Shown in pieces: positions 1 to 64,000 of a DNA stretch of 64,000 bases. Source of the stretch: Pelagihabitans pacificus (GTDB lineage: Bacteria > Bacteroidota > Bacteroidia > Flavobacteriales > Flavobacteriaceae); contig NZ_VIKU02000001.1 in assembly GCF_009371985.2 (NCBI RefSeq), forward strand, positions 930,001-994,000, read 5' to 3'. Every line of letters starts with the position of its first letter. Position 1 is the stretch's first letter. The translations under genes and the position numbers were made by a program. The notes beneath the pieces are model-generated. The model was not told the DNA's origin and searched no databases. It saw only the letters and a program-made list of their open reading frames with translations.

Positions 1-2
1 AA

Positions 3-668
3 TTGGCGAAGCATACGGAGGCCATTGTCCAGAAATTCTCGGAATTTTCCATTTCCTACAATATAAATATCATAACGGGCAGTATGCCAGAGGTGGTCGA
101 TGGGCGCCTGTACAATGTTGGTTATTTGTGTCGAAGGGATGGTAGTATGGAACGATACGAAAAACTGCACGTGACCCCGGACGAAGCCAAAGTTTGGGGT
201 ATGCAAGGTGGAAATCAACTACAGGCTTTCGATACCGATTGCGGCAAAATAGGTGTACTCATCTGCTACGATAGTGAATTTCCCGAACTGAGCCGGATTT
301 TGGCTGATGAGGGTATGGATATTTTGTTTATTCCATTTTTGACCGATACTCAGAATGGCTATTCCAGGGTGCGAAACTGTGCACAGGCGCGCGCCATAGA
401 AAATGAATGCTATGTGGCTATAGCCGGTAGTGTGGGCAACTTGCCCAACGTCCAAAATATGGACATCCAATTTGCCCAATCCATGGTATTTACTCCCTGT
501 GATTTTTCGTTTCCCACGAATGGCATAAAGGCAGAGGCGACACCCAATACCGAAATGATTTTGATTGCGGATGTGGATATCGACTTACTACGTGAGCTCA
601 ATCAATTTGGGGCCGTTCGCAATTTAAAAGATAGAAGAAAAGACCTTTTTGAACTCAGAAAAAAGTAA
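3..668 (+). CDS. Carbon-nitrogen hydrolase (nitrilase superfamily), 5' partial
   Basis: The frame is open to the left window edge, so this is the C-terminal part of a longer protein and the TTG at its beginning is not a real start. The nitrilase fold is recognisable by the catalytic Lys in YEKLHVTP (about residue 54 of the visible part) and the catalytic Cys in ICYDSEFPEL (about residue 88), followed by the RARAIEN stretch near residue 127. The Glu of the triad would lie upstream of the window. Such enzymes hydrolyse C-N bonds of amides or nitriles. In related bacteria this domain is often fused behind a GNAT acetyltransferase, which cannot be tested here. The substrate is unknown. Confidence 0.88.
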   Translation: MAKHTEAIVQKFSEFSISYNINIITGSMPEVVDGRLYNVGYLCRRDGSMERYEKLHVTPDEAKVWGMQGGNQLQAFDTDCGKIGVLICYDSEFPELSRILADEGMDILFIPFLTDTQNGYSRVRNCAQARAIENECYVAIAGSVGNLPNVQNMDIQFAQSMVFTPCDFSFPTNGIKAEATPNTEMILIADVDIDLLRELNQFGAVRNLKDRRKDLFELRKK

Positions 669-1291
669 TCTTTGAAAAATACGGCGTTTCATTTGTCCTT
701 ACCCCTTAGAAAGCATCTCCCCACATAAAATTTTTGTGTGTATACCTTGGGTGCGAAAATGGCAAGAAATAAGTGTCAATAGCAGGATATCGATTTCTAA
801 GGCAGCCAGGCGACGTTTGCCAAGTCGGGGCGTTTTGATTTCGATTACAAGTCCAATAAGTTTGGGGGAAACGGTGGCGCCATCGTTCTATTTGGGTTAA
901 TTGTTTGGCGGGATATCCCAGAAGCCCACTTCGATAGACTAACGTCTTCAGGTCATGGGGTTGCTCGAGAAACAACATTCCTGTAGGGCCATCGCTCCCA
1001 CCCGTTCATTAACTTCTTAGCAGCTATCAAAAAAAATCTAGGCTATGCCCCATGATATTGCAAGGCTGGAAATTTGCCCGATTGCTAGACCAATTCAAGT
1101 AATCCCAACTTGGGTTTGACGATTTTTTCCGCTCCAATCATCTGACAAATCCAATGTAAGGGTTAAACCCAATCTATTAAGATTGTCAGATTAAGTCTTA
1201 CCTATTACAATATAAGCCAGCCTATTCTGTATATAGTTACCCTTTCCGAACTTATCACACAAACGGTCCCATCTATAGAGCCTTAAAAATA
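669..1291. other. Intergenic stretch with nested inverted repeat
   Basis: No convincing gene is seen. A minus-strand open frame of 90 codons (706-978) has no recognisable motif. A perfect 9-bp inverted repeat, ATCTGACAA at 1140-1148 and TTGTCAGAT at 1183-1191, encloses a smaller one, GGGTT/AACCC at 1160-1170. There is no T-run, so it does not look like an intrinsic terminator. The region may be decayed sequence. Confidence 0.4.
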
Positions 1292-2266
1292 TTACCTTTC
1301 GACAACTTCCTTGAGTTTGGACAAGGCCCTTGGCCAAGATTCTTTGAAATATTCTTCCCATTCTGGCGCGGAATCCATTCGTACTTTTAGGATAGTTATA
1401 TCATTTTCTTGAACAAATGTGTATTCTTCCAAAGCACCTGAGAAGGCATCTACCTTTTCCCCTACAACTATTTCTTCTCCATCCTCCAAAATTCCGGTAT
1501 GTTCAATACTCACGAAGTCGTTGGGTCGGTTTTCGTTGATACGGCTGACCATTCCGCAGGCTTTCCCATCGGCATCATCCGACAAAAAGAGGATTTTTGA
1601 GCCCTTTTCCCAACTTCCCTGATAGCGCGAAGTGGGACTGAATTCAGCGGTCCATTTTTCAAAGGTCTTTTTGCCCAACATCGTTTCATACACTTTCGAT
1701 GCTGGCGCGTTGATTTTTGTTTCAAAATGCAGTGTTTTCATCTGTTTGTTTTTTAATTGCTGGTCTATTGTTTTCTTTTGCCTAAAGTGGTGCCTGCAGT
1801 GCATCTCGGCGAACTGAAACCATTCATGGGCAGTCAAAAATTGATGGCCAGGATGTTTGGACTTGCCCTTCGAGTTACTTGTTGAAATGGTATCGGTCAT
1901 TTGTCGTACATCACTTTTGAGTCTTTCCAATTTGTCGACCAACTCGTTTATAGAGTTGGGTTGCTTCGGTTCGTCCATATCTTCCGGCCCTTTAAAGCGC
2001 TCATCAGGAAAGCTATTCGCTATAAACCATGCCGCAATTGTTGGACTTTTTGATTTTTGAAGATGTTGGGTGTCGACCAAAGCTTTCCTCGCCTGTAAAA
2101 AATACCAGTCCGTTTCAATGACGAGGTGATTGATAAGCTGCCCAATTGACCATTGTTTAGGCGTTGGTTGTTTTCGTAGGACATTAAGTTCATACTCCTG
2201 AACGATGCTTTGCCATTTGTTCAGGTCATCCAAAAAGTCTTTCTTTATTTCCCCAAGACCTCTCAT
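1292..2266 (-). CDS. DinB-like domain fused to SRPBCC (AHSA1-type) domain
   Basis: The 324-residue protein has two parts. Residues 1 to about 170 look like a DinB/DUF1569-type four-helix bundle, with conserved His in LINHLVIETDW and HCRHHFRQ that could bind a metal. Residues 176 to 324 form an SRPBCC domain of the AHSA1 class beginning at MKTLHFETKINAPASKVYETML. That internal Met is where a stand-alone SRPBCC protein would start, so a former gene pair may have fused. It is the last gene of the minus-strand run, and its ATG overlaps the TGA of the preceding VOC gene (ATGA). A possible role is binding or modifying a small hydrophobic ligand; no substrate can be named. Confidence 0.8.
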   Translation of the reverse strand: MRGLGEIKKDFLDDLNKWQSIVQEYELNVLRKQPTPKQWSIGQLINHLVIETDWYFLQARKALVDTQHLQKSKSPTIAAWFIANSFPDERFKGPEDMDEPKQPNSINELVDKLERLKSDVRQMTDTISTSNSKGKSKHPGHQFLTAHEWFQFAEMHCRHHFRQKKTIDQQLKNKQMKTLHFETKINAPASKVYETMLGKKTFEKWTAEFSPTSRYQGSWEKGSKILFLSDDADGKACGMVSRINENRPNDFVSIEHTGILEDGEEIVVGEKVDAFSGALEEYTFVQENDITILKVRMDSAPEWEEYFKESWPRALSKLKEVVER

Positions 2267-2646
2267 TGGTTTTCCTGAATTAGTGATATTATGTTGCCTG
2301 CTGGGTCTTTGAACCAGGCTATGGCGAATCGGTCATCTCTGCGACAGATACCCTTTTCATCCGTTTTCATGGGTTCCGGATATTGCTCAAAGGTGATTCC
2401 TTTGGCAATCAAATCATCCACCTCACTTTGTATGTTTTTTACCTCAAAATTAAGCACCGTAAAGGTGGCAGGTTGGTGATTTTCTTTGGGATAGATAACA
2501 AATCTATTGCTACCGCCCGCTTTGATTTCCAAGATACCCATTTCGTTTTCAACCACTTGCAAACCCAAGGTTTCTCCATAAAATTTTTTTGAAGACTCGA
2601 TGTTATTGGTCGCATAGGAGTTGAAGGTGTAGCTTTCCCGTAGCAT
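2263..2646 (-). CDS. VOC family (glyoxalase/bleomycin-resistance-like) protein
   Basis: The 127-residue protein has the paired beta-alpha-beta-beta-beta modules of the vicinal oxygen chelate fold: SYATNNIESSKKFYGETLGL at the N-terminus and WFKDPAGNIISLIQ at the C-terminus. VOC proteins bind divalent metals or small ligands and act as lyases, dioxygenases or sequestering proteins, so the fold alone does not give the reaction. It is separated by 9 bp from the next VOC gene upstream and overlaps the following gene by 4 bp, so it belongs to the operon. Confidence 0.85.
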   Translation of the reverse strand: MLRESYTFNSYATNNIESSKKFYGETLGLQVVENEMGILEIKAGGSNRFVIYPKENHQPATFTVLNFEVKNIQSEVDDLIAKGITFEQYPEPMKTDEKGICRRDDRFAIAWFKDPAGNIISLIQENQ

Positions 2647-2655
2647 TTGTCTCTA

Positions 2656-3045
2656 TTAGTAGCCTTTAAATTTATGAAACTCCGTGATTGTCAGATAGTA
2701 TCCGTCAGGGTCACGAAGCGAAAATTCCTTTTTTTGTGAGTTCGGATTTACATGGATTTCCTCCTCAACTGGGTACTTCATTTGCTCCACATTCTTTCGT
2801 ATTTCTTCCATTTGATCCGTCCGGAAATACAATATGAGTCCATTTCCTGGAGTAACATTTGGATTCATCATCGTTGGATGCTCATGTGCTCCCCACTGAT
2901 GCAGGCAGAGCATGATGTCATCATTCTTGTCAACTAGAACGGCGAATTCATCCCCGCCATGCTTTCTTGCATACCCAAATACGGATTCATACCATTGGGC
3001 ACTGATATTTACGTCTTTTACGGCAATGATTGGGTCTATTTGCAT
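2656..3045 (-). CDS. VOC family protein
   Basis: This is a 129-residue VOC-fold protein. The N-terminal module reads IIAVKDVNISAQWYESVFG, and the C-terminal module contains the typical SLRDPDGYYLTITEF with a Glu in the usual metal-ligand position. It lies between two other VOC genes with only 6-9 bp gaps. It is diverged from its neighbours, so the VOC genes are not recent duplicates. The ligand is unknown. Confidence 0.85.
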   Translation of the reverse strand: MQIDPIIAVKDVNISAQWYESVFGYARKHGGDEFAVLVDKNDDIMLCLHQWGAHEHPTMMNPNVTPGNGLILYFRTDQMEEIRKNVEQMKYPVEEEIHVNPNSQKKEFSLRDPDGYYLTITEFHKFKGY

Positions 3046-3051
3046 CTTGAG

Positions 3052-3474
3052 TTATTGATTTTCGTGATACCCTTTTCTAACGAGTCGTTTTGAAATCCAC
3101 CAATAATTTCCACTAGGGTCAACAATTCCAGATTGTCGATCACCATAATCCATATCTGAAGGCTCAAGTTCACTGATGGCTCCATGTTCAATGGCTCTTT
3201 TATGCATTTCATCGACGTCCTCAACATAGAGATAAAACGCCGTTCGCATATTCAAAAACTGACCCCTTGCTTGGCTTATCATAAAACAGGAATTTCCAAT
3301 TTTAAGAATCACATTGGCAATATCTCCGTTTTTAGGGTTTATGGAACGGTTTATTTCCTCGGCATAGAAGGCATATTTCAGGAAATCTATCAGCTCTTCA
3401 GGATTTTCAATAAACAAATAGCTATTTACAGTGCCGAATCCCTCTGGTCTATAGGTTTCAAAAATTTTCTTCAT
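3052..3474 (-). CDS. PhnB-like VOC family protein
   Basis: The 140-residue protein starts with the PhnB-like pattern PEGFGTVNSYLFIENPEELIDFL and ends in VDPSGNYWWISKR. PhnB-type VOC proteins resemble half of a glyoxalase and are usually of unknown reaction. Its start overlaps the stop of the upstream VOC gene (3471-3474), which suggests translational coupling. Confidence 0.85.
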   Translation of the reverse strand: MKKIFETYRPEGFGTVNSYLFIENPEELIDFLKYAFYAEEINRSINPKNGDIANVILKIGNSCFMISQARGQFLNMRTAFYLYVEDVDEMHKRAIEHGAISELEPSDMDYGDRQSGIVDPSGNYWWISKRLVRKGYHENQ

Positions 3475-3869
3475 AAAGTCTGCATTTTAGATGGCTGAAT
3501 AATACTGTTTCTATTCCCTTCCGTATCATAAAAGGCAACGTAAAAACCAAAATTTGGAATGTTATGGGGTTCACCCAAAACGGCTCCGCCATGTTGTTTT
3601 ATGGCCTTCATGGATTCCTCGATATCCCCGACACCGATCACCACCGACGGATACTGCCCTGGTCTATTAGGATTTAAAGGAAAGAAGCCGCCATTTATTG
3701 TCCCAGCTGGCGAACCCGGTTTGGCATCTGTTTCTGCCGTCGTGGCCAAAATATAGCTACCAAAGTCCGCTCCCGAAGGGGTCAATTCCCACCCAAAAAC
3801 CGTTTTGTAAAATGCGGATATTCTTTCTCCGTCCTTATAGGGAAACTCAAAATGTACTACGGGATTCAT
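3471..3869 (-). CDS. VOC family protein (glyoxalase-like, secreted-enzyme subfamily)
   Basis: The 132-residue protein begins MNPVVHFEFPYKDGERISAFY and carries FYKTVFGWELTPSGADFGSY and a C-terminal FYDTEGNRNSIIQ. This pattern, with the GW motif, is typical of the VOC subfamily found as tandem CFP30B-like proteins. No signal peptide is visible. A 40-bp gap separates it from the NTF2-like gene upstream, and it overlaps the next VOC gene by 4 bp. Confidence 0.83.
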   Translation of the reverse strand: MNPVVHFEFPYKDGERISAFYKTVFGWELTPSGADFGSYILATTAETDAKPGSPAGTINGGFFPLNPNRPGQYPSVVIGVGDIEESMKAIKQHGGAVLGEPHNIPNFGFYVAFYDTEGNRNSIIQPSKMQTL

Positions 3870-3909
3870 GATTCCATTTTTTTAAGGTTATCTCAGCCAA
3901 AGGACCGTG

Positions 3910-4284
3910 TTAAAGTTTGACGACATAGGATTGCATTTCCTTCAAAACCATACTTGTTGTGTTGGTGAAGGAATAGACATCGCAAAAGACATAGGTATGA
4001 TCCCCCATTCGCATCTCACCATTGGCTGCAGCCTCCCTTCCATGGGTAATAATGCTATTCAAAGTCATTTCATCAGCTGTATATTGTTTCATGATGTGGA
4101 TTTCCTCACGAAATACTTCTTTGCCCTCAATTTTCTTGTCACCATAAATGGTCCAAACCATATCGTCACTGGCATGTTCTACAATGAAATTAGCATTTCC
4201 TTTGGCGAAAGCGATATTCAGTTCTTTCAAGAATTCTTTTCTTGGCGAATTGCCACAATCGGCTTGTATATTGATTTTGGTCAT
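3910..4284 (-). CDS. NTF2-like / SnoaL-like protein
   Basis: The 124-residue protein has the cone-shaped NTF2/SnoaL signature: an N-terminal helix (KEFLKELNIAFAKGNANFIVEHASDDMVWTI) and a later strand pair containing GDHTYVFCDVYSFT. Members bind small hydrophobic molecules or act as isomerases, and many have no assigned role. It sits 7 bp after the SRPBCC gene in the same operon. Confidence 0.75.
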   Translation of the reverse strand: MTKINIQADCGNSPRKEFLKELNIAFAKGNANFIVEHASDDMVWTIYGDKKIEGKEVFREEIHIMKQYTADEMTLNSIITHGREAAANGEMRMGDHTYVFCDVYSFTNTTSMVLKEMQSYVVKL

Positions 4285-4291
4285 CTCGGTT

Positions 4292-4705
4292 TCAATTGGA
4301 TTCGACGTACTTTTTAAAATTATCCAAAATAGCCTGCCAGCCCTGTTGTTGTTGCTCCAAGGTATTGATGTCCTCTACTTCAAAGGTTTCGACAATGGAA
4401 ACGGTATCACCCACTTTCGTGAAATTGATGCTGACCTTTCTTCCATCCTCAAGCACATACGCAATCGATGATCTTGGTTCCATCTTGGTATAGGTGCCCT
4501 CATAATCGAAGCCCATACTACCATCTTTGGCTTCCATACGGTAATTGAATGACTTTCCAACCTCCAGGTCGTTACTCGCTTTTGGACAATGCCATTCAGG
4601 GATGGCAAAATTCCAATTGACGATATGTTCGGGGTTGGTCCAACACTCCCAGATTTTGTCGATACCACCATTAACTTTTGTCGCTACCGTGATTGTTTTC
4701 ATCAT
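4292..4705 (-). CDS. SRPBCC (AHSA1-type) protein
   Basis: This AHSA1-like protein has about 137 residues, with KVNGGIDKIWECWTNPEHIVNW near the N-terminus and a C-terminal helix containing QQGWQAILDNFKKYVE. A longer frame begins at 4735, but that start lies inside the upstream VOC gene. The ATG at 4703-4705 (MMKTITVA) fits the domain start and leaves a 2-bp gap, so I prefer it. The fold makes a deep hydrophobic pocket; the ligand is unknown. Confidence 0.82.
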   Translation of the reverse strand: MMKTITVATKVNGGIDKIWECWTNPEHIVNWNFAIPEWHCPKASNDLEVGKSFNYRMEAKDGSMGFDYEGTYTKMEPRSSIAYVLEDGRKVSINFTKVGDTVSIVETFEVEDINTLEQQQQGWQAILDNFKKYVESN

Positions 4706-4707
4706 CT

Positions 4708-5097
4708 TTATTGCTTTTGTGTGCCAATGGCCCAAGTGTTTCCCATATCATCCTGGAACATTCCCCGCTTGTCAGGGTCGTCGTCCTTATTCCTGGGCAC
4801 TTCAAGGCCTTGACAACCTGCTCTAAGGGCTTTTTCATATACTTTGTCTACATCGGGGACGTATACATGAAGCAAAAGACTGTTTGCAGGATAATCTGCT
4901 GTTGTACCACTCAGCATGACAATGGAGTCCATGATCTTGACTTCGGCATGGTTGATTTGTCCATCATCTTTTGTAAAGCATCGCGTTACATCTCCATCAA
5001 AAACTGTTTTCAGAAAGTCGATGAAGCATTGTGGGTCATCGACAATGAAATAAGGGGAAACACAATTGTAGCCGTCGGGTTTAAAGTTTGTTTCCAT
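4708..5097 (-). CDS. PhnB-like VOC family protein
   Basis: The 129-residue protein begins with the PhnB-type pattern KPDGYNCVSPYFIVDDPQCF and ends FQDDMGNTWAIGTQ. It resembles the protein encoded at 3052-3474 in layout but differs in sequence. It lies 3 bp after a DUF1801 gene and 2 bp before the SRPBCC gene in a tight operon. Confidence 0.85.
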   Translation of the reverse strand: METNFKPDGYNCVSPYFIVDDPQCFIDFLKTVFDGDVTRCFTKDDGQINHAEVKIMDSIVMLSGTTADYPANSLLLHVYVPDVDKVYEKALRAGCQGLEVPRNKDDDPDKRGMFQDDMGNTWAIGTQKQ

Positions 5098-5100
5098 TAA

Positions 5101-5493
5101 TTATTTTAATCGAATTAATTCTCCTTTTCTTTTGACGATGTTCTTATAGTCCCACTGGATTTCCCTAGCTTTTTGGAGCCACCTTTTCAAGGTTTTTGGG
5201 TCAATTTGGTCAACATTTGTATAGAAGATAGAAGCGTCCTTAAAGGTTGCGCCCAACACATTCAACCCTTGCTCCCCAAAACTGGCTCCACTCCAAAACA
5301 TCAAACGAATACCTGCTTTCTGCTTGCTGTATCCTACAATGGGATTTTCGTTTAAAAACCAAACAGGGTGCCCATGCCAGATTTTGCCTTGGGCCTCAGG
5401 CAAGAACTGTCGTATGAGTTGCTCTAGTTGCTCACAGATCCATCGGTCGTCCCCGGTTTGTGCAGTATGGTATGAAGCGATTTCGGATGTCAT
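5101..5493 (-). CDS. DUF1801 domain protein
   Basis: The 130-residue protein carries the DUF1801 (YdhG-like) pattern: LEQLIRQFLPEAQGKIWHGHPVWF, then a GIRLMFWSGASF strand and a basic C-terminus. The family is widespread and uncharacterised, and often stands next to AHSA1 and VOC genes, as it does here. It is cytoplasmic, with no signal peptide. Confidence 0.82.
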   Translation of the reverse strand: MTSEIASYHTAQTGDDRWICEQLEQLIRQFLPEAQGKIWHGHPVWFLNENPIVGYSKQKAGIRLMFWSGASFGEQGLNVLGATFKDASIFYTNVDQIDPKTLKRWLQKAREIQWDYKNIVKRKGELIRLK

Positions 5494-5503
5494 TCCATAT
5501 TTT

Positions 5504-5926
5504 TTAGAAATCGGGATTGAAATTCACCATCCACATGACCCCGAATTTATCGGTAAAAGCGCCAAAATAATCGCCCCAGAATTGGTCTTCCATGGGCATT
5601 TCGATGTCACCACCTGCTGATAGCCCGTTGAACAATCTGTCGGCTTCTTCCCGGGATTCTGGGTGTATGGATATGTAATTGTTGTTTCCAGCATTCAACT
5701 TGTGACCCACAGAGGGCAGAATATCCGAAGCCATGAGGATGGTGTTGTTACCTATGGGCAGCGAGATATGCATGGTACGATTCTTCTCATTTTCCGGAAG
5801 CTTGTCCGTATCGGGGGCATCGCTCATTTTCATATGGGAAATGAACTCCCCTCCGAAGATGGATTTGTAAAAACGGAATGCTTCCTCTGCATTGCCGTCA
5901 AAATTGAGATAAGGATTTACTTTCAT
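5504..5926 (-). CDS. PhnB-like VOC family protein
   Basis: The protein has about 140 residues from MKVNPYLNFDGNAEEAFRFY to VMWMVNFNPDF. This is the classical PhnB/'3-demethylubiquinone methyltransferase-like' VOC layout, with WGDYFGAFTDKFG near the C-terminus. The frame extends upstream to 5980, but those 18 residues are not family-like and would overlap the DinB gene. The Met codon at 5924-5926 is therefore chosen. Confidence 0.86.
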   Translation of the reverse strand: MKVNPYLNFDGNAEEAFRFYKSIFGGEFISHMKMSDAPDTDKLPENEKNRTMHISLPIGNNTILMASDILPSVGHKLNAGNNNYISIHPESREEADRLFNGLSAGGDIEMPMEDQFWGDYFGAFTDKFGVMWMVNFNPDF

Positions 5927-5958
5927 GTGTTGATATTTATTGATTTTTGATTGTTGTT

Positions 5959-6468
5959 TTAAATGACTCGTGCCACCCATTTTGGGGGTTCAAGTCCTTC
6001 ATTTCTTAGTATCATATTCAGTTGGGCGGCATGATGCTGAATGTGCCGTAGGTTATAGAGCAATATTTCGATAAGGGAATAGTCCATTTTACCAACTTCG
6101 ACATCCTCCATAAAACGGGGATTCCCATTTTCCTTAATACTCATAATTAAACTAAGGCACTTCTTCTTGCTTGATTTGATGTACTCCAAAAGCTGTTCTT
6201 TGGGGTAATGCTCATTGGGCAGCACATCATCCAAGGCCTCCTTGGGCATATCTTCCTTTTCTACAATGGTAAATGGTAGACGTGGTTCAAAATCTGTCGG
6301 GGGAACAGTCAGGTAATAGTCCAGAAAAACAATAGCATGATAGGCCATATAGAAAAAGCGCTTATTGGTTTTGTACAGGGTTGAAGGACACGCATCAAGT
6401 GCATTGATCAACATATCGATACTGGCACCGAACTGTTGCCAAAGACTGTTTTTTAATTCTTCTAGCAT
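5959..6468 (-). CDS. DinB family four-helix protein
   Basis: The 169-residue protein is predicted all-helical and has the DinB-superfamily metal-site pattern, with His in FYMAYHAIVFLDYYL and HIQHHAAQLNMILR. DinB-superfamily proteins include thiol-dependent transferases (mycothiol/bacillithiol S-transferases) and many stress-induced proteins of unknown reaction. It must not be confused with DNA polymerase IV. It is the second gene of the VOC operon, 13 bp after a VOC gene. Confidence 0.84.
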   Translation of the reverse strand: MLEELKNSLWQQFGASIDMLINALDACPSTLYKTNKRFFYMAYHAIVFLDYYLTVPPTDFEPRLPFTIVEKEDMPKEALDDVLPNEHYPKEQLLEYIKSSKKKCLSLIMSIKENGNPRFMEDVEVGKMDYSLIEILLYNLRHIQHHAAQLNMILRNEGLEPPKWVARVI

Positions 6469-6481
6469 ATATTAATTTGGT

Positions 6482-6895
6482 TTAAGATTTAGGCATTTTC
6501 TCTATGTCCATATGCAGCATGTTCCAGCAATGGCCGTCCAAATCGCCAAAACTGAACAAATACATCCAGCCATCGACCTCTTGGGGAGTTTGATAAACGG
6601 TTCCTCCTGCTTTTTTAACCGCTTCGGCAAAAGCATCCACTTCATCCTTACTCTGGGCATCGATATTGATAAGCATTTCATTGCTTTCATTCGTATCGGT
6701 CACCTTTTTTTGAAGCCATTGGCTCATTTGTTCCTGTGGAAACAACATCACTACAAAGTCATGTTCACCTATTAAAAAACTGCCCAAATGCTCCGCGTTT
6801 CGATGCATTGGATTCTCACGAAAACCAATGTTCCTAAAGAATTGTTTGGACCTTTGTAGGTCTTTGACGGGTAAGTTCAACCAGATTGTTTTCAT
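6482..6895 (-). CDS. VOC family protein, first gene of the operon
   Basis: The 137-residue protein begins with the typical glyoxalase pattern IWLNLPVKDLQRSKQFFRNIGF and ends FGDLDGHCWNMLHMD. It is the promoter-proximal gene of the 12-gene minus-strand run and is divergent from the GlxA/AraC-type regulator. A candidate -7 box TATCTTTA lies on the minus strand at 6928-6935. It may therefore be controlled by that regulator, which is an inference from position. Confidence 0.86.
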   Translation of the reverse strand: MKTIWLNLPVKDLQRSKQFFRNIGFRENPMHRNAEHLGSFLIGEHDFVVMLFPQEQMSQWLQKKVTDTNESNEMLINIDAQSKDEVDAFAEAVKKAGGTVYQTPQEVDGWMYLFSFGDLDGHCWNMLHMDIEKMPKS

Positions 6896-6983
6896 TCTAT
6901 ATTGGTTTGTTGTTCAAATAGTTACCTTAAAGATACATGACAAAGATGGAATTTTGACATTGTGATTCCGTCAATTTGAGGGG

Positions 6984-7014
6984 TTGATTGCGACACGGGT
7001 TTAAATTATCTTTA
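6984..7014 (+). promoter_or_regulatory. Promoter of the GlxA/AraC-type regulator
   Basis: A TTG at 6984-6986 and TATCTTTA at 7007-7014 are 20 bp apart. This matches the Bacteroidetes promoter layout (TTG, about 20 bp, TAnnTTTG) with one mismatch, 20 bp before the ATG. Confidence 0.55.
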
Positions 7015-7034
7015 GCTATCAAAACAATCAAGTG

Positions 7035-8012
7035 ATGAAGCATATATCCATATTGATACCAAAAGGACACGTTAGCGTGGTCAACGTGGCCGGAACCCAT
7101 CAAATGTTGACTTGGGTGAACCAATTTTATGAGGAAACTGGAAGAGATTCCTTATTCCAAATTCAATTGGTGGGGCTGGACACTGAAGTAGATGGCAAAG
7201 GGGGCCTTTTTGCGACCAAACCAGAAGTTAGCATTAAAGATGTCATTAAAACCGACCTTATCATCATACCCGCCATTCATGACGATTTTGAAACGGTCTT
7301 GGACAGAAACAGGAGATTAATGCCTTGGATCGTGGGGCAGTACAAAGAGGGGGCAGAAATCGTAAGCCTTTGTGTGTCTTCCTTCTTTTTGGCAGCGACC
7401 GGTTTGCTGGATGGCAAGCCCTGTTCAACCCATTGGCAATTTGCCCAAACATTTAGGGAGCACTTTCCGAAAGCAATCCTCACCGATGAGCGGATAGTAA
7501 CCGATGCCGATGGTATCTATACCAGTGGTGGGGCCTATGCGTTTACCAATTTGGTCATATATCTTATTGAAAAGTATGCAGGAAGGGAAACAGCGGTTAT
7601 GGCCGCCAAAGGATTTATGGTTGATATTGAGCGAAGCAGCCAGTCGCCTTTTATGGTATTCTCCGGCCAAAAGAACCACAAGGATGATATGGTACTCAAA
7701 GCACAGGAGTACATAGAAGAGAACTATCAGGACAAGATTTCCGTCAATGACCTTTGTGGAGACATGGCGCTAAGCAGAAGGACTTTTGAGCGTCGTTTTA
7801 AAAACGCCACTTCCAATACGGTGCTGGAATATTTGCAACGGGTCAAAATCGAGGCCGCCAAGAAGGAACTCGAAAAAGGCAGGAAAACCGTCAACGAGGT
7901 TATGTATGCTGTGGGCTATAACGATGCCAAGGCCTTTCGGGATGTATTTCGAAAAGTGACCAGTATGTCGCCTTTGCAATATCAAAAGAAATATAGTGTT
8001 CCTGTTCATTGA
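7035..8012 (+). CDS. GlxA-family transcriptional regulator (DJ-1/PfpI + AraC HTH)
   Basis: The 325-residue protein has a DJ-1/PfpI-like N-terminal domain (about 1-185, with nucleophile-elbow-like SLCVSSFFLAATGLLDG) and an AraC-type double HTH at about 215-320 (DLCGDMALSRRTFERRF and VMYAVGYNDAKAFRDVF). GlxA-type regulators sense an unknown small molecule through the N-terminal domain and usually activate neighbouring genes. The ATG at 7035 is preferred over the GTG one codon earlier. It is divergent from the VOC-rich operon and is the natural candidate regulator of it. Confidence 0.9.
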   Translation: MKHISILIPKGHVSVVNVAGTHQMLTWVNQFYEETGRDSLFQIQLVGLDTEVDGKGGLFATKPEVSIKDVIKTDLIIIPAIHDDFETVLDRNRRLMPWIVGQYKEGAEIVSLCVSSFFLAATGLLDGKPCSTHWQFAQTFREHFPKAILTDERIVTDADGIYTSGGAYAFTNLVIYLIEKYAGRETAVMAAKGFMVDIERSSQSPFMVFSGQKNHKDDMVLKAQEYIEENYQDKISVNDLCGDMALSRRTFERRFKNATSNTVLEYLQRVKIEAAKKELEKGRKTVNEVMYAVGYNDAKAFRDVFRKVTSMSPLQYQKKYSVPVH

Positions 8013-8042
8013 ATCAGCCACATACACCATCAATCCTCAATG

Positions 8043-8438
8043 TTATCTAATTCCTAACCCACCAATTACTTCTAATTCTTTCCCTTTTTGCGGACTTCCT
8101 TTCAGTATTGGGATGGCTTTTCCAATAAGTTCCTTCACTCCGAGAACATTCAGAGAATTGTCATGTGCTTGTTTGTTATCCCAAATCTCCGTTACCCATA
8201 CCTCATTCGGATATGTTTTATCAACACCCACTGCATACAATCTGCAACCTTTAGCCGATTCCATCAGTTTAGCCGCCTCAAGTAATATGCTGGAAAGCTC
8301 TTGTCCTTTTCCTTCCTTGGCAGTCAGTTTTCCATGCAGCCCGTAAGAAGTATTGTTTTCCAGATTGGTAAAACCCAATCTTGGCGAGCACTGAATAAAG
8401 AGTGCTGTGCATATGATTATGTAGAAGACTTTTTTCAT
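8043..8438 (-). CDS. Lipoprotein with ABM (quinol monooxygenase-like) domain
   Basis: The 131-residue protein starts with a lipoprotein signal peptide (MKKVFYIIICTALFIQC; the Cys at residue 17 is the lipidation site). The rest is an antibiotic-biosynthesis-monooxygenase fold: GLHGKLTAKEGKGQELSSIL, then VGVDKTYPNEVWVTEIWDNK. ABM enzymes such as YgiN oxidise quinols without cofactor. A membrane-anchored form is less usual. It follows the DUF6157 gene by 6 bp and converges with the GlxA-type gene. Confidence 0.8.
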   Translation of the reverse strand: MKKVFYIIICTALFIQCSPRLGFTNLENNTSYGLHGKLTAKEGKGQELSSILLEAAKLMESAKGCRLYAVGVDKTYPNEVWVTEIWDNKQAHDNSLNVLGVKELIGKAIPILKGSPQKGKELEVIGGLGIR

Positions 8439-8444
8439 GTAGAT

Positions 8445-8855
8445 TCATTTACGCTTTGTACGCATTGCTTTGACTTTCTTTATGGAATCATCTTCTAAAA
8501 AATCTTTGTACTCCTCGGTTTCTGCCCCGTAGATGGCAATTTTACCTTCTTCATCAGCATGTACTCCCCAGCCAAATTTTTTGGTCAGTGGTGAAGCTCG
8601 AAGACAAGGGCGACCCTTTGAAAAGTACTGCTCCCTTTGTTCTTCCAACTCGTGTTCATCAAAATTTTGCCTTGTGGCGAAAACACCAAATAGCACATCG
8701 TCTGAAGTATACTTGTAGGGGTTCTCATGTAACATTTCAAACTGTAGGTTGGCAATGGACTTCTTTTCCCCTTTAAGTGGGGGCATTTCACCTTTAGCTG
8801 TTGGACTGTCGGGAGCTATTTCGATAAAGGTGTTGTAATAGTTTATTGAATGCAT
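8445..8855 (-). CDS. DUF6157 family protein
   Basis: The 136-residue cytoplasmic protein begins MHSINYYNTFIEIAPDSP and contains PYKYTSDDVLFGVFA and KGRPCLRASPLTKKFGWGVH, the recognisable core of DUF6157. The function of the family is unknown. It lies 36 bp downstream of the WYL regulator and 6 bp upstream of the ABM lipoprotein gene. Confidence 0.82.
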   Translation of the reverse strand: MHSINYYNTFIEIAPDSPTAKGEMPPLKGEKKSIANLQFEMLHENPYKYTSDDVLFGVFATRQNFDEHELEEQREQYFSKGRPCLRASPLTKKFGWGVHADEEGKIAIYGAETEEYKDFLEDDSIKKVKAMRTKRK

Positions 8856-8891
8856 GTCTATCGTTTTTGGTAAAAATAAGCAGGCGCTGTG

Positions 8892-9626
8892 TCAACCCTT
8901 TGTCGCAGGTACATTGAAATGGTTATCGCGTTGTGTCTTTTCGTATTCTTGCATCGTCATTTTGTGGGGAGGAAAGTGCTCATCCTTTAAGGTCAATTTC
9001 TGGATTCTGTCCAATCTGAAGTTTCGATATTCGTTTCGTAATCGACACCAGGCAATTACTACCCAATTCTCTTCCATGTTGTGATAGATGGCAAATGGTT
9101 CAATATCTCTAGCGCTGATTTTCTTTTCACCGGCCTTTTTATAGTGTATCTCAATAACGAGAAAGTTTGTGAGTGCCTTTTGAATTTCTGCTAAAAAAGT
9201 ACTTGTTGTTTCGTCTTGCCAGTTTTTACCAATAATGGTCCTATGAGCAAGAAAATCTGCTTTTTCTTTTTCACTCGTTCTTAAAACGGCCTTGATTTTG
9301 TCAATTGCGGAATTGAATTCTCGAATCAGGGATTCATCCTTGGTCTTATCAATCATCTTCTTACCAAAGATTAAAGCGTTGGCTTCCGATTCGGTAAACA
9401 TTACCGGTGGAATAACATAGCCCTCCATTAGCGTGTAACCTTCACCTTCCAAAGAGACTATGGGCACACCGACCTGTTCCAAAGCCGTTAGGTCACGGTA
9501 TATAGTTCTTTTACTGACGCCAAAGGAATTCGCCAATTGCTGCACTTTTACTGCGGGTCTGGATTGCAGTTTAAGCAGAATGGATGTCAGCCGTGACAGT
9601 CTGGATATGTTGCTTGAATACGACAT
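8892..9626 (-). CDS. YafY-family HTH / WYL-domain transcriptional regulator
   Basis: The 244-residue protein has an N-terminal winged HTH (residues about 5-60, VQQLANSFGVSKRTIYRDL) and a C-terminal WYL domain (about 140-220, IEPFAIYHNMEENWVVIAWC, FRLDRIQKL). WYL domains bind ligands or nucleic acid and tune the HTH. Its ATG is immediately adjacent to the stop codon of the upstream gene. It is the second regulator inside the arsR-led operon. Confidence 0.9.
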   Translation of the reverse strand: MSYSSNISRLSRLTSILLKLQSRPAVKVQQLANSFGVSKRTIYRDLTALEQVGVPIVSLEGEGYTLMEGYVIPPVMFTESEANALIFGKKMIDKTKDESLIREFNSAIDKIKAVLRTSEKEKADFLAHRTIIGKNWQDETTSTFLAEIQKALTNFLVIEIHYKKAGEKKISARDIEPFAIYHNMEENWVVIAWCRLRNEYRNFRLDRIQKLTLKDEHFPPHKMTMQEYEKTQRDNHFNVPATKG

Positions 9627-10268
9627 TTAGATTTTTTTTCTACTGTTATATTTATCGTGAAGGCCTTCTCCATTCAAAATTTTTCCGGTACATTTTTCGA
9701 TTCTAGATTCACGGGTCTTTGATTGTTTGGGCTGTGAGAAATAAAGAATGTACCCTCGTTGTCTTCCAGGGGTCAACGATTCAAATGCCGACTTTAAGAC
9801 GGGGTCCTCTTCGAACTTATGTTCCAGTTCTGCAGGAATGGGCTCAGGGTTTTTCTTGAAATGTACTTTAAGGCCTGCCTTTTCCACCTCGATGGCTTCA
9901 TAAATGTATGATTTTACAACAGCTTCCATTTCAGGAATTCTCTCAGCATCTACAAACTTGATGTAACGTGCCGATTGGGAGTTTGGCCCAGGCATTTCTA
10001 AAATATCTTTAGCGTCCTTTAATAGAACACCTTTGAAGAAACTTATGACACTATAGTTCTTGAGCGCACTTACAGTTAACACATTGCTATTGTTAAAGGT
10101 GTAGCATGGCACTCCCCACTTTAGCTCTTCTGTCAACCCACAGTCCAAGACGATTGTTCTTAGTTTTTCCAGTTCAGCCGTCCATGCATGGACTTTGCAG
10201 TCAGGAGTTCCGCCTAACTCACAACGCATACATCCCTGTTCTAAATAATTATCAACTTTTGGATTCAT
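9627..10268 (-). CDS. YdeI-like / DUF1801 protein
   Basis: The 213-residue protein has a short Cys-rich N-terminus (CMRCELGGTPDC) that could bind zinc. A DUF1801-like domain follows (LTEELKWGVPCYTFNNSNVL), then a YdeI/OmpD-associated-like C-terminal helix region (TPGRQRGYILYFSQPKQSKTR). The family is uncharacterised. It lies 3 bp downstream of DoxX and directly abuts the WYL regulator. Confidence 0.82.
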   Translation of the reverse strand: MNPKVDNYLEQGCMRCELGGTPDCKVHAWTAELEKLRTIVLDCGLTEELKWGVPCYTFNNSNVLTVSALKNYSVISFFKGVLLKDAKDILEMPGPNSQSARYIKFVDAERIPEMEAVVKSYIYEAIEVEKAGLKVHFKKNPEPIPAELEHKFEEDPVLKSAFESLTPGRQRGYILYFSQPKQSKTRESRIEKCTGKILNGEGLHDKYNSRKKI

Positions 10269-10271
10269 GAG

Positions 10272-10664
10272 TTAGCTATTTATTTTTGATATAGGTTTTC
10301 GACTTTCTGGTCTGAAGTACCAGGAAACCACTGTGAGAATAAGGAGTAGTGTCGCCCCAAAATATTCCATCAATCCATCATTAACGGCTAGATGTGAAAA
10401 GATGGCTCCAGACATCAGAAAGGCAAAACCGGCATAGGCCCATTCTTTTACTAAGGGAAGCTTCGGTATCAAAACGGCAATAATGCCTAATAGTTTCCAG
10501 ATTCCAATTATTGAAAGCAAGTAAAGAGGATAACCTAATTGGGCCATTTTTTCTGCCTCTTCATCCAAGGGTATCAATTGAACGACTCCAGTGGAGACCA
10601 TCCCTAGTGATAACCAAACAGTGGCAATCCAGTAAATTATTTTATTCCTTTTTTTCATGTGCAT
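10272..10664 (-). CDS. DoxX-like small membrane protein
   Basis: The 130-residue integral membrane protein has four predicted transmembrane helices (about residues 9-30, 46-67, 73-92 and 97-116) and the DoxX-like GYPLYLLSIIGIWKLLG core. DoxX-like proteins are linked to membrane redox or thiol stress in some bacteria, but the role here is open. Start Met 1 or Met 3 is possible. It is the third gene of the arsR-led operon. Confidence 0.83.
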   Translation of the reverse strand: MHMKKRNKIIYWIATVWLSLGMVSTGVVQLIPLDEEAEKMAQLGYPLYLLSIIGIWKLLGIIAVLIPKLPLVKEWAYAGFAFLMSGAIFSHLAVNDGLMEYFGATLLLILTVVSWYFRPESRKPISKINS

Positions 10665-10669
10665 TAGTT

Positions 10670-11128
10670 TTAGCTGGAAAGGAGTTCTTCGAGTTTGTTA
10701 TGTGCCCTATTGAGACCAAAAGCAAACGGAAGTTTTAACAAGTTGTCTCTGTCGGAAATAGATTTAAAGACAATAAGCATTTCAAGCTTGCTGTTATTTT
10801 CGTTGATTTCTTGAAATTCGAGAAACTCCAATTGTACAGGAAAGGTTGTGTTTTCCATTTCAAAAGTCCGAGTGATTTTTTGATTGGGCTCAAATTCATG
10901 GATGGTACCATTAAAGCCATGCTTGTTTCCTTGTGGGTCAGTGGTTTCGAAGTGATAACTTCCGTGCTTTTTGCTTTCCAGTTTTATAACTTTTGTTCCC
11001 ATCCAATGTTCCACAATTTCAGGGTTAACATAAGCTTTGAAAAGAGATTCCAATGGCAACTCAAACACTCGTGAAATTCGTATCTCTTGTTTGCCTTCCT
11101 CGGCAACTACTTTGGTCTTTTGCTCCAT
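10670..11128 (-). CDS. SRPBCC (AHSA1-type) protein
   Basis: The 152-residue protein has the AHSA1 pattern: FELPLESLFKAYVNPEIVEHWMG near the N-terminus and KSISDRDNLLKLPFAFGLNRA near the end. It starts 1 bp after the arsR stop codon. ArsR plus AHSA1-type SRPBCC is a frequent two-gene unit in bacteria, in which the SRPBCC protein may sense or handle the inducing ligand. Confidence 0.87.
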   Translation of the reverse strand: MEQKTKVVAEEGKQEIRISRVFELPLESLFKAYVNPEIVEHWMGTKVIKLESKKHGSYHFETTDPQGNKHGFNGTIHEFEPNQKITRTFEMENTTFPVQLEFLEFQEINENNSKLEMLIVFKSISDRDNLLKLPFAFGLNRAHNKLEELLSS

Positions 11129-11129
11129 A

Positions 11130-11453
11130 CTATGCTTTGTTTGGTTGGTTTTTCATAATAGTCTCAAGCTTATCAAAACGTTCATCCCACATCTTGCGAT
11201 AAGGTTCAATGAAGTTTGCAATTTCTTTCAACTTTTCAGGATTTAAGTGATAATAGATTTCCCTACCTGTCTGTTCCTGTTTCAGTAGCTCACATTCGGT
11301 GAGTATCTGAATGTGCTTGGATATCGTCTGCCTTGAAAAATCAAATTCTTCAGCTATAGCCCCTGGGGTCATTGCCTGAACAGCGACCATTGAAATGATA
11401 ACCCTCCTGGTTGGGTCGGCAATAGCTTGAAACACATCTCTTCTTAATTTCAT
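11130..11453 (-). CDS. ArsR-family transcriptional repressor
   Basis: The 107-residue winged-HTH protein begins [20 protein letters not shown], with the recognition helix in [19 protein letters not shown]. There is no metal-binding Cys pair in the usual ELCVCDL position, so it belongs to the non-metal (SdpR-like) group. The frame extends to 11489, but the extra 12 codons run through the operator and -7 box. The ATG at 11451-11453 is therefore the start. It heads a seven-gene operon (arsR, SRPBCC, DoxX, YdeI, WYL, DUF6157, ABM lipoprotein) and very probably represses it. Confidence 0.92.
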
Positions 11454-11456
11454 TAC

Positions 11457-11501
11457 GCAGTCATTTGACTGCAAATATACAAAATGCAATCATTTGACTG
11501 C
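11457..11501 (-). promoter_or_regulatory. ArsR operator pair embracing the -7 box
   Basis: GCAGTCATTTGACTGC at 11457-11472 is a perfect inverted repeat with 7-bp arms. A second copy with one mismatch lies at 11486-11501, 29 bp further upstream. The -7 box TATATTTG (minus strand, 11472-11479) lies between the two copies. This is the geometry expected for autorepression by a homodimeric ArsR protein. Confidence 0.75.
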
Positions 11502-11802
11502 GCAAATTTGTATGTGGAATTTTCCTCTTGTAAAATGTCCGTTTTATTGCACTAAGTAAAAGAACTGAAAGCAATTATTAGTGTAGCCTCATTTCTGGTC
11601 ATTCTTGGTTGTATCGCTAATTGATCTTATATGGTACATTTTGAATTCAAGACCAAACTAATACGGTGAACCCCCTGCGTGAAGAACTTGTGATATGAAC
11701 GATTTTGGTTTTATCGAAGCACTACGTCTATATTTCGAGCTACATTTTATTCGGAATTCAATGGGCTATTACCAAAACTTTTCACAAAGCTAAATTTTAC
11801 AC

Positions 11803-11843
11803 AATAAAAAAGGCCCCCAAATCTTTCGGAGGCCTTATTTTTA
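11803..11843. terminator. Terminator-like hairpin, either strand
   Basis: AAGGCC and GGCCTT arms flank a partly paired loop. T-runs are present on both sides when read in either direction, with six T on the minus strand. No gene is clearly served by it. Confidence 0.45.
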
Positions 11844-11883
11844 TCGGCGGTCTGGAAGGCCTCGGGGGAACTTTTCTTCAAAA

Positions 11884-11920
11884 CCCCCTATTCCAAAGGC
11901 CTGCCAAGGGGGCGTTTTTT
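11884..11920 (+). terminator. Terminator-like hairpin
   Basis: A CCCCCT/AGGGGG stem is followed by CG and six T (11915-11920). No plus-strand gene lies immediately upstream, so it may be a relic of a lost gene. Confidence 0.4.
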
Positions 11921-12275
11921 AGGCTCACCGCAAGGCTTACCTTTTAACGAAGTTTAACGTTTGAAGGAGTTTCCTATATCAACCATCAGCAAGAATGAAA
12001 ATCATCGTTTTTTCAACTCTATGAATTAAGAACAATAATTAAGTATAAGACCGCGTGCATAAACTGTATTAAAATGGTAAAGGGTTTTAGCTTCCTTTTA
12101 ATAGGCAAATCTTTGTTAAAGAAAATATGTAGTGAATGACGCAGGTCATTGACAGAAAATGCATATAAATCTACTTTTAACATGCTTTAAGCACAAGCTT
12201 TGGATCTACTATTCATAAACCAGCTGACAACTTCCCCCTTCATTTTTTCCTTACATCATCATTTAATCTTACCCA

Positions 12276-13817
12276 ATGAAAAAGTATTTATATTATTTGA
12301 TGTTACTTTTAATTCCTTTGGTCTCTTGTGAGAAAGATAATTTGGATTCAAAGATTTTAGAAGGAACACAAGCAGGAGATGCAACTACCAAGGTTGACCT
12401 GGCTGCTTCAAAAGAGTTTTTTACCGTCATAGGACAGAGTAACCCAGTAGTAGACCTTCCTGCCGTGCAAAATGCCGTAGACAATTACGACAGAATCACA
12501 CTGAGCGGAGTGTTCGACTTCGGTTCTGACGAAATTACCGGGGGTGTGGATATCACCAGACCCAATGTCATTTTAAAAGGGCCGGCTACCATATTAAATG
12601 GGGCGAAGACACAAAGTGTCCCGGAACTTGGAAAGTTAAGAGTCCCCATTAGTATTCGTGCGCCAGGGGTGGAGGTGCGAGACATTGAATTCAACTGTAA
12701 CCACGACGGTATTCTTGTTTATGTACAAGAAAATGGGAAACCGGTTGTCATCTACAGTAATACGGTTAGTGTAGGTGAATTTGGGGGTGGAGTGGCAATC
12801 GCAGCTACCCCGGGTGGTATCAAAGTGCTGAATAATACAATATCTGCCTTCTACCCTTACCTTGCCATTGAAACCACCGGAAATACGGAGATAGTTCAGA
12901 ATGAGATGCAGGAATGTTTTGAGTGTGTCTTTATATTCGGATTTGACCACAAACTCGATATTCTGGACAATATCATGAGCACTAATTCTTTTGCATTTGA
13001 GGGCATGTTCATTGGATCATGGCAAGTAACTACCGAGACAGGACCGGATTGGGGCGATAACCCACCGGTCAGGATCATAGATAATACCATAGAAATTGAG
13101 GGTATTGATGCAGCGGGGATTATAGTTGGCACTTCCGCCCACGGTATTAATAACACCTTGGTCAAGGGCAATGTAATAACCGGTACAGGAGGTTATTCCG
13201 GTCTATTGAAAGAACCCTATGGTCGCAATAACAGATTCATCAACAATGATCTTAGCGGGTTAACGACCTATGGGCCGCAACTCTGGTTGCATGGAGGTAG
13301 GAACAACCATTTCCAAAACAACAAATTGGGAAGCGTTCTACCCATACCAGGAGGTGGATTTGCACCAGTACAACAAGATGCGGCTACCCTGGTCTCAACG
13401 GTCAACTGGCATCTTAACGATGGCTTAAATACGCCAGATCCCCTAAATGAGGGAAATCATTTCAGCAATAATGACTACGGCCAAACGGGCGTATCTGGCT
13501 GGTCAGAGGATACGGGATCCATAGGTGCTGTGTTGCTCTTAGATTTCATCCAGAGGTTTGATTCAGATGGATTTCCTTTTGAAGAGCCCTTTGCTATGGA
13601 GAACTTCGTTTCTGAGAAAAAATTTCCTGCTGGGACTGACCTATGTGACCAGGTGCTCGACATTGGTGGTACAAATCATATTGCTGGCTGGAAGGCCTGT
13701 GAATCTCACACTAAAATGGCCTATGAGATGGCGAGCAAGAGCTACAAGAATTTCGGCCAGCGACATAAAGATAGGAACCGGAAACGAATGGAGATTTTGG
13801 AAAAGTTCAGAGAATAA
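12276..13817 (+). CDS. Lipoprotein with right-handed beta-helix repeats
   Basis: The 513-residue protein has a lipoprotein signal peptide (MKKYLYYLMLLLIPLVSC, Cys 18). Repeated short beta-helix coils extend from about residue 90 to 400, visible as recurring NTI, NNTL, NNDL and NNKL turns (VIYSNTVSV, VLNNTISAF, IIDNTIEIEG, LVKGNVITG, FINNDLSG, FQNNKLGS). Such parallel beta-helices are shared by polysaccharide lyases, NosD-like and DUF1565 proteins. No catalytic triad can be assigned from sequence alone. A polysaccharide-related role beside a sulfatase is plausible but not shown. Confidence 0.85.
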   Translation: MKKYLYYLMLLLIPLVSCEKDNLDSKILEGTQAGDATTKVDLAASKEFFTVIGQSNPVVDLPAVQNAVDNYDRITLSGVFDFGSDEITGGVDITRPNVILKGPATILNGAKTQSVPELGKLRVPISIRAPGVEVRDIEFNCNHDGILVYVQENGKPVVIYSNTVSVGEFGGGVAIAATPGGIKVLNNTISAFYPYLAIETTGNTEIVQNEMQECFECVFIFGFDHKLDILDNIMSTNSFAFEGMFIGSWQVTTETGPDWGDNPPVRIIDNTIEIEGIDAAGIIVGTSAHGINNTLVKGNVITGTGGYSGLLKEPYGRNNRFINNDLSGLTTYGPQLWLHGGRNNHFQNNKLGSVLPIPGGGFAPVQQDAATLVSTVNWHLNDGLNTPDPLNEGNHFSNNDYGQTGVSGWSEDTGSIGAVLLLDFIQRFDSDGFPFEEPFAMENFVSEKKFPAGTDLCDQVLDIGGTNHIAGWKACESHTKMAYEMASKSYKNFGQRHKDRNRKRMEILEKFRE

Positions 13818-14350
13818 ATGGAAAAACTGGACATGCCGGCTATACCTGGAGTTCATTACAACAAAAGCCTGGAAACTAAAAGTTTTCGGGCTTTTTGGTT
13901 ATTCTTCAAGTCTAAAGGTGACCTAACTGGCGCTTATTTTTCTTTACATTTTCAATCATAATTCTCGATACAACGTGATGAGAATTTCAAAAAGTAAGGA
14001 ATATCCTTCGTTTATCCATACGCTGAAATTCGACCAATGGTTTATTAAAAAAAGTCATTTTCATTTGCTATAAACTCGGTCATCCTTTTATATACTAAAG
14101 GCGAAAGGGTTGAGCCAAATAACACTCCTAATCAGCTCATATTTCGTAGTTTTTGAGCCGAATAGGAAAATTATTCGGCTCATACCCCTTGGTTCTTAGC
14201 GAGCGTTACAGAGATTTGCAAGACCTAGTCACAAAAGATATTTCAACCCTATGGGTGGAGGACGTGCGAGGTATGAAATTAATAGTAAGCCGATATTGTT
14301 CGTAACGGCCTTCCAGTTTAGGAAAACAATATTATACTAGGTAACTTGAG
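13818..14350. other. Intergenic region between beta-helix lipoprotein and sulfatase
   Basis: It holds the terminator of the upstream gene (13865-13896) and a perfect 10-bp inverted repeat, GAGCCGAATA at 14155-14164 and TATTCGGCTC at 14172-14181, without a following T-run. No coding potential is recognised. Confidence 0.5.
13865..13896 (+). terminator. Intrinsic terminator of the beta-helix gene
   Basis: An AAGCC...GGCTT hairpin with an internal AAACT/AGTTT stem, followed by a T-run, lies about 47 bp after the stop codon. Confidence 0.7.
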
Positions 14351-15790
14351 TTAGTTACTTTCCAAAAAACCTGATCTGTTTCTTTCTGCTTGCAAAAAAT
14401 CTTCCAATTTGCCCGATAAACTTCTTTCGATTTCTGGTTCTGATCCAAGCAAATTGTAAAGTTCTCTATGATCCTGTTGTAAATTAAATAATTCAACAGG
14501 ATTTATACTATCTGCCAACATTTTCCACTTACCTTCAATGACTACAGAAGTTGAAAATGGCTTTGGTTTAGGTCCTTGATTTTGAAAATGTTTGTAGAGA
14601 TCCATTTGCCAAAATAGAGGTTCTCGCAAAGTATATCCCTCATTGTCTGTAAAAACGTTCCATTGGCTTTTACCATCCAGATTTAAAGAGTCCTCGATTT
14701 TGATGTTGACCGCATCGCATACCGTTGGCAAAAGGTCCGCCATATGTATGGTGTTAAAAGAGTGCGAATTTTGTGGGATTTTATTTTTCCAAACAGCAAA
14801 CATGGGAACTCGAATGCCCCCTTCATGTAAATCAGTTTTACCTCCCCTAAAAGGACCCGGACTACCCTCATATGCCGGACCGTTATCCGAGGTAAATAGT
14901 ATCAGTGTATTTTCAAATATCCCCTTTCCTTTCAGGTGACGAATTAAACGTCCAATATTTGCATCAAGATGCGAAACCATGGATCGAAATTTTAATTGGT
15001 CACCCTGAACACCAAGTCTTTTGTATTTTGAGTAATGCGGTTCTGGTGCCGGTTCATAAGGTGTATGGGGCACATCAAACCATAAATTCAAAAAGAAAGG
15101 CTTCTGGGCCTTGGTGCTCATATCTATTACCTCTATAGCCTCGTCAACTTTTATTTCAGTCCAGTGTCCTGAATTCTCTTTGGCTCTTTGATCATTGCGA
15201 ACCATATATTTTCCGCCTTGACGGTACAATTGCCTTTTGTTTATTAAATCAGGTCTTATGGGCGCTCCTTCAATACTTGTCAAACTATGGTCAAAACCAT
15301 GTTGCAAAGGGCCTGGATTTGCTTTTTGACCTAGGTTCCGAGCCTTATAATCTTTAGGACGTAGCCCACCAAGGTGCCATTTGCCTATATGGGCAGTAAA
15401 GTATCCGGCCCTGCCCAAAATCTCGGAAATGGTTGTAGCGCTTGTTGGTAGATGCTCCTCTTCATCGGTGAAATGCCGTCTGATGTCAAAACGCAAAGGA
15501 AACTTTCCCGTAAGTAGGCAGGCTCTTGATGGTGAACATACTGCAGATCCAGCATAGAAACTTGAGAATCTCATTCCTAATCTCGCCAAAGAATCAATAT
15601 TTGGAGTTTCAATCGACTGACTACCATATATAGATAGGTCTCCATAGCCCAAGTCGTCAGCTAACAATACTATTACGTTTGGAGGAATCGCTATATCTTC
15701 AGTACTCTGAATTTTTTCCTTTTGGCAACGTACTCCGATTGCGAGTGCTGCCGACAAAATAAAAATTACAACTATTGATTTTGGTTGCAC
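14351..15790 (-). CDS. S1-family sulfatase
   Basis: The 479-residue protein has an N-terminal signal segment ending near Cys 23 (the residue before it is Arg, so the lipobox is atypical). The sulfatase fold starts at NVIVLLADDLGYGDLS, where the Asp pair binds calcium. The maturation motif CSPSRACLLTG, near residue 87, contains the Cys converted to formylglycine. IGKWHLGG and TSDNGPAYEG are further active-site signatures. It removes sulfate from a polysaccharide or other ester. The substrate cannot be read from sequence. No sulfatase-maturing enzyme or SusCD pair is next to it. Confidence 0.93.
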   Translation of the reverse strand: MQPKSIVVIFILSAALAIGVRCQKEKIQSTEDIAIPPNVIVLLADDLGYGDLSIYGSQSIETPNIDSLARLGMRFSSFYAGSAVCSPSRACLLTGKFPLRFDIRRHFTDEEEHLPTSATTISEILGRAGYFTAHIGKWHLGGLRPKDYKARNLGQKANPGPLQHGFDHSLTSIEGAPIRPDLINKRQLYRQGGKYMVRNDQRAKENSGHWTEIKVDEAIEVIDMSTKAQKPFFLNLWFDVPHTPYEPAPEPHYSKYKRLGVQGDQLKFRSMVSHLDANIGRLIRHLKGKGIFENTLILFTSDNGPAYEGSPGPFRGGKTDLHEGGIRVPMFAVWKNKIPQNSHSFNTIHMADLLPTVCDAVNIKIEDSLNLDGKSQWNVFTDNEGYTLREPLFWQMDLYKHFQNQGPKPKPFSTSVVIEGKWKMLADSINPVELFNLQQDHRELYNLLGSEPEIERSLSGKLEDFLQAERNRSGFLESN

Positions 15791-15860
15791 GGGTTCAGTT
15801 GATTAGCAATTATATTCTTTTAATCGAGTTGTGTGTACATCTATGAAAATAGGTCAATAA

Positions 15861-16049
15861 TTAGTTATCCCTGCTAGTTTAGGAGCCTTCTCATATGGTT
15901 CTGAAGTGCATCAAAATTTTGTTTTACATATTCCAAGTCTTCATTCCCATATTATTAATGAAAGGGTAAATCCCCAAATTTATAAGCACGCTATTCGCAT
16001 AGAACCTACTTATGCTATCAGTGCTCTGCAACATTTAAAGCAAAAGTGA
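15861..16049 (+). pseudogene. Coding-like remnant of unknown gene
   Basis: This frame is open for 62 codons without a start codon and ends in TGA. It encodes a plausible protein C-terminus (HIINERVNPQIYKHAIRIEP...LKQK). The composition looks coding, but no family is recognised. It borders the IS3 wreck, which suggests a gene truncated by insertion or deletion. Confidence 0.3.
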
Positions 16050-16078
16050 AGACTTATCCCTTTTCATACAGCGGTAAA

Positions 16079-16540
16079 TTAAACAAAATGATGTTTCAAA
16101 GGGGCAAGCCCCTTTGAAAATTCCTCCAAATATTCTTTCGGGCCGCTCCGTCCCGACGATTTATGTGGATGGAAACAGTTGTATTCCTACCTCAACCGCT
16201 CGGTCTCCAGGTTCACCTCTTCAATGTCCCTAAAAGAATGGGCGTCTAGTACATCCTCTCTATAGGTGCGGTTGAACAGTTCGATGTACCCGTTATGGCC
16301 CGGTTGGATGTATTCCATCTCGATGTCCTCGACTTCACGGTAGTTCACGCACACTCTTAAGAGAAACTCGATTCCATTGGCCACACGAATGGCCTACGGC
16401 TTGCCATGAATCTCTATCGCATCCCTTCGATATTCCACGATGCGAAGCCCCGGAATGGAGAAGTTTCCCTTCGTACAAAGGGCCTCTCGGTTAAAGTCGC
16501 CCATCAGGTCGAAGACACTGAAGCTCCCTCTCATACTGTT
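16079..16540 (-). pseudogene. IS3-family transposase (orfB, DDE integrase) remnant
   Basis: One minus-strand frame reads through the C-terminal half of an IS3 orfB protein. It contains FDLMGDFNREAL, IHGKP, RVANGIEF, IQPGHNGYIELFNRTYREDVLDAHSF and EYNCFHPHKSSGRSGPKEY, the last before a TAA at 16079-16081. Two in-frame TAG codons interrupt it (16394-16396 and just before 16187). The usual PGxPxxNGY segment is shortened to PGHNGY, and the N-terminal half is missing. The element is dead. Confidence 0.85.
16094..16119. repeat. 12-bp perfect inverted repeat
   Basis: TTTCAAAGGGGC (16094-16105) and GCCCCTTTGAAA (16108-16119) are separated by two bases. It lies in the 3' end of the transposase remnant. 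Confidence 0.6.
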
Positions 16541-16574
16541 TAAAATTAAGATTAATATTCTACTTTTAAACAGT
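16535..16574. repeat. 11-bp inverted repeat at the transposase break point
   Basis: ACTGTTTAAAA (16535-16545) and TTTTAAACAGT (16564-16574) are perfect complements around an 18-bp AT-rich loop. They lie exactly where the transposase homology stops, so this could be a small inserted element or a terminus. Confidence 0.5.
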
Positions 16575-16600
16575 TCGATTTTTTGAGGAAGCTTACAGGC

Positions 16601-16767
16601 GGCCCTGCAATACTCAAACCTTATCCCAACTTCGTTGGCTCTATTGGCGCAACAGCATGAAGATGTACTTTGATTCACTAGATGACGGGATTGCTTCCTC
16701 ATTGCATTCGGAAGCGGCCCAAAGGGTGGCCCTTCAATACTCAAACCCTTATGCCAACATCGTTGGC
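16601..16767. repeat. Imperfect direct repeat of about 40 bp, two copies
   Basis: The segment at 16601-16638 (starting GGCCCTGCAATACTCAAACC) recurs at 16728-16767 (GGCCCTTCAATACTCAAACC) with few differences. Each copy ends in CGTTGGC. The spacer is about 90 bp. The pair lies between the IS3 remnant and tRNA-Asp, which suggests a scar of mobile DNA. Confidence 0.6.
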
Positions 16768-16777
16768 ATACTTTTTT
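16750..16777 (+). terminator. Terminator-like hairpin in the second repeat copy
   Basis: TATGCCAAC and GTTGGCATA form a perfect 9-bp stem with an ATC loop, followed by CTTTTTTA. No plus-strand gene precedes it. Confidence 0.5.
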
Positions 16778-16822
16778 ATAGTTTCTCAAATTCCAAAAGC
16801 GAGCTTTTTGTTTTCGAAACTA

Positions 16823-16855
16823 AAAAAACCCCACGCACATTGTGCGAAGGGTTTT
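16823..16855 (-). terminator. Intrinsic terminator of tRNA-Asp
   Basis: Read on the minus strand, AACCCTTCGCACA pairs with TGTGCGTGGGGTT and is followed by a T-run, just downstream of the tRNA 3' end. Confidence 0.75.
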
Positions 16856-16863
16856 ACTTATTG

Positions 16864-16937
16864 CGGTCTGGACGGGACTCGAACCCGCGACCCCCTGCGT
16901 GACAGGCAGGTATTCTAACCAACTGAACTACCAGACC
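16864..16937 (-). tRNA. tRNA-Asp (anticodon GTC)
   Basis: The minus strand folds as a full cloverleaf. The acceptor stem is GGTCTGG/CCAGACC, the D-arm contains AGTTCAGTTGGTTAGA, the anticodon arm is CCTGC-CTGTCAC-GCAGG with anticodon GTC, and the T-arm is CGCGGGTTCGAGTCCCG. The discriminator is G and no CCA is encoded. Fake reading frames of the 'TGLEPATPCVTGR' type across this region come from this tRNA. Confidence 0.97.
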
Positions 16938-17069
16938 AATGATTTTATCCTAAAACGGACCCCGGCAACAGCCAGATACAAATCTTGTTCAACGCTTTTT
17001 GCAAAGCGTGTGCAAATATACATTGCTTATTGAATTGCGCAAACAAATTCATTCAAAAATAACCCGCCC

Positions 17070-17999
17070 TCACAGAAAATTCTGCCGTTCGACCAAATAG
17101 GTGTTCAAAACCTTGGAGAAATTCGCTTGTACGTCTACCTCGACATATTTGATCTTGTACTGCGCACATTTTAAGCGCAGCGCGGCAAAATACGTCTCTA
17201 CCCCCTTTTCATAGGCTTCCTTAATGGTATCGGCATAGAGATCGATATGATCTCCGGTCTCTACGTCTAAAAAGCGTTTGGGGGTATTATCAAAATCAAA
17301 ATGGTATTCCGTAGATTTATCCAGTAGGTGAAACAAGACCACTTCGTGTTTGTTATACTTTAAATGTCGCAAGGCATCGAATAGCTTTTCGTCATCGGTG
17401 GCGGTTTGGAACATATCGGTAAACAAGAAGATCAAGCTGCGACGTTTGATTTTTTCGGCAATTAAATGCAAATGGGAATAAGTCTCCGTATTCTTGGCCG
17501 GGACACTATCGGTACTGATTTCGCTCAACTTTGCCAATAACCGTTGATAATGGCGTTCGCTGCCCTTTTCGGAGGAATAAAAATGATACGCATCGGAGTA
17601 GACACTGAGCCCCACCGCATCGCGTTGTCTTTTCAAGATATTCATTAAAGCGGCGATGGCCAATACCCCAAAACCGATTTTGTTCAAATGATCAATACCC
17701 AACTTCTTGACCTCGGGATAATACATCGAGGCCGAACTATCCAAAATCATATGACACCGCAAGTTCGTTTCCTCCTCGTACCGTTTGGTGTAAAGTTTAT
17801 CGGTCTTGGCAAAGAGTTTCCAATCGATATGTTTGGTGCTTTCCCCGATATTGTAAATCTTGTGCTCGGCAAACTCCGCGGAGAACCCGTGAAACGGACT
17901 CTTATGAATGCCACTGATAAAACCCTCGACCACCTGTTGTGCCAACAGTTCCAGATTTTGAAAAAGGGAGGCCTTGTTTAATTCGGATTGAAGGTTCAT
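17070..17999 (-). CDS. DUF58 (vWA-like) domain protein
   Basis: The protein of about 309 residues begins MNLQSELNKASLFQN; a longer frame to 18065 has a non-family N-terminus. It shows the DUF58 core HGFSAEFAEHKIYNIGESTKHIDWK followed by a vWA-like MIDAS pattern, MILDSSASMYYP (DxSxS). DUF58 proteins usually work with a MoxR AAA ATPase in cell-envelope or complex assembly. No moxR gene is adjacent within this window. It has no membrane segment. Confidence 0.9.
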   Translation of the reverse strand: MNLQSELNKASLFQNLELLAQQVVEGFISGIHKSPFHGFSAEFAEHKIYNIGESTKHIDWKLFAKTDKLYTKRYEEETNLRCHMILDSSASMYYPEVKKLGIDHLNKIGFGVLAIAALMNILKRQRDAVGLSVYSDAYHFYSSEKGSERHYQRLLAKLSEISTDSVPAKNTETYSHLHLIAEKIKRRSLIFLFTDMFQTATDDEKLFDALRHLKYNKHEVVLFHLLDKSTEYHFDFDNTPKRFLDVETGDHIDLYADTIKEAYEKGVETYFAALRLKCAQYKIKYVEVDVQANFSKVLNTYLVERQNFL

Positions 18000-18087
18000 A
18001 GTACTAAGATACAGCAAAAAGAAGAAGGAAGCTGGATGCTCGTTATCAGATATAATGGAAGCCAACCGCTACTTTTTCGACTGGAAA

Positions 18088-18113
18088 CAAAAAATCCCGC
18101 CTAGGCGGGATTT
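18088..18113 (-). terminator. Intrinsic terminator of trxA
   Basis: A perfect palindromic stem, AAATCCCGCC/GGCGGGATTT, is followed on the minus strand by six T, 22 bp after the trxA stop codon. Confidence 0.88.
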
Positions 18114-18134
18114 CAAATGCTTTCATTTTCACTC

Positions 18135-18452
18135 TTATAAAACGGCGTCAATCGCATCGGTATAGACTTTTTTGGGAGAAACCCCTACTTGTCTGTTCAC
18201 GATTTCCCCGTCTTTGAATACCAAAACGGTTGGGATGTTACGTACCCCGTACTTGGCGGCAAATTCCTGATTGGCATCTACATCGACCTTGCCGACTACT
18301 GCCTTACCTTCATATTCGTTGCTCACCTCATCGATGATCGGTCCGACCATTCTACAGGGTCCGCACCAAGCGGCCCAAAAGTCTACCACAACCGGTTTAT
18401 CACTTTTTAAAACTACCTCGTCAAAAGTAGCATCCGTTATTTCTAAAGCCAT
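18135..18452 (-). CDS. trxA: Thioredoxin
   Basis: The 105-residue protein has the standard thioredoxin length and the redox motif WCGPC in VVDFWAAWCGPCRMVGP, the cis-Pro loop in GVRNIPTVLVF, and the buried Asp of VDVD. It is cytoplasmic with no signal peptide. It reduces protein disulfides using thioredoxin reductase. It is monocistronic, with its own -7 box and terminator. Confidence 0.97.
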   Translation of the reverse strand: MALEITDATFDEVVLKSDKPVVVDFWAAWCGPCRMVGPIIDEVSNEYEGKAVVGKVDVDANQEFAAKYGVRNIPTVLVFKDGEIVNRQVGVSPKKVYTDAIDAVL

Positions 18453-18475
18453 GACTGTATCTTTTATTAATTACG

Positions 18476-18483
18476 CAAAGTTA
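18476..18483 (-). promoter_or_regulatory. -7 promoter box of trxA
   Basis: TAACTTTG on the minus strand matches the TAnnTTTG consensus exactly, about 24 bp upstream of the ATG. No clear -33 TTG is seen. Confidence 0.6.
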
Positions 18484-18566
18484 GTCAAATATTTGCCGTT
18501 TTCCTTACCCAAAGAACATTCATATTGCCTATGACGGTATTGGTTAAAACTATATCCAAGAGCTCT

Positions 18567-19808
18567 TTAACCCCCCTGTTTATAGATCGCGATTAAATGG
18601 GTACGCACCTGCACAGCGGTACCCAGGCTATCGTCGCCTAACGCAATCCGCATCCTTCGAATCGAGGAGCGGCATATGACAGCCAATACAATTGTTACCC
18701 TTCCTTAAAACCAGTCGCTCCTCGGCGGAGCAATGGGCCCGAGGTCCCGTCCCTTGATGACACTGAACACATTTTTGATTAAAGGTAGGCAAGTCGCCCC
18801 GTTGATTTTCATGAGGACTATGGCAGCTGTTACAATCCATGGTTTCAGAACCTTGAAAACACTTGCTTGCGGTCAATACTCCATACTGATTACCATGTAC
18901 ATCCAAGCTGGCAGGATCGTTCAGGACGGCTTCGTCCACGGTCGAGAAATCGGATAGCCGGTCCCCAGTAAGAAAAAGAAAGGCCGGTCTAAGAGGAGTC
19001 CGTACCCCTGAATGACAGAGGGCACAAGCGTCTAAACGTTGTTGTCTGGTTAAGGTATCGTAGGCAATCATGGCATGGGCGGTGGTCATCCCGGGTCGTT
19101 TTCGATGAAACTTTACATGGGCCTCCGACGGTCCATGGCAGCGTTCACAATCGATTCCATAGAGGATTTCCTTCTTCCGAAAGGTATTTCCTATACCATA
19201 GAGCGCCGTGCTTTTGGCAAAGGTGACGTGACATTCCAAGCAAGAACTGTTCACCGGCCTGGAATCGACAAACTGATTGCGAGACATTCCCGGGCTGTTC
19301 GTCCATTCGTCCGTCGGTGATAGTAGGATACCTGTAGTTGATACAGGGCATCGTCTTCCCAACTCAAAAAGGTCTACCCCTTGGTGCCAGAGCCAATGAC
19401 GATATCCAAGGTATCCCTGGAGGCCATTCGGCCTTCCTTTGTCCAATACGACTCTTGGTACCAACCGTTTGGATCCGCCACCATCCTAAAACCAAGGGAG
19501 TCATTCAGATTGTACGTGTTCCGGCCGGCCTCAAAATTTCCTCTGACCGAGCCACTATCGGTGACGCTCGAGGTCCGATGGTGGGCCGTTTTCATATGAG
19601 ATCGGTACAGATCCGCATGGCATTCACGACAACTTTCGGACCCCACAAAACCCTGACCATTTTCATGGTAGGCAACCGGTTCCAAATCGACGTAAGCCGA
19701 TGAGGGACCGGACTCTTTACAGGCATCAAAAACGATTAGTGCCAACAAGACCAATCCCCAGACTCCTAGGAATCCAAGAATCTGCCGTACGTCAAGAAAT
19801 CGATTCAT
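18567..19808 (-). pseudogene. Broken multiheme cytochrome c lipoprotein (seven CxxCH)
   Basis: Three reading frames together give one cytochrome c554-like multiheme lipoprotein. The start MNRFLDVRQILG leads to a lipobox near FDAC, and there are seven CxxCH sites (CRECH, CLECH, CERCH, CALCH, CNSCH, CVQCH, CIGCH). Three lesions break it. An in-frame TAG replaces the Gln expected after GSGTKG (19376-19378). A 1-bp loss occurs near 19320 between the SYY and TDEW segments. A further frameshift near 18660 displaces the true C-terminus (TAVQVRTHLIAIYK, stop 18567-18569). Periplasmic electron transfer was the likely original role. Confidence 0.85.
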
Positions 19809-19865
19809 AAGGTTCACACCATCATTATAAGGTGGAAGGTACACAGACAAGGGGAGCGGTAAAAA

Positions 19866-22800
19866 TCAATTCAATTTATAATGTACTTCCTGTTCCTCCA
19901 AAACATGTAACAGTTCACTGGTAATCTGTACTTTTTGTTTTCTACTGGAAAGGTTGACCTTGATTTCCTCTTCCATCTCGTACACCACGAAGTTCAAAGG
20001 ATGGCTGCCCTTGTGAGACACCAACGTGTCCTTTAATCGATGGATACGCTCCTCCTTTAATTCGTCGATATTCAGTTTAATGGTCAATTTCTTGGCGTAG
20101 GCCTCCATGACTTCCTGTAGCAGCATAAAACTGTTGAACTGCATTCGCGGATCGCCCTTTTTTCCGGTTTCGCGATTCACCCACCCCTCTCGGACGAACA
20201 GCTTGATGTACACAAATGAGTTGATCATTAAAAAGTGGCGGAATTTGAGATATTCCTCCCCAAAAATCCTGAATTCGAATGAATCGGTATAGTCTTCCAT
20301 CGTGAACGCAGCCCAACCCTTCCCGTTTTTTGAGGTACGGTGCTGCACATCGGTGATGACCCCGGCAAAGGAAAGTTCCCGGTTCACATACTCCTCTAAA
20401 TTGGCTGCATGGGAGACGCTGGCATTACAGAACGCATTGATCTCGGTCTTAAAATCATCCAACGGATGGCCGGAAATATAAATGCCCACTACTTCTTTTT
20501 CGCGTCGCAGTTTTTCCATGGTACCCCACTCCTCACAGGGAGGCACGACCGGCTCTGGAATCTGTACCTCACTGGCATCCCCGAACAAGCTTACCTGGCT
20601 CGAGTTTTCGTTCTCTTGAAACTTGGCCCCGTACTTGATTACTTTTTCCAAAAAGGTGATGCCATCACCCTCTTCATGAAAGTATTGGGCCCGATGGGCC
20701 GTTCCGAACGAATCGAATCCGCCCGCCACTGCCAAGTTTTCAAATGCTTTTTTATTGGCCGCCCGAAGATCGACACGCTTCGCCATATCAAAGACCGATC
20801 GGTAGGGACCGTCCTTTTTTCTGTTCTCCACAATGGTCTCCACGGCGGAACGGCCCACTCCCTTGATCGCACCCATTCCGAAACGCACAGCACCCTCCTT
20901 GTTGACCGCGAACTTGTAATACGATTCGTTCACATCGGGTCCCAGCACATCGAGACCCATACGTTTACACTCTTCCATAAAGAAAGTCACCTGTTTGATG
21001 TCGTTCATGTTGTTGCTCAACACGGCCGCCATGTATTCCGCCGGGTAATGCGCTTTCAAATAAGCGGTCTGATAAGCGATGTAGGCGTAGCAGGTAGAGT
21101 GACTTTTATTAAAGGCGTAGGAAGCGAAGGCTTCCCAATCTTTCCATATCTTTTCCAAGGTTTCGGTCGGATGCCCATTGGCGGCGCCCCCTTCCAAAAA
21201 CTTGGGCTTCATCTTTTGGAGCACGGCAAATATCTTTTTCCCCATAGCCTTCCGCAACACGTCGGCCTCACCTTTGGTAAAGCCCGCCAACTTTTGGGAA
21301 AGCAACATCACCTGTTCCTGGTACACGGTAATCCCGTAAGTTTCCTTTAAATACTCCTCCATATCGGGCAGGTCATAGGAAATCTCCTCCCGACCGTGCT
21401 TTCGGGCAATAAAGCTGGGTATGTATTCCATAGGACCAGGACGGTACAAGGCATTCATGGCAATGAGGTCATCGAAAACCGTAGGTTTCAAGTCTTTCAT
21501 GTGCTTTTGCATCCCAGGCGATTCATATTGGAAAATCCCTACGGTATCACCCCGTTGAAACAGCTCATAGGTTTTCTCGTCATCCAAAGGAAACTCGTCG
21601 GGCACCAACTCGATGCCGTGTTTGGCCTTCACGATCTTCACCGTATCCTTGATCAAGGTCAAGGTCTTGAGCCCCAGGAAATCCATTTTCAAGAGTCCGG
21701 CACTTTCCACGACCGAGTTATCGAACTGGGTGACGTACAGGTCGGAGTCCTTGGCAGTAGCTACCGGAACAAAATTGGTAATATCGTCTGGAGTAATGAT
21801 GACACCACAGGCATGGATACCGGTATTCCGGAGCGAACCTTCCAGCACGCGGGCCATTTTCAAGGTCTGGCCCTCCAAATCGTCCCCTTCGGATATATTC
21901 AACAGTTGGTGGACCTTTTCCAAATCGTCGGCCCTGAATTTTTTTTTGAGGTCTGTCTCGGAAACCCCGAAAATCTTCCCCAGCTTCGACATGGTCGGAA
22001 TCAACTTGGCAATACGGTCGGCATCGCCCAAGGGTAGATCCAACACCCTGGCCGTATCCCGTATCGATGATTTGGCCGCCATCGTACCATAGGTAATGAT
22101 TTGGGCCACCTGATTAGCGCCATATTTATTGATCACATACTCCATCACCCGGCCTCTACCCTCATCATCGAAATCAATATCGATATCGGGCATCGATACC
22201 CGATCGGGATTAAGGAACCGCTCAAAAAGCAAATCGTACTTGAGGGGATCTATATTGGTGATTTTAAGGCAATAGGCAACTACGGAACCGGCCGCGGAAC
22301 CCCTCCCTGGCCCAACTGACACATTCATATTCCTCGCTTCCCGGATAAAATCCTCTACGATCAAAAAGTAGCCGGGATATCCCGAGTTTTCAATGGTCTT
22401 AAGCTCAAAATCAATGCGTTCCTCAATTTCGGGGGTGATTTTCCCATAGCGTTCCTTTGCCCCTTCGTGGGTGATGTGTCGCAAATAGGCGTTCTCGCCC
22501 CGTTTGCCACCGTCCAATTCGTCTTCCACTTCCTTGAACTCCTCCGGGATGTCGAACTTGGGCAAGAGCACGTCCCTGGCCAATTCGTAGGGCTCTATCT
22601 TATCGATAATCTCCTGAACGTTCAATATCGAATCGGGAAGATCTTTGAACAAGGCTTTCATCTCTTCCTGCGACTTGAAGTAGTACTCCTGATTGGGTAA
22701 TCCGTAGCGATATCCGCGACCGCGACCGATGGGGGTCGCTTGCTTCTCCCCGTCCTTCACACACAACAGAATATCGTGCGCGTCGGCATCTTCCTTGGCA

Positions 22801-24251
22801 CAATAATAGGTGTTGTTGGTAGCGACCAGTTTCACTTGATGTTTTTTAGCGAACTCGATAAGCACTTGGTTCACTCGATCTTCATCTTCCTGCCCATGCC
22901 GCATGATTTCAAGATAGAGATCGTCTCCGAACCGCTCTTTCCACCACAGCAAGGCCTCTTCTGCCTGGTTCTCACCGATATTCAGCACTTTTCCGGGAAC
23001 TTCGCCATAAAGGTTTCCCGTGAGTACAATGATATCTTCCTTGTATTGCTCAATGACTTTTTTATCGATTCGGGGCACGTAATAGAATCCGTCGGTATAA
23101 GCGATGGACGACATTTTGGCCAGATTGTGATAACCATTCTTATTCTTGGCCAGCAGTACGATTTGATACCCGTAATCCTTTACATTTTTATTGGTGTGGT
23201 CCTCACATACGAAGAATTCACAGCCGACAATCGGGATAATTTCCTTGGCGACCGGTGCTTCCCCTTTTTCAAAGGCCTCGGCATTCCTTTCCCTAACCGA
23301 TTTGTTATGGGCGCCGATTTCCTTTACAAAATGAAAGGCCCCCATCATATTGGCGTGATCGGTGAGGGCGACGGCGGGCATTTGATGGTCGGCGGTCGCC
23401 TTTACCAAGGCCTTAATGTTAATCGTGGATTGCAATACCGAAAACTGGGAATGGTTGTGTAGGTGTGCAAAGGCAGCCTCCTCGAGCGTCTCGAGGTTTT
23501 TGGTCATTTGCGCTTCGGACACCCCACCGGTATCTTCTTCCCAAAGTTGGTCGGCAATCTTCCTGGAAGCCTTCTTAAGGTTGATATGCCTAAGACCGAT
23601 CAGTTCAATCTCCTGGGGATTGGCCTCCGAAAAGTTGTGGAAATAGTCGGGTTGTACATCCAATTTTTCCGCCGGATAGTGTTTTCTTCGGACCAACTCC
23701 AAAAAACAGCGGGTGGTCGCTTCGACGTCGGCGGTCGCATTGTGGGCCTCATCGAACGGTTCCTTAAAAAGATACTCGTGCAGTTCGGTCAGTGTGGGCA
23801 GCTTGAACTTACCGCCACGTCCGCCCGGAATCTGACAAAGTGCCGCCGTCTCCTCGGTACAGGTGTCCAATACGGGCAGTTCTTGCAAGGCATTATCGAT
23901 TTCTGCACGATAAAACTCGGCCCCCATGATGTTCAAGTCGAAGCCAACGTTCTGCCCGACCACAAATTTGGTCCGGGCCATGGCCGCATTAAACTTTTCC
24001 AGCACCTCGACCATGGGTACGCCCTTGGCTTCGGCAAGTGCGGTAGAGATACCATGAACCTGTTCCGCATCGTAGGGGATGTTGAATCCGTCGGGCCGTA
24101 TCAAATAATCCTGATGCTCCAACAGATTTCCCATCGCATCGTGCAACTGCCAAGCGATTTGAACACATCGAGGCCAGTTGTCGGTATCGGTGATGGGCGC
24201 ATCCCAGCGTTTGGGAAGACCAGTGGTTTCGGTATCAAAAATCAAATACAT
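19866..24251 (-). CDS. dnaE: DNA polymerase III alpha subunit with fused N-terminal exonuclease
   Basis: The 1461-residue protein is the replicative polymerase. Residues 1 to about 185 form a DnaQ-like 3'-5' exonuclease with FDTETTGLP (motif I), VGQNVGFDLNIM (II) and HNATADVEAT (III). A PHP domain follows (AHLHNHSQFSVL, LTDHANMMGAF), then the polymerase core with PDIDIDFDDEGRGRVMEY, and a C-terminal OB-fold. The exonuclease fusion is typical of this bacterial group. It is transcribed alone and ends 57 bp before the broken cytochrome gene. A second, shorter DnaE is encoded at 37678. Confidence 0.97.
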   Translation of the reverse strand: MYLIFDTETTGLPKRWDAPITDTDNWPRCVQIAWQLHDAMGNLLEHQDYLIRPDGFNIPYDAEQVHGISTALAEAKGVPMVEVLEKFNAAMARTKFVVGQNVGFDLNIMGAEFYRAEIDNALQELPVLDTCTEETAALCQIPGGRGGKFKLPTLTELHEYLFKEPFDEAHNATADVEATTRCFLELVRRKHYPAEKLDVQPDYFHNFSEANPQEIELIGLRHINLKKASRKIADQLWEEDTGGVSEAQMTKNLETLEEAAFAHLHNHSQFSVLQSTINIKALVKATADHQMPAVALTDHANMMGAFHFVKEIGAHNKSVRERNAEAFEKGEAPVAKEIIPIVGCEFFVCEDHTNKNVKDYGYQIVLLAKNKNGYHNLAKMSSIAYTDGFYYVPRIDKKVIEQYKEDIIVLTGNLYGEVPGKVLNIGENQAEEALLWWKERFGDDLYLEIMRHGQEDEDRVNQVLIEFAKKHQVKLVATNNTYYCAKEDADAHDILLCVKDGEKQATPIGRGRGYRYGLPNQEYYFKSQEEMKALFKDLPDSILNVQEIIDKIEPYELARDVLLPKFDIPEEFKEVEDELDGGKRGENAYLRHITHEGAKERYGKITPEIEERIDFELKTIENSGYPGYFLIVEDFIREARNMNVSVGPGRGSAAGSVVAYCLKITNIDPLKYDLLFERFLNPDRVSMPDIDIDFDDEGRGRVMEYVINKYGANQVAQIITYGTMAAKSSIRDTARVLDLPLGDADRIAKLIPTMSKLGKIFGVSETDLKKKFRADDLEKVHQLLNISEGDDLEGQTLKMARVLEGSLRNTGIHACGVIITPDDITNFVPVATAKDSDLYVTQFDNSVVESAGLLKMDFLGLKTLTLIKDTVKIVKAKHGIELVPDEFPLDDEKTYELFQRGDTVGIFQYESPGMQKHMKDLKPTVFDDLIAMNALYRPGPMEYIPSFIARKHGREEISYDLPDMEEYLKETYGITVYQEQVMLLSQKLAGFTKGEADVLRKAMGKKIFAVLQKMKPKFLEGGAANGHPTETLEKIWKDWEAFASYAFNKSHSTCYAYIAYQTAYLKAHYPAEYMAAVLSNNMNDIKQVTFFMEECKRMGLDVLGPDVNESYYKFAVNKEGAVRFGMGAIKGVGRSAVETIVENRKKDGPYRSVFDMAKRVDLRAANKKAFENLAVAGGFDSFGTAHRAQYFHEEGDGITFLEKVIKYGAKFQENENSSQVSLFGDASEVQIPEPVVPPCEEWGTMEKLRREKEVVGIYISGHPLDDFKTEINAFCNASVSHAANLEEYVNRELSFAGVITDVQHRTSKNGKGWAAFTMEDYTDSFEFRIFGEEYLKFRHFLMINSFVYIKLFVREGWVNRETGKKGDPRMQFNSFMLLQEVMEAYAKKLTIKLNIDELKEERIHRLKDTLVSHKGSHPLNFVVYEMEEEIKVNLSSRKQKVQITSELLHVLEEQEVHYKLN

Positions 24252-24343
24252 CCAGACGGGTTTATGGTCGTTAACTAGAAGCCTATAAAAATAACAAAAC
24301 GGCCTCCCCTGTAAAAGAAGAGTTTTAACGAGTTATCAACGCA

Positions 24344-24376
24344 CAAAAAATCCGAGTGTCCCCACACTCGGATTTT
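24344..24376 (-). terminator. Intrinsic terminator of the DUF2383 gene
   Basis: An AATCCGAGTGT/ACACTCGGATT stem is followed by six T on the minus strand, directly downstream of the stop codon at 24404. Confidence 0.85.
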
Positions 24377-24403
24377 CTCTAGATTTGGAACTTAATCCTA
24401 TTT

Positions 24404-24859
24404 TTAGGATACTAGTTCTTCGTATTTTTTGGCCACTTCAATAGAAGCTTGAATAGCGTCCCGCTGCCTTGTCAGCAACTGTCTAGTAGATTCTGGTAAT
24501 ACAAATTCATCATTGTTTAAAATTTCATTGTACTCCTCGACCGTTTTTTTCTCGCCGCGTGCTACTTCTTCCAACATTCGTTCTTCCTCATTTGAGGAGA
24601 GGGAGCTAGTTAAATTCATCCATGTTCTATGAATGCTTCCTTTTACACTTCCGCCTTTTTCCGGTAGTTGTCCGAAACTACTTATCTCGGTTTTCAACTC
24701 ATGTCCGAAATTATAGCGCTGTTGTACGCGTTCTCCGAAGAACTTTTTGATGGATGGATTATCCACCTTATCCTGGGCCAACCTATAACCCTTTTCAGCG
24801 TCATACGTTTTTTCCAATAATTCATTTAATTTGTTTGAAACTTTTTCAGAATACTTCAT
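24404..24859 (-). CDS. DUF2383 (PA2169-type) four-helix protein
   Basis: The 151-residue protein starting at MKYSEKVSNKLNELLEKTYD is predicted all-helical and has the ferritin-like DUF2383 pattern: YDAEKGYRLAQD, KKFFGERVQQRYNFGHELK, HRTWMNLTSSL. A Met five codons earlier is possible. Such proteins are small, stress-linked and of unknown function. It is a single gene with its own terminator. Confidence 0.85.
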   Translation of the reverse strand: MKYSEKVSNKLNELLEKTYDAEKGYRLAQDKVDNPSIKKFFGERVQQRYNFGHELKTEISSFGQLPEKGGSVKGSIHRTWMNLTSSLSSNEEERMLEEVARGEKKTVEEYNEILNNDEFVLPESTRQLLTRQRDAIQASIEVAKKYEELVS

Positions 24860-24970
24860 TTTATCTCTTATCATTTAAGTTAATAACGGTTATTGTTTTT
24901 CAATAACAACTATTTATAAGATAACAAAAATTCCCGGAAAACCTAATATTTACGGGGGTTTAGCGTTATC

Positions 24971-25025
24971 TTAACATTTTGTTGGGACAATGTTAAATCC
25001 CTTAACAATTAAAGGGCTTTTTTTT
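24971..25025 (+). terminator. Double hairpin with T-run upstream of rpsP
   Basis: TTAACATT (24971-24978) pairs with AATGTTAA (24989-24996). A second stem, CCCTT/AAGGG (24999-25016), is followed by eight T (25018-25025). On the plus strand this is terminator-like, but no plus-strand gene precedes it. It may end a small RNA or an antisense transcript of the DUF2383 promoter region. Confidence 0.45.
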
Positions 25026-25039
25026 CCGTTCCATATTCA

Positions 25040-25070
25040 TTGTAACATCAAAAAAGAAAACCTATCTTTG
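25040..25070 (+). promoter_or_regulatory. Promoter of rpsP-rimM
   Basis: TTG at 25040-25042 and TATCTTTG at 25063-25070, 20 bp apart, match the Bacteroidetes housekeeping promoter exactly. The leader before the ATG is about 65 nt. Confidence 0.8.
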
Positions 25071-25142
25071 CATCCGCTTTAAAGAAAGCACACTTAAAGA
25101 ATTAATAACCGAGGGTCGGGCACCCTACATAATTAATGTGAT

Positions 25143-25913
25143 ATGCCAGTTAAAATTCGATTACAGAGACACGGGAAAAAAGGAAAACCATTTTATTGGA
25201 TCGTTGCCGCGGATAGCCGCGCCAAAAGAGACGGAAAATTCCTCGAAAAGTTAGGCACCTATGATCCCAACACCAATCCGGCTACCATAGACCTCAATTT
25301 AGATCATTCCTTGGAATGGTTACAAAATGGCGCTCAGCCTACCAATACCGCTAGGGCTATTTTATCGTACAAAGGGGTACTGATGAAAATGCACTTATTG
25401 GGAGGAGTCAAGAAAGGGGCTTTTACAGAGGAGCAGGCCGAAAAGAAATTTCAGGCTTGGTTGGAAGAAAAGGAAGGAAGAATTCAGGCCAAAGTCGGAA
25501 ACTTGGATAAAGCGAAGGCAGACGCGAGGGCGGCTGCTTTGAAAGCGGAGAAAGAAGCGAACGAAAAACGTGCCCTGGCAGCCGCGGAGGCCGAATTGCC
25601 GGACACCCCTGAAGGAGAGGATGCAGCCGCTGAAGTAGAGGCCGTAGCAGAAGCCCCGGCCCCCGAGGCAGAGGTTGCACAATCAGAGGAAACAGCCCCT
25701 GTCGTAGAAGAGGTAGTCGAAACTCCGGAAGTGCCCCAGCCCGATAAGGAGAATGCGGACCACACCCCGGTTGCACCCGTCGTGGAAGAGGAAGTCGTGG
25801 CGGCGAACGAGGATATGAAGAAAGCACCGTCCGTTGAGGAAGTAATGGAGGCTAGCGACGAGGAGGTACAACCTGCCCCTACTGCCGAAGAAGCTTCGAG
25901 CGAGGAGGAATAA
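25143..25913 (+). CDS. rpsP: 30S ribosomal protein S16 with long acidic C-terminal tail
   Basis: Residues 1 to about 80 are standard S16 ([40 protein letters not shown]). The rest, to residue 256, is an extension. A Lys/Ala-rich, probably helical part (about 95-150) is followed by a Glu/Ala/Pro/Val-rich disordered tail. Classical S16 has 80-90 residues, and Bacteroidetes S16 is commonly longer, but this tail is large. It is followed 16 bp later by rimM, the usual pair in ribosome assembly. Confidence 0.97.
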
Positions 25914-25929
25914 ACAAGTTCCGAAACGG

Positions 25930-26457
25930 ATGCGAAAAGAAGAATGCTTCTACCTCGGTAAAATCGTTTCAAAATTCAGTTATAAGGGTGAGGTACTCGT
26001 AAAACTCGATACCGATGAACCCGAACTATACGAAGAAATGGAATCAGTATTCGTTTCAATGCGAAACAATCTGGTTCCATTTTTTATTACCAGAAGCCGA
26101 CTACATAAGTCGGCCTTGTTACGGATCGATTTCGAGGAAGTGACATCCGAAGAAGAAGCCGACAAGATGATTGGATCGGAGCTTTACCTGCCGCTTTCCT
26201 TTCTACCCAAATTAGAGGGCAATCGATTCTACTTTCACGAAGTCATCGGTTTTGGCGTTTCCGATTCGGTTCATGGCGATATCGGAATCATCACCGGGGT
26301 CAACGATACTACCACCCAAGCCTTGTTTGAAGTCGATAAGGATGGTAAGCAACTATTGATTCCCATCACCGATGACATTATAACAAAGGTCGACCGGGAC
26401 AACAAGACCATTCATGTTACCACACCCGAAGGCTTGGTAGATCTGTATTTGAGTTGA
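25930..26457 (+). CDS. rimM: Ribosome maturation factor RimM
   Basis: The 175-residue protein shows the RimM N-terminal barrel (YLGKIVSKFSYKGEVLVKLDTD) and the PRC-barrel-like C-terminal domain (FYFHEVIGFGVSD, LLIPITDDIITKVD). RimM helps 30S head assembly around S19 and acts near S16. It is co-transcribed with rpsP. Confidence 0.95.
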   Translation: MRKEECFYLGKIVSKFSYKGEVLVKLDTDEPELYEEMESVFVSMRNNLVPFFITRSRLHKSALLRIDFEEVTSEEEADKMIGSELYLPLSFLPKLEGNRFYFHEVIGFGVSDSVHGDIGIITGVNDTTTQALFEVDKDGKQLLIPITDDIITKVDRDNKTIHVTTPEGLVDLYLS

Positions 26458-26541
26458 ATTCAAAATGCCGCCCGCAACCAATTAACTTTTCCAATCATTT
26501 CCATTTCGCTTATATTTAGGCAAACCAAAGGCTGTTATGCT

Positions 26542-27975
26542 ATGCGCCGACTATTCCTAATTTTTGCCATAATCCTCCTTTTCTCGTGTGGAGAAAAAGC
26601 TACGAAGTCCCTTGAATCCACTCCTGAAAATCCTCCCAATATCGTTTTGATTTTCACCGACGACCAGGGCTATCGTGATGTAGGTGTCTTTGGTGCCGAT
26701 GACATCGCTACTCCCCATCTCGATCAATTGGCCAAAGAAGGAGTCAAATTGACAAGTTACTATGCGGCACAAGCGGTATGTTCGGCTTCAAGGGCCGGAA
26801 TCTTGACCGGTTGCTACCCCAATCGAATCGGTATTCACAACGCCATGATGCCCAATAGTAATAAGGGATTGCATCCGTCCGAAACCACTTTGGCAGAAAT
26901 GCTCAAGGGTAAGGGATACCGAACCGGTATATTTGGGAAATGGCATCTCGGGGATCATCCTGATTTCCTTCCCACCAAAAACGGATTCGACGAATGGTTC
27001 GGCATTCCCTACTCCAACGATATGTGGCCATTGCACCCGCTACAAGGCCCGGTCTTTGACTTTGGTCCGTTGCCGCTCTATAGCAACGAACAGGTCATCG
27101 ACACCTTGACCGATCAAACCAATCTCACCACCCAAATAACCGAACACAGTGTTGAGTTCATCAATAGCAACAAAAATCAGCCTTTCTTTCTGTACGTGCC
27201 CCATCCGCAGCCCCATGTTCCCCTCTTCGTATCGGAGAAGTTTAAGGGAAAGTCCAACAGGGGGCTATATGGGGACGTCATAATGGAGATCGATTGGTCG
27301 GTGGGTCAGATCCTGGATGCGCTCAAGACAAACGGCCTGGACGAGAAGACAGTGGTGATTTTCACCTCGGACAACGGACCATGGTTGGCCTATGGCAACC
27401 ATGCCGGAAGTGCCCTTCCTTTTCGGGAGGGAAAAGGTACGGCTTGGGAAGGAGGTCAGCGAGAACCTTTTATCATACGCTATCTCGACAAGCTACCAGC
27501 AGGAAAAACAATTGATGTGCCGGTTATGGCAATCGATATCCTCCCTACGATTGCTGAAATAACAGACACTAAACTTCCCGAAAAAACAATTGACGGCAAA
27601 AGTGTTTGGAAGGTCTTCACCGGGGAGAGCGATGAGAGTCCGCAGGAGGCCTATTTCTTTTATTATCGCGTCAATGAGCTTTTCGGGGTGCGATACGGTA
27701 AATGGAAGCTCTATTTTCCGCACACCTATCGCAGCATGGAGGGACAGGAACCTGGAAAAGATGGTTTACCAGGAACGTACAAAATGGTCGATTTAGAAGA
27801 AATCGAACTCTACGACCTAGAAAAAGACCCTAGCGAAACCAACGATGTGGCCGCCGAGAATGAGGAAGTGGTGGAAAAAATAAAACTGCTTGCCACTACC
27901 ATGCGCACGAGATTAGGGGATGCTTTGTTGGATTTGGAAGGAACGGAAACCAGACCACCGGGAATCGTAGAATAG
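26542..27975 (+). CDS. S1-family sulfatase, lipoprotein
   Basis: The 477-residue protein has a lipoprotein signal peptide (MRRLFLIFAIILLFSC, Cys 16). The sulfatase fold begins at NIVLIFTDDQGYRDVG. The formylglycine motif is CSASRAGILTG near residue 80, followed by FGKWHLGD, and TSDNGPW lies near residue 277. It is arylsulfatase A-like and differs from the sulfatase at 14351. It stands alone between rimM and the CHRD gene, so no substrate is indicated. Confidence 0.94.
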   Translation: MRRLFLIFAIILLFSCGEKATKSLESTPENPPNIVLIFTDDQGYRDVGVFGADDIATPHLDQLAKEGVKLTSYYAAQAVCSASRAGILTGCYPNRIGIHNAMMPNSNKGLHPSETTLAEMLKGKGYRTGIFGKWHLGDHPDFLPTKNGFDEWFGIPYSNDMWPLHPLQGPVFDFGPLPLYSNEQVIDTLTDQTNLTTQITEHSVEFINSNKNQPFFLYVPHPQPHVPLFVSEKFKGKSNRGLYGDVIMEIDWSVGQILDALKTNGLDEKTVVIFTSDNGPWLAYGNHAGSALPFREGKGTAWEGGQREPFIIRYLDKLPAGKTIDVPVMAIDILPTIAEITDTKLPEKTIDGKSVWKVFTGESDESPQEAYFFYYRVNELFGVRYGKWKLYFPHTYRSMEGQEPGKDGLPGTYKMVDLEEIELYDLEKDPSETNDVAAENEEVVEKIKLLATTMRTRLGDALLDLEGTETRPPGIVE

Positions 27976-27992
27976 GAAAATCGTTACCACCA

Positions 27993-28028
27993 AAAAACCA
28001 TCGCCGCTAAGCGATGGTTTCCTTTTTT
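27993..28028. terminator. Bidirectional terminator between sulfatase and CHRD gene
   Basis: An AAACCATCGC/GCGATGGTTT stem has six T on each side. It serves the plus-strand sulfatase and the convergent CHRD lipoprotein gene. Confidence 0.85.
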
Positions 28029-28047
28029 AAATCAACTATACGTATTG

Positions 28048-29265
28048 TTACTCGTTGCTTCCGATATTGCCTTGGGCCACCAAGGTGGCTAGATCATCCG
28101 CACTCAAGTGTACATTGATATAACCGTCGTATTGCAATACATCATCATATCTAAAATTAGTTTCGTCATCCAGCGCGCTCACATTCGTTTTGCTCGTACC
28201 ACTGTCCCCATCGACCGGGGTAAAGGTAAAAACGATCGGGCCGCCTTCCGCTGCGGAATTCATGTGTATATGGGCCGGATGTTCACCACCCTCAGGGGTA
28301 TTGACCAGCTCTAAAACAGCCAATGCTTCCCCATTGATTCTTTTGGTAAAGGTTGCGGTACCCTCAATGCCATCCACATCCACTGTGGCCAGCGTATAGG
28401 TCTTGGTGTCTTCCATTAGATCATTTTGTCCAATATCGCCTTGGGCAACCAATGTTCCCAAATCATCGGCGCTCAAATGCACGTTAACGTACCCGTCATA
28501 TCCAACAACATCATCATATAAAAAGGCGGTGAGACCGTCGTCCAGTACTTCTACGTTGGTGAAACTTTTGCCCGTCGTACCGTCCACAGGGTTAAAGGTG
28601 AAGGCGATCGCGCCGCCCTCGGCAGCCGTGTTGAAGTGAATATGCGCGGGATGTATACCTCCTTCAGGGGTATTTTCCAAGCTAATTTCTGCCAAAGCTT
28701 GCCCGTTCGTTCGCTCTGTAAATGTGACGGTTCCCTGAATATCCTCAACAGCGACGCTACCCAAATCATACGTCACCGACTCATTGCCCAATTCATTTTC
28801 ACCAATATCGCCCTGTGCGACCAAAGTGTCCAAATCGTCGGCACTTAAATGTACGTTAATGTAACCGTCGAAGGTCAATAAATCGGAGTAGGAAATCGGG
28901 GTACCATCATCCAATTCCGAAAAGGTAATCTCACTTTCACCAGTGGTTCCGTCCACTGTACCAAGGGTTACTGCAATACCACCACCTTCGGCCGCCGTAT
29001 TAAAGTGGATGTGTGCCGGATGCTGTCCCCCATCAGGAGTGTTCACCAACGCTATCGTTACCGTGACGGAGTTATCGCCATTATCCGCAAAAGTAGCTGT
29101 TCCCGATATGTCGGGATCGGTCACTGACCGAAGCTCATACACCTTGGTATCACCGATTACGGGATCTATTGGCGCGCCCTGGTCGTCGTCGTCGCTACAG
29201 GATACAAAAAATAAAATCATGACTCCAAAGGTCATGGTTGCAAGCTTTTCCAAATATCTTTTCAT
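28048..29265 (-). CDS. Lipoprotein with three CHRD domains
   Basis: The 405-residue lipoprotein (signal ending FFVSC, then an Asp-rich segment) carries three tandem CHRD domains of about 120 residues. Each contains GG.HPAHIHFN(T/S)AAEGG and a C-terminal YINVHLSADDL.TLVAQG.IG segment. CHRD domains occur in chordin and in bacterial surface proteins; their bacterial role is unknown, and the His pairs could bind metal. The three copies are clearly internal duplications. The protein sits on the periplasmic or outer face of a membrane. Confidence 0.92.
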   Translation of the reverse strand: MKRYLEKLATMTFGVMILFFVSCSDDDDQGAPIDPVIGDTKVYELRSVTDPDISGTATFADNGDNSVTVTIALVNTPDGGQHPAHIHFNTAAEGGGIAVTLGTVDGTTGESEITFSELDDGTPISYSDLLTFDGYINVHLSADDLDTLVAQGDIGENELGNESVTYDLGSVAVEDIQGTVTFTERTNGQALAEISLENTPEGGIHPAHIHFNTAAEGGAIAFTFNPVDGTTGKSFTNVEVLDDGLTAFLYDDVVGYDGYVNVHLSADDLGTLVAQGDIGQNDLMEDTKTYTLATVDVDGIEGTATFTKRINGEALAVLELVNTPEGGEHPAHIHMNSAAEGGPIVFTFTPVDGDSGTSKTNVSALDDETNFRYDDVLQYDGYINVHLSADDLATLVAQGNIGSNE

Positions 29266-29375
29266 AATATATTATTTTTGTAGGAAGCTATGTTTTCTAC
29301 ACCAGCCCCATTAGCCCAATTCAAAAAAATCTTGCCGCTATAGAAAAATTATTGGACATTGAACACATATCCAAT

Positions 29376-30101
29376 ATGCCCCTTATGAAGTCTGATCGCT
29401 TCTCATTCAAACAATTCACTGTAAATCAAAATCGTTGCGCGATGAAGGTAGGTACCGATGGGGTCTTATTGGGGGCTTGGTCTTCCTTGGACAACAATCC
29501 TACGTTGATATTGGATATCGGGGCCGGAACGGGCCTCATCGCGTTGATGCTCGCACAGCGTAGCGCTGCCGAGGTGGTTGATGCCATCGAAATAGATGAA
29601 AACGCCTACGAGCAGTGCGTGGATAATTTTGAAGCTTCCCCTTGGAGCGACCGTTTATTCTGCTACCATGCCGGCCTTGACGAATTTGTCGACGAGATTG
29701 AAGAGTGCTATGACCTCATCGTTTCCAATCCACCCTTCTATCCAGAGAACGTCTCGAGCGGTAATCTAGCCAGGGATGTCGCCCGGCAAAGCCAGTCGCT
29801 ACCCTTTGACCAGCTCCTGGACGCCGTTTCAAAACTACTTTCCGAAAACGGCGTATTTGCAACGATTATTCCCTTTAAGGAGGAAGCCGATTTTTTAGGA
29901 TTGGCCCTAAGCGTCAATCTCTTTCCAAAACGTATTACCCGTGTAAGAGGAACCCCCACATCAAAAATCAAAAGAAGTTTGTTGGAACTATGCCGTTTGG
30001 AAACGGAGACCCGGTTTGATGAACTGACCCTTGAAATCGAACGCCATAAGTATACCCCTGAATACATCGCCCTTACCCGGGAATTTTATTTGAAGCTATA
30101 G
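29376..30101 (+). CDS. tRNA1(Val) A37 N6-methyltransferase (TrmN6-like)
   Basis: The protein of about 241 residues has an SAM-binding motif, ILDIGAGTGLIALMLAQ, and the N6-adenine methylase motif SNPPFYPE (NPPF). The layout KSDRFSFKQFTVNQNRCAMKVGTDGVLLGAW at the start is typical of TrmN6/YfiC. A frame from a TTG at 29352 exists, but the ATG at 29376 (or 29385) fits the family better. It modifies A37 of tRNA-Val. Confidence 0.93.
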   Translation: MPLMKSDRFSFKQFTVNQNRCAMKVGTDGVLLGAWSSLDNNPTLILDIGAGTGLIALMLAQRSAAEVVDAIEIDENAYEQCVDNFEASPWSDRLFCYHAGLDEFVDEIEECYDLIVSNPPFYPENVSSGNLARDVARQSQSLPFDQLLDAVSKLLSENGVFATIIPFKEEADFLGLALSVNLFPKRITRVRGTPTSKIKRSLLELCRLETETRFDELTLEIERHKYTPEYIALTREFYLKL

Positions 30102-30105
30102 CCCC

Positions 30106-30984
30106 TTATAACAATCTTTGAATAGGCCTCGTAAGACATGTAGGTCCGCCGCCGCCCTTCAAGCTAATTTCCTCCCCTTTGTAGGTAATGACCTCACAAC
30201 CTACTTTTCGTAACGCGGCTTCGGTCATCGGATTACCGCTCACCATAAGGCATTTTCGTGGCGCCAATGCCAACACGTTACATCCCATGCTATCGAAATC
30301 CGTATCGGCGACCTCTACCAAATCGAATCCCATATCCAATAGGCAATTTCGAAATCGAATGGGCATAAGCGGCGAATAGACCACTGCTAGATCTTTATCT
30401 ATTGGGCTGAAAATCGACATGAGATGAAATACATCCTCGGCGCCCCTGTAATGAGGTAGGTCTACGCTGATCACGGTTACTCCAAAAGGTGAAAGGAATT
30501 GCCTCAATTGCCTGATGCCTTCTTCATTGGTGCGGTAGGTAAGTCCAACGGCTAATGTACGGTCGTTTATCCATGCAACATCACCTCCTTCCAAGGTACC
30601 GGGCGATACGATAGCTCCCAATATTTTTTGTCCGTTTTTTTCCAAAACAGCTCGCTGCGCAGCAGGTTCGGGCATTCTATCCGTCTTACCCATCCTACAC
30701 AGTATCATCCCATAGTCTGTTGCAATCGATGCATCCCGGCAGTAGATTGCATCAATGGTCACCGAACCATCCTGGGTAAAATAATGGATTTCCCTGGTCG
30801 ATTGTTCCAAAATTTTGCGAAAGATCGCATACTCCTCCTTCGCCTTTTCAAAGTCTGGCATGGAAGTATAATGCAGAGCTTCCCACTCCTTATCCAGTTT
30901 TTGGCGTCCTACAAAACCCGCCTCCACGGATTTAATATAAACCGAATGTAATTTTCCGTACTCGGAGTGACAGGTGAACTTCAT
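30106..30984 (-). CDS. DDAH-like amidinohydrolase (guanidino-modifying family)
   Basis: The 292-residue protein has the arginine-deiminase superfamily fold. The catalytic Cys lies in GGGPTCLTRPI near the C-terminus, with His in AEDVFHLM and acidic substrate-binding residues in LEGGDVAW and IYCRDASI. It resembles dimethylarginine dimethylaminohydrolase, which makes citrulline and methylamines from methylated arginine; arginine-like alternatives remain possible. It is 12 bp downstream of an amino-acid permease gene, so uptake and breakdown of one substrate is likely. Confidence 0.87.
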   Translation of the reverse strand: MKFTCHSEYGKLHSVYIKSVEAGFVGRQKLDKEWEALHYTSMPDFEKAKEEYAIFRKILEQSTREIHYFTQDGSVTIDAIYCRDASIATDYGMILCRMGKTDRMPEPAAQRAVLEKNGQKILGAIVSPGTLEGGDVAWINDRTLAVGLTYRTNEEGIRQLRQFLSPFGVTVISVDLPHYRGAEDVFHLMSIFSPIDKDLAVVYSPLMPIRFRNCLLDMGFDLVEVADTDFDSMGCNVLALAPRKCLMVSGNPMTEAALRKVGCEVITYKGEEISLKGGGGPTCLTRPIQRLL

Positions 30985-30996
30985 GGGTACTTTCTT

Positions 30997-32310
30997 TTAA
31001 TATCCATCTTTATTTTTCCATTTCATCCATACATAGAAAGGCGTTCCCAGAAGCAGCAGTATAAATCCCCAAAAAACCGATTTTTCGCCGGCTCCGTAAA
31101 TGGCCCATAGGGCATAGGCAAAGGCCAAACTCCCCAATACAAAAATACTGATAACGGAATTTCCCTTGGAAGAACGATGAACAGCAATAGAAACATAGGC
31201 CGCCGCAGAGAATAGATAGGGAACCAAACAGCATAGGGTCGATAGCAATATCATAAATCGAAACTGAGCTACCAAACCCTCCGAATAATTCATTAGTATG
31301 AGTATGGAGCTCAAAACACTTCCAATAATCAAACTCCAAACAGGAACTCCCATCTTATTTTCTTTCCTAAAAATTTTGGGGAATAGTCGATCTTGCGCCG
31401 TGGCCCTGGCCACCTGACTCTGTATCAATATCCACCCGTTCAAGGCTCCAAAACTAGCAATGGCAGCACCGGCGGCCACGAATTCGGCACCTATCTTGCC
31501 ACTCATGATTTGCATGGCATCCGCAAAGGGAGCGGGTGATTCCGCCAACCGGTCCAAGGGTATCATGCCCATCACCACTATCGTACTCAGTATGTAGATG
31601 ACCGTTGTAACGATGGTACCCAAAATAGTAGCCCTTGGAATCGTTTTTTCCGCATCTACAACCTTATCTGCGGGCACCGTAGCGCTTTCCAGGCCCAAGA
31701 AAGCATAAAGCGTCATGGTACCAGTGACGGCAATAGCGGAAAAAGACGATTGGCCACTACTGTTGAAAGGCATAAAATTATCGAAATTAAAAAAGAAGAA
31801 ACCACCTATGATTATGACTACTATGGGTACCAGTTTGAGCATGGTGGTTACCACTTGGATTTTTCCCGAAGTGCGCACACCCCTCGTGTTGACCCAAGTC
31901 AAAACCCAGATTGCAGAAAGACTAACCAGAACCGCCACTAGCGGATTTCGCTCCAAGATTGGAAAGAAAACGCTTAAGGCACTTACGAAGGCAACCGCTA
32001 TGGCACTATTGGCAACCCATACGGAGATCCAGTATCCCCAGGCTACCAGAAAACCTACATAATCGCCAAACCCTACTTTGGCAAAAGCATAAGGGCCGCC
32101 ACTTTTATTAATGACCATGGTGCTAAGCTTGCCGAATACCATTGCCAAAAGCAATGCGCCCAATGAGGAAACCAGCCATCCTATGATACTAATACCCCCA
32201 AAGCTAGCCAGGGCGGAAGGCATTAAAAATACGCCCGCCCCTATCATATTCCCTATCACCAGGGAAGTGCTCATCCAAAGGCCTAACTTTTTACCCTTCT
32301 TAGAATTCAT
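30997..32310 (-). CDS. APC-family amino acid permease/antiporter (AdiC-like)
   Basis: The 437-residue inner-membrane protein has about 12 transmembrane segments. The APC signature is in the first helix (SLVIGNMIGAGVFLMPSALA) and FLGLESATVPADKV lies in TM6, as in arginine/agmatine antiporters. It heads a two-gene operon with the DDAH-like enzyme. The probable cargo is arginine, a methylarginine or a related basic amino acid, inferred from context. Confidence 0.9.
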   Translation of the reverse strand: MNSKKGKKLGLWMSTSLVIGNMIGAGVFLMPSALASFGGISIIGWLVSSLGALLLAMVFGKLSTMVINKSGGPYAFAKVGFGDYVGFLVAWGYWISVWVANSAIAVAFVSALSVFFPILERNPLVAVLVSLSAIWVLTWVNTRGVRTSGKIQVVTTMLKLVPIVVIIIGGFFFFNFDNFMPFNSSGQSSFSAIAVTGTMTLYAFLGLESATVPADKVVDAEKTIPRATILGTIVTTVIYILSTIVVMGMIPLDRLAESPAPFADAMQIMSGKIGAEFVAAGAAIASFGALNGWILIQSQVARATAQDRLFPKIFRKENKMGVPVWSLIIGSVLSSILILMNYSEGLVAQFRFMILLSTLCCLVPYLFSAAAYVSIAVHRSSKGNSVISIFVLGSLAFAYALWAIYGAGEKSVFWGFILLLLGTPFYVWMKWKNKDGY

Positions 32311-32392
32311 TATTCGTTTGCCCCTGGTTTAATGTTCGGTTCTAAATAATTACATTTGGTAAGCTACGCCCCAAAGTACAAATAAAAAAATC

Positions 32393-33484
32393 ATGTCAAA
32401 GCCCTTCCATATCGATAAGGACATTACCAAAGCCGAGACCTTACCGGCCTCATTTTATCGAGACTCCGAGGTCTTCGAGAAACTCAAAGAGGCCATTTTT
32501 TATCGATCATGGCAGTGGATCGGGCATGAGAATATGTTAAATGAAGCTGCCAACGTCCACCCCTTTGTGCTTTTAGATGGTTTTTTGACCGAACCCATGG
32601 TTTTGACCAAAGACTCGGAAGGGCATTTACATTGCTTGAGTAATGTTTGTACCCACCGTGGTAATTTAGTAGTCGATCAAACAGGAAAAACAAAGAAATT
32701 GATTTGCGGCTATCATGGAAGGCGTTTTTCGTTGAATGGTAGTTTTGAACACATGCCCGAATTCAAGGAGACCCGGGATTTTCCAAGACCCTGTGATCAC
32801 TTGTATCGGTTCCCTTTGCGACATTGGGGCCCTTTTCTGTTCGCCGGGCTGGAACCTTCCTTCGATTTTCAACAGGTCATCGACGGTATGAACAACCGGG
32901 TCGGTTTTCTCCCTCTGGAAGAATTCAAACTGGACATAAGCCGAAGTAAGGACTATTTTGTCGACGCCCATTGGGCCCTGTATTGCGATAATTATTTAGA
33001 GGGGTTCCATATTCCCTTTGTGCATGAAGACCTGGATGCGGTATTGGATTACGGAGACTATGATACGGTGTTGCATCCATACATGAATCTACAGATAGGG
33101 TATTCGGAAGGTAGCGAACATGTTTTTGATCTACCGGAAGGGCATATGGATTATGGCAAAAAAGTAGCGGCGTATTACTATTGGGTATTTCCCAATATGA
33201 TGTTCAACTTTTATCCTTGGGGCCTTTCGATAAATCTGGTGCAGCCTTTGGGAACAAGTCGCACGAAAGTATCGTTCCTCAGCTATGTATGGGACGCCTC
33301 TAAACTGGATCAAGGAGCGGGAGCCATCTTGGACAAGGTCGAACTCGAAGACGAGAAGGTTGTTCATGGGGTGCAGAAAGGTGTTCGTTCCAGATTTTAC
33401 AAAGCAGGTCGATTCTCCCCAACCAGGGAAAAAGGAGTACACCATTTTCATTCCCTATTGGCTAATTTTTTGAATACCGTTTAG
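32393..33484 (+). CDS. Rieske non-heme iron oxygenase, alpha subunit
   Basis: The 363-residue protein has a Rieske [2Fe-2S] motif, CTHRG...CGYHG (about residues 86-107), and a mononuclear iron site in DNYLEGFHIPFVH (H-x4-H). It resembles choline/carnitine-type monooxygenases and ring-hydroxylating dioxygenases. No reductase or beta subunit is adjacent. An acyl-CoA dehydrogenase gene follows on the same strand after 93 bp. A -7 box TACATTTG lies at 32351-32358. The substrate is unknown. Confidence 0.9.
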   Translation: MSKPFHIDKDITKAETLPASFYRDSEVFEKLKEAIFYRSWQWIGHENMLNEAANVHPFVLLDGFLTEPMVLTKDSEGHLHCLSNVCTHRGNLVVDQTGKTKKLICGYHGRRFSLNGSFEHMPEFKETRDFPRPCDHLYRFPLRHWGPFLFAGLEPSFDFQQVIDGMNNRVGFLPLEEFKLDISRSKDYFVDAHWALYCDNYLEGFHIPFVHEDLDAVLDYGDYDTVLHPYMNLQIGYSEGSEHVFDLPEGHMDYGKKVAAYYYWVFPNMMFNFYPWGLSINLVQPLGTSRTKVSFLSYVWDASKLDQGAGAILDKVELEDEKVVHGVQKGVRSRFYKAGRFSPTREKGVHHFHSLLANFLNTV

Positions 33485-33577
33485 TACGACCTTTCACCGG
33501 AACATGGATTAAAAAGGTAACAATATACCCATGCCATGTTACGTTTCATTCTTACCTTTGCTAAAATTTTTTCAGCT

Positions 33578-34756
33578 ATGAGACCCGACTTGTTCGAAGC
33601 ACCCGACTACTACCAACTTGACGATTTACTATCGGAAGAACATAAACTCGTACGCGATGCGGCTCGCCAGTGGGTAAAGCGGGATGTGTCACCCATCATC
33701 GAGGAATATGCCCAAAAAGCAGAATTTCCAAACCAAATCTTGAAAGGTTTGGCCGAAATAGGGGCCTTTGGGCCTTATATTCCGGAGGAGTACGGTGGTG
33801 CAGGTTTGGACCAAATAAGTTACGGCCTCATCATGCAAGAAATCGAACGGGGCGATAGTGGGGTACGTTCCACCGCCTCGGTACAGTCTTCCCTGGTCAT
33901 GTACCCTATCTTTACCTATGGTACGGAAGAACAGCGTAAAAAGTATTTGCCTAAGCTGGCCACCGGGGAGTTAATGGGTTGTTTTGGTCTTACGGAGCCC
34001 AACCATGGCTCCAATCCCGGCGGCATGGAAACCAAATACAAAGATATGGGTGACCATTATCTTCTGAACGGGGCAAAGTTATGGATTTCGAACTCCCCTT
34101 TTGCAGATATCGCAGTGGTATGGGCAAAAAATGAGGAAGGACGCATTCACGGACTCATTGTGGAGCGAGGTATGGAAGGGTTTTCCACCCCGGAGACCCA
34201 CAACAAATGGTCGTTGCGCGCCTCTGCCACAGGAGAATTGATATTCGACAATGTAAAAGTGCCCAAGGAAAACCTACTTCCCAATAAGACCGGATTGGGC
34301 GCGCCCTTAGGGTGCTTGGATTCTGCCCGTTATGGCATTTCATGGGGTGCCATTGGAGCTGCGATGGACTGTTATGATACGGCTCTTCGCTATGCAAAAG
34401 AGCGGGTCCAGTTTGGTAAACCGATTGCGGCCACACAGTTGCAGCAGAAAAAACTGGCCGAAATGATCACTGAAATCACCAAGGCACAGTTATTGGCCTT
34501 TCGCTTGGGGCAATTAAAAAATGAAGGGAGAGCTACTACTGCGCAAATCTCCATGGCAAAGCGTAACAACGTGGAAATGGCCATCAAAATCGCCAGGGAG
34601 TCCCGTCAGGTTCTAGGAGGTATGGGGATAACCGGTGAATACAGTATTATGCGACATATGATGAATTTGGAAAGTGTGATTACCTACGAGGGAACACATG
34701 ACATTCACCTACTCATCACCGGCGCCGATATCACCGGAATGCCCGCATTTCAATAA
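33578..34756 (+). CDS. Acyl-CoA dehydrogenase, glutaryl-CoA dehydrogenase-like
   Basis: The protein of about 392 residues, from MRPDLFEAPDYYQLDDLLS, has acyl-CoA dehydrogenase signatures: GCFGLTEPNHGSNPGGMET, then QVLGGMGITGEYSIMRHM. The catalytic Glu lies in ITYEGTHDIHLL. The YEGTHDIH form is typical of glutaryl-CoA dehydrogenase in lysine/tryptophan breakdown. The frame opens at 33536, but the family begins at the Met at 33578. Confidence 0.92.
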   Translation: MRPDLFEAPDYYQLDDLLSEEHKLVRDAARQWVKRDVSPIIEEYAQKAEFPNQILKGLAEIGAFGPYIPEEYGGAGLDQISYGLIMQEIERGDSGVRSTASVQSSLVMYPIFTYGTEEQRKKYLPKLATGELMGCFGLTEPNHGSNPGGMETKYKDMGDHYLLNGAKLWISNSPFADIAVVWAKNEEGRIHGLIVERGMEGFSTPETHNKWSLRASATGELIFDNVKVPKENLLPNKTGLGAPLGCLDSARYGISWGAIGAAMDCYDTALRYAKERVQFGKPIAATQLQQKKLAEMITEITKAQLLAFRLGQLKNEGRATTAQISMAKRNNVEMAIKIARESRQVLGGMGITGEYSIMRHMMNLESVITYEGTHDIHLLITGADITGMPAFQ

Positions 34757-34799
34757 AAAGTAATACTTTGGCATCGTCAAACACCTTTGATGATTCCTT

Positions 34800-36398
34800 A
34801 TGAGATACTTTTTAGCATTTCTTTTTCTGCTATTCGTTTCGTGCAAGACCGAAACCAATCAAAAAGCCGAGACATCGACCTCCTCGGAACATTTCGTAAG
34901 TCAACCAAATAAAGGAGTACAGCCCCCGGATGTTCTACTGGGCAGTCTATTCATCGATGTGCAATTACAGGAGGTTTTCCCAGACAGCAAAACATTTGTA
35001 GATTGTACCGCGAAATACCCCTATGAGGAGATACGGGTCAAATACAATACGGAAAAGAAGAAGGAAGGCTTTGATCTAAAACAATTTGTTGCATCCCATT
35101 TTGATATTCCACCTTCCGTATCTTCCGATTTTAAATCAGATCCCAATAAATCGGCCGTAGAACATGTGAAGGTATTGTGGCCGGTTTTAAAACGGGAATC
35201 GGACAGCAATCAAGAAGGCAGCACCTTGATTCCCTTACCCAAACCCTACATTGTTCCCGGCGGCCGTTTTCGCGAAGTGTACTATTGGGACAGCTATTTC
35301 ACCATGCTCGGATTGGTAGAAAGTGGTGAATTTGAATTGATTGGGAACATGCTCGATAATTTCGCGCACCTCATTGAAACCGTGGGCCATATCCCCAACG
35401 GAAATCGGACGTACTACATCACCCGGTCACAACCTCCCTTTTTCGCGCAGATGGTAAAACTGTTGGCCAAGGAAAAAGGGGATACCATTTACACAAAATA
35501 TAAGGAAGCCTTAAAAAAGGAGTATGAATTCTGGATGGATGGCCGTATGGCCACCAATCAACCGATCAGGCATTGCGTGAACACCCCGAACGGGATCGTA
35601 AACCGGTATTATGATTCAGGGGACACCCCGAGGCAGGAATCGTATCGGGAGGACTTCTTCCAAATACAAAAACTCGCAGGGGGTAAAAAAATGTATAGGG
35701 ATTTGCGCTCAGGGGCCGAATCGGGCTGGGACTATACCTCGCGGTGGTTTGCCAATAAAAAGGATATCGAGACCATCGAAACCACCGATATTATTCCCGT
35801 AGACCTAAATGCCTTGCTTTACGGACTTGAAGAAGTGTTGACGGTATGCTATGCCGATGATGCAGCCTATGTAGCCGCCTTAAAAACTAGTATGGCGAAT
35901 CGTGCCACCTTCTTGGATACCTATTGTTGGAATGCCAAGGAGGGGATTTATGAGGATTTCAACTGGGTACGACAACAAAGAACTGGTGTTCAATCGTTGG
36001 CAATGGTGTATCCGTTGTACTTTAAAATGACCAGTCAAATACAGGCCGACGCGGTAGCCGGTTATATTAAGGAACACTTTCTGAAGCCGGGAGGGGTCGT
36101 CACCACCCTGAACAATACCGGAGAGCAATGGGACGCACCCAATGGCTGGGCGCCTTTGCAATGGATGACTATCATTGGTCTTGAAAATTACGGGCATCAT
36201 GATTTGGCCCGTACCATTGCCGAAAGATGGGTGGCCTTAAACGAAAAAGTATACCGTAATACGGGGAAATTCGTCGAGAAATACAATGTGGAGGATATGG
36301 GTCTTGAGGCCGGAGGGGGAGAATATCCCCTTCAGGATGGTTTTGGCTGGAGCAACGGGGTGTACTTGGCCTTAAAATCCCATCTGGAAAAGAAGTAA
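34800..36398 (+). CDS. treA: Trehalase (GH37), lipoprotein
   Basis: The 532-residue protein has a lipoprotein signal peptide (LLFVSC, Cys 16). Both GH37 signatures are present: PGGRFREVYYWDSY (about residue 152) and QWDAPNGWAPLQ (about residue 443). It hydrolyses alpha,alpha-trehalose to glucose outside the cytoplasm. It is monocistronic, with no trehalose transporter nearby. Confidence 0.96.
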   Translation: MRYFLAFLFLLFVSCKTETNQKAETSTSSEHFVSQPNKGVQPPDVLLGSLFIDVQLQEVFPDSKTFVDCTAKYPYEEIRVKYNTEKKKEGFDLKQFVASHFDIPPSVSSDFKSDPNKSAVEHVKVLWPVLKRESDSNQEGSTLIPLPKPYIVPGGRFREVYYWDSYFTMLGLVESGEFELIGNMLDNFAHLIETVGHIPNGNRTYYITRSQPPFFAQMVKLLAKEKGDTIYTKYKEALKKEYEFWMDGRMATNQPIRHCVNTPNGIVNRYYDSGDTPRQESYREDFFQIQKLAGGKKMYRDLRSGAESGWDYTSRWFANKKDIETIETTDIIPVDLNALLYGLEEVLTVCYADDAAYVAALKTSMANRATFLDTYCWNAKEGIYEDFNWVRQQRTGVQSLAMVYPLYFKMTSQIQADAVAGYIKEHFLKPGGVVTTLNNTGEQWDAPNGWAPLQWMTIIGLENYGHHDLARTIAERWVALNEKVYRNTGKFVEKYNVEDMGLEAGGGEYPLQDGFGWSNGVYLALKSHLEKK

Positions 36399-36419
36399 GA
36401 AACAGCCCTTTCAACATGT

Positions 36420-36803
36420 TCAATCCCGAATGTACTCCAATACCAGTTCATCATCCGCGATATCGGGATTGTCTACATAAGTAAGCCTTAAAACATTATC
36501 TTCTATCACATAACGGTATTGATTGCCATTTTCAAGGGTAATCAAATTTCCGTCGGCGGCATACGAATAGGTACCGGAAGCTCCCAAGAATCGGAGTTCT
36601 TCGGAATTTGTTACTGTAAGCATGCTGCCCTCAAAGGAAATACCATGCACCGAAAAATCGGTGTCAGGGTCGAAAAAGCAAAAACAAAACGCATTGGTCA
36701 ATTCCCATTTTCCTTCCAATTCTACATTAACGATATCATCGCTGCCTTTGGAACAAGAGGCCATCAAGAGGACGGCAAGAAGTAAGGTGGTTATTCGTTT
36801 CAT
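36420..36803 (-). CDS. Small lipoprotein, lipocalin-like, unknown function
   Basis: The 127-residue protein has a lipoprotein signal (MKRITTLLLAVLLMASC, Cys 17) followed by a short beta-rich domain with GKWELTNAFCFCFFDPD and GNQYRYVIEDNVLRLTY. This is like the lipocalin-like DUFs common in this phylum. It converges with trehalase. The function is unknown. Confidence 0.75.
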   Translation of the reverse strand: MKRITTLLLAVLLMASCSKGSDDIVNVELEGKWELTNAFCFCFFDPDTDFSVHGISFEGSMLTVTNSEELRFLGASGTYSYAADGNLITLENGNQYRYVIEDNVLRLTYVDNPDIADDELVLEYIRD

Positions 36804-37154
36804 TTCATTTAAGTGGTGGTACCTCCATTACTATAACGTACTATTTGTGGCACAAGTATCGTGCCCAAGCGATTTTTTCGAAAAAAAATAATCCCAAACC
36901 ACTAAAAACATAGAAACACACCACAGAATATAAGGGCTACACATCATTTTTTTTCTTCCCTCGAACCTTGTTGGTATGTTTACACCGTAATCAACGAAAC
37001 GTAAATTTTTTCATTTTCATATAGTGTTCTCGTAAAAGAGCCCGTCTTTATAGATAGGGCTCTTTTTAGTAATAAAAATGTTTGGTCAACTCTGATGTAA
37101 AAAAAAGAAAACCAAGGTCTGTCGTGGGAACGAACGAGCGAAGTGGTGATTGCC
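36804..37154. other. Intergenic region with a bidirectional terminator
   Basis: Apart from the hairpin at 37034-37067 no gene is seen. The 50 bp before the hairpin have no start codon followed by a long frame, so a short non-coding transcript is possible but unsupported. Confidence 0.5.
37034..37067. terminator. Strong hairpin terminator
   Basis: An AAAAGAGCCC/GGGCTCTTTTT stem of 10 bp has a 13-nt loop. It can work in both directions and probably ends the BLUF transcript on the minus strand. Confidence 0.75.
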
Positions 37155-37595
37155 TTAGTAGCTTTGGGTCGACTTGGCCTTGAGCAGTTTGGCGACGGTA
37201 TTCCAAAAACTACTGGAGGTTGGATTCAGGTCCATGGGTTTGGCGGGATTCTCGATATAGGAACTCACTAATAAAATCAGGTATTGCAATTGATGGTTGG
37301 TCCCCATAAAATTCTCATACGCCATTTCCCAACTATCGAATTCCCTGGATTCGATATCGCCATGCGCCAGCACCTCTATATCGGTGTGCCGGTCATCTTC
37401 CTTGATCTTATCGAAAAGCCGAAGCACCTTGATCTGACTTCCCTCCAAATATTGTAGAAATTCTCCCTGATAAAATAGCAGACATCCGGTGATGCCATTC
37501 GCTTTGTTCGCAGTTCGTGAATGTTCCAACATGTCTTGGATATTCGATTGCCCAAACCCTGGACGTGCCTTGGAGCGATATACGAGACTAAACAT
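37155..37595 (-). CDS. BLUF-domain blue-light photoreceptor
   Basis: The 146-residue protein is a single BLUF domain with a C-terminal helix. The flavin-binding residues stand at the expected spacing: Tyr 6 in LVYRS, Asn 30, and Gln 48 in GEFLQYLEG; a Trp lies in SWEMAYENF. It senses blue light by FAD and needs a protein partner because no output domain is present. It lies 82 bp downstream of the second dnaE on the same strand. A candidate -7 sequence (TATCTTTC, minus strand 37623-37630) suggests it may also have its own promoter. Confidence 0.93.
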   Translation of the reverse strand: MFSLVYRSKARPGFGQSNIQDMLEHSRTANKANGITGCLLFYQGEFLQYLEGSQIKVLRLFDKIKEDDRHTDIEVLAHGDIESREFDSWEMAYENFMGTNHQLQYLILLVSSYIENPAKPMDLNPTSSSFWNTVAKLLKAKSTQSY

Positions 37596-37677
37596 AAGCG
37601 GTAGTCCTATTGGTAATACGTTGAAAGATACTCATTTTTCATTAAACATAATATAAAGAACCGTTCGGGATTGATAT

Positions 37678-40600
37678 TTATTTACTATCCTTCTTCAGGA
37701 ACAGTTCCCGATTGGCCGTTTTCATGTCGGCATACCTGGGATCTTGAACATAATCTTCCTTGCGCATCTTGATTACCTCGATACTCAAGAAACCAAATTC
37801 ACTGACCACCTTGCCATAAAAGCGATACACCCCCCTACCCCTAAAAAAGTACTTTGCCGCCACTGGTGGGAAGAGCACCGTATCGAACACCTCGCCCTGT
37901 TGATCGACCAAAGTCGCAAAATGCATTTTTTTACCATTGTGGGTGCTGGTGTTCTTAACCGTAACCAGATAGCCGTAAATATCGATATACCTATTAAGAT
38001 ACCGTGCCAGGTCTTTACTGCCATTGGCATTCATCGGGGGCTCCTGCAACAGTTCAAACGGACTACACAAACAGAAACCCAACAGTTCCAGCTGCGTAAA
38101 GGCCATTTCAAGGTCTGTGGTATGCAACCGGGGGATTCGAAAATCTTGCTGCTTGGGAGCGAACAGCTTGGGATGGTCGATTTTTTTTGACTTTCCTAAA
38201 AATAGATGGGCTTTCCATAAGAGCTCGTGCTTATTGGTATGGGTAAACCGAAAGGCATCGATGCGGATCAAGATGCCCAACTGTTCAATGGATATCAAGA
38301 CCCGATCTAGAAAATCTTCCAACGAAAGAAAGATTCCGTTCAGGATACGCTCCTTCAGGATCCGCTCGGTTACCCGGGCTTCAAGGTCTTTGAGGTACCC
38401 AAAGCCCAGATACAGTTGTTTCCCATAAAGACGGTTGGTTCCAAAACTGCTGTTGATACAAGGAGGGTGGATCGTAGCCCCCAGCATACGTGCCTCATGG
38501 ATATAAAACTCGGAGCGGTAAAAGCCCCCGCCATTGTTGAGCACCGCTACCATATATTCCAATGGATAGTAGGCCCGTAAAAACAACGTCTGATAACTTT
38601 CAACAGCGTACGAAGCGGAATGCCCCTTGGCAAAGGCATAGCCGGCAAAGCTGGCCACCTGGTCCCAGATCTCAAAAATCAGTTCGTCGCCATAGCCTTT
38701 TTTTCGACAGTTGTCGATGAACTTCTCCCTTACTTTTTGAAATTCTTCCCGGGAACGGAACTTACCGCTCATCCCTCGGCGCAATACATCGGCCTCACCC
38801 AAGGTAAGATCGGCAAAATGGTGGGCCACTTTTATCACGTCTTCCTGATAGACCATCACCCCATAGGTATCGGGCATAATATTCAACATCACAGGATGTG
38901 CCTTTTCCTCGGCCCTACCCTTGTTTCGATGCCGTAGAATATACTCCCGCATCATACCACTTTTAGCGACCCCGGGGCGGATAATGGAGCTAGCGGCTAC
39001 GAGACCCAGATAGTTATCGACCTCCAACTTTTTGAGTAACATGCGCATGGCGGGCGACTCTACATAGAAACAGCCCATGCATTGCGCAGTCTTGATCAGG
39101 TCGTTGATTTTAGAATCCTCCTTGAACCGCTTGATGTCATGTATGTCGATTTTGGCAAAGTCCTCCGGACGATCCCGTTCCAGGATTTCCATACTTTCCC
39201 TGATTTTCGCCAATCCCCGTTGCCCAAGGATATCGAACTTGTAAAGCCCTACATCCTCGGCGATGACCATATCGAATTGGGTGGTGGGGAACCCTTTGGG
39301 CGGTAAATGGGTGGCCGAAAACCAGTGTAGGGGTTTTTCGCTAATGAGGATACCTCCTGCGTGAATACTCAGATAATTGGGCATGCCTTCGAGCAGTCGC
39401 GTGTATTTGACTACCAAGGAGGAAACCCCGTCTAAACGGGACATTTGAAAATGACCGTCGGACAAGGCATCGATTTCCTCCTTGGGGAGTCCGAATACCT
39501 TTCCCAACTCGCGCACCATGCCTTTCCATTTGAACGTAACGTAAGTACCCAACAGGGCCACATGTTGAAACCGTTTAAAAATATACTCGGTCATGATGGG
39601 CCGATCGCGATGTGAAAAATCAATATCAAAATCGGGCGGATTGGCCCGATAGAGATTGATGAACCGTTCAAAATAGAGATCGAGCTCCATGGGATCCACG
39701 TCGGTAATACGCAGCAGATAGGCGACAATACTGTTTGCCCCGCTACCGCGGCCTACGTAGTAAAAACCTCTTCTCCTCGCTTCGGAAACAATGTCCCAAT
39801 TGATCAGGAAGTAGGAGACGAAACCCATTTTCTTGATGAGTTGTAATTCTTTGTCCAAACGCGCTTTCACGGCATCTCCCCCTTCCGGATAGCGGTAGGG
39901 CAGGCCTTCTTCGCAAAGTTTTTCCAACAATACTACATCTTTCTCCTTACTTCCGGTATAGGTCTTTAGATTCTGCGGTTCCCGTCCCTCGGAAAAGTCG
40001 AACTCGATGCTACAGGCGTTTAATAGTTGTTCGGTATTTTCCAATATAAAGGAGTGTTCGGCAAAGACCGCCGCCAGATTTTTAATAGGGAACATCTTCT
40101 CCTCCTCACTAGCTTGCTCAGTAATCGATAGCTTGCTCAGCAACGTATTATTATCAATGGCACGTAACAACCGATGGGCGTTAAAGTCTCGCTTGTTCCG
40201 AAATGTAACGGGCTGCTGAACTACCAGTTTTTCCTTGAAACCAACAAGCTTCGAAAAACGCAATCTTTTGAGGTTGGCAACGGAAATACCGATGAATTCA
40301 TGTTCCCGGAAGGATGCTATTTCATGGAGCAGTACCTTCTCAAAAGGATAAATGACATACGCATTTTCAAAGCAGGGGGCAACGGGCGGAAATTCCTTTT
40401 CCCGGTGTAGGTGTTCCGATAAGAAATTATTCAGTTCCAAATATCCCTCATTGTTCTTGGCAATTCCAACATAACAGGGATCGACCCCGTTGCGAAAGTC
40501 GACACCCAACAAGGGTTTGATACCAAATTCAGGGGCCTTCCTGACAAAATTGAGGCATGCCGAGGTATTGTTGATATCGGTCAATACCAATTGGGCTACC

Positions 40601-40686
40601 TGGTTCCCTTGCGCCAATCGCAAAAGCTCCTCCTCCGAAAAGGTACCGTAGCGAAGGCTGTAATATGTGTGACAATTTAAATAGAT
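37678..40686 (-). CDS. Second DNA polymerase III alpha subunit (DnaE2-like)
   Basis: The open frame gives about 1002 residues with a PHP domain, polymerase core (PPDFDIDFSHRDRPIMTEYIF) and C-terminal OB-fold (YLVTVKNTSTHNGKKMHFATL). It has no exonuclease domain. Homologous N-termini begin MYLNxHxYYSLRYG. Here the codon at that Met (40684-40686) is ATC, and the first TTG start is 21 codons later, inside the PHP domain. It follows a Y-family polymerase gene, as in error-prone ImuB/DnaE2-type pairs. A translesion or damage-induced role is inferred. Confidence 0.88.
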   Translation of the reverse strand: MYLNCHTYYSLRYGTFSEEELLRLAQGNQVAQLVLTDINNTSACLNFVRKAPEFGIKPLLGVDFRNGVDPCYVGIAKNNEGYLELNNFLSEHLHREKEFPPVAPCFENAYVIYPFEKVLLHEIASFREHEFIGISVANLKRLRFSKLVGFKEKLVVQQPVTFRNKRDFNAHRLLRAIDNNTLLSKLSITEQASEEEKMFPIKNLAAVFAEHSFILENTEQLLNACSIEFDFSEGREPQNLKTYTGSKEKDVVLLEKLCEEGLPYRYPEGGDAVKARLDKELQLIKKMGFVSYFLINWDIVSEARRRGFYYVGRGSGANSIVAYLLRITDVDPMELDLYFERFINLYRANPPDFDIDFSHRDRPIMTEYIFKRFQHVALLGTYVTFKWKGMVRELGKVFGLPKEEIDALSDGHFQMSRLDGVSSLVVKYTRLLEGMPNYLSIHAGGILISEKPLHWFSATHLPPKGFPTTQFDMVIAEDVGLYKFDILGQRGLAKIRESMEILERDRPEDFAKIDIHDIKRFKEDSKINDLIKTAQCMGCFYVESPAMRMLLKKLEVDNYLGLVAASSIIRPGVAKSGMMREYILRHRNKGRAEEKAHPVMLNIMPDTYGVMVYQEDVIKVAHHFADLTLGEADVLRRGMSGKFRSREEFQKVREKFIDNCRKKGYGDELIFEIWDQVASFAGYAFAKGHSASYAVESYQTLFLRAYYPLEYMVAVLNNGGGFYRSEFYIHEARMLGATIHPPCINSSFGTNRLYGKQLYLGFGYLKDLEARVTERILKERILNGIFLSLEDFLDRVLISIEQLGILIRIDAFRFTHTNKHELLWKAHLFLGKSKKIDHPKLFAPKQQDFRIPRLHTTDLEMAFTQLELLGFCLCSPFELLQEPPMNANGSKDLARYLNRYIDIYGYLVTVKNTSTHNGKKMHFATLVDQQGEVFDTVLFPPVAAKYFFRGRGVYRFYGKVVSEFGFLSIEVIKMRKEDYVQDPRYADMKTANRELFLKKDSK

Positions 40687-40887
40687 GTTAGATGTTGTAT
40701 TTTAGATATTAGACTTTTTAAGTTCAAGCGCGAGTGACAAGTTCAAACGCAAATTCAAACTCAAGTTCAAACGCAAATTCAAGTACGACCCGGAACGCAG
40801 GAACTAAATTGAATATTGAACCCTCGCCCTGAGCGAAATCGAGGATTGAACCTTCCCTGCCACTGCCAACTGCTCACTGCTTACCGA
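40687..40887. repeat. Degenerate short-repeat tract between the two polymerase genes
   Basis: Several low-complexity blocks are joined. AACATCT-type repeats lie at 40681-40715. A period-6 array with two identical 20-bp copies (40739-40758 and 40763-40782, 24 bp apart) follows, then a CTGAGCGAAATCGA block, and an ACTGCNNACTG-like block at about 40859-40885. Similar filler is common in intergenic DNA of marine flavobacteria. It separates dinB from dnaE2 and probably prevents tight translational coupling. Confidence 0.65.
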
Positions 40888-42102
40888 TTACTGTTTCCGA
40901 TGCGCCAACACCACAGGTGGCTGCCCATTAAAGGGGTTGTGCATTCGGCCAATGGTTTTTGCCCCTAGGCCCGCGGCACGGATAACGCTTTTATCGCCAT
41001 AACGTTCCCGAATGGTATCCAGGGCATTGTACAGGTTTAGTATTTCCTCGGTATCATCGAACAGATTGATCTGATAGTTACCACTTACCAAATGGCTGAA
41101 ACGAATCCCTATCAATCGCACCAGCAACCGCCGATTATACAACGCCTTGAACAATTCCAGGATTTTAGGGATCAGAATATGGTCGGCACTGGTGTAAGGA
41201 ATGCGCAACTGCTTGGAATACGTATTGAAATCGGAATAACGGATCTTCACCGAGATACAGGCCGTGAGCTTCTCCCCTCGGCGCAGTTGGTACGCTAAAT
41301 TCTCGGTCATGGCGATTAAAACCCCCTTTAACTTGTGTACATCGATAGTATCGCGATCAAAGGTGCGCTCGGTCGAAATCGACTTCCGCTCACAAAAGGG
41401 GATAACGGGGGTATTGTCCATTCCATTGGCGCGTTTCCAGATGACGGTGCCGTTGGCACCAAGCACACGCTGCATCACTTCCATCGGCATTTCCTGTACG
41501 GTACGCACCTGTCGCAGGCCCAGATTCCGAAGGGTCTGGTAGGTCTTATCACCCACCATCGGTATTTTTTTGATGGATAGAGGGGCTAAAAAGGGTTTTT
41601 CCCAACCTTTATCGACCTTTAACTGATTGTTGGGCTTTGCCTCATTGGTGGCGACCTTGGAAACCACCTTATTGACCGATAACCCAAAGGAAATCGGGAG
41701 GCCGGTCTCGTTTATAATCTTTTGTCGTAGCTCGGTCGCATACTTGTAAGCCCCAAAAAAGCGGTCCATTCCCGACAGATCGGCATAGAACTCGTCGATA
41801 CTCGATTTCTCGAAGAGGGGCACTTTTTCCTTGATAATTTCAGTGACTACATCGGAGTATTGGCTATAAGTACCCGCATTGCCACGAATGACCACTGCTT
41901 CGGGACAGAGTTCCCGGGCCATCTTCATGGGCATGCCCGAGTGCACTCCAAAGCCTCGGGTCTCGTAACTACAGGCCGCTACGACCCCACGATCGCCCGT
42001 GCCGCCGACCAATAAAGGCCTATTTTGTAGTTCACGGTTCAGCTGCCGCTCCACGGATACATAAAACGTATCCAAATCGATATGTAAGATGGTTTTGGTC
42101 AT
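40888..42102 (-). CDS. dinB: Y-family DNA polymerase (Pol IV/ImuB-like)
   Basis: The 404-residue protein has the catalytic motifs HIDLDTFYVSVE (N-terminus) and SSIDEFYADLSG, which contain the acidic metal ligands, then the HhH thumb (IPMVGDKTYQTL) and the little-finger domain. It is a full-length, probably active translesion polymerase. It is upstream of the second dnaE on the same strand. Tandem palindromes in its promoter region suggest damage-type regulation. No lexA- or umuD-like gene is seen beside it. Confidence 0.95.
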   Translation of the reverse strand: MTKTILHIDLDTFYVSVERQLNRELQNRPLLVGGTGDRGVVAACSYETRGFGVHSGMPMKMARELCPEAVVIRGNAGTYSQYSDVVTEIIKEKVPLFEKSSIDEFYADLSGMDRFFGAYKYATELRQKIINETGLPISFGLSVNKVVSKVATNEAKPNNQLKVDKGWEKPFLAPLSIKKIPMVGDKTYQTLRNLGLRQVRTVQEMPMEVMQRVLGANGTVIWKRANGMDNTPVIPFCERKSISTERTFDRDTIDVHKLKGVLIAMTENLAYQLRRGEKLTACISVKIRYSDFNTYSKQLRIPYTSADHILIPKILELFKALYNRRLLVRLIGIRFSHLVSGNYQINLFDDTEEILNLYNALDTIRERYGDKSVIRAAGLGAKTIGRMHNPFNGQPPVVLAHRKQ

Positions 42103-42116
42103 TGCTAGCCTAAAAA

Positions 42117-42198
42117 GGATAGCAAATGCGAATTCATCGGCTATCCAAAAATCGGATAGCTAATATATGGAATATTTCCTATTTTTTGGAATATTTCC
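42117..42198 (-). promoter_or_regulatory. Tandem palindromes upstream of the Y-family polymerase
   Basis: Two identical copies of GGAATATTTCC (42169-42179 and 42188-42198) are 19 bp apart and near-palindromic (GGAA-TAT-TTCC). Closer to the gene, GCTATCC (42140-42146) and GGATAGC (42154-42160) form an inverted repeat, and a further GGATAGC lies at 42117-42123. The layout is operator-like. Confidence 0.55.
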
Positions 42199-42213
42199 AA
42201 TATATAAAATCAT

Positions 42214-42246
42214 AAAAAGCCCTCGGATTGTACCGAAGGCCTTTCA
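42214..42246 (-). terminator. Intrinsic terminator of the DUF6747 gene
   Basis: On the minus strand an AAAGGCC-TTCGG stem pairs with CCGAGGGCTTT and is followed by a T-run, about 80 bp after the DUF6747 stop codon. It separates that gene from the dinB operators. Confidence 0.7.
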
Positions 42247-42325
42247 TGATGGTCAAGGTACGATGTGCCACTTGGCAATCATCCTTTTATGTAACCCATA
42301 TGACAAGTAGCTGTACGAGACGTCC

Positions 42326-42496
42326 CTAATCAAATGCAAAACCGGTCAACATTCTAAATAGCAACGCATACAGTCCTACGCCTACCAGGACAAAACTAAA
42401 CCATGCGAATGCTTTCATATAGTTTTTGAGTAGGTAATGTCCCAAATTCCTAAATCCTTCCAAATAAATTTCCCTAATAAGTAATGTCGTTTTCAT
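42326..42496 (-). CDS. DUF6747-type small membrane protein (56 residues)
   Basis: The frame starts MKTTLLIREIYLEGFRNLG, continues with one hydrophobic helix (about residues 31-50, AWFSFVLVGVGLYALLFR) and ends TGFAFD. This is the pattern of DUF6747, a small flavobacterial family of unknown function. It is monocistronic with its own terminator. It is short enough to be missed by length-filtered gene calling. Confidence 0.8.
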   Translation of the reverse strand: MKTTLLIREIYLEGFRNLGHYLLKNYMKAFAWFSFVLVGVGLYALLFRMLTGFAFD

Positions 42497-42846
42497 ATCC
42501 TTTTCATTTAATCGTTACACATATCCATTGGATACCAAGAGTTGTGCTAGGATTAAAATCGGGCTTAAATATTGGTCAAAGACATCAAAAAACCGGACAA
42601 ACTACTTCTTTTCCCGAAAAGAACAACCTAATCGCCATTGCTCTAAAAAACGTGTTTTCATACATTTCATACCATTTTCGGAAAAGCACGGGTGATTTAG
42701 TTCGAGGTATGAATAAGGAACGTGCTATCAAATTTCGGAGAAACGAAAAGACCCCATCCCTAAAAACGGAACGAAGCCTTCCCAAACAAACTAACTCAAA
42801 CTAACTAAACACTTCTGCCATTGGCAGTACCGAAACATTTTCTTTT
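42497..42846. other. Intergenic region, nothing recognised
   Basis: Open frames exist on both strands (42484-42804 plus, 42585-42785 minus), but neither shows a family, membrane segment or convincing start. The region should contain the promoter of the DUF6747 gene. Confidence 0.45.
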
Positions 42847-44145
42847 TCAATTTCCCCTATAGTACGACGGTCCAAACACCCCATTTTGAGCTACTACCAA
42901 AGGTATCAATGTATACTGATACCGAAAACTATTGTTAAGCCACAGTACCTCCCCGGTATTGGCATCCATACTTAATAGTCCAACGTTGTTATCGGTATCA
43001 TCGGTGCGATTGAAATCGTGCCCGTGAAAAAACAAGCGTCCGTTCGCATAAACAGGACTGTGGTCGATAGACACGTCATCACGGGACCAAAACCGTTGTC
43101 CATCGGACAAACTTACGGCAAAAGGCCTCCCTGATCGGGAAAAAGCAAATTCTGTCGCTTCGTCATATACACCGAATACGACGTTTTCAACTATTAACGG
43201 ACTCCACAGCCTATCAAAGCCGGTATCTACTTGCCATTGTAGATTTCCTGTATCGGCTCCCAAACAGTATAATTTGGAGGATATACCGTCGTTTAGCGGA
43301 TTCGCCTGAAATACCACGAGTCCGTTTGAAACGGCCGGGGTGCCCACCGCCTCTGCCTCAAACACCCAAAGGGTCTCCAAAGTAACCGCATCTACCGCAT
43401 ATAAATTTTTGGCAGGTAGGTATAGCGTATTGTTTATAAACAGTGGGGTTCCAGTAATCTCATAGGGCAATTCGATTTTTTCCACTAGATTTCCAGTTTC
43501 TTTATCGAGTATGTGCAAGTAGGGAGGCAAATCACTAATAAAGCCCTCATCGGAAAAGAGGTATACTTTATCACCATATACAATGGGTGTATCCGCTTCA
43601 CTTAGCACGTCATCAAGTTCCCCATCCGGATTTGTTGAATAATACCATTTCACATCGCCCGTATTTTCATCCAGTGCGACCACTACTCCCGTTCCACCGA
43701 CCGCGTAACAGATACCTTCAAGACAAACAGGTTCGGTTACCCCCAAGCTATTAAAATCGTATTCCAGCATCGGGGTATCCCAAACAAAGCTTCTGTTTTC
43801 AAAGTCGATGGCGTTGACCGAATTATCATCCGCCGAGATAAAAATGCGTCCGTTGTCATATTCCGGCATGACCTCCAGTTCTGTGAGGTCTTCAAAGGTG
43901 AAGATGACCTCTTCCTCACCGGTCTGGGCATCAACGGTTACTACACTTTCGTCATTGCTGGTAATCAAGAAAGTATTTAGTTCGGGATTACCTGAAACGA
44001 TACCGGTTTCGCCTCCTGGATCAGGGTTTTCCAGTAGCGCTGTTTCGCCATCTGAATCTTTGGAGCATCCGACGAAAGCAACCGTCGTTAAAATCAACCA
44101 TAATAGAGGAATACGGGAAACCGAAAATGTCTTTTTCATATTCAT
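42847..44145 (-). CDS. PQQ-like beta-propeller lipoprotein
   Basis: The 432-residue protein has a lipoprotein signal (LTTVAFVGC, Cys about 27) and repeated propeller blades with the A.....G...W pattern: DAQTGEEEVIF, DENTGDVKWYY, DKETGNLVEKI, DAVTLETLWVF, GADTGNLQWQV, DANTGEVLWLN. It resembles BamB-type or PQQ-binding-like repeat proteins. No dehydrogenase active site is recognised, so a binding or scaffold role is likely. It is the last of several secreted-protein genes on this strand. Confidence 0.88.
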   Translation of the reverse strand: MNMKKTFSVSRIPLLWLILTTVAFVGCSKDSDGETALLENPDPGGETGIVSGNPELNTFLITSNDESVVTVDAQTGEEEVIFTFEDLTELEVMPEYDNGRIFISADDNSVNAIDFENRSFVWDTPMLEYDFNSLGVTEPVCLEGICYAVGGTGVVVALDENTGDVKWYYSTNPDGELDDVLSEADTPIVYGDKVYLFSDEGFISDLPPYLHILDKETGNLVEKIELPYEITGTPLFINNTLYLPAKNLYAVDAVTLETLWVFEAEAVGTPAVSNGLVVFQANPLNDGISSKLYCLGADTGNLQWQVDTGFDRLWSPLIVENVVFGVYDEATEFAFSRSGRPFAVSLSDGQRFWSRDDVSIDHSPVYANGRLFFHGHDFNRTDDTDNNVGLLSMDANTGEVLWLNNSFRYQYTLIPLVVAQNGVFGPSYYRGN

Positions 44146-44167
44146 TCATTTTAAATTCGCTGGTTCA

Positions 44168-44890
44168 CTACTGTACGATAAAATCAAATACTTCCGACCG
44201 GGAGGTATTGCCGGCAGCGTCCTTGGTAATCACTCTCCAAAAATAGGTCTGGCCTGAACCAACGTTGGCATCGATGCTATTTTGGCTCGTAGTACCAAGA
44301 CTTGTAGCCGGACTCGGGTTTGTATCGAACAGCACTTCGAACCCCACTATGTCATTGTCCACATCACTGCCCTGCCATTCGAGAACGATACTGGTGGTAG
44401 CATTTACTGTTTGTCCACGGGTCGGTGCAATCGCCTCGGCAGGAAAGGGCGCATAATTTTCGACGCCGGGTCCTTGGTTGTAGAAACGCCATTTGGCACT
44501 GCTAGGGCTCTCATCGGTCCCTTCTTTTTTTGACACAACGAACCATTCGTAGGGTCGACCCCTTTCCAAATCGATGGTCACCTCGTTATTCTGTGAAGTG
44601 GTCGTAGCCGATGAATTGCTCTCCAGGTTGCGCAAGTGCAACTCGTAACTATCCACGCTCTCCCCGGCCTCCCATTCAAAGGTGACACTGCTCTGTAGGT
44701 CGTTCCGAACAACACCCTCGGTACATTCCGAATTGTTTTCGGGGAATATCAAGGAAACCCCGTCGGGGTCTCCTCCCCCTCCACCTGGCAGTCTGGGTGG
44801 GTCGATTTCGGAATCGCCTCCATTGCTCTTCGAACATGCCGTGAAGCTTAGCATTGCCCCAATCAAAATGGTTATTTTCAATAGTTTCAT
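44168..44890 (-). CDS. Lipoprotein with fibronectin type III-like domains
   Basis: The 240-residue protein has a lipoprotein signal (GAMLSFTAC, Cys 19), a Gly/Pro linker and two Fn3-like domains (SSVTFEWEAGESVDSYELHLRN; SIVLEWQGSDVDNDIVGFEV and FWRVITKDAAGNTSRSE). Such domains mediate binding at the cell surface. Its start codon overlaps the stop of the upstream M4 protease gene by 4 bp, so the two are co-translated. Confidence 0.85.
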   Translation of the reverse strand: MKLLKITILIGAMLSFTACSKSNGGDSEIDPPRLPGGGGGDPDGVSLIFPENNSECTEGVVRNDLQSSVTFEWEAGESVDSYELHLRNLESNSSATTTSQNNEVTIDLERGRPYEWFVVSKKEGTDESPSSAKWRFYNQGPGVENYAPFPAEAIAPTRGQTVNATTSIVLEWQGSDVDNDIVGFEVLFDTNPSPATSLGTTSQNSIDANVGSGQTYFWRVITKDAAGNTSRSEVFDFIVQ

Positions 44891-47800
44891 TGCTTTATTA
44901 TTTTGTAAGTAAATGTTTCACTATTCATTTGTGCCGATAGTAGGTAGGTGCCGCTGGCCAGTTGGTCTACATCGATTTCGATGACCTTGGTATTCGGCAC
45001 AGCCATTTTTTGCATCACCAGCTGTCCGCTCAACGTATGTAGCTGCAGCCTCGTGGAACCATCGGAAGGAACATCCATCACTAAGGTAATCGTGCCGCTT
45101 CGTACCGGGTTTGGATAAATGATCGGTTTATCGGAGAGCGTTAGGGTCTCTTCATGGGTGCCCTGGCACTCCTTATCGGTTTTCACCGTCAGCTTGGTGG
45201 CAGATGCACTCAAGGGCAAGGTAATACTGGATTCCTTCGTAACAACGATTTCGTCATTTAAAGCGATCGTATAGGTTTCCCCTCCCGATAGGTCCAAGGT
45301 CACTTCTTTTGAATCCAGATTCACCTTTGAGGCCACCGAAAGGGCCTCCGGCTCGTCGACGACTACCTCAAAACAGTTTTCATAGCCTGCCTGACCCTGT
45401 ACCGTTATGCAGACATTGTAGGTTCCGCCTTCCAAATTTTCAAATAGAATACCGGTATTGAAATTGAAGCTAAGATCCAATCCATTTCCCTCTAGGCTGG
45501 CGGTATAGTTCAAGTTTTGCGCTGCATCGATGTGTATGCTCCCGTTGTTGCCGGCCATACAGGACTCGCCTTTGGCCAGCACCCGGAAATTATCGGATGG
45601 AAGGGAAAATATCCCGCAGCCGGTAACATCCACCACCGACCCTGCCGGTGTGTTCGGACATTGATCCGCAGTATTGGGCACCCCATCACCATCTTCGTCG
45701 TTCGGATCGTTCGGCGCACTGTTCCCCAAGCGTACGGTAAAGTTTTTCGACGATCCATCTTCGGCCGTTACGGTATAGACCACCGGGTTGGTAAAGTCAT
45801 TGATCGTGACCCCGCTTTGTTGCGAGACTCCTCCGATCGAGACCTGCGACCGTGCCGAATGGGCAAAAGTGGCCACCAAATTGGCAGGATTGATGTTGTT
45901 CGGAAGATCAATAGTAATCTCAGTACCCGAAATGACACCTACTGCGGGTGGAGCGGTCACATTGAACCGGAAATCGGTAATTTCCTTCTCGTTACTCAAG
46001 GTGCTTCGTGTTCCGACGGTATACCATATGCCCCATTTGCCGTTCGGAATCAATTCACTGGCATTACCGGACGGACTTATTTTATCGGCTGCTATATTGA
46101 TGACCGCAATGTCCTCATCACCTCCATTAAAGGTGTCGAAAATCATCTTATCATCGTTCTTTGAATAATTGGGAAAACCCAATTTGTTATTGGAGAAGAC
46201 TGTTTTAATTTCCCCGGTTTCGATATTGGCGGCGATTACGGCATATTCATCGTTCAATTCATCCAAGTAGTCGAAAGCCAATATATTTCCGGAAGTCTTG
46301 GAGAACGATGGGTTTCCAATACTGACTCCTTCGGGCAAGTCGGAAAAAATCTTTTGGATGGTACCGTCGCCGAAGGTATTGGTTGCGTTGTCCCAGACTT
46401 TCATGGCACCGACATCCCAATATTGGATATCTTGGCCGGTTGGGTTTTCAAGGCGATTCAAGGCATCGTAGATAAGGTATTGGCCTGAATAATCCCATTC
46501 CAAGGCGTCGGGATATAGTACTTCCCCAGTCGCTATCCCATCGGCCGAAGTGGGGTTGTACAATTCAAATTCCCTAAAATCACCTCCAACCAAATCAAGG
46601 ATATATACAACATTCGACTCATCGTTCGGTACTGCCGCAAACTTGGTGGCGTCTTTTGAAAGGGCCACGGCCGCCCAGATGGGTTCTTCGGAAATCACTG
46701 TTTCTTCGGGATTGTTGCGGTCGAGGGTAACGGCATTGATCGTATGGTCCTCAGTGACGTAAATGGCCAGACTTCCGTCATCGGCAACACTTGGTTTGCG
46801 ATAGACCCTGGTAGTCGTTAAGGGGAAGTACTCCGTAGCCTGTGTATCGGAAATGTACAAGGTATTGGGATCGGTGTCCCTGATATCAAGACTCAAAATA
46901 AAGTCATCCCCTTCAGCCGCGGGAACATCGTTATCGGTATCGGTCGGGGCACCATCTGTAATCCCGACGGTATCAAACGCATTTCGGATTGCCTGTACCT
47001 CTAGAGAATTTGCACCGTGTAAATCCGTGGCTGATTGAATAACCGCCAACCGCAAGTCAATAAACTGTGACGATACGGTCAAATAGGTCTCCAAGGCACG
47101 ATAATAAATTTGTTCGGCCTTGTCTTTTCCGATATCCGTGGCGACCAGGTAATAAGCCCTATTGGGAATACCGCTGTTGATATGAACCCCTCCGTTGTCC
47201 CGATCGCCGGTGTAATATTCCGTCATATCTTTGGGCTGCCAACCCGGTTCGCCCAACTGGGTACGGCCATTGTTTGGATTCTGCATGTCGCGCATCGCAC
47301 CTGAGGGAAAGTATTGGGTATTGGCAATATCTTCTGCCAACAGCCAGTCGTCGCGATCGATCATCACCCCAAAAATATCGGCAAACGATTCGTTGATCGC
47401 ACCGGATTGGTAGCGGTACTCCAGATTGGCGGTGTTTTGAATCACCCCATGCGACATTTCATGCCCGCCCACGTCAAGGGCACCGGCAAAAGGTTCAAAA
47501 GCGACACGGCCATTACCATAGAACATGGCCCGTCCGTTCCAATAGGCATTTTCCAAGGGTCCGCCATCGTTTGGATCGGCAACGTTGATGAAGGAAATAA
47601 TAGTCCCTCCCTGTCCGTTAATGGAATTTCGTCCGAACGTGTTCCTAAAGTACTCGTAGGATACATCCGCATTGTAGTGGGCCGATACCGCCGTGGGATT
47701 GTTCCAGGTGTTGCTGGTGGACGTCACATGAAAGATCTGCACTCCCTCAAGGGCAGGTTCATTTCGCAAATCTAAGGTCATAATACCTCCAACGGGCCTA

Positions 47801-48831
47801 TCGGGCATTTGTGATTGTGCAGCGTTGAACATCGGCTTCGAGGTATTGACCATGAAATTGGTACCATTGACACTATAGGTATTCAATTGCCTTGTAATGC
47901 CATTCAGGTCGGTGCCCGACCCTGTTTCAGGAGGGGAGGCTTCTTCCATAGTCGGTTCCGAATATTCCAACGGATAGGCATGAAATGCACAGGTATGGTA
48001 ATATTTATCGATGATTTTCCCTGACTGCGCATCCACAAAATACTCCCAACGATCCATAATGTTAGGGTATACCGTTAGATGTCTTACCAATACGTCCTTT
48101 CCGTCCATTTGGTAAATCAACAGTTCTTGTTCATGCACGGGGCGACTCATCATCGAACTGTCGATGTCTGCCGAAACCCTTGGCAAGGGTACCCCTAGGT
48201 CTTTCTCTACAAGATCCAAAGCATTTGCCTCGGATAATTTCGGCTTTGTGGTCGTCAGTACAGGGGTTGGCCGATTTCTTCCATTTAGGGATCGCACTTG
48301 CTTGCCTTTATCAAGATGCAGCACCATCTCGCCCCCATATACCTTGATTCCCTGAAAAACCTGTTGCATCTTTATATGGGTCTGCCCCAATGCATCGGTT
48401 TTCTGGGCCGCCAGTACGAATTCACCGGCGGCATCTTCGACCTGAAGTAATCGGCCTACATCGGCCATATATTCCTTGGCAATGACCTCAACGGACTGTC
48501 GTGCCACCGATCGGGCTGTTTCTGCACTGGGAACGCTTTGAATAAACAGAGGGAGCCCATTGCCAGATCGCTGCAATACCCGGTGCATATAGCGAGCAGG
48601 TGTCTGGTCTACCTGGAAAACGGAGGGCATTTGAAAATTGGTGCGTCCTGTAGATACATACCGTTGCCTCTTTTCGGCCCCTGTTTTTGGATAGTTAAAC
48701 TTTTTGGGGTTTACCGTTTTGGAGACGATACCCTTTTTATGCCTTTTGTCATCAAAGGTATTTTGGGCTAATACGCCCACGACCGGTAACAAAAAGGAAA
48801 GGAGGAGTAAGAAGAGTAGTGTTCTTTTCAT
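44887..48831 (-). CDS. M4 (thermolysin-like) metalloprotease with T9SS sorting domain
   Basis: The 1314-residue protein has a signal peptide (cleavage after VLAQ), an FTP/PepSY-type propeptide (about 80-250) and an M4 catalytic domain. The zinc motif HEMSH is near residue 455, and the third ligand Glu lies in NESFADIFG. After a beta-propeller-like middle region come a cadherin-like segment, a thrombospondin type 3 calcium repeat (DEDGDGVPNTADQCPNTPAG) and a C-terminal T9SS type A domain (IIYPNPVRSG...TFTYKIIKQ). It is exported through the type IX system and degrades external protein. Confidence 0.95.
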   Translation of the reverse strand: MKRTLLFLLLLSFLLPVVGVLAQNTFDDKRHKKGIVSKTVNPKKFNYPKTGAEKRQRYVSTGRTNFQMPSVFQVDQTPARYMHRVLQRSGNGLPLFIQSVPSAETARSVARQSVEVIAKEYMADVGRLLQVEDAAGEFVLAAQKTDALGQTHIKMQQVFQGIKVYGGEMVLHLDKGKQVRSLNGRNRPTPVLTTTKPKLSEANALDLVEKDLGVPLPRVSADIDSSMMSRPVHEQELLIYQMDGKDVLVRHLTVYPNIMDRWEYFVDAQSGKIIDKYYHTCAFHAYPLEYSEPTMEEASPPETGSGTDLNGITRQLNTYSVNGTNFMVNTSKPMFNAAQSQMPDRPVGGIMTLDLRNEPALEGVQIFHVTSTSNTWNNPTAVSAHYNADVSYEYFRNTFGRNSINGQGGTIISFINVADPNDGGPLENAYWNGRAMFYGNGRVAFEPFAGALDVGGHEMSHGVIQNTANLEYRYQSGAINESFADIFGVMIDRDDWLLAEDIANTQYFPSGAMRDMQNPNNGRTQLGEPGWQPKDMTEYYTGDRDNGGVHINSGIPNRAYYLVATDIGKDKAEQIYYRALETYLTVSSQFIDLRLAVIQSATDLHGANSLEVQAIRNAFDTVGITDGAPTDTDNDVPAAEGDDFILSLDIRDTDPNTLYISDTQATEYFPLTTTRVYRKPSVADDGSLAIYVTEDHTINAVTLDRNNPEETVISEEPIWAAVALSKDATKFAAVPNDESNVVYILDLVGGDFREFELYNPTSADGIATGEVLYPDALEWDYSGQYLIYDALNRLENPTGQDIQYWDVGAMKVWDNATNTFGDGTIQKIFSDLPEGVSIGNPSFSKTSGNILAFDYLDELNDEYAVIAANIETGEIKTVFSNNKLGFPNYSKNDDKMIFDTFNGGDEDIAVINIAADKISPSGNASELIPNGKWGIWYTVGTRSTLSNEKEITDFRFNVTAPPAVGVISGTEITIDLPNNINPANLVATFAHSARSQVSIGGVSQQSGVTINDFTNPVVYTVTAEDGSSKNFTVRLGNSAPNDPNDEDGDGVPNTADQCPNTPAGSVVDVTGCGIFSLPSDNFRVLAKGESCMAGNNGSIHIDAAQNLNYTASLEGNGLDLSFNFNTGILFENLEGGTYNVCITVQGQAGYENCFEVVVDEPEALSVASKVNLDSKEVTLDLSGGETYTIALNDEIVVTKESSITLPLSASATKLTVKTDKECQGTHEETLTLSDKPIIYPNPVRSGTITLVMDVPSDGSTRLQLHTLSGQLVMQKMAVPNTKVIEIDVDQLASGTYLLSAQMNSETFTYKIIKQ

Positions 48832-48836
48832 AATCG

Positions 48837-49259
48837 TTATTTTATGGTGGCGACCAGTTTTTTATACAATGTTTTGTAGGATGCCGGAGCCTCGTAATCG
48901 TTTGAACCCCATGTAACCCTATGCACTGCATCCCTGTCGACGGACTCCAAAAAATAATAGCGATTGCCGGGATGGTTAACGTCCATTTCAGCAAGTTGCA
49001 ATTGTACGAGTTCACTAAAGAGTTTCCCTGCTTTTTCCCTACCTACCGAGGGCAGCTCCTCGCTTTCACGAGTGAACGAATTGGTATGGAACAGTTGTCC
49101 GTTCTCCAATAATATATAACTGTCCGAGCCCCCGGTGATGCCTCCGCCGCTTCCAAAGACCAATTGTCTTTGGGGTAGATTCCCGAACGTATATTGTTGT
49201 GGCTTACAATTATACAAGGATAACAGTAGCAGTAGTTTCAATACGTGTGCTCGTCGCAT
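48837..49259 (-). CDS. Small lipoprotein of unknown function
   Basis: The 140-residue protein has a lipoprotein signal (LLLLLSLYNC, Cys 18) and a compact domain with FGSGGGITGGSDSYILLENGQLFH and a C-terminal helix. The pattern is common in flavobacteria but has no assigned role. It is 5 bp upstream of the M4 protease start, on the same strand. It could be an anchor or inhibitor of the protease, but that is inference from position. Confidence 0.75.
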   Translation of the reverse strand: MRRAHVLKLLLLLSLYNCKPQQYTFGNLPQRQLVFGSGGGITGGSDSYILLENGQLFHTNSFTRESEELPSVGREKAGKLFSELVQLQLAEMDVNHPGNRYYFLESVDRDAVHRVTWGSNDYEAPASYKTLYKKLVATIK

Positions 49260-49370
49260 GGTCTAATCTTAAAAGTTAATGGTGTCAAACTATCGAACCC
49301 TATTGGAAAAATGATGTAGGTCACGAATACACCTCTCAACCATTTCACCTTTCCATCATTGAAAACCCCT

Positions 49371-49985
49371 CTAGCCTCCAAACTGATAGGTAACGGATAG
49401 ACGTACTACGTTTAACCGACTTTTCAGTCCATTGCTACGGTCGTTCGACAGGTTGGCCACCCCGATACTCCCTGAAAAATCTACATTGAGAGCCTCGAAA
49501 AACTGTACTCCCGCGCCAATATTGATACCGCCGTCGAGCGGTTTAAAGAAGTCGGTGCTTTTGTTACCGATATCGATTTTAACATCATTGGATTTTCCTG
49601 AGAACATATAAGCCACGTATCCACCACCTAGGCCGTAAAGTCTACCGACATCTCCAAGGTCAAGGATGTAGACCTTTAGGTTGACCGGCAATTCGATAAA
49701 GTTGGTCTTGACCTTAAAAAATTCATCGAGGTCGGCACTAAACGACTTTTGTGTAAATAACAAGGCGGGTTCCAGAGCGATGTTGTCCGAAAAGTCGATT
49801 TCAAATCCTACCCCCGTGCTAAAGGCAAAACCTGCATCGAACAACTCGGCACTTACGTCTACATCATTGTCTTTTAAGACCCAATTGGAAACCCCCAGAC
49901 CCGCTTTGATACCCACTTGGGCGGTAGCACTTAAACCGACTAGCGCAATTACCAGTAGCACCGATACTTTGATTGTTTTCTTCAT
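49371..49985 (-). CDS. Outer-membrane beta-barrel protein (PorT/OmpX-like)
   Basis: The 204-residue protein has a Sec signal peptide (cleavage near ATAQ) and alternating beta-strands with the usual GIKAGLGVSNW start and an aromatic C-terminus (LSVTYQFGG). It matches the small porin-family barrels of this phylum. The pore or function is unknown. Confidence 0.85.
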   Translation of the reverse strand: MKKTIKVSVLLVIALVGLSATAQVGIKAGLGVSNWVLKDNDVDVSAELFDAGFAFSTGVGFEIDFSDNIALEPALLFTQKSFSADLDEFFKVKTNFIELPVNLKVYILDLGDVGRLYGLGGGYVAYMFSGKSNDVKIDIGNKSTDFFKPLDGGINIGAGVQFFEALNVDFSGSIGVANLSNDRSNGLKSRLNVVRLSVTYQFGG

Positions 49986-50181
49986 AATAGTTTAGTTAAA
50001 ATTTAGTGATTGAAATCTGTTCCGATTTTCTGATAGCAAGGTATTTTGAAATGCCCGTTTATGAAATACCCCTTAGGTTGTATTTTTTTCTACTGGTTTT
50101 CCAGTATATTGAATTCGAGGTATTTATAGTCCCGTATAGTTGTAGTATATTGGCCATACCAACTGTAAAAAATCGAGCGTA

Positions 50182-52188
50182 ATGCGAATTTTTATTGCTG
50201 TTTTCTCAATGCTGTTCATACTTTTCGGCCGGGCCCAAACTGGGCGCGAGAAGCGAATCGACAGTCTTGAAAAGGAGCTCAAAAAAGCAATTCATGACAC
50301 CACCAAAGTGCTCGTATTTAGCGAAATGGCGCGAGTGTACGGAGGGGTCGATTCCTTGAAGGCATTTCAAAACGGATTCAAAGCCATTCAACTGAGCAAA
50401 GATTTGCAATACCTGAAGGGAATGGCCATATCCCATATCGATGTGGCCGGTGTCTATCTCGACTATTTTGACATTGAAAATGCCAAAAAATATTATCGAA
50501 TCGGAAACGGTTTTGCAGACAAATTGATTGCCAAGGACTCGGCTCGAGACCACGTAAAAATATGGCTCCGAGGAGTCTATAACTTGGGCGTAGCGTATGG
50601 GTTCGAAGGTAATGTGGAAAAAGAAATCGAACTGGCGTCAAAAACCATTCCCATTGCCGAGCGTATGGGCGACAAGATGTTTGTGGCCAACGGCAATACG
50701 AATCTGGGAATAAAGTACAGCAACCTGGGACTGTACGGCAAGGCCTATGATATGTTTACCTTAAGCCAAAGGCAGTTTCAGGAAATTGGCGGTCCGGAAG
50801 ACATGGTCTACCACTGTCTCGCCTTTGCCACCTGTTTGGCCAATATGGACTCCTTGCCACGTCTGAAGTCGGTCTTGGACCTGGCCAAGAAAAATCTGGA
50901 TAAAATACCGAATTCCTTTTATCAAGGAAATTATTACGGCGAACTCGGACTTTACTACGGTGGGATAGGCGAGTACGAAAAAGCCCTGGAGGCGCTCGAC
51001 CAATCCTACGCCTATTTTGAAAGCAACCCTACCCATTATTATCTTAAGCTCCTTTATCAGCGGTATTCCGACATCCATGAGAAAATGGGGAACTACCAAA
51101 AAGCAAAGGACTACATGCTACGATACCTAAACTTCTATGATCGGGAGCATTCCAACAGTGACATCGTAGGGTCTTATTACAGATTGGCCAAGCAAGAGGC
51201 AGGCCTTAGTAATTACCGTAAAGCCTACGAATACTTACAATCCTATATCGTTGCCTTTGACAGTATGCGGGTCGGTGAATTGGGAAAGGATATGCAACAA
51301 TTGGAAATAGAATACAAAACGGCTACCAAGGAAAAAGAAATTCTGGCGTTAAAAAACGAGAAAAACGAGGCTGCCCTAGCACTTGAAAAACGAAAATCAC
51401 AAGCGTATCTGATGGCGATTATCATAGGCGCCCTTGGTTTCCTGTTGACGATGGGGTATTTGTTTTATCGCTCCAAATTACGAAAGGCCCAAAAAAAAGA
51501 GCGGATGCGCGAAGCGGAAGTAGCCCTCCTGAAACAGGAACAACAGAACCAAATATTTTCCGCCATGATCGAGGGGCAGGAAAAAGAACGTAAACGACTG
51601 GCCATTGACTTACATGATGGCTTAGGCGGAAGGTTATCGGGGATTAGTCTGAACCTGTCCAAACTCGATAAGGATGAACCGAAAGAGTACCCCAAAAAAC
51701 AGTTGCGGAAAATGATGAAAGACTTGGACGATTCGTTGACCGAGCTAAGGGGCATCGCACGAAACCTCATGCCCGAGACCCTGGTTAAATTTGGATTACA
51801 GGCCGCGCTCAAAGACTATTGTAGTAGTATGACCGGTAAGGACACCAAGGTGATGTTGCAATTTTATGGGAGTGATAAGGGTATCGACCTCAACCAACAA
51901 GTAACTATGTACCGCGTTATACAGGAATTGATCAATAATGCCATTAAACACGCCAAGGCCTCCGAAGTCTTGGTCCAGTACATACGTGAAGGCAACCAAA
52001 TCGACATTACGGTAGAGGACAATGGTATTGGCATGGCCGACCAAAAAATAAAGGAAGAAGGGGGCAAGGGAATGGGCTTGTCGAACCTACAGACCCGCGT
52101 GGCCTATTTAAAGGGGGATTTGGATTTTCATAGTGAAGAAAACGAAGGCACTACCGTTAACGTACATATCAATATCGATGCAGCATAA
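50182..52188 (+). CDS. TPR sensor histidine kinase (HisKA_3/NarX-type)
   Basis: The 668-residue protein has a signal-like N-terminus and about six tetratricopeptide repeats (residues 60-390). One transmembrane helix follows (about 410-430), then a coiled coil, a HisKA_3 dimerisation domain with the phospho-acceptor His in KRLAIDLHDGLGGRLSG, and a HATPase_c domain (NNAIKHAKAS, GMGLSNLQTRV). It senses through periplasmic TPRs. The response regulator gene overlaps its end by 11 bp. Confidence 0.93.
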   Translation: MRIFIAVFSMLFILFGRAQTGREKRIDSLEKELKKAIHDTTKVLVFSEMARVYGGVDSLKAFQNGFKAIQLSKDLQYLKGMAISHIDVAGVYLDYFDIENAKKYYRIGNGFADKLIAKDSARDHVKIWLRGVYNLGVAYGFEGNVEKEIELASKTIPIAERMGDKMFVANGNTNLGIKYSNLGLYGKAYDMFTLSQRQFQEIGGPEDMVYHCLAFATCLANMDSLPRLKSVLDLAKKNLDKIPNSFYQGNYYGELGLYYGGIGEYEKALEALDQSYAYFESNPTHYYLKLLYQRYSDIHEKMGNYQKAKDYMLRYLNFYDREHSNSDIVGSYYRLAKQEAGLSNYRKAYEYLQSYIVAFDSMRVGELGKDMQQLEIEYKTATKEKEILALKNEKNEAALALEKRKSQAYLMAIIIGALGFLLTMGYLFYRSKLRKAQKKERMREAEVALLKQEQQNQIFSAMIEGQEKERKRLAIDLHDGLGGRLSGISLNLSKLDKDEPKEYPKKQLRKMMKDLDDSLTELRGIARNLMPETLVKFGLQAALKDYCSSMTGKDTKVMLQFYGSDKGIDLNQQVTMYRVIQELINNAIKHAKASEVLVQYIREGNQIDITVEDNGIGMADQKIKEEGGKGMGLSNLQTRVAYLKGDLDFHSEENEGTTVNVHINIDAA

Positions 52189-52813
52189 GCCGATAAGCGT
52201 CTTAATCGTAGATGATCACCCAATGGTTATCGAGGGTCTCAAAACGCTCTTGAGCGACGACGAAAGGGTGGTGGTAAAAACCCATTTTACCAATGGAAAG
52301 GATACGCTCGCCTTTCTGGAAAAGGAAATCGTGGATGTAATTCTACTGGACGTTAACCTACCGGACATCAATGGGGTTGAAATGGTAAAATTGATACTGG
52401 ACAAACGGGCCACCATACAAATTTTAGGATTAAGTACCTATAGCGAACCCAGCATCATTAATCAGATGATCAAAAACGGGGTCAAGGGCTACTTATTAAA
52501 AAATGCGACCTCCGACGAATTGGTCAATGCCATTACGCGGGTGCACCAAGGCGACTTTTACTTCGGGACGGAAGTGCAGAAAATATTGGCCGATTCGGTT
52601 ACCCAGGAAAAGGTGGATGTGCCGAAACTCACCCGTCGGGAAACCCACATATTGCGATTGATCGCCGAGGGAAAGACTACCAACAACATTGCCGAAGAGC
52701 TTTTCATCAGTCCGTTGACGGTTGAGACGCACCGGAGAAACCTCATGCAAAAGATGGAGGTATCCAACGCCGCTTCCCTGATAAAGATCGCGGTGGAAAA
52801 AAAATTGATTTAA
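52178..52813 (+). CDS. LuxR/NarL-type response regulator
   Basis: The 211-residue protein has a receiver domain (VDDHPMVIEGL, phospho-acceptor Asp in ILLDVNLPDI) and a LuxR-type HTH (LTRRETHILRLIAEGKTTNNIAEELF). A longer frame from 52133 lies inside the kinase gene. The ATG at 52178 is chosen because it starts MQHKPISVLIVDDHP. It is the cognate partner of the TPR kinase. Confidence 0.94.
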   Translation: MQHKPISVLIVDDHPMVIEGLKTLLSDDERVVVKTHFTNGKDTLAFLEKEIVDVILLDVNLPDINGVEMVKLILDKRATIQILGLSTYSEPSIINQMIKNGVKGYLLKNATSDELVNAITRVHQGDFYFGTEVQKILADSVTQEKVDVPKLTRRETHILRLIAEGKTTNNIAEELFISPLTVETHRRNLMQKMEVSNAASLIKIAVEKKLI

Positions 52814-52888
52814 ATTTCGTTCATTTCATGTTAACCTCTCGTACAACATAAACATAAAGCTACATAGAAACCTTAAATGTGTAGTCTT

Positions 52889-53494
52889 ATGAGAACCGTC
52901 TTGAATTACCCAATTATTAGTGCTGCGATTGTTATGCTGGTGGTTGTATCCTGTACCCATGAAAATACCGAACCTGTATTTGATTCGACTTCAAATCGAA
53001 CAAACATAGAGTCCAGGTCTTTTAAAACCGATTTCAATCAGCCTGCCGAGACCGATTTCCACCTTGTGTTAACCAGTATCCAGGCATTGGTCGATTTGGA
53101 GTACCCCATCGGGAAGGAAGCCTTTGAAAAATACCTGACCGAAGTGGATGAAATGAATCTCTCCGCAATTTTCGAACATAGTTTTTCGAAAAAAGACTTT
53201 CCCCTTCGAGATGTAAAGGAGGCCTTTGAAATTCACTATACCCACAATCCGTTGTTCAAATTCGCTCGGCCTATGCTTCCTGAATTGCCTTTGTTACCCC
53301 CCTACCTACCCGATTTTTCGGAACGCCCAAGTGCCTGTGAAGTCTACTACCGGGATTTCAGAGATTCCAATGCCGCGGCCTGCGCATGCGATACCTATCT
53401 TGGTTCTCTTGATTCCGGCTTCAACAACTGGCAGGCGCTATTACATGGTATATGGGCAGGCAGGCAATACGTAGACACCGGTGACTGCCCGTAG
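52889..53494 (+). CDS. Lipoprotein of unknown function
   Basis: The 201-residue protein, from MRTVLNYPIISAAIVMLVVVSC, has a lipobox Cys at residue 22. A helical middle part follows, and a Cys-containing C-terminus (SACEVYYRDFRDSNAAACACDTYL) could form disulfides. The frame also opens four codons earlier. No family is recognised. It lies 75 bp after the LuxR-type regulator and could be a target of it. Confidence 0.7.
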   Translation: MRTVLNYPIISAAIVMLVVVSCTHENTEPVFDSTSNRTNIESRSFKTDFNQPAETDFHLVLTSIQALVDLEYPIGKEAFEKYLTEVDEMNLSAIFEHSFSKKDFPLRDVKEAFEIHYTHNPLFKFARPMLPELPLLPPYLPDFSERPSACEVYYRDFRDSNAAACACDTYLGSLDSGFNNWQALLHGIWAGRQYVDTGDCP

Positions 53495-53670
53495 ACCCCC
53501 TGTCTAAACTTTTCATTCTTGGTTAAATCAACCCAACAACTGTACAGAGGGGAGGGGAAGGGGTACACTTCTTGTCCGAACTTTGTCCATGTTGCTTTTT
53601 TACTCGTTCACAATCACTTCCTTTTAGACCGCAGATTGACGCTTAGTGCAGATAACCCATGTGGTCGAAA

Positions 53671-55077
53671 TCAAGAGCCCGGTTCGATCTGATAATCCGT
53701 TTGGGGAATGTACCAAACGTCTTTCTCCAAATCCACACCACCGCCCAATTCCTCCTGAACGACCCTGTCGACGATATACACTCCCTTTTTGGCCATGTTT
53801 CCAAAGGTGTCGATCCCGTTATTCGGAAATCCGATGCGGGTTCGGTGAATATTGAATTTATCGGAAAACTTTCGGTTAAACGCCTCTTCGACCCCTTCTT
53901 TCCCCAACATGAAACCCAATAATCCGCCCCAGGTGGCTGTGGGGTTATCGGAATCCCATCCGCACAACGCCCCGATTTTAATAGTTTCCTTGATATCCCC
54001 TTCGCCGTACAAAAGGCTCACGATGCTTGCCCCAAAATTAATGCCCGCTGCAAAGCAACCGTTGCACGATTCGTCTTTGGTCGCCCACAGATATCCATCT
54101 TCCTGTCGAATCTGGTATTTTTCGTGCAGGCTGTCACGGGCTTCTTCCCAGGTAGCTCCCGATTCGTATTGGGCCTTGACGAAATCATACATTTTGGCCG
54201 AATAGGAATCATCGGGTAATCGTTTTCGCGCTTCGCGCGCCATCCATAGTATATTTTCCTTGATGGTCTTGGAAGAATCCGCTAGCGGTGCCATAGCGTA
54301 CATGACCACATTGAATTCGGATATCCACTCCGCATTATACCTGGCTACGTTCCGTATAGGCAATCGGGCCATTTTCAAGGCAACATCGGGGCGAGCAGGT
54401 GCAAAAAAACCAAAAATCTCGGTAGTCAACTGTGCATCGATCATTTCATAATCGGGGTTGTTTTCCGGCGCTCCGGTTGCCGGCGGTACCAATCCTTCCT
54501 GCATTAACTTGAGTGCTCTTTCGTTCGACACCCACAAATAATTCTCTTCCTCGGTCTTGATATGGGTCAACCAACCCTCCCTTATCTGCTCTCCGCTCAA
54601 TATACCGGTCCTGTTTCGGTACAGTAAATCCTGATAGATGTATTCAATATCGGTATCGTCATCGGCTCCCCAGATACTGTCTTGGTCCGCAAAAAGAAAG
54701 TCGATAGTGTCGGAATAGTTATTCGAACCCCACAAATTGGGCTGGTCAGGTTTTCCCCAGTCTTCCCTTGTATAAAATCCGGCTCCTTTCCCCTCCTTGG
54801 TCGGGATCCCAATCTTGTCCATTTCCGTCACCAGGCCGGTCCAATTGGCAATACATTGGCCCAACCAAAATCCGTATAATCTGTCCGCATAGTCGGCCCG
54901 TGAAAGTTGCATGTCGGTCGGTTTTGGAATGTACTCCGAATAGGTCAGCATTGAATCGACCATTGTATTTTGAACGACTTCCTGTGGCTTCCTCTCTTTT
55001 TGTTTACAACATAGGTTTAGGAGTATAAGGATAAGCGACGTGGTTTTCAGAAAGCTTTTACTTGGACGGATTGTCAT
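53671..55077 (-). CDS. ADP-ribosylglycohydrolase-family lipoprotein
   Basis: The 468-residue protein has a lipoprotein signal (LILLNLCC) and the DraG-type fold: GFWLGQCIANWTG near the start, the metal-binding cluster ADDDTDIEYIYQDLL, and the C-terminal CGWDSDNPTATWGGLLGFMLG with paired Asp. Secreted members of this superfamily in Bacteroidetes often have unknown glycosidic substrates rather than ADP-ribosyl proteins. It is a single gene, divergent from the H-NOX operon. Confidence 0.88.
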   Translation of the reverse strand: MTIRPSKSFLKTTSLILILLNLCCKQKERKPQEVVQNTMVDSMLTYSEYIPKPTDMQLSRADYADRLYGFWLGQCIANWTGLVTEMDKIGIPTKEGKGAGFYTREDWGKPDQPNLWGSNNYSDTIDFLFADQDSIWGADDDTDIEYIYQDLLYRNRTGILSGEQIREGWLTHIKTEEENYLWVSNERALKLMQEGLVPPATGAPENNPDYEMIDAQLTTEIFGFFAPARPDVALKMARLPIRNVARYNAEWISEFNVVMYAMAPLADSSKTIKENILWMAREARKRLPDDSYSAKMYDFVKAQYESGATWEEARDSLHEKYQIRQEDGYLWATKDESCNGCFAAGINFGASIVSLLYGEGDIKETIKIGALCGWDSDNPTATWGGLLGFMLGKEGVEEAFNRKFSDKFNIHRTRIGFPNNGIDTFGNMAKKGVYIVDRVVQEELGGGVDLEKDVWYIPQTDYQIEPGS

Positions 55078-55188
55078 TGATACTGATTTTGGTGGAAATT
55101 CGATCGTACTACAATTTACACATAATCCTTAAGACAGCGCTTCATGTGAATGGTTCCGGTTTTCTAAAAAAGTCGTCGGTCGAAAAGT

Positions 55189-55259
55189 ACCATTCGTCTA
55201 CAGCAAATTTCCATTCGTCTATACTTCTCCCCAAAATGAAACGTTCTGTTTGCATATTG
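55189..55259 (+). promoter_or_regulatory. LytTR-type operator site A and promoter of the H-NOX phosphorelay operon
   Basis: CCATTCGTCTA occurs twice, starting at 55190 and 55211, exactly 21 bp apart. At 41 bp after the second repeat lies GCATATTG (55252-55259), a weak -7 box. The ATG of the receiver gene follows 26 bp later. The same arrangement recurs at three other promoters (59709, 60053, 63181). Confidence 0.75.
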
Positions 55260-55284
55260 CAGATTAAATTGAAGCTTGGTATCT

Positions 55285-55686
55285 ATGAACATTTTACTGA
55301 TTGAGGACGACACGATCGAAACGATGAAATTGCAGCGAACCGTTTCCAAATTGCAATTGAGGCACGGTATACTCGAGGCGAAAAATGGGGAAGAGGCGCT
55401 ATCCCTTCTTGAGTCTACCAACGCTCTTCCGGATATTATCTTATTGGATCTGAACATGCCCCGAATGAGTGGCATCGAATTCCTCAAGATATTGAAGGCC
55501 GACCACAGGTTAAAATACCTGCCGACCATTGTTCTCACCACATCGGAAAACAGGGCCGACTTGTTGGAGTGTTACGAAATCGGTATTGCCGGGTACATCA
55601 TTAAACCCTTGAAATACGAAGACTACGAATTGAAGCTGCAAAAAGTACTGGCATACTGGGACATCAACGAATTGGTCAAAGCCTAA
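55285..55686 (+). CDS. Single-domain response regulator (receiver only)
   Basis: The 133-residue CheY-like protein begins MNILLIEDDTIETMKLQRTV. It has the phospho-acceptor Asp 55 in IILLDLNMPRMSG, the Thr in VLTTSENRA and the Lys in YIIKPL. A frame from a TTG at 55276 is less likely. With no output domain, it should pass phosphate from the downstream hybrid-less kinase to the separate Hpt protein. It is the first gene of the operon. A 77-bp gap to the H-NOX gene holds a possible weak internal promoter. Confidence 0.93.
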   Translation: MNILLIEDDTIETMKLQRTVSKLQLRHGILEAKNGEEALSLLESTNALPDIILLDLNMPRMSGIEFLKILKADHRLKYLPTIVLTTSENRADLLECYEIGIAGYIIKPLKYEDYELKLQKVLAYWDINELVKA

Positions 55687-55763
55687 CAAAAAAGTGCATT
55701 TCACAACAAAAATTATTCAGTACGTATTACTTTTCCTACTTTCGACTTCCAAATCTACCAAAT

Positions 55764-56306
55764 ATGAAAGGCATTGTCTTTACCGAGTTTATGGAAATGG
55801 TCGAGTCGAAATTCGGGCTCGAAATGGTCGATACCATTATTGAAAATGGCACGCTGCCTTCTGAAGGTATCTATACCTCGGTCGGAACGTATGATTTTAA
55901 TGAAATGGTGAGCCTAATTACCCAACTGAGCCATGAAACCCAGCTTCCGGCCGGAGACCTCATCTATTCCTTTGGACTATACCTATTCGACAGTTTAGGC
56001 AAAGCTCATCCAGAAGTAATCCAAAGCTATAATTCTCCTTTGGGGCTGCTCTATTCCATTGAAGACCATATACATGTGCACGTAAAAAAACTATATCCCG
56101 ATGCCGAACTGCCCACTTTCAAGATACTGGAAAAGACATATACGTCGATCTCGATGGTCTACAGTTCTTCGAGGGGTTTATACCGCTTGGCCCATGGGCT
56201 CATCGAAAAAACATTTGTACATTTTAATGGTACCGCAGACATTTCGTACGAGCTGTTGAAGGAAGACGGGACAGAAGTAAAATTTGATGTTGTGCAAAAT
56301 GGCTGA
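55764..56306 (+). CDS. H-NOX heme nitric oxide/oxygen sensor
   Basis: The 180-residue protein is a stand-alone H-NOX domain. The proximal heme ligand is His 104 in IEDHIHVHVKKLYPDAELP, which aligns with His 105 of soluble guanylate cyclase. The heme-propionate motif YxSxR is Tyr 133, Ser 135, Arg 137. Such proteins bind NO at ferrous heme and inhibit or activate a partner kinase. The kinase gene overlaps its 3' end by 8 bp, so the two proteins are made together. Confidence 0.96.
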   Translation: MKGIVFTEFMEMVESKFGLEMVDTIIENGTLPSEGIYTSVGTYDFNEMVSLITQLSHETQLPAGDLIYSFGLYLFDSLGKAHPEVIQSYNSPLGLLYSIEDHIHVHVKKLYPDAELPTFKILEKTYTSISMVYSSSRGLYRLAHGLIEKTFVHFNGTADISYELLKEDGTEVKFDVVQNG

Positions 56307-58653
56307 AAAAGAAGTGTTGCTTCTTAAAAAAGCCTTGGAACGACAGAAAAAAGCACGTATCCAAGCAGAAAAAATCCTGGAGGAAAAGTCTAAGGAACTG
56401 TATGACGTGACCCAACATCTCAAAGAAGCCAACAGTCAACTAGAGAATCTATTAAATGAAAAAACCTCGGAGCTCGACGGAGTGTTTATCAATATCATCG
56501 ACCCCTATGTAGTGATGGATTTGAAGTTCAATGTCATCAACATGAACCGATCGGCCAAAGAATTTTTGGGATATGACCACAACCGTGAACGACTGAATTT
56601 GAAACAGCTGGTGCACCCCGAGTACCTCGAATATACCTGGGAGTCGATTCAATCGTTATTGGAGGTTGGGACTCTTAAAAACTATCGTGCCAAAATATTC
56701 TCGAAAGACGGTACCGAAAAATGGGTCCAAATCAATAGTAGTTTAATTTATGATAAGGAGCGGAAACCCATCGCCGCACAAGGCATCATACGCGATATTA
56801 CAAATGAAACCGAGATACGACAGTTGTTGGACGAGCAAAAAAGACAACTCGATATCATTGTTGGTAATTCTCCCTTGGGCATCGCACTCACCATCAAAGG
56901 CAAAATCATCAAAGTGAACCCCGCCTTTGAGAACCTATTGGGTTATTCGGAATACGAATTAAAACGGTTGCATGTTAAAGATATTACGGTGCCGGAAGAA
57001 AATGAGGAAAGTATTCGACTCATCGATCAAATGAACAAGGGGCGACTCGACACCTTTTCCATCGTTAAAAAATACCTTCGAAAAGATGGGACTACCCTAT
57101 TCGCGAAGACTACTGTAAGTGCCGTCAAAAACCATAGAGGCGACGTCGATTATCAAGTTGCCCTTGTAGAAGACATAAGCAAAGAAAGGGAGGCAGAGGA
57201 ACGGACGAAGGCTTCAGAAAACAGATTGGCCACCCTGATTTCAAATCTACAGACCGGGGTGCTTCTGGAAGACGAGCATCGTACCATCTCATTGACCAAT
57301 CAAATGTTCTGCGACTTGTTCCACATTCCAGTAACCCCTGAAAGTCTCAAAGGAGCCGACTGTAGCAATGCCGCCGAGGACAACAAAAAGTATTTCAAGG
57401 ACCCGGAGAACTTTGTAAACCGGATCGAAACGATATTACAAAACCGTAAAGTAGTGCTGAAAGACGAATTGGAGATGATCGACGGGAGTATCCTGGAACG
57501 GGACTACATCCCCATTTTTAATCAGGATATCTACAAAGGACATCTATGGACCTACCAAGATGTGACCTTGCGAAAGAACTACAAACGCAATCTGGAAGCT
57601 CAAAAGGAAAAATACAGCAGCATTATCGCCAATATGAACTTAGGGCTCATCGAAGTAGACCTGGAAGACACCATACAATTGGTAAACCAAAGTTTCTGTA
57701 ACATGAGCGGTTTTGCCGAAACGGAGTTGGTAGGACAAAAAGCCTCGGAAGTGTTGAATCTTATAGAGCGGGATTTGCTGAAAGAAAAGAATGAAAAACG
57801 GTTACTGGGTGAGTCCGATTCCTATGAGGTACGTGTCGCCCATAAAGATGGCCGTACGAGGCATTGGCTCATAAGCGGGGCACCCCGTTACAATGAGGCA
57901 GGCCAGGCTGTTGGTTCGATTGGGATTCATCTCGACATTACGGATCAGAAGCAATTGGAATTACAAAAAGAGAAGCTGCTACGAGAGCTCGAGTCCAGTA
58001 ATCAAGGGCTCCAAGAGTATGCGCATATTGTATCGCACGACCTTAAATCGCCTTTGCGGTCGATCAGTGCCCTAGCCTCTTGGCTCGCAGAAGATTATAA
58101 AGAAGTACTCGACGATAACGGCCTTTTCAATCTTCAGCAGATGCAAGAAAAGGTCGAGAGCATGGATCGTCTCATCAGTGGTATCTTGAAATACTCGAGC
58201 ATCAGCCATGATACATCGGAACATACACAAGTAGACTTGAATGCGGTAGTCAATGAGATACGTGAAATTATTTTCATTCCAGAACATGTCAATGTGTTGA
58301 TTATGAATACGCTACCTGTCGTATTGGCCGATCGCACCAAAATATATCAATTATTTCAAAATTTGATCGGAAACGCCGTGGTACATATCGAAGCAGAACA
58401 AGGTCTTGTGGAAATCAGTTCCAGCGAAACAAGGACCCACTGGCAATTCAATATCAAGGACAACGGCATTGGCATCGCCCCCGAGTACCATGAAAAAATC
58501 TTCAAAATATTTCAATCGATCGGGAATGGCGAACGCTCGACAGGTATTGGCCTATCGATCGTTAAAAAAATCATCGACTTGTATGAGGGTTCTATTTGGT
58601 TGGATAGTACCATTGGCCAAGGAACCACTTTTCACTTTACCTTAAAAAAATAG
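56299..58653 (+). CDS. PAS-domain sensor histidine kinase associated with H-NOX
   Basis: The 784-residue soluble kinase starts with a coiled coil (about 1-60). Four PAS domains follow, beginning near FINIIDPYVVMD, IVGNSPLGIALT, LISNLQTGVLLE and IIANMNLGLIEV. A HisKA domain has the phospho-acceptor His in AHIVSHDLKSPLRSI (about residue 580), and a HATPase_c domain ends the protein (GNAVVHIEAE, DNGIGIAP, GIGLSIVKKI). It has no transmembrane segment and no receiver. The ATG at 56299 is chosen because earlier starts lie deeper in the H-NOX gene. Confidence 0.94.
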   Translation: MAEKEVLLLKKALERQKKARIQAEKILEEKSKELYDVTQHLKEANSQLENLLNEKTSELDGVFINIIDPYVVMDLKFNVINMNRSAKEFLGYDHNRERLNLKQLVHPEYLEYTWESIQSLLEVGTLKNYRAKIFSKDGTEKWVQINSSLIYDKERKPIAAQGIIRDITNETEIRQLLDEQKRQLDIIVGNSPLGIALTIKGKIIKVNPAFENLLGYSEYELKRLHVKDITVPEENEESIRLIDQMNKGRLDTFSIVKKYLRKDGTTLFAKTTVSAVKNHRGDVDYQVALVEDISKEREAEERTKASENRLATLISNLQTGVLLEDEHRTISLTNQMFCDLFHIPVTPESLKGADCSNAAEDNKKYFKDPENFVNRIETILQNRKVVLKDELEMIDGSILERDYIPIFNQDIYKGHLWTYQDVTLRKNYKRNLEAQKEKYSSIIANMNLGLIEVDLEDTIQLVNQSFCNMSGFAETELVGQKASEVLNLIERDLLKEKNEKRLLGESDSYEVRVAHKDGRTRHWLISGAPRYNEAGQAVGSIGIHLDITDQKQLELQKEKLLRELESSNQGLQEYAHIVSHDLKSPLRSISALASWLAEDYKEVLDDNGLFNLQQMQEKVESMDRLISGILKYSSISHDTSEHTQVDLNAVVNEIREIIFIPEHVNVLIMNTLPVVLADRTKIYQLFQNLIGNAVVHIEAEQGLVEISSSETRTHWQFNIKDNGIGIAPEYHEKIFKIFQSIGNGERSTGIGLSIVKKIIDLYEGSIWLDSTIGQGTTFHFTLKK

Positions 58654-58655
58654 CT

Positions 58656-58976
58656 ATGGAAGAATGTCCCAATTTATCCTACGTTCAAACCCTTGCCGCC
58701 GGTGATACGGATTTTGAGCAAAGATTCATTCAAATCATCAAAGAGGAATTTCCCGACGAGGCCACGCTGTATTTAAGCCATATTCGTCATGATGAACCTA
58801 GGGCCGCCGCGGAAATCGTGCACAAGCTTAAACACAAATTCAATATTCTGAGTATGGAAAAAGCCTATGCATTCGCTGTTGAATACGAAGAACAGCTACA
58901 AATTGGCGACATGAAACATGACCTTGATTTCAGAAAAATACTCGATACAATTACCCGCTACCTTAAAACCATTTGA
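58656..58976 (+). CDS. Hpt (histidine phosphotransfer) protein
   Basis: The 106-residue helical protein has the Hpt motif AEIVHKLKHKFNIL with the phospho-acceptor His 56. It starts 2 bp after the kinase stop. It should relay phosphate between the receiver-only protein and the LytTR regulator. Free Hpt proteins beside a kinase without receiver imply a four-step relay. Confidence 0.93.
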   Translation: MEECPNLSYVQTLAAGDTDFEQRFIQIIKEEFPDEATLYLSHIRHDEPRAAAEIVHKLKHKFNILSMEKAYAFAVEYEEQLQIGDMKHDLDFRKILDTITRYLKTI

Positions 58977-58978
58977 CC

Positions 58979-59683
58979 ATGAACTGTATCATTATAGACG
59001 ACGAGACGGCCGCCAGGGCGATTGTCTCCCAACTATGCACCCAAGTACCGGACCTCGACGTTATCGAGGAATTCGACAATGCCATCGATGCCATCAAATT
59101 TCTCAACCAACAGAACATCGATGTCGTGTTTCTCGACATTCATATGCCAGGTTTCACGGGGGTTGATTTTGTACAGACTTTAAAAAATCCTCCAAAAATC
59201 GTTCTGACCACTTCGGATACCAACTTTGCTATCGAAGCTTATGAGTACGAAGCAATCGTTGATTATCTCGTAAAACCGATTACCATGGAGCGCTTTGAAA
59301 AGTCGGTCCAAAAAATCAAGAATACGACCGTACGCCCTGCTTCCAAAACGGGGGAGGCTACCTCGGATACCGGGGAAGACCTCTACATCAATATTGACCG
59401 AAGGCTCATCAAACTAAAAATGAACGAGATTCAATTGATCGAGGCGAAAGGGGATTATATCGAAGTAAAAACCGATACGGAAAGCTATCGGGTACATAAT
59501 ACGCTGAAGAAAATCAAGGAAAAACTACCCGAAAAAACCTTCTTGCAGATTCATCGTTCCTATATCATCAATTTTACCAAGATTATCGATATTGAGGACA
59601 ACAGCGTCCTTATCGAAAAGAACGTAGTGCCCATTAGCCGTTCGAACCGGCCAGAGCTGATGCGGCGGTTGAACTTGCTATAG
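58979..59683 (+). CDS. LytTR-family response regulator
   Basis: The 234-residue protein has a receiver domain (MNCIIIDDETAARAIV, phospho-acceptor Asp 53 in VVFLDIHMPGF) and a LytTR DNA-binding domain (about 130-230, with LIEAKGDYIEVKTD and FLQIHRSYIINFTKI). LytTR proteins bind two direct repeats about 21 bp apart, next to the -35 region. The start at 58979, 2 bp after the Hpt stop, is preferred. Repeats of that spacing lie at four nearby promoters. Confidence 0.95.
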   Translation: MNCIIIDDETAARAIVSQLCTQVPDLDVIEEFDNAIDAIKFLNQQNIDVVFLDIHMPGFTGVDFVQTLKNPPKIVLTTSDTNFAIEAYEYEAIVDYLVKPITMERFEKSVQKIKNTTVRPASKTGEATSDTGEDLYINIDRRLIKLKMNEIQLIEAKGDYIEVKTDTESYRVHNTLKKIKEKLPEKTFLQIHRSYIINFTKIIDIEDNSVLIEKNVVPISRSNRPELMRRLNLL

Positions 59684-59708
59684 GCAATCGGTTCCCCCCT
59701 CTCATATT

Positions 59709-59779
59709 ACCATCGGTCTAAAGGAACGCGCCATTGACCGAAGCCGCTGACAAAAAGAAATGGAAGCTACATACATTTG
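59709..59779 (+). promoter_or_regulatory. LytTR-type operator site D and promoter of the 37-codon gene
   Basis: CCATCGGTCTA at 59710 and CCATTGACCGA at 59731 are 21 bp apart. TACATTTG at 59772-59779, an exact TAnnTTTG box, begins 41 bp after the second repeat. No -33 TTG is present at the usual distance, as expected for an activator-dependent promoter. Confidence 0.75.
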
Positions 59780-59821
59780 GATTAAATATTAAAAACAATG
59801 TTTCATCTAAATATAAAAGTT

Positions 59822-59935
59822 ATGAAAGCTTTATCCGTATTACATACTGCTTTGAAAACCTTGATTACCGGATTGATGGGTGTTTTGTCCTGCGTTGCCA
59901 TCGCTACCACCTTCTCGCTGGTCGGGTTGATCTAA
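59822..59935 (+). CDS. Small hydrophobic peptide (37 residues), unknown
   Basis: The frame begins MKALSVLHTALKTL and continues as one hydrophobic helix, VLSCVAIATTFSLVGLI, ending in TAA. It stands between a perfect -7 box with the operator pair (59709-59779) and an intrinsic terminator (59956-59983), so it is very probably transcribed as its own unit. The function is unknown; a membrane peptide or a regulatory transcript are both possible. Confidence 0.6.
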   Translation: MKALSVLHTALKTLITGLMGVLSCVAIATTFSLVGLI

Positions 59936-59955
59936 CATCTGTATACCCACTTATT

Positions 59956-59983
59956 AAAGAGCTCCGGAAAGGGGCTTTTTTTT
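59956..59983 (+). terminator. Intrinsic terminator of the 37-codon gene
   Basis: An AAAGAGCTCC/GGGGCTTT stem is followed by a run of T, 20 bp after the stop codon. Confidence 0.8.
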
Positions 59984-60052
59984 GTGTCAACTATTCCGTT
60001 TACAGGTCCAAAAGTGTTTTCAAAACCTTTTTTCATTTACCCCCCTATAGGT

Positions 60053-60123
60053 ACCATCAATCCATACTAAACCGCCATCCACCGAAAACGGTGCTAAATA
60101 CCTCATAATTCATTTGATATTTG
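60053..60123 (+). promoter_or_regulatory. LytTR-type operator site B and promoter of the secreted peptide gene
   Basis: CCATCAATCCA at 60054 and CCATCCACCGA at 60075 are 21 bp apart. GATATTTG at 60116-60123 (one mismatch to TAnnTTTG) begins 41 bp after the second repeat. The ATG follows 25 bp later. Confidence 0.75.
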
Positions 60124-60148
60124 TCTATAGAATTGAAACCTACTTATC

Positions 60149-60355
60149 ATGAAACGATTTTTACTTCTCATCACGACCCTGCTAAGCATGGCCCTGGCCA
60201 CAGCACAAAATCAGAGCTGCATACGTAACTATAGCTTGTACAGTAGCCAAACCGTGCACTTGGAAACTATACGCCCGCCCTACGGTCTTTATCTGTATCG
60301 CCTTCCCGACATACAGGGCGGTAAAACGTATCGCCGTAAACTGCTGAAACAATAA
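60149..60355 (+). CDS. Small secreted peptide (68 residues), unknown
   Basis: The product has a clear Sec signal peptide (MKRFLLLITTLLSMALATAQ, cleavage after TAQ). It leaves a mature part of about 48 residues that is basic and Tyr-rich (NYSLYSSQTVHLETIRPPYG, YRRKLLKQ). No family is recognised. It has its own promoter with the LytTR-type operator and a terminator, so it is a real transcription unit. Confidence 0.72.
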   Translation: MKRFLLLITTLLSMALATAQNQSCIRNYSLYSSQTVHLETIRPPYGLYLYRLPDIQGGKTYRRKLLKQ

Positions 60356-60375
60356 ATTAGATAGTTCCTCCCTTA

Positions 60376-60426
60376 AGACCACTCCCCCTTTTAAATTTGG
60401 GTTCGGGGGGAGGGTCTTTTTTTAGG
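60376..60426 (+). terminator. Intrinsic terminator of the secreted peptide gene
   Basis: A GACCACTCCCCC stem pairs with GGGGGGAGGGTC and is followed by seven T. Confidence 0.88.
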
Positions 60427-60437
60427 TTTCTTATGAA

Positions 60438-60468
60438 GATGGTCCCGTGAAATCGCGGGACCATTTTA
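60438..60468. terminator. Inverted repeat, possible second terminator
   Basis: ATGGTCCCG and CGGGACCAT form a strong stem with short T- or A-rich flanks on both sides. On the minus strand it would lie just after the gene remnant that ends at 60478. Confidence 0.55.
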
Positions 60469-60477
60469 TTTGGATAG

Positions 60478-60660
60478 TTAAATAAATTCTAAGGGTTTTG
60501 GAACTTCCGGTGTTCCTAGTTTGGCCACCCATGGGACCCAACCTCTTTTACGAAACCAATTGATGCCGCGAGGCTGCCCTTCCCAAAAAGGGACAAGGGC
60601 TCAATCTTTTTGAAACGAGGACCTAATTGTTCCAACGCTACAAGGTTCTTTGAAAATGTT
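60478..60660 (-). pseudogene. C-terminal remnant of an unknown protein
   Basis: Two minus-strand frames join into a coherent protein end: NLVALEQLGPRFKKIEPL in one frame and FWEGQPRGINWFRKRGW, then VAKLGTPEVPKPLEFI and TAA, in the next. One lost T in the CTTTTT run near 60585 explains the switch. A TGA precedes the first part and no start is seen. The family is not recognised. Confidence 0.5.
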
Positions 60661-61006
60661 CAACAGAATATTTAAACAAAAATCTTCTATTGTATATGAA
60701 GATTAAATTAACCGAAGGACAATGAAACTGGCCCTGTAGCGTCACAAATTGTTCCCTGATACAGATTCGGCATACCTATAGGGATAGCGATCTAATGCGA
60801 CTTAAGTAAGCAGAATATAAAATTATGCAAATCAGGTAGCATAGTACCTAGCTATTGAATCGGATGAATCTTGGACTGAATAATAATTAGATCGACTAAT
60901 TGGATGCGGTGGTAGCACCTTGCGGCGGAGCGTGCTTAAATTACCCGAAAATAGCTTCCGTCGAGAACGTAATTATCAACAAAAGATTTCGCTCAACATC
61001 ATAATC
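60661..61006. other. Intergenic region, nothing recognised
   Basis: No gene, hairpin with T-run or operator repeat is seen. It may be further decayed sequence of the gene whose end remains at 60478-60660. Confidence 0.4.
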
Positions 61007-63067
61007 CTACTTCCCTACCCTCCCATAGAACAAGGGCCTTTTTGTCAACAACCAATTCAACTGCACCCCTAACTCGGTGAACTCGAATCCAGCGGCGGTG
61101 GCCGAAGCGATATTGCTGTACTTACCATAAAGATTGCCGCTCAACCGCTTGCCGAATTGGTGTCGGAGTCCGGCCTCTGCACGGAAAATGGTGGTTTGGG
61201 GGTCTTCTTCTACTTGCTGCAACCCAGTCGCGACACTGGTCCAAAAACCGGTTTTTTTCGAAAGGTCGCCACGAAAGTCGGCAAAGAGCTCATATGCTTG
61301 GTACTCCTCCGGACTAAAATAAATGGAGGGTACCTGTTTTTCAAAACTGAGATATTGATAGTTAACGCCCGCTTTTAAAACCGGTTTATGCAATAAGTTG
61401 TAGTAAAGGGAAGTAAACAAAAGATTGCGGCTATTCTCATCGGTCTGCCGGGTATGCATCACTTGGGTATACCAGCCCAGGTTAAAGTTGGTGCCTAGGT
61501 TATAGTTGATTCCGTAGTGGTTCATGACGATCTCCCGTTCGATCAAATCGGCGTTGAAATTCTGCACTTCCCGTTGATAGCCCAACTCCAGGTTTTGTAA
61601 CTTGTAAGGCTTCAGCACTAATTTGGCGTCCAAAACGGGCTGTGTATATGCTTCTGTCATAAAGCGGGAATTGTTCAGCCCCACCACCGTCTTTAATCGG
61701 GTATTCGGAAAGGGGCTGTATTCGAAACCGGCCAAGAGTATGTGCGAATTTGCCTTGTTCGTGCTTATCGTATTCTCGGTGCTGCGGTATTGGTAGGATA
61801 AGGTAGTCCGAAATCGGGTCGCCCAGGGGATGTTCGCCGTTGTATTCGTAAAATAGACCACATTATTACCGTTGTCAAAGGTGTATCCGGCTTGTTGGCC
61901 TATCATCGGGGCATACCGTGCATTCATTTTTTCGATAAGGCCCATCGCATCCTTTTGATGGGGAAATACCTTTAAAGTTTGAAAAGCGGATTTGTAGGCC
62001 GAAACAATCCGGTCGGAAGCGAACAAGGCGTTCGCCTTGCCCAAATTACCATCGAAAGAGGTACTATCGTTCGCTAAAATGGCATCGTAACTCTGGAGAC
62101 TCGTTTTAAAATCCCCCGTGTACATGCCCAAAGTCGCTCTTAAGGCCAAGACCCAGTTACGTCCGGAATGGGTGACAGACAGGCTATCGATCTGCTGCCG
62201 TGCCTTGCCGAACTTGCGGTTCCATATCAAGGCCTGCACATGGCGTTCATAGGTTCGCTCGATAAGCTCGGTGTCTTTGAAGGTTCTTACTTTTATTTTC
62301 GCACTTTCGGCCACCCGCTGGGCTTCCCTATTGTGCGCCCCGATATGTTCCGCAAGGGCGATACCGTTCAAAGCGGTAATCGAATCCTTTGGCGTAGTGG
62401 CATAACGCCGGTAGGCAGCTTTGGCACTGTCCGTTTCCTTTGTGATCAAATATACATTGGCCAAGTTGAGCAACGCATCCTTATCTTCGGGAAAATCCGT
62501 AAAGATTTCCTTCAACATTTCCTTTCCCCGAGGGTAGTCTTGCTTGTTCACAAAAGTGTTCGCATATCCAAGACGTATGTACTTTCGGGAGACTTTGGCG
62601 CTTTCGTTCCCGGGCTGTAGTGCCAACGCCTTCTCGATCCACTCTAGGGCCACTGTGTACTCTTTTAGGTTGCCCAAGGTATTGGCATAGCCCAACAACG
62701 CCCCGAAATTCTCTGGATACCGGGCTACCAACTCTGCATAAAGGGGCTTGGCCTTATCGTATTCCCCTCCCCATAGGAACGATTCGTTGTAATTGATCCG
62801 TATCTCAAAATCATCGGGATAGGTTTTCAGAAGGCCGGCGAACAAACTCGTGGCCTTTTGGGGCTCACCACTAAGCCCTACTGCCCGACCATAACAGATT
62901 TGGGCGGTCTTGTTATCGGGGTCAGATCGTAGGTACGTGCCAAAAAAAGATTCGGCCTGTTCAAAACGTCCCTTTTCCAAAAGGGTAAAGCCATTCTCCA
63001 AAGGGGCCTGCGCCGAAGTAAAAAGCGAGGACATCAATAAGGTGTAAACAAGTGCTGTTCGTAACAT
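61007..63067 (-). CDS. TPR protein with C-terminal outer-membrane beta-barrel (YaiO-like)
   Basis: The 686-residue protein has a signal peptide (cleavage after TSAQA). About eight tetratricopeptide repeats cover residues 25-390, and a YaiO-like beta-barrel follows to the C-terminus (YTFDNGNNVVYFTNTTANIPW onward, ending LNWLLTKRPLFYGRVGK). The TPR-plus-barrel layout is that of exopolysaccharide export porins such as PgaA or BcsC. It is divergent from the STAS/flippase unit, which supports a role in polysaccharide export. Confidence 0.88.
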   Translation of the reverse strand: MLRTALVYTLLMSSLFTSAQAPLENGFTLLEKGRFEQAESFFGTYLRSDPDNKTAQICYGRAVGLSGEPQKATSLFAGLLKTYPDDFEIRINYNESFLWGGEYDKAKPLYAELVARYPENFGALLGYANTLGNLKEYTVALEWIEKALALQPGNESAKVSRKYIRLGYANTFVNKQDYPRGKEMLKEIFTDFPEDKDALLNLANVYLITKETDSAKAAYRRYATTPKDSITALNGIALAEHIGAHNREAQRVAESAKIKVRTFKDTELIERTYERHVQALIWNRKFGKARQQIDSLSVTHSGRNWVLALRATLGMYTGDFKTSLQSYDAILANDSTSFDGNLGKANALFASDRIVSAYKSAFQTLKVFPHQKDAMGLIEKMNARYAPMIGQQAGYTFDNGNNVVYFTNTTANIPWATRFRTTLSYQYRSTENTISTNKANSHILLAGFEYSPFPNTRLKTVVGLNNSRFMTEAYTQPVLDAKLVLKPYKLQNLELGYQREVQNFNADLIEREIVMNHYGINYNLGTNFNLGWYTQVMHTRQTDENSRNLLFTSLYYNLLHKPVLKAGVNYQYLSFEKQVPSIYFSPEEYQAYELFADFRGDLSKKTGFWTSVATGLQQVEEDPQTTIFRAEAGLRHQFGKRLSGNLYGKYSNIASATAAGFEFTELGVQLNWLLTKRPLFYGRVGK

Positions 63068-63180
63068 CGGTCAAGTAGGTTTTGCTACGGGAAAAACAGA
63101 AAAAAAGAACCTGGTTTGCCCGTATGATTTAGGTGATATAAAGGTACGGCAGGCCTTCCCGCACCGGAAGTGTGAAATCT

Positions 63181-63251
63181 ACCATTGACCTACAGTAAAT
63201 CGCCATCCGTCGAAATCCATCCCAATAGAGCGTCAAATCGGTGGATATTTG
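63181..63251 (+). promoter_or_regulatory. LytTR-type operator site C and promoter of the STAS/flippase unit
   Basis: CCATTGACCTA at 63182 and CCATCCGTCGA at 63203 are 21 bp apart. GATATTTG at 63244-63251 begins 41 bp after the second repeat, as at site B. The ATG of the STAS gene is 43 bp downstream. Confidence 0.75.
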
Positions 63252-63294
63252 CCAGCATAAACCCAAATCATACGTAACCTAAAACAAAATCAGT

Positions 63295-63597
63295 ATGGCT
63301 TTACAAATCACAGAAACCCATGGCATGTTCCAAGTACTGGGTTCGCTAAGTGCCGAGACCTCGCGCACCTTGCACTCGCACATCCTACGATACCTGCACG
63401 AACGCAGCCAAATCATCCTCAACCTGGAAAAAATTAAGGATATGGACGCTTCTGCCGCCTATATGCTACAGCGGTTGTATCGCTATGCCATGCGCAACAA
63501 CTGCATTCTCATAATCATCGGGCAGGAAAACGAACGTATTCTTCCAGCGATGCACAAAACACGAACCTCTTATATCTTGAGCCATGACCGTGTTTAA
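63295..63597 (+). CDS. STAS-domain protein
   Basis: The 100-residue protein is a single STAS domain (LQITETHGMFQVLGSLSAETS, then IILNLEKIKDMDASAAYMLQRLYR, where the Ser of DAS is in the usual phospho-site loop). STAS proteins work as anti-anti-sigma or partner-binding switches. It overlaps the flippase gene by 14 bp. No anti-sigma kinase is visible in the window. Confidence 0.85.
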   Translation: MALQITETHGMFQVLGSLSAETSRTLHSHILRYLHERSQIILNLEKIKDMDASAAYMLQRLYRYAMRNNCILIIIGQENERILPAMHKTRTSYILSHDRV

Positions 63598-64000
63598 TAT
63601 CGCACAAAAAAAACTGTCGCCCGAACGCTTGTTCATGGGGAGTGTACTGTTGGTGAACGGGGGCAACTATCTGTACAACCTGGTCCTGGGTCGCCTTTTG
63701 GGACCTGAAGCCTTTGCCGATGCCGCTTTGATGGTTACATTATTACTGGTACTTTCCTTTGTCGGGATGACCTTTCAATTGACCACCGCCAAATTTGCCG
63801 TATTGTTCTCACATGATCAATGGCAGGCCTTTCAGCAAATCATGTACCGGTATGCGCTGATCATTGGTTGTTTTGCGGGTGCTTTGTTGGTCTTTTTTGC
63901 GGGCGAACTGCAAGTCGTGTTCAACACCGCTACCCCCAGCATGTTCATCATTTTCGGCCTGGGTGTGCCATTATACTTTTTGATGTCGGTCAACAGGGGT
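63584..64000 (+). CDS. Polysaccharide flippase (Wzx/MOP superfamily), 3' partial
   Basis: From the ATG at 63584 the frame stays open to the window end (139 codons). It begins MTVFNIAQKKLSPERLF, and the membrane part GSVLLVNGGNYLYNLVLGRLLGPEAFADAAL is the typical first helix and amphipathic loop of oligosaccharide flippases. At least three further hydrophobic segments follow. It moves lipid-linked or polysaccharide intermediates across the inner membrane. Downstream polysaccharide genes are expected outside the window. Confidence 0.88.
   Translation, partial: MTVFNIAQKKLSPERLFMGSVLLVNGGNYLYNLVLGRLLGPEAFADAALMVTLLLVLSFVGMTFQLTTAKFAVLFSHDQWQAFQQIMYRYALIIGCFAGALLVFFAGELQVVFNTATPSMFIIFGLGVPLYFLMSVNRG

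Follow-up and report, generated by a model that had tools for sequence, protein, structure and literature searches.

A LytTR-linked candidate operator array of fixed geometry and its probable regulon at the putative H-NOX phosphorelay locus of Pelagihabitans pacificus

The relay locus and its repeat arrays

The window, i.e. the whole stretch of DNA analysed here, consists of 64,000 nt of Pelagihabitans pacificus (Flavobacteriaceae), NZ_VIKU02000001.1 positions 930,001 to 994,000, forward strand. It carries the following genes and candidate regulatory features, given in window coordinates.

55168..55188, + strand: third half-site of array 1, weak (matrix score 15.4 bits), placed 21 bp upstream from the main pair
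55189..55221, + strand: candidate operator array 1, before the REC-H-NOX-HK-Hpt-LytTR operon
55252..55259, + strand: -7-like box of array 1, GCATATTG, matching TAnnTTTG at only 3 of its 6 fixed letters
55285..55686, + strand: single-domain receiver protein (REC), Pfam PF00072, 75 bits
55764..56306, + strand: H-NOX (haem NO-binding) sensor, Pfam PF07700 (HNOB), 123 bits
56299..58653, + strand: PAS-rich histidine kinase with PAS, HisKA and HATPase_c matches, scanned from 56302
58656..58976, + strand: Hpt-like phosphotransfer protein, weak Hpt match (15.6 bits, under the cut-off of 24.6)
58979..59683, + strand: LytTR response regulator, proposed to bind the operator, PF04397 71 bits, PF00072 69 bits
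59709..59741, + strand: candidate operator array 2, 26 bp after the LytTR gene
59772..59779, + strand: -7 box of array 2, TACATTTG
59822..59935, + strand: 37-aa hydrophobic microprotein (PEP1)
60053..60085, + strand: candidate operator array 3
60116..60123, + strand: -7 box of array 3, GATATTTG
60149..60355, + strand: 68-aa open reading frame (PEP2), unconserved, with a start that is signal-peptide-like by eye
61007..63067, - strand: TPR protein, matches to TPR families, weak PgaA match of 53.6 bits, below cut-off
63181..63213, + strand: candidate operator array 4
63244..63251, + strand: -7 box of array 4, GATATTTG
63295..63597, + strand: STAS-domain protein, PF01740, 33.9 bits
63584..64000, + strand: polysaccharide flippase, Polysacc_synt_3, 43.3 bits, running past the window end

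The H-NOX sequence contains Y-S-S-S-R, which fits the YxSxR haem motif, and haem binding and NO response are putative. A PDB search with this protein gives 17 sequences at E <= 0.001, the closest solved H-NOX being that of Kordia algicida (6bdd, 198 bits, with 6bde, 201 bits). A simulation study of the sensor takes 6BDD for its Kordia algicida (Ka) H-NOX (PMC7356049), and LytTR is absent from the text of that paper. Relatives of the Hpt-like protein are found in 70 of 81 H-NOX neighbourhoods from related genomes. The LytTR response regulator displays receiver and LytTR domains that both score over cut-off, and its best NCBIfam match, NF008677, reaches 133 bits against the BtsR equivalog cut-off of 246. 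Among 60 of the 157 PDB matches listed for this protein, no entry is named as a LytTR-DNA complex.

The first-pass annotation had described four pairs of CCAT repeats at 55190/55211, 59710/59731, 60054/60075 and 63182/63203, and their period of exactly 21 bp is confirmed here, as is a second rule of distance: boxes start at 55252, 59772, 60116 and 63244, exactly 41 bp after the second repeat. With leave-one-out matrices each of the four sites is recovered at 24.1-34.0 bits, the next best match in the window scoring 8.9-11.9 bits.

Distribution of the arrays and their promoter box

A search of the 4.56-Mb genome with a pattern allowing up to 3 mismatches gives 5 matches, compared with 1 for the reversed control. 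A genome scan had been proposed earlier as a check on random occurrence; these good matches (n=5) are not at random positions, all five lying inside the H-NOX/LytTR island. The fifth array is found at window-scale coordinate 64998, 1 kb beyond the window and before a glycosyltransferase gene. It shows TTTG at the same distance as in the window arrays, so the prediction holds outside the window. A sixth, weaker array is found before a receiver-glycosyltransferase fusion gene. A looser pattern, again with up to 3 mismatches, matches 16 times in the whole genome and 5 times in its control; six of the 16 are in the island and the other 10 are scattered, each with 2-3 mismatches.

A sample of 199 Flavobacteriaceae genomes, 78 of them with H-NOX, was searched as well. 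A stricter pattern is found in 47 genomes, namely 43 of the 78 H-NOX-positive and 4 of the 121 H-NOX-negative ones, with reversed-control matches in 2 genomes; a version of the strict pattern with a 22-bp period, which serves as an unplanned spacing control, is found in 6 of the 199. The loose pattern matched 99 of the 199 genomes. Heptamer repeats polluted this result, which was useful solely for seeing clustering.

In the 81 H-NOX neighbourhoods there are 257 arrays, each with two or three half-sites, a 21-bp period and the half-site consensus CCATTCgTC[T/G]ACA. A third half-site, 21 bp further upstream, is present in many of them. The matrix yields 347 matches in 73 of the 81 loci, 335 of the 347 on the H-NOX strand, and at >10 bits there are 402 matches in the loci compared with 10 in an equally large Markov control. 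Only 7 of the 257 arrays are mostly inside open reading frames, although these cover 81.7% of the loci. In the 70 held-out loci, which were kept out of matrix training, all 185 arrays are on the strand of the LytTR regulator and 159 of the 185 display the box. Where these loci show REC (n=66), an array is situated within 400 bp upstream of it in 64. Such a matrix scan of related Flavobacteriaceae had been suggested as the comparative test, and strand, box offset and held-out conservation clearly favour the regulon of paired motifs that had been claimed. The arrays also follow the operator rule of LytTR regulators, their half-sites of 9-13 nt recurring every 21 bp in the 257 arrays; known LytTR sites (PMC4847170) consist of two 9-11 nt repeats with 11-13 nt between them. 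An extension of the arrays into the next 20 kb finds no support, since the L007 locus has no site above 18 bits there.

The sequence TAnnTTTG corresponds to the sigma-A box of flavobacteria, which spans -12 to -5 (PMC9723704). Within one mismatch, it is found at the fixed offset in 216 of the 257 arrays, compared with 22-51 at nine shifted positions. The remaining 41 arrays, array 1 of the window among them, lack a good box there. In the P. pacificus genome 5 of the 6 arrays carry the box and array 1 is the exception. Sites 2-4 and both arrays outside the window have boxes with 5-6 of the 6 fixed letters, each at offset 63. The earlier assignment of Bacteroidetes -7 boxes to four sites stands for sites 2-4 and fits poorly at site 1, where GCATATTG has half of the letters. 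No conservation is seen in the stretch between operator and box among the 257 arrays. The reported absence of a good -33 is borne out in relatives, where the box-bearing arrays show no conserved -33 element: TTG at 14-17 bases before the box occurs 5-8 times in 216, slightly over the expected 2.8 per position, and at 18-26 bases before it 0-4 times in 216, not above that expectation.

Association of the arrays with the LytTR gene

In 80 related loci, a LytTR gene and an upstream array are both present in 66, both absent in 7, LytTR only in 3 and the array only in 4 (Fisher test, p 1e-5, a value that overstates independence because the loci are related). Further cases separate LytTR from H-NOX. 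H-NOX is absent from two genomes that retain REC, kinase, Hpt, LytTR and arrays (G005, G115) and from a third that retains arrays, Hpt and LytTR (G129). Two others have an H-NOX locus without LytTR and arrays, and a separate LytTR locus with both (G011, G172). Four loci display a divergent H-NOX, yet the same LytTR and arrays (L277-L280). Because the operator accompanies LytTR even where H-NOX is absent, has diverged or lies at another place, it belongs with LytTR rather than with H-NOX. The first-pass annotation had proposed a LytTR regulon of the H-NOX phosphorelay; of this the LytTR regulon, its rigid geometry and the autoregulation are supported, and the assignment to H-NOX is not, as the operator tracks LytTR.

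There are exceptions in both directions. L130 and L141 have LytTR without an upstream array, but show arrays elsewhere in the locus, and L114, also without an upstream array, has a distant LytTR (90 bits). In L272 LytTR, REC and H-NOX are present and the array is absent; in L286 arrays are present with no LytTR in view.

A regulator other than the LytTR protein, linked to the locus by chance, is very unlikely to be what binds the arrays. Candidates for such a role would be an unlinked factor or any of the 22 LytTR domains encoded in the genome, and an array with no LytTR gene in view is found in four loci: L090 and L118, which are short contigs, L086, and L075, which has a 39-residue LytTR remnant. 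Against this, the arrays track LytTR once it separates from H-NOX, and 11 of 12 further H-NOX loci without a LytTR orthologue are also without an array. When the 22 LytTR loci of the genome (about 3.3 kb each) are scanned, the matrix matches only at the island locus (26.2 bits), the best score at the other 21 being 5.9 bits. An earlier simple pattern had given 4 matches in 3 of these loci and would miss array 2, and the matrix replaced it. The half-site also resembles the box of AlgR, itself a LytTR regulator. That the repeats are a chance or dispersed (REP-like) element and no operators at all has almost no probability. Short direct repeats do arise by chance, and heptamer repeats polluted the loose pattern in some genomes, but the leave-one-out and whole-genome tests, the strand bias, the intergenic position, the fixed box distance and the held-out conservation all contradict it. 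Binding by the LytTR protein of the locus is the preferred reading.

Array-led genes and predicted regulation

The microprotein PEP1 belongs to a family found in 17 loci, its ATG situated 107-113 bp after the array start. The 17 matches come from a profile of six seeds, run over short open reading frames, and include the six seeds; two come from one genome, and two of the peptides have identical sequences. A phmmer search with PEP1 over open reading frames of at least 50 aa gave no match, not even PEP1 itself. The 36-aa group shows third-position bias and 457 synonymous compared with 103 non-synonymous codon differences. As judged by eye, the microprotein probably spans the membrane. PEP2 displays no family match and has no relative besides itself in the 81 loci; its place in L204, L207, L212 and L217 is taken by an 820-835 aa protein. 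Thus of the two peptide genes put forward as targets, PEP1 is a real conserved microprotein and PEP2 is without a relative in the 81 loci. The TPR protein perhaps carries a PgaA-like outer-membrane barrel, and no array is directed at its gene (61007..63067). The proposal of a polysaccharide unit as target is supported, with array 4 before the STAS and flippase genes and the STAS protein cluster found behind 25 arrays in 25 loci.

The arrays are very probably the operator of the LytTR regulator at 58979-59683, which would head an autoregulated activator regulon at the end of the phosphorelay, with exopolysaccharide genes, secreted proteins and the microprotein as members. H-NOX would tune the PAS kinase, and phosphate would pass from the kinase to the single REC protein, to Hpt and to the LytTR receiver. 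Phosphorylated LytTR is predicted to bind the half-sites on one DNA face, at about -41 to -74 (-95 with a third half-site), where it would stand in for the missing -33 contact. By doing so it would switch on the operon that encodes it, the microprotein of 37 aa, genes for secreted or surface proteins and the exopolysaccharide genes for STAS, flippase, glycosyltransferase and REC-glycosyltransferase fusion. NO may lower the output of this regulon, by analogy with known H-NOX/kinase pairs; this is the least certain step.

An activating and not a repressing role is deduced solely from where the arrays lie. That LytTR binds them and represses, with NO or phosphorylation relieving the repression, is highly improbable. 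Such an arrangement has a precedent in Shewanella, where HnoC keeps the hno regulon repressed and its phosphorylation lifts the repression (PMC8738867), but the arrays described here lie upstream of the -7 box and not over it, their distance is fixed and there is no conserved -33; this is the layout of an activator-dependent promoter. Activation of the regulon by NO, the sign given in the first-pass annotation, is possible and rather unlikely. The sign of H-NOX control is unreadable from sequence, and NO on balance increases biofilm in V. cholerae and S. oneidensis, since the kinase of these species signals to an enzyme that degrades c-di-GMP (PMC8738867). In the characterised pairs of these two species NO-bound H-NOX inhibits the kinase, and therefore the opposite sign is predicted; in V. 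fischeri the kinase under H-NOX control acts positively on the syp biofilm locus, and signalling through H-NOX inhibits biofilm formation (PMC8738867).

Several known systems display partial likeness. AlgR of P. aeruginosa controls an exopolysaccharide (alginate), and its box CCGTTCGTC is identical to the half-site CCATTCGTC at 8 of 9 bases (PMC4064291). However, algD has its boxes at -470, -394 and -45, of which the -45 box is in opposite orientation, and the part of that account used here contains no H-NOX link (PMC4064291); the present arrays, unlike algD, have two or three repeats in line with a 21-bp period and a single fixed distance to the -7 box. BtsR (YehT) and YpdB of E. coli are also LytTR regulators, and YpdB binds a direct repeat (PMC4847170). 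The printed yjiY oligo shows ACC at positions 29 and 50 (from 0), 21 bp apart, but the site sequences differ and the partner kinases are LytS-like. The matrix scores the E. coli BtsR and YpdB oligos no higher than shuffles, and the fitting BtsR frame overruns the oligo.

The V. fischeri syp locus serves exopolysaccharide formation and includes a gene for a STAS protein. Its H-NOX/syp relay and regulator family differ from the LytTR relay, and we know of no operator common to syp and the LytTR arrays. In the hno pathway of S. oneidensis and V. cholerae, H-NOX likewise adjoins a kinase feeding response regulators, and S. oneidensis has transcriptional feedback via HnoC; the hno outputs named in PMC8738867 are c-di-GMP enzymes, HnoC or LuxU, whereas the output in P. 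pacificus would be LytTR with its operator regulon.

The system is larger than the window alone showed, and H-NOX appears to be an exchangeable input. On balance we lean toward a sensor-exchangeable LytTR regulon of marine Flavobacteriaceae, in which one relay and a rigid operator of two or three boxes are kept over many genera, H-NOX, a divergent H-NOX or none plugs in, and surface-polysaccharide genes are driven together with a 36-37 aa microprotein that may modulate export or the kinase. No paper on H-NOX output in Flavobacteriaceae was found in the main texts of the open-access literature. The fixed-geometry operator offers a readable output for these H-NOX systems, with regulons that can be listed from sequence, and makes NO control of surface polysaccharide testable, the promoter being a ready reporter. 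An operator rule is gained for one LytTR group in Bacteroidota, and the conserved microprotein gains a predicted induction signal.

Probable operator arrays in the window and its genome

The first-pass annotation described four repeat pairs as a candidate LytTR regulon of the H-NOX phosphorelay. The positions and the exact 21-bp period of the pairs are confirmed, and at all four a box, with TAnnTTTG as consensus (the -7 element of Bacteroidota), starts 41 bp past the second repeat. An array here is two or three such direct half-sites.

Arrays and neighboring features in the genome of the window
55189 (+): array 1
55285-59683 (+): REC, H-NOX, PAS-rich kinase, Hpt-like and LytTR genes
59709 (+): array 2
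60053 (+): array 3
63181 (+): array 4
1 kb outside the window (+): fifth array, same box distance, preceding a glycosyltransferase gene
L006:18443/18464 (outside the window): sixth, weaker array, preceding a REC-glycosyltransferase fusion gene
L006:18601-19743: the fusion gene, with a receiver domain and a family 2 glycosyltransferase

Matrices built from three sites each recover the fourth at 24.1-34.0 bits, the next best match in the window scoring 8.9-11.9 bits. Genome-wide (4.56 Mb, 22 contigs) there are 5 matches with at most 3 mismatches, every one in the island and on the + strand, and 1 match to a reversed-pattern control. The box distance of the fifth array is a prediction come true on sequence not previously seen. 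Among the 22 LytTR loci of this genome the matrix matches only at the island locus (26.2 bits); the top score at the other 21 is 5.9 bits. All six arrays have the box at offset 63; array 1 matches only 3 of its 6 fixed letters, the other five arrays 5-6. Near another LytTR gene (contig C17, 181055), an opposite-strand pair at L165:852, ACCATTCATACA / ACCATTTATACA with 21-bp spacing, scores low with the island matrix and is perhaps that gene's own operator.

Arrays across relatives and their promoter geometry

A search of 199 genomes of the family with PF07700 finds H-NOX in 78. The iterated matrix was trained on 80 H-NOX neighborhoods (3 kb upstream to 17 kb downstream, some shortened by contig ends) and the window's own, and its counts there are descriptive: 347 matches reach 14 bits or more, spread over 73 of the 81 loci, and 335 of them are on the H-NOX strand. 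Above 10 bits there are 402 matches versus 10 in an equal-size Markov control. Relative to H-NOX, 113 matches are located 400-700 bp upstream, ahead of REC, and the interval from -400 to +2000 contains none. The matches merge into 257 arrays, 167 with two half-sites and 90 with three; only 7 lie mostly within open reading frames of at least 130 aa, though such frames cover 81.7% of the loci.

In 216 of the 257 arrays a box matching 5 or more of the 6 fixed letters lies 60-66 or 81-87 bases downstream of the last pair, counted from its first A, compared with 22-51 at each of nine shifted control positions. Aligned on the box, the stretch from operator to box carries 0.00-0.18 bits per position (-27 to -1). 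In these 216, TTG begins 0-4 times at each position 18-26 bases upstream of the box (expected 2.8), and is slightly raised, at 5-8, 14-17 bases upstream. The available text of PMC9723704 places the box at -12 to -5; the half-sites then span about -41 to -53 and -62 to -74, plus -83 to -95 where there is a third, which by this alignment is where an activator would sit.

A profile from 11 LytTR orthologues also matched relatives in named genomes, among them those of Maribacter, Arenibacter, Cellulophaga, Zobellia, Allomuricauda and Winogradskyella. The 80 top-scoring loci among the matches listed were taken; removal of 10 identical to training loci leaves 70. At least one array of at least 18 bits is found in 65 of these 70, which are close relatives because only those best 80 were used, many of the species belonging to genera also in the training set. 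An array lies within 400 bp before REC in 64 of the 66 loci with REC visible, every one of the 185 arrays shares the LytTR strand, and a box accompanies 159 of them. The five loci lacking an array at this threshold are three on short contigs (L213, L235, L271), L268, and L272, the last being a genuine exception. Geometry, conservation and linkage of the arrays are directly observed.

LytTR, H-NOX and the probable effect of NO

Among 80 loci, LytTR and an upstream array are both present in 66 and both absent in 7; LytTR alone is found in 3 and the array alone in 4, and most of these exceptions are partly explained. In L075 (genome G179) only the last 39 LytTR residues align and the array is kept; this is perhaps a decaying copy.

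The best evidence on which protein the arrays follow is the natural separation of LytTR from H-NOX. A strict pattern is found in 43 of 78 H-NOX-positive versus 4 of 121 H-NOX-negative genomes (G005, G115, G129, G194). The match in G194 looks like chance. G005 and G115 lack H-NOX yet carry arrays alongside REC, kinase, Hpt and LytTR, and G129 has arrays with only Hpt and LytTR. The H-NOX loci of G011 and G172 have neither LytTR nor array; in these genomes LytTR lies at separate loci, where arrays and REC accompany it. Among another 17 H-NOX loci (array threshold 16 bits), 11 show neither a LytTR orthologue nor an array, although one of them, L284, has a distantly related LytTR (100 bits). In L286 arrays are present and LytTR is not, and L288, from another family, has both. 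In genus g127 (L277-L280) arrays accompany a LytTR of 144-151 bits and an H-NOX only distantly similar (32-35 bits). This one genus of the family combines the same relay and arrays with an H-NOX that has diverged, which looks like an exchange of the sensor.

LytTR sites are two 9-11 nt repeats with 11-13 nt between (excerpts of PMC4847170), and the half-site CCATTCGTC is one base apart from the AlgR box CCGTTCGTC (excerpts of PMC4064291). The closest curated LytTR to the island protein is BtsR, with a score under the cut-off. The full matrix does not recognize the E. coli oligos, so island and E. coli sites are alike in layout and not in full sequence. A phosphate relay through the island proteins has a putative order, the LytTR protein is predicted to bind the arrays, and it may activate the genes they lead. 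The first-pass annotation proposed that NO activates; since the kinase of V. cholerae and of S. oneidensis is inhibited once H-NOX has bound NO, NO would by analogy probably lower the regulon, and its net effect on biofilm varies among the species reviewed (both from partial text of PMC8738867).

Each part is of a known kind, and what appears new is their combination together with the operator. Open-access full text (subscription papers may differ) on H-NOX together with LytTR, Bacteroidetes, Flavobacteri or Kordia algicida, and on LytTR operators in the phylum, shows in the portions available no account of such a system, the excerpts of PMC6769237, PMC5395568 and PMC7356049 included.

Open reading frames behind the arrays

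The first open reading frame behind each of the 257 arrays was taken as its target. A REC cluster follows 92 arrays in 71 loci, 12 members being longer than 250 aa; long REC proteins similar to the L006 fusion stand behind arrays of other loci. A glycosyltransferase (Glycos_transf_1) follows 27 arrays, a STAS protein 25, a protein of median 863 aa 23 (a representative has DUF6923 and a secretion-system sorting tail), a flippase 10 and a CAP-domain cluster 5, others being fewer; 33 are singletons and 20 arrays have no frame by the rule used. The second of two peptide genes proposed earlier, at 60149-60355, is a 68-aa frame whose start resembles a signal peptide. Four relatives encode a protein of 820-835 aa at this place, and the frame is perhaps a remnant or replacement.

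A conserved hydrophobic 36-37 aa microprotein is found directly behind LytTR in 17 of 178 loci (some genomes represented twice), following the first array after LytTR. Its ATG is 107-113 bp past the start of that array, which scores weakly in L204, L231 and L262. A Pfam scan of two members gives no family. Codons of the 36-aa group (position differences 257/148/708; 457 synonymous versus 103 non-synonymous) show purifying selection, and those of the 37-aa group (370/216/487; 168 versus 114) show it less clearly. A different peptide of 38-39 aa, MKANLLYIL...IRLIGVL..., is seen by eye in the same slot in four Zobellia and G001; the microprotein profile does not assign its five loci to the family (E 0.1-7.5).

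Small peptides behind LytTR
59822-59935 (window): microprotein
L197:10847, L207:10891, L212:10838 and others: microprotein
L128 (8883 of the oriented stretch), L258:10833, L261:10833, L264:10839, L266:8017: MKANLLYIL... peptide
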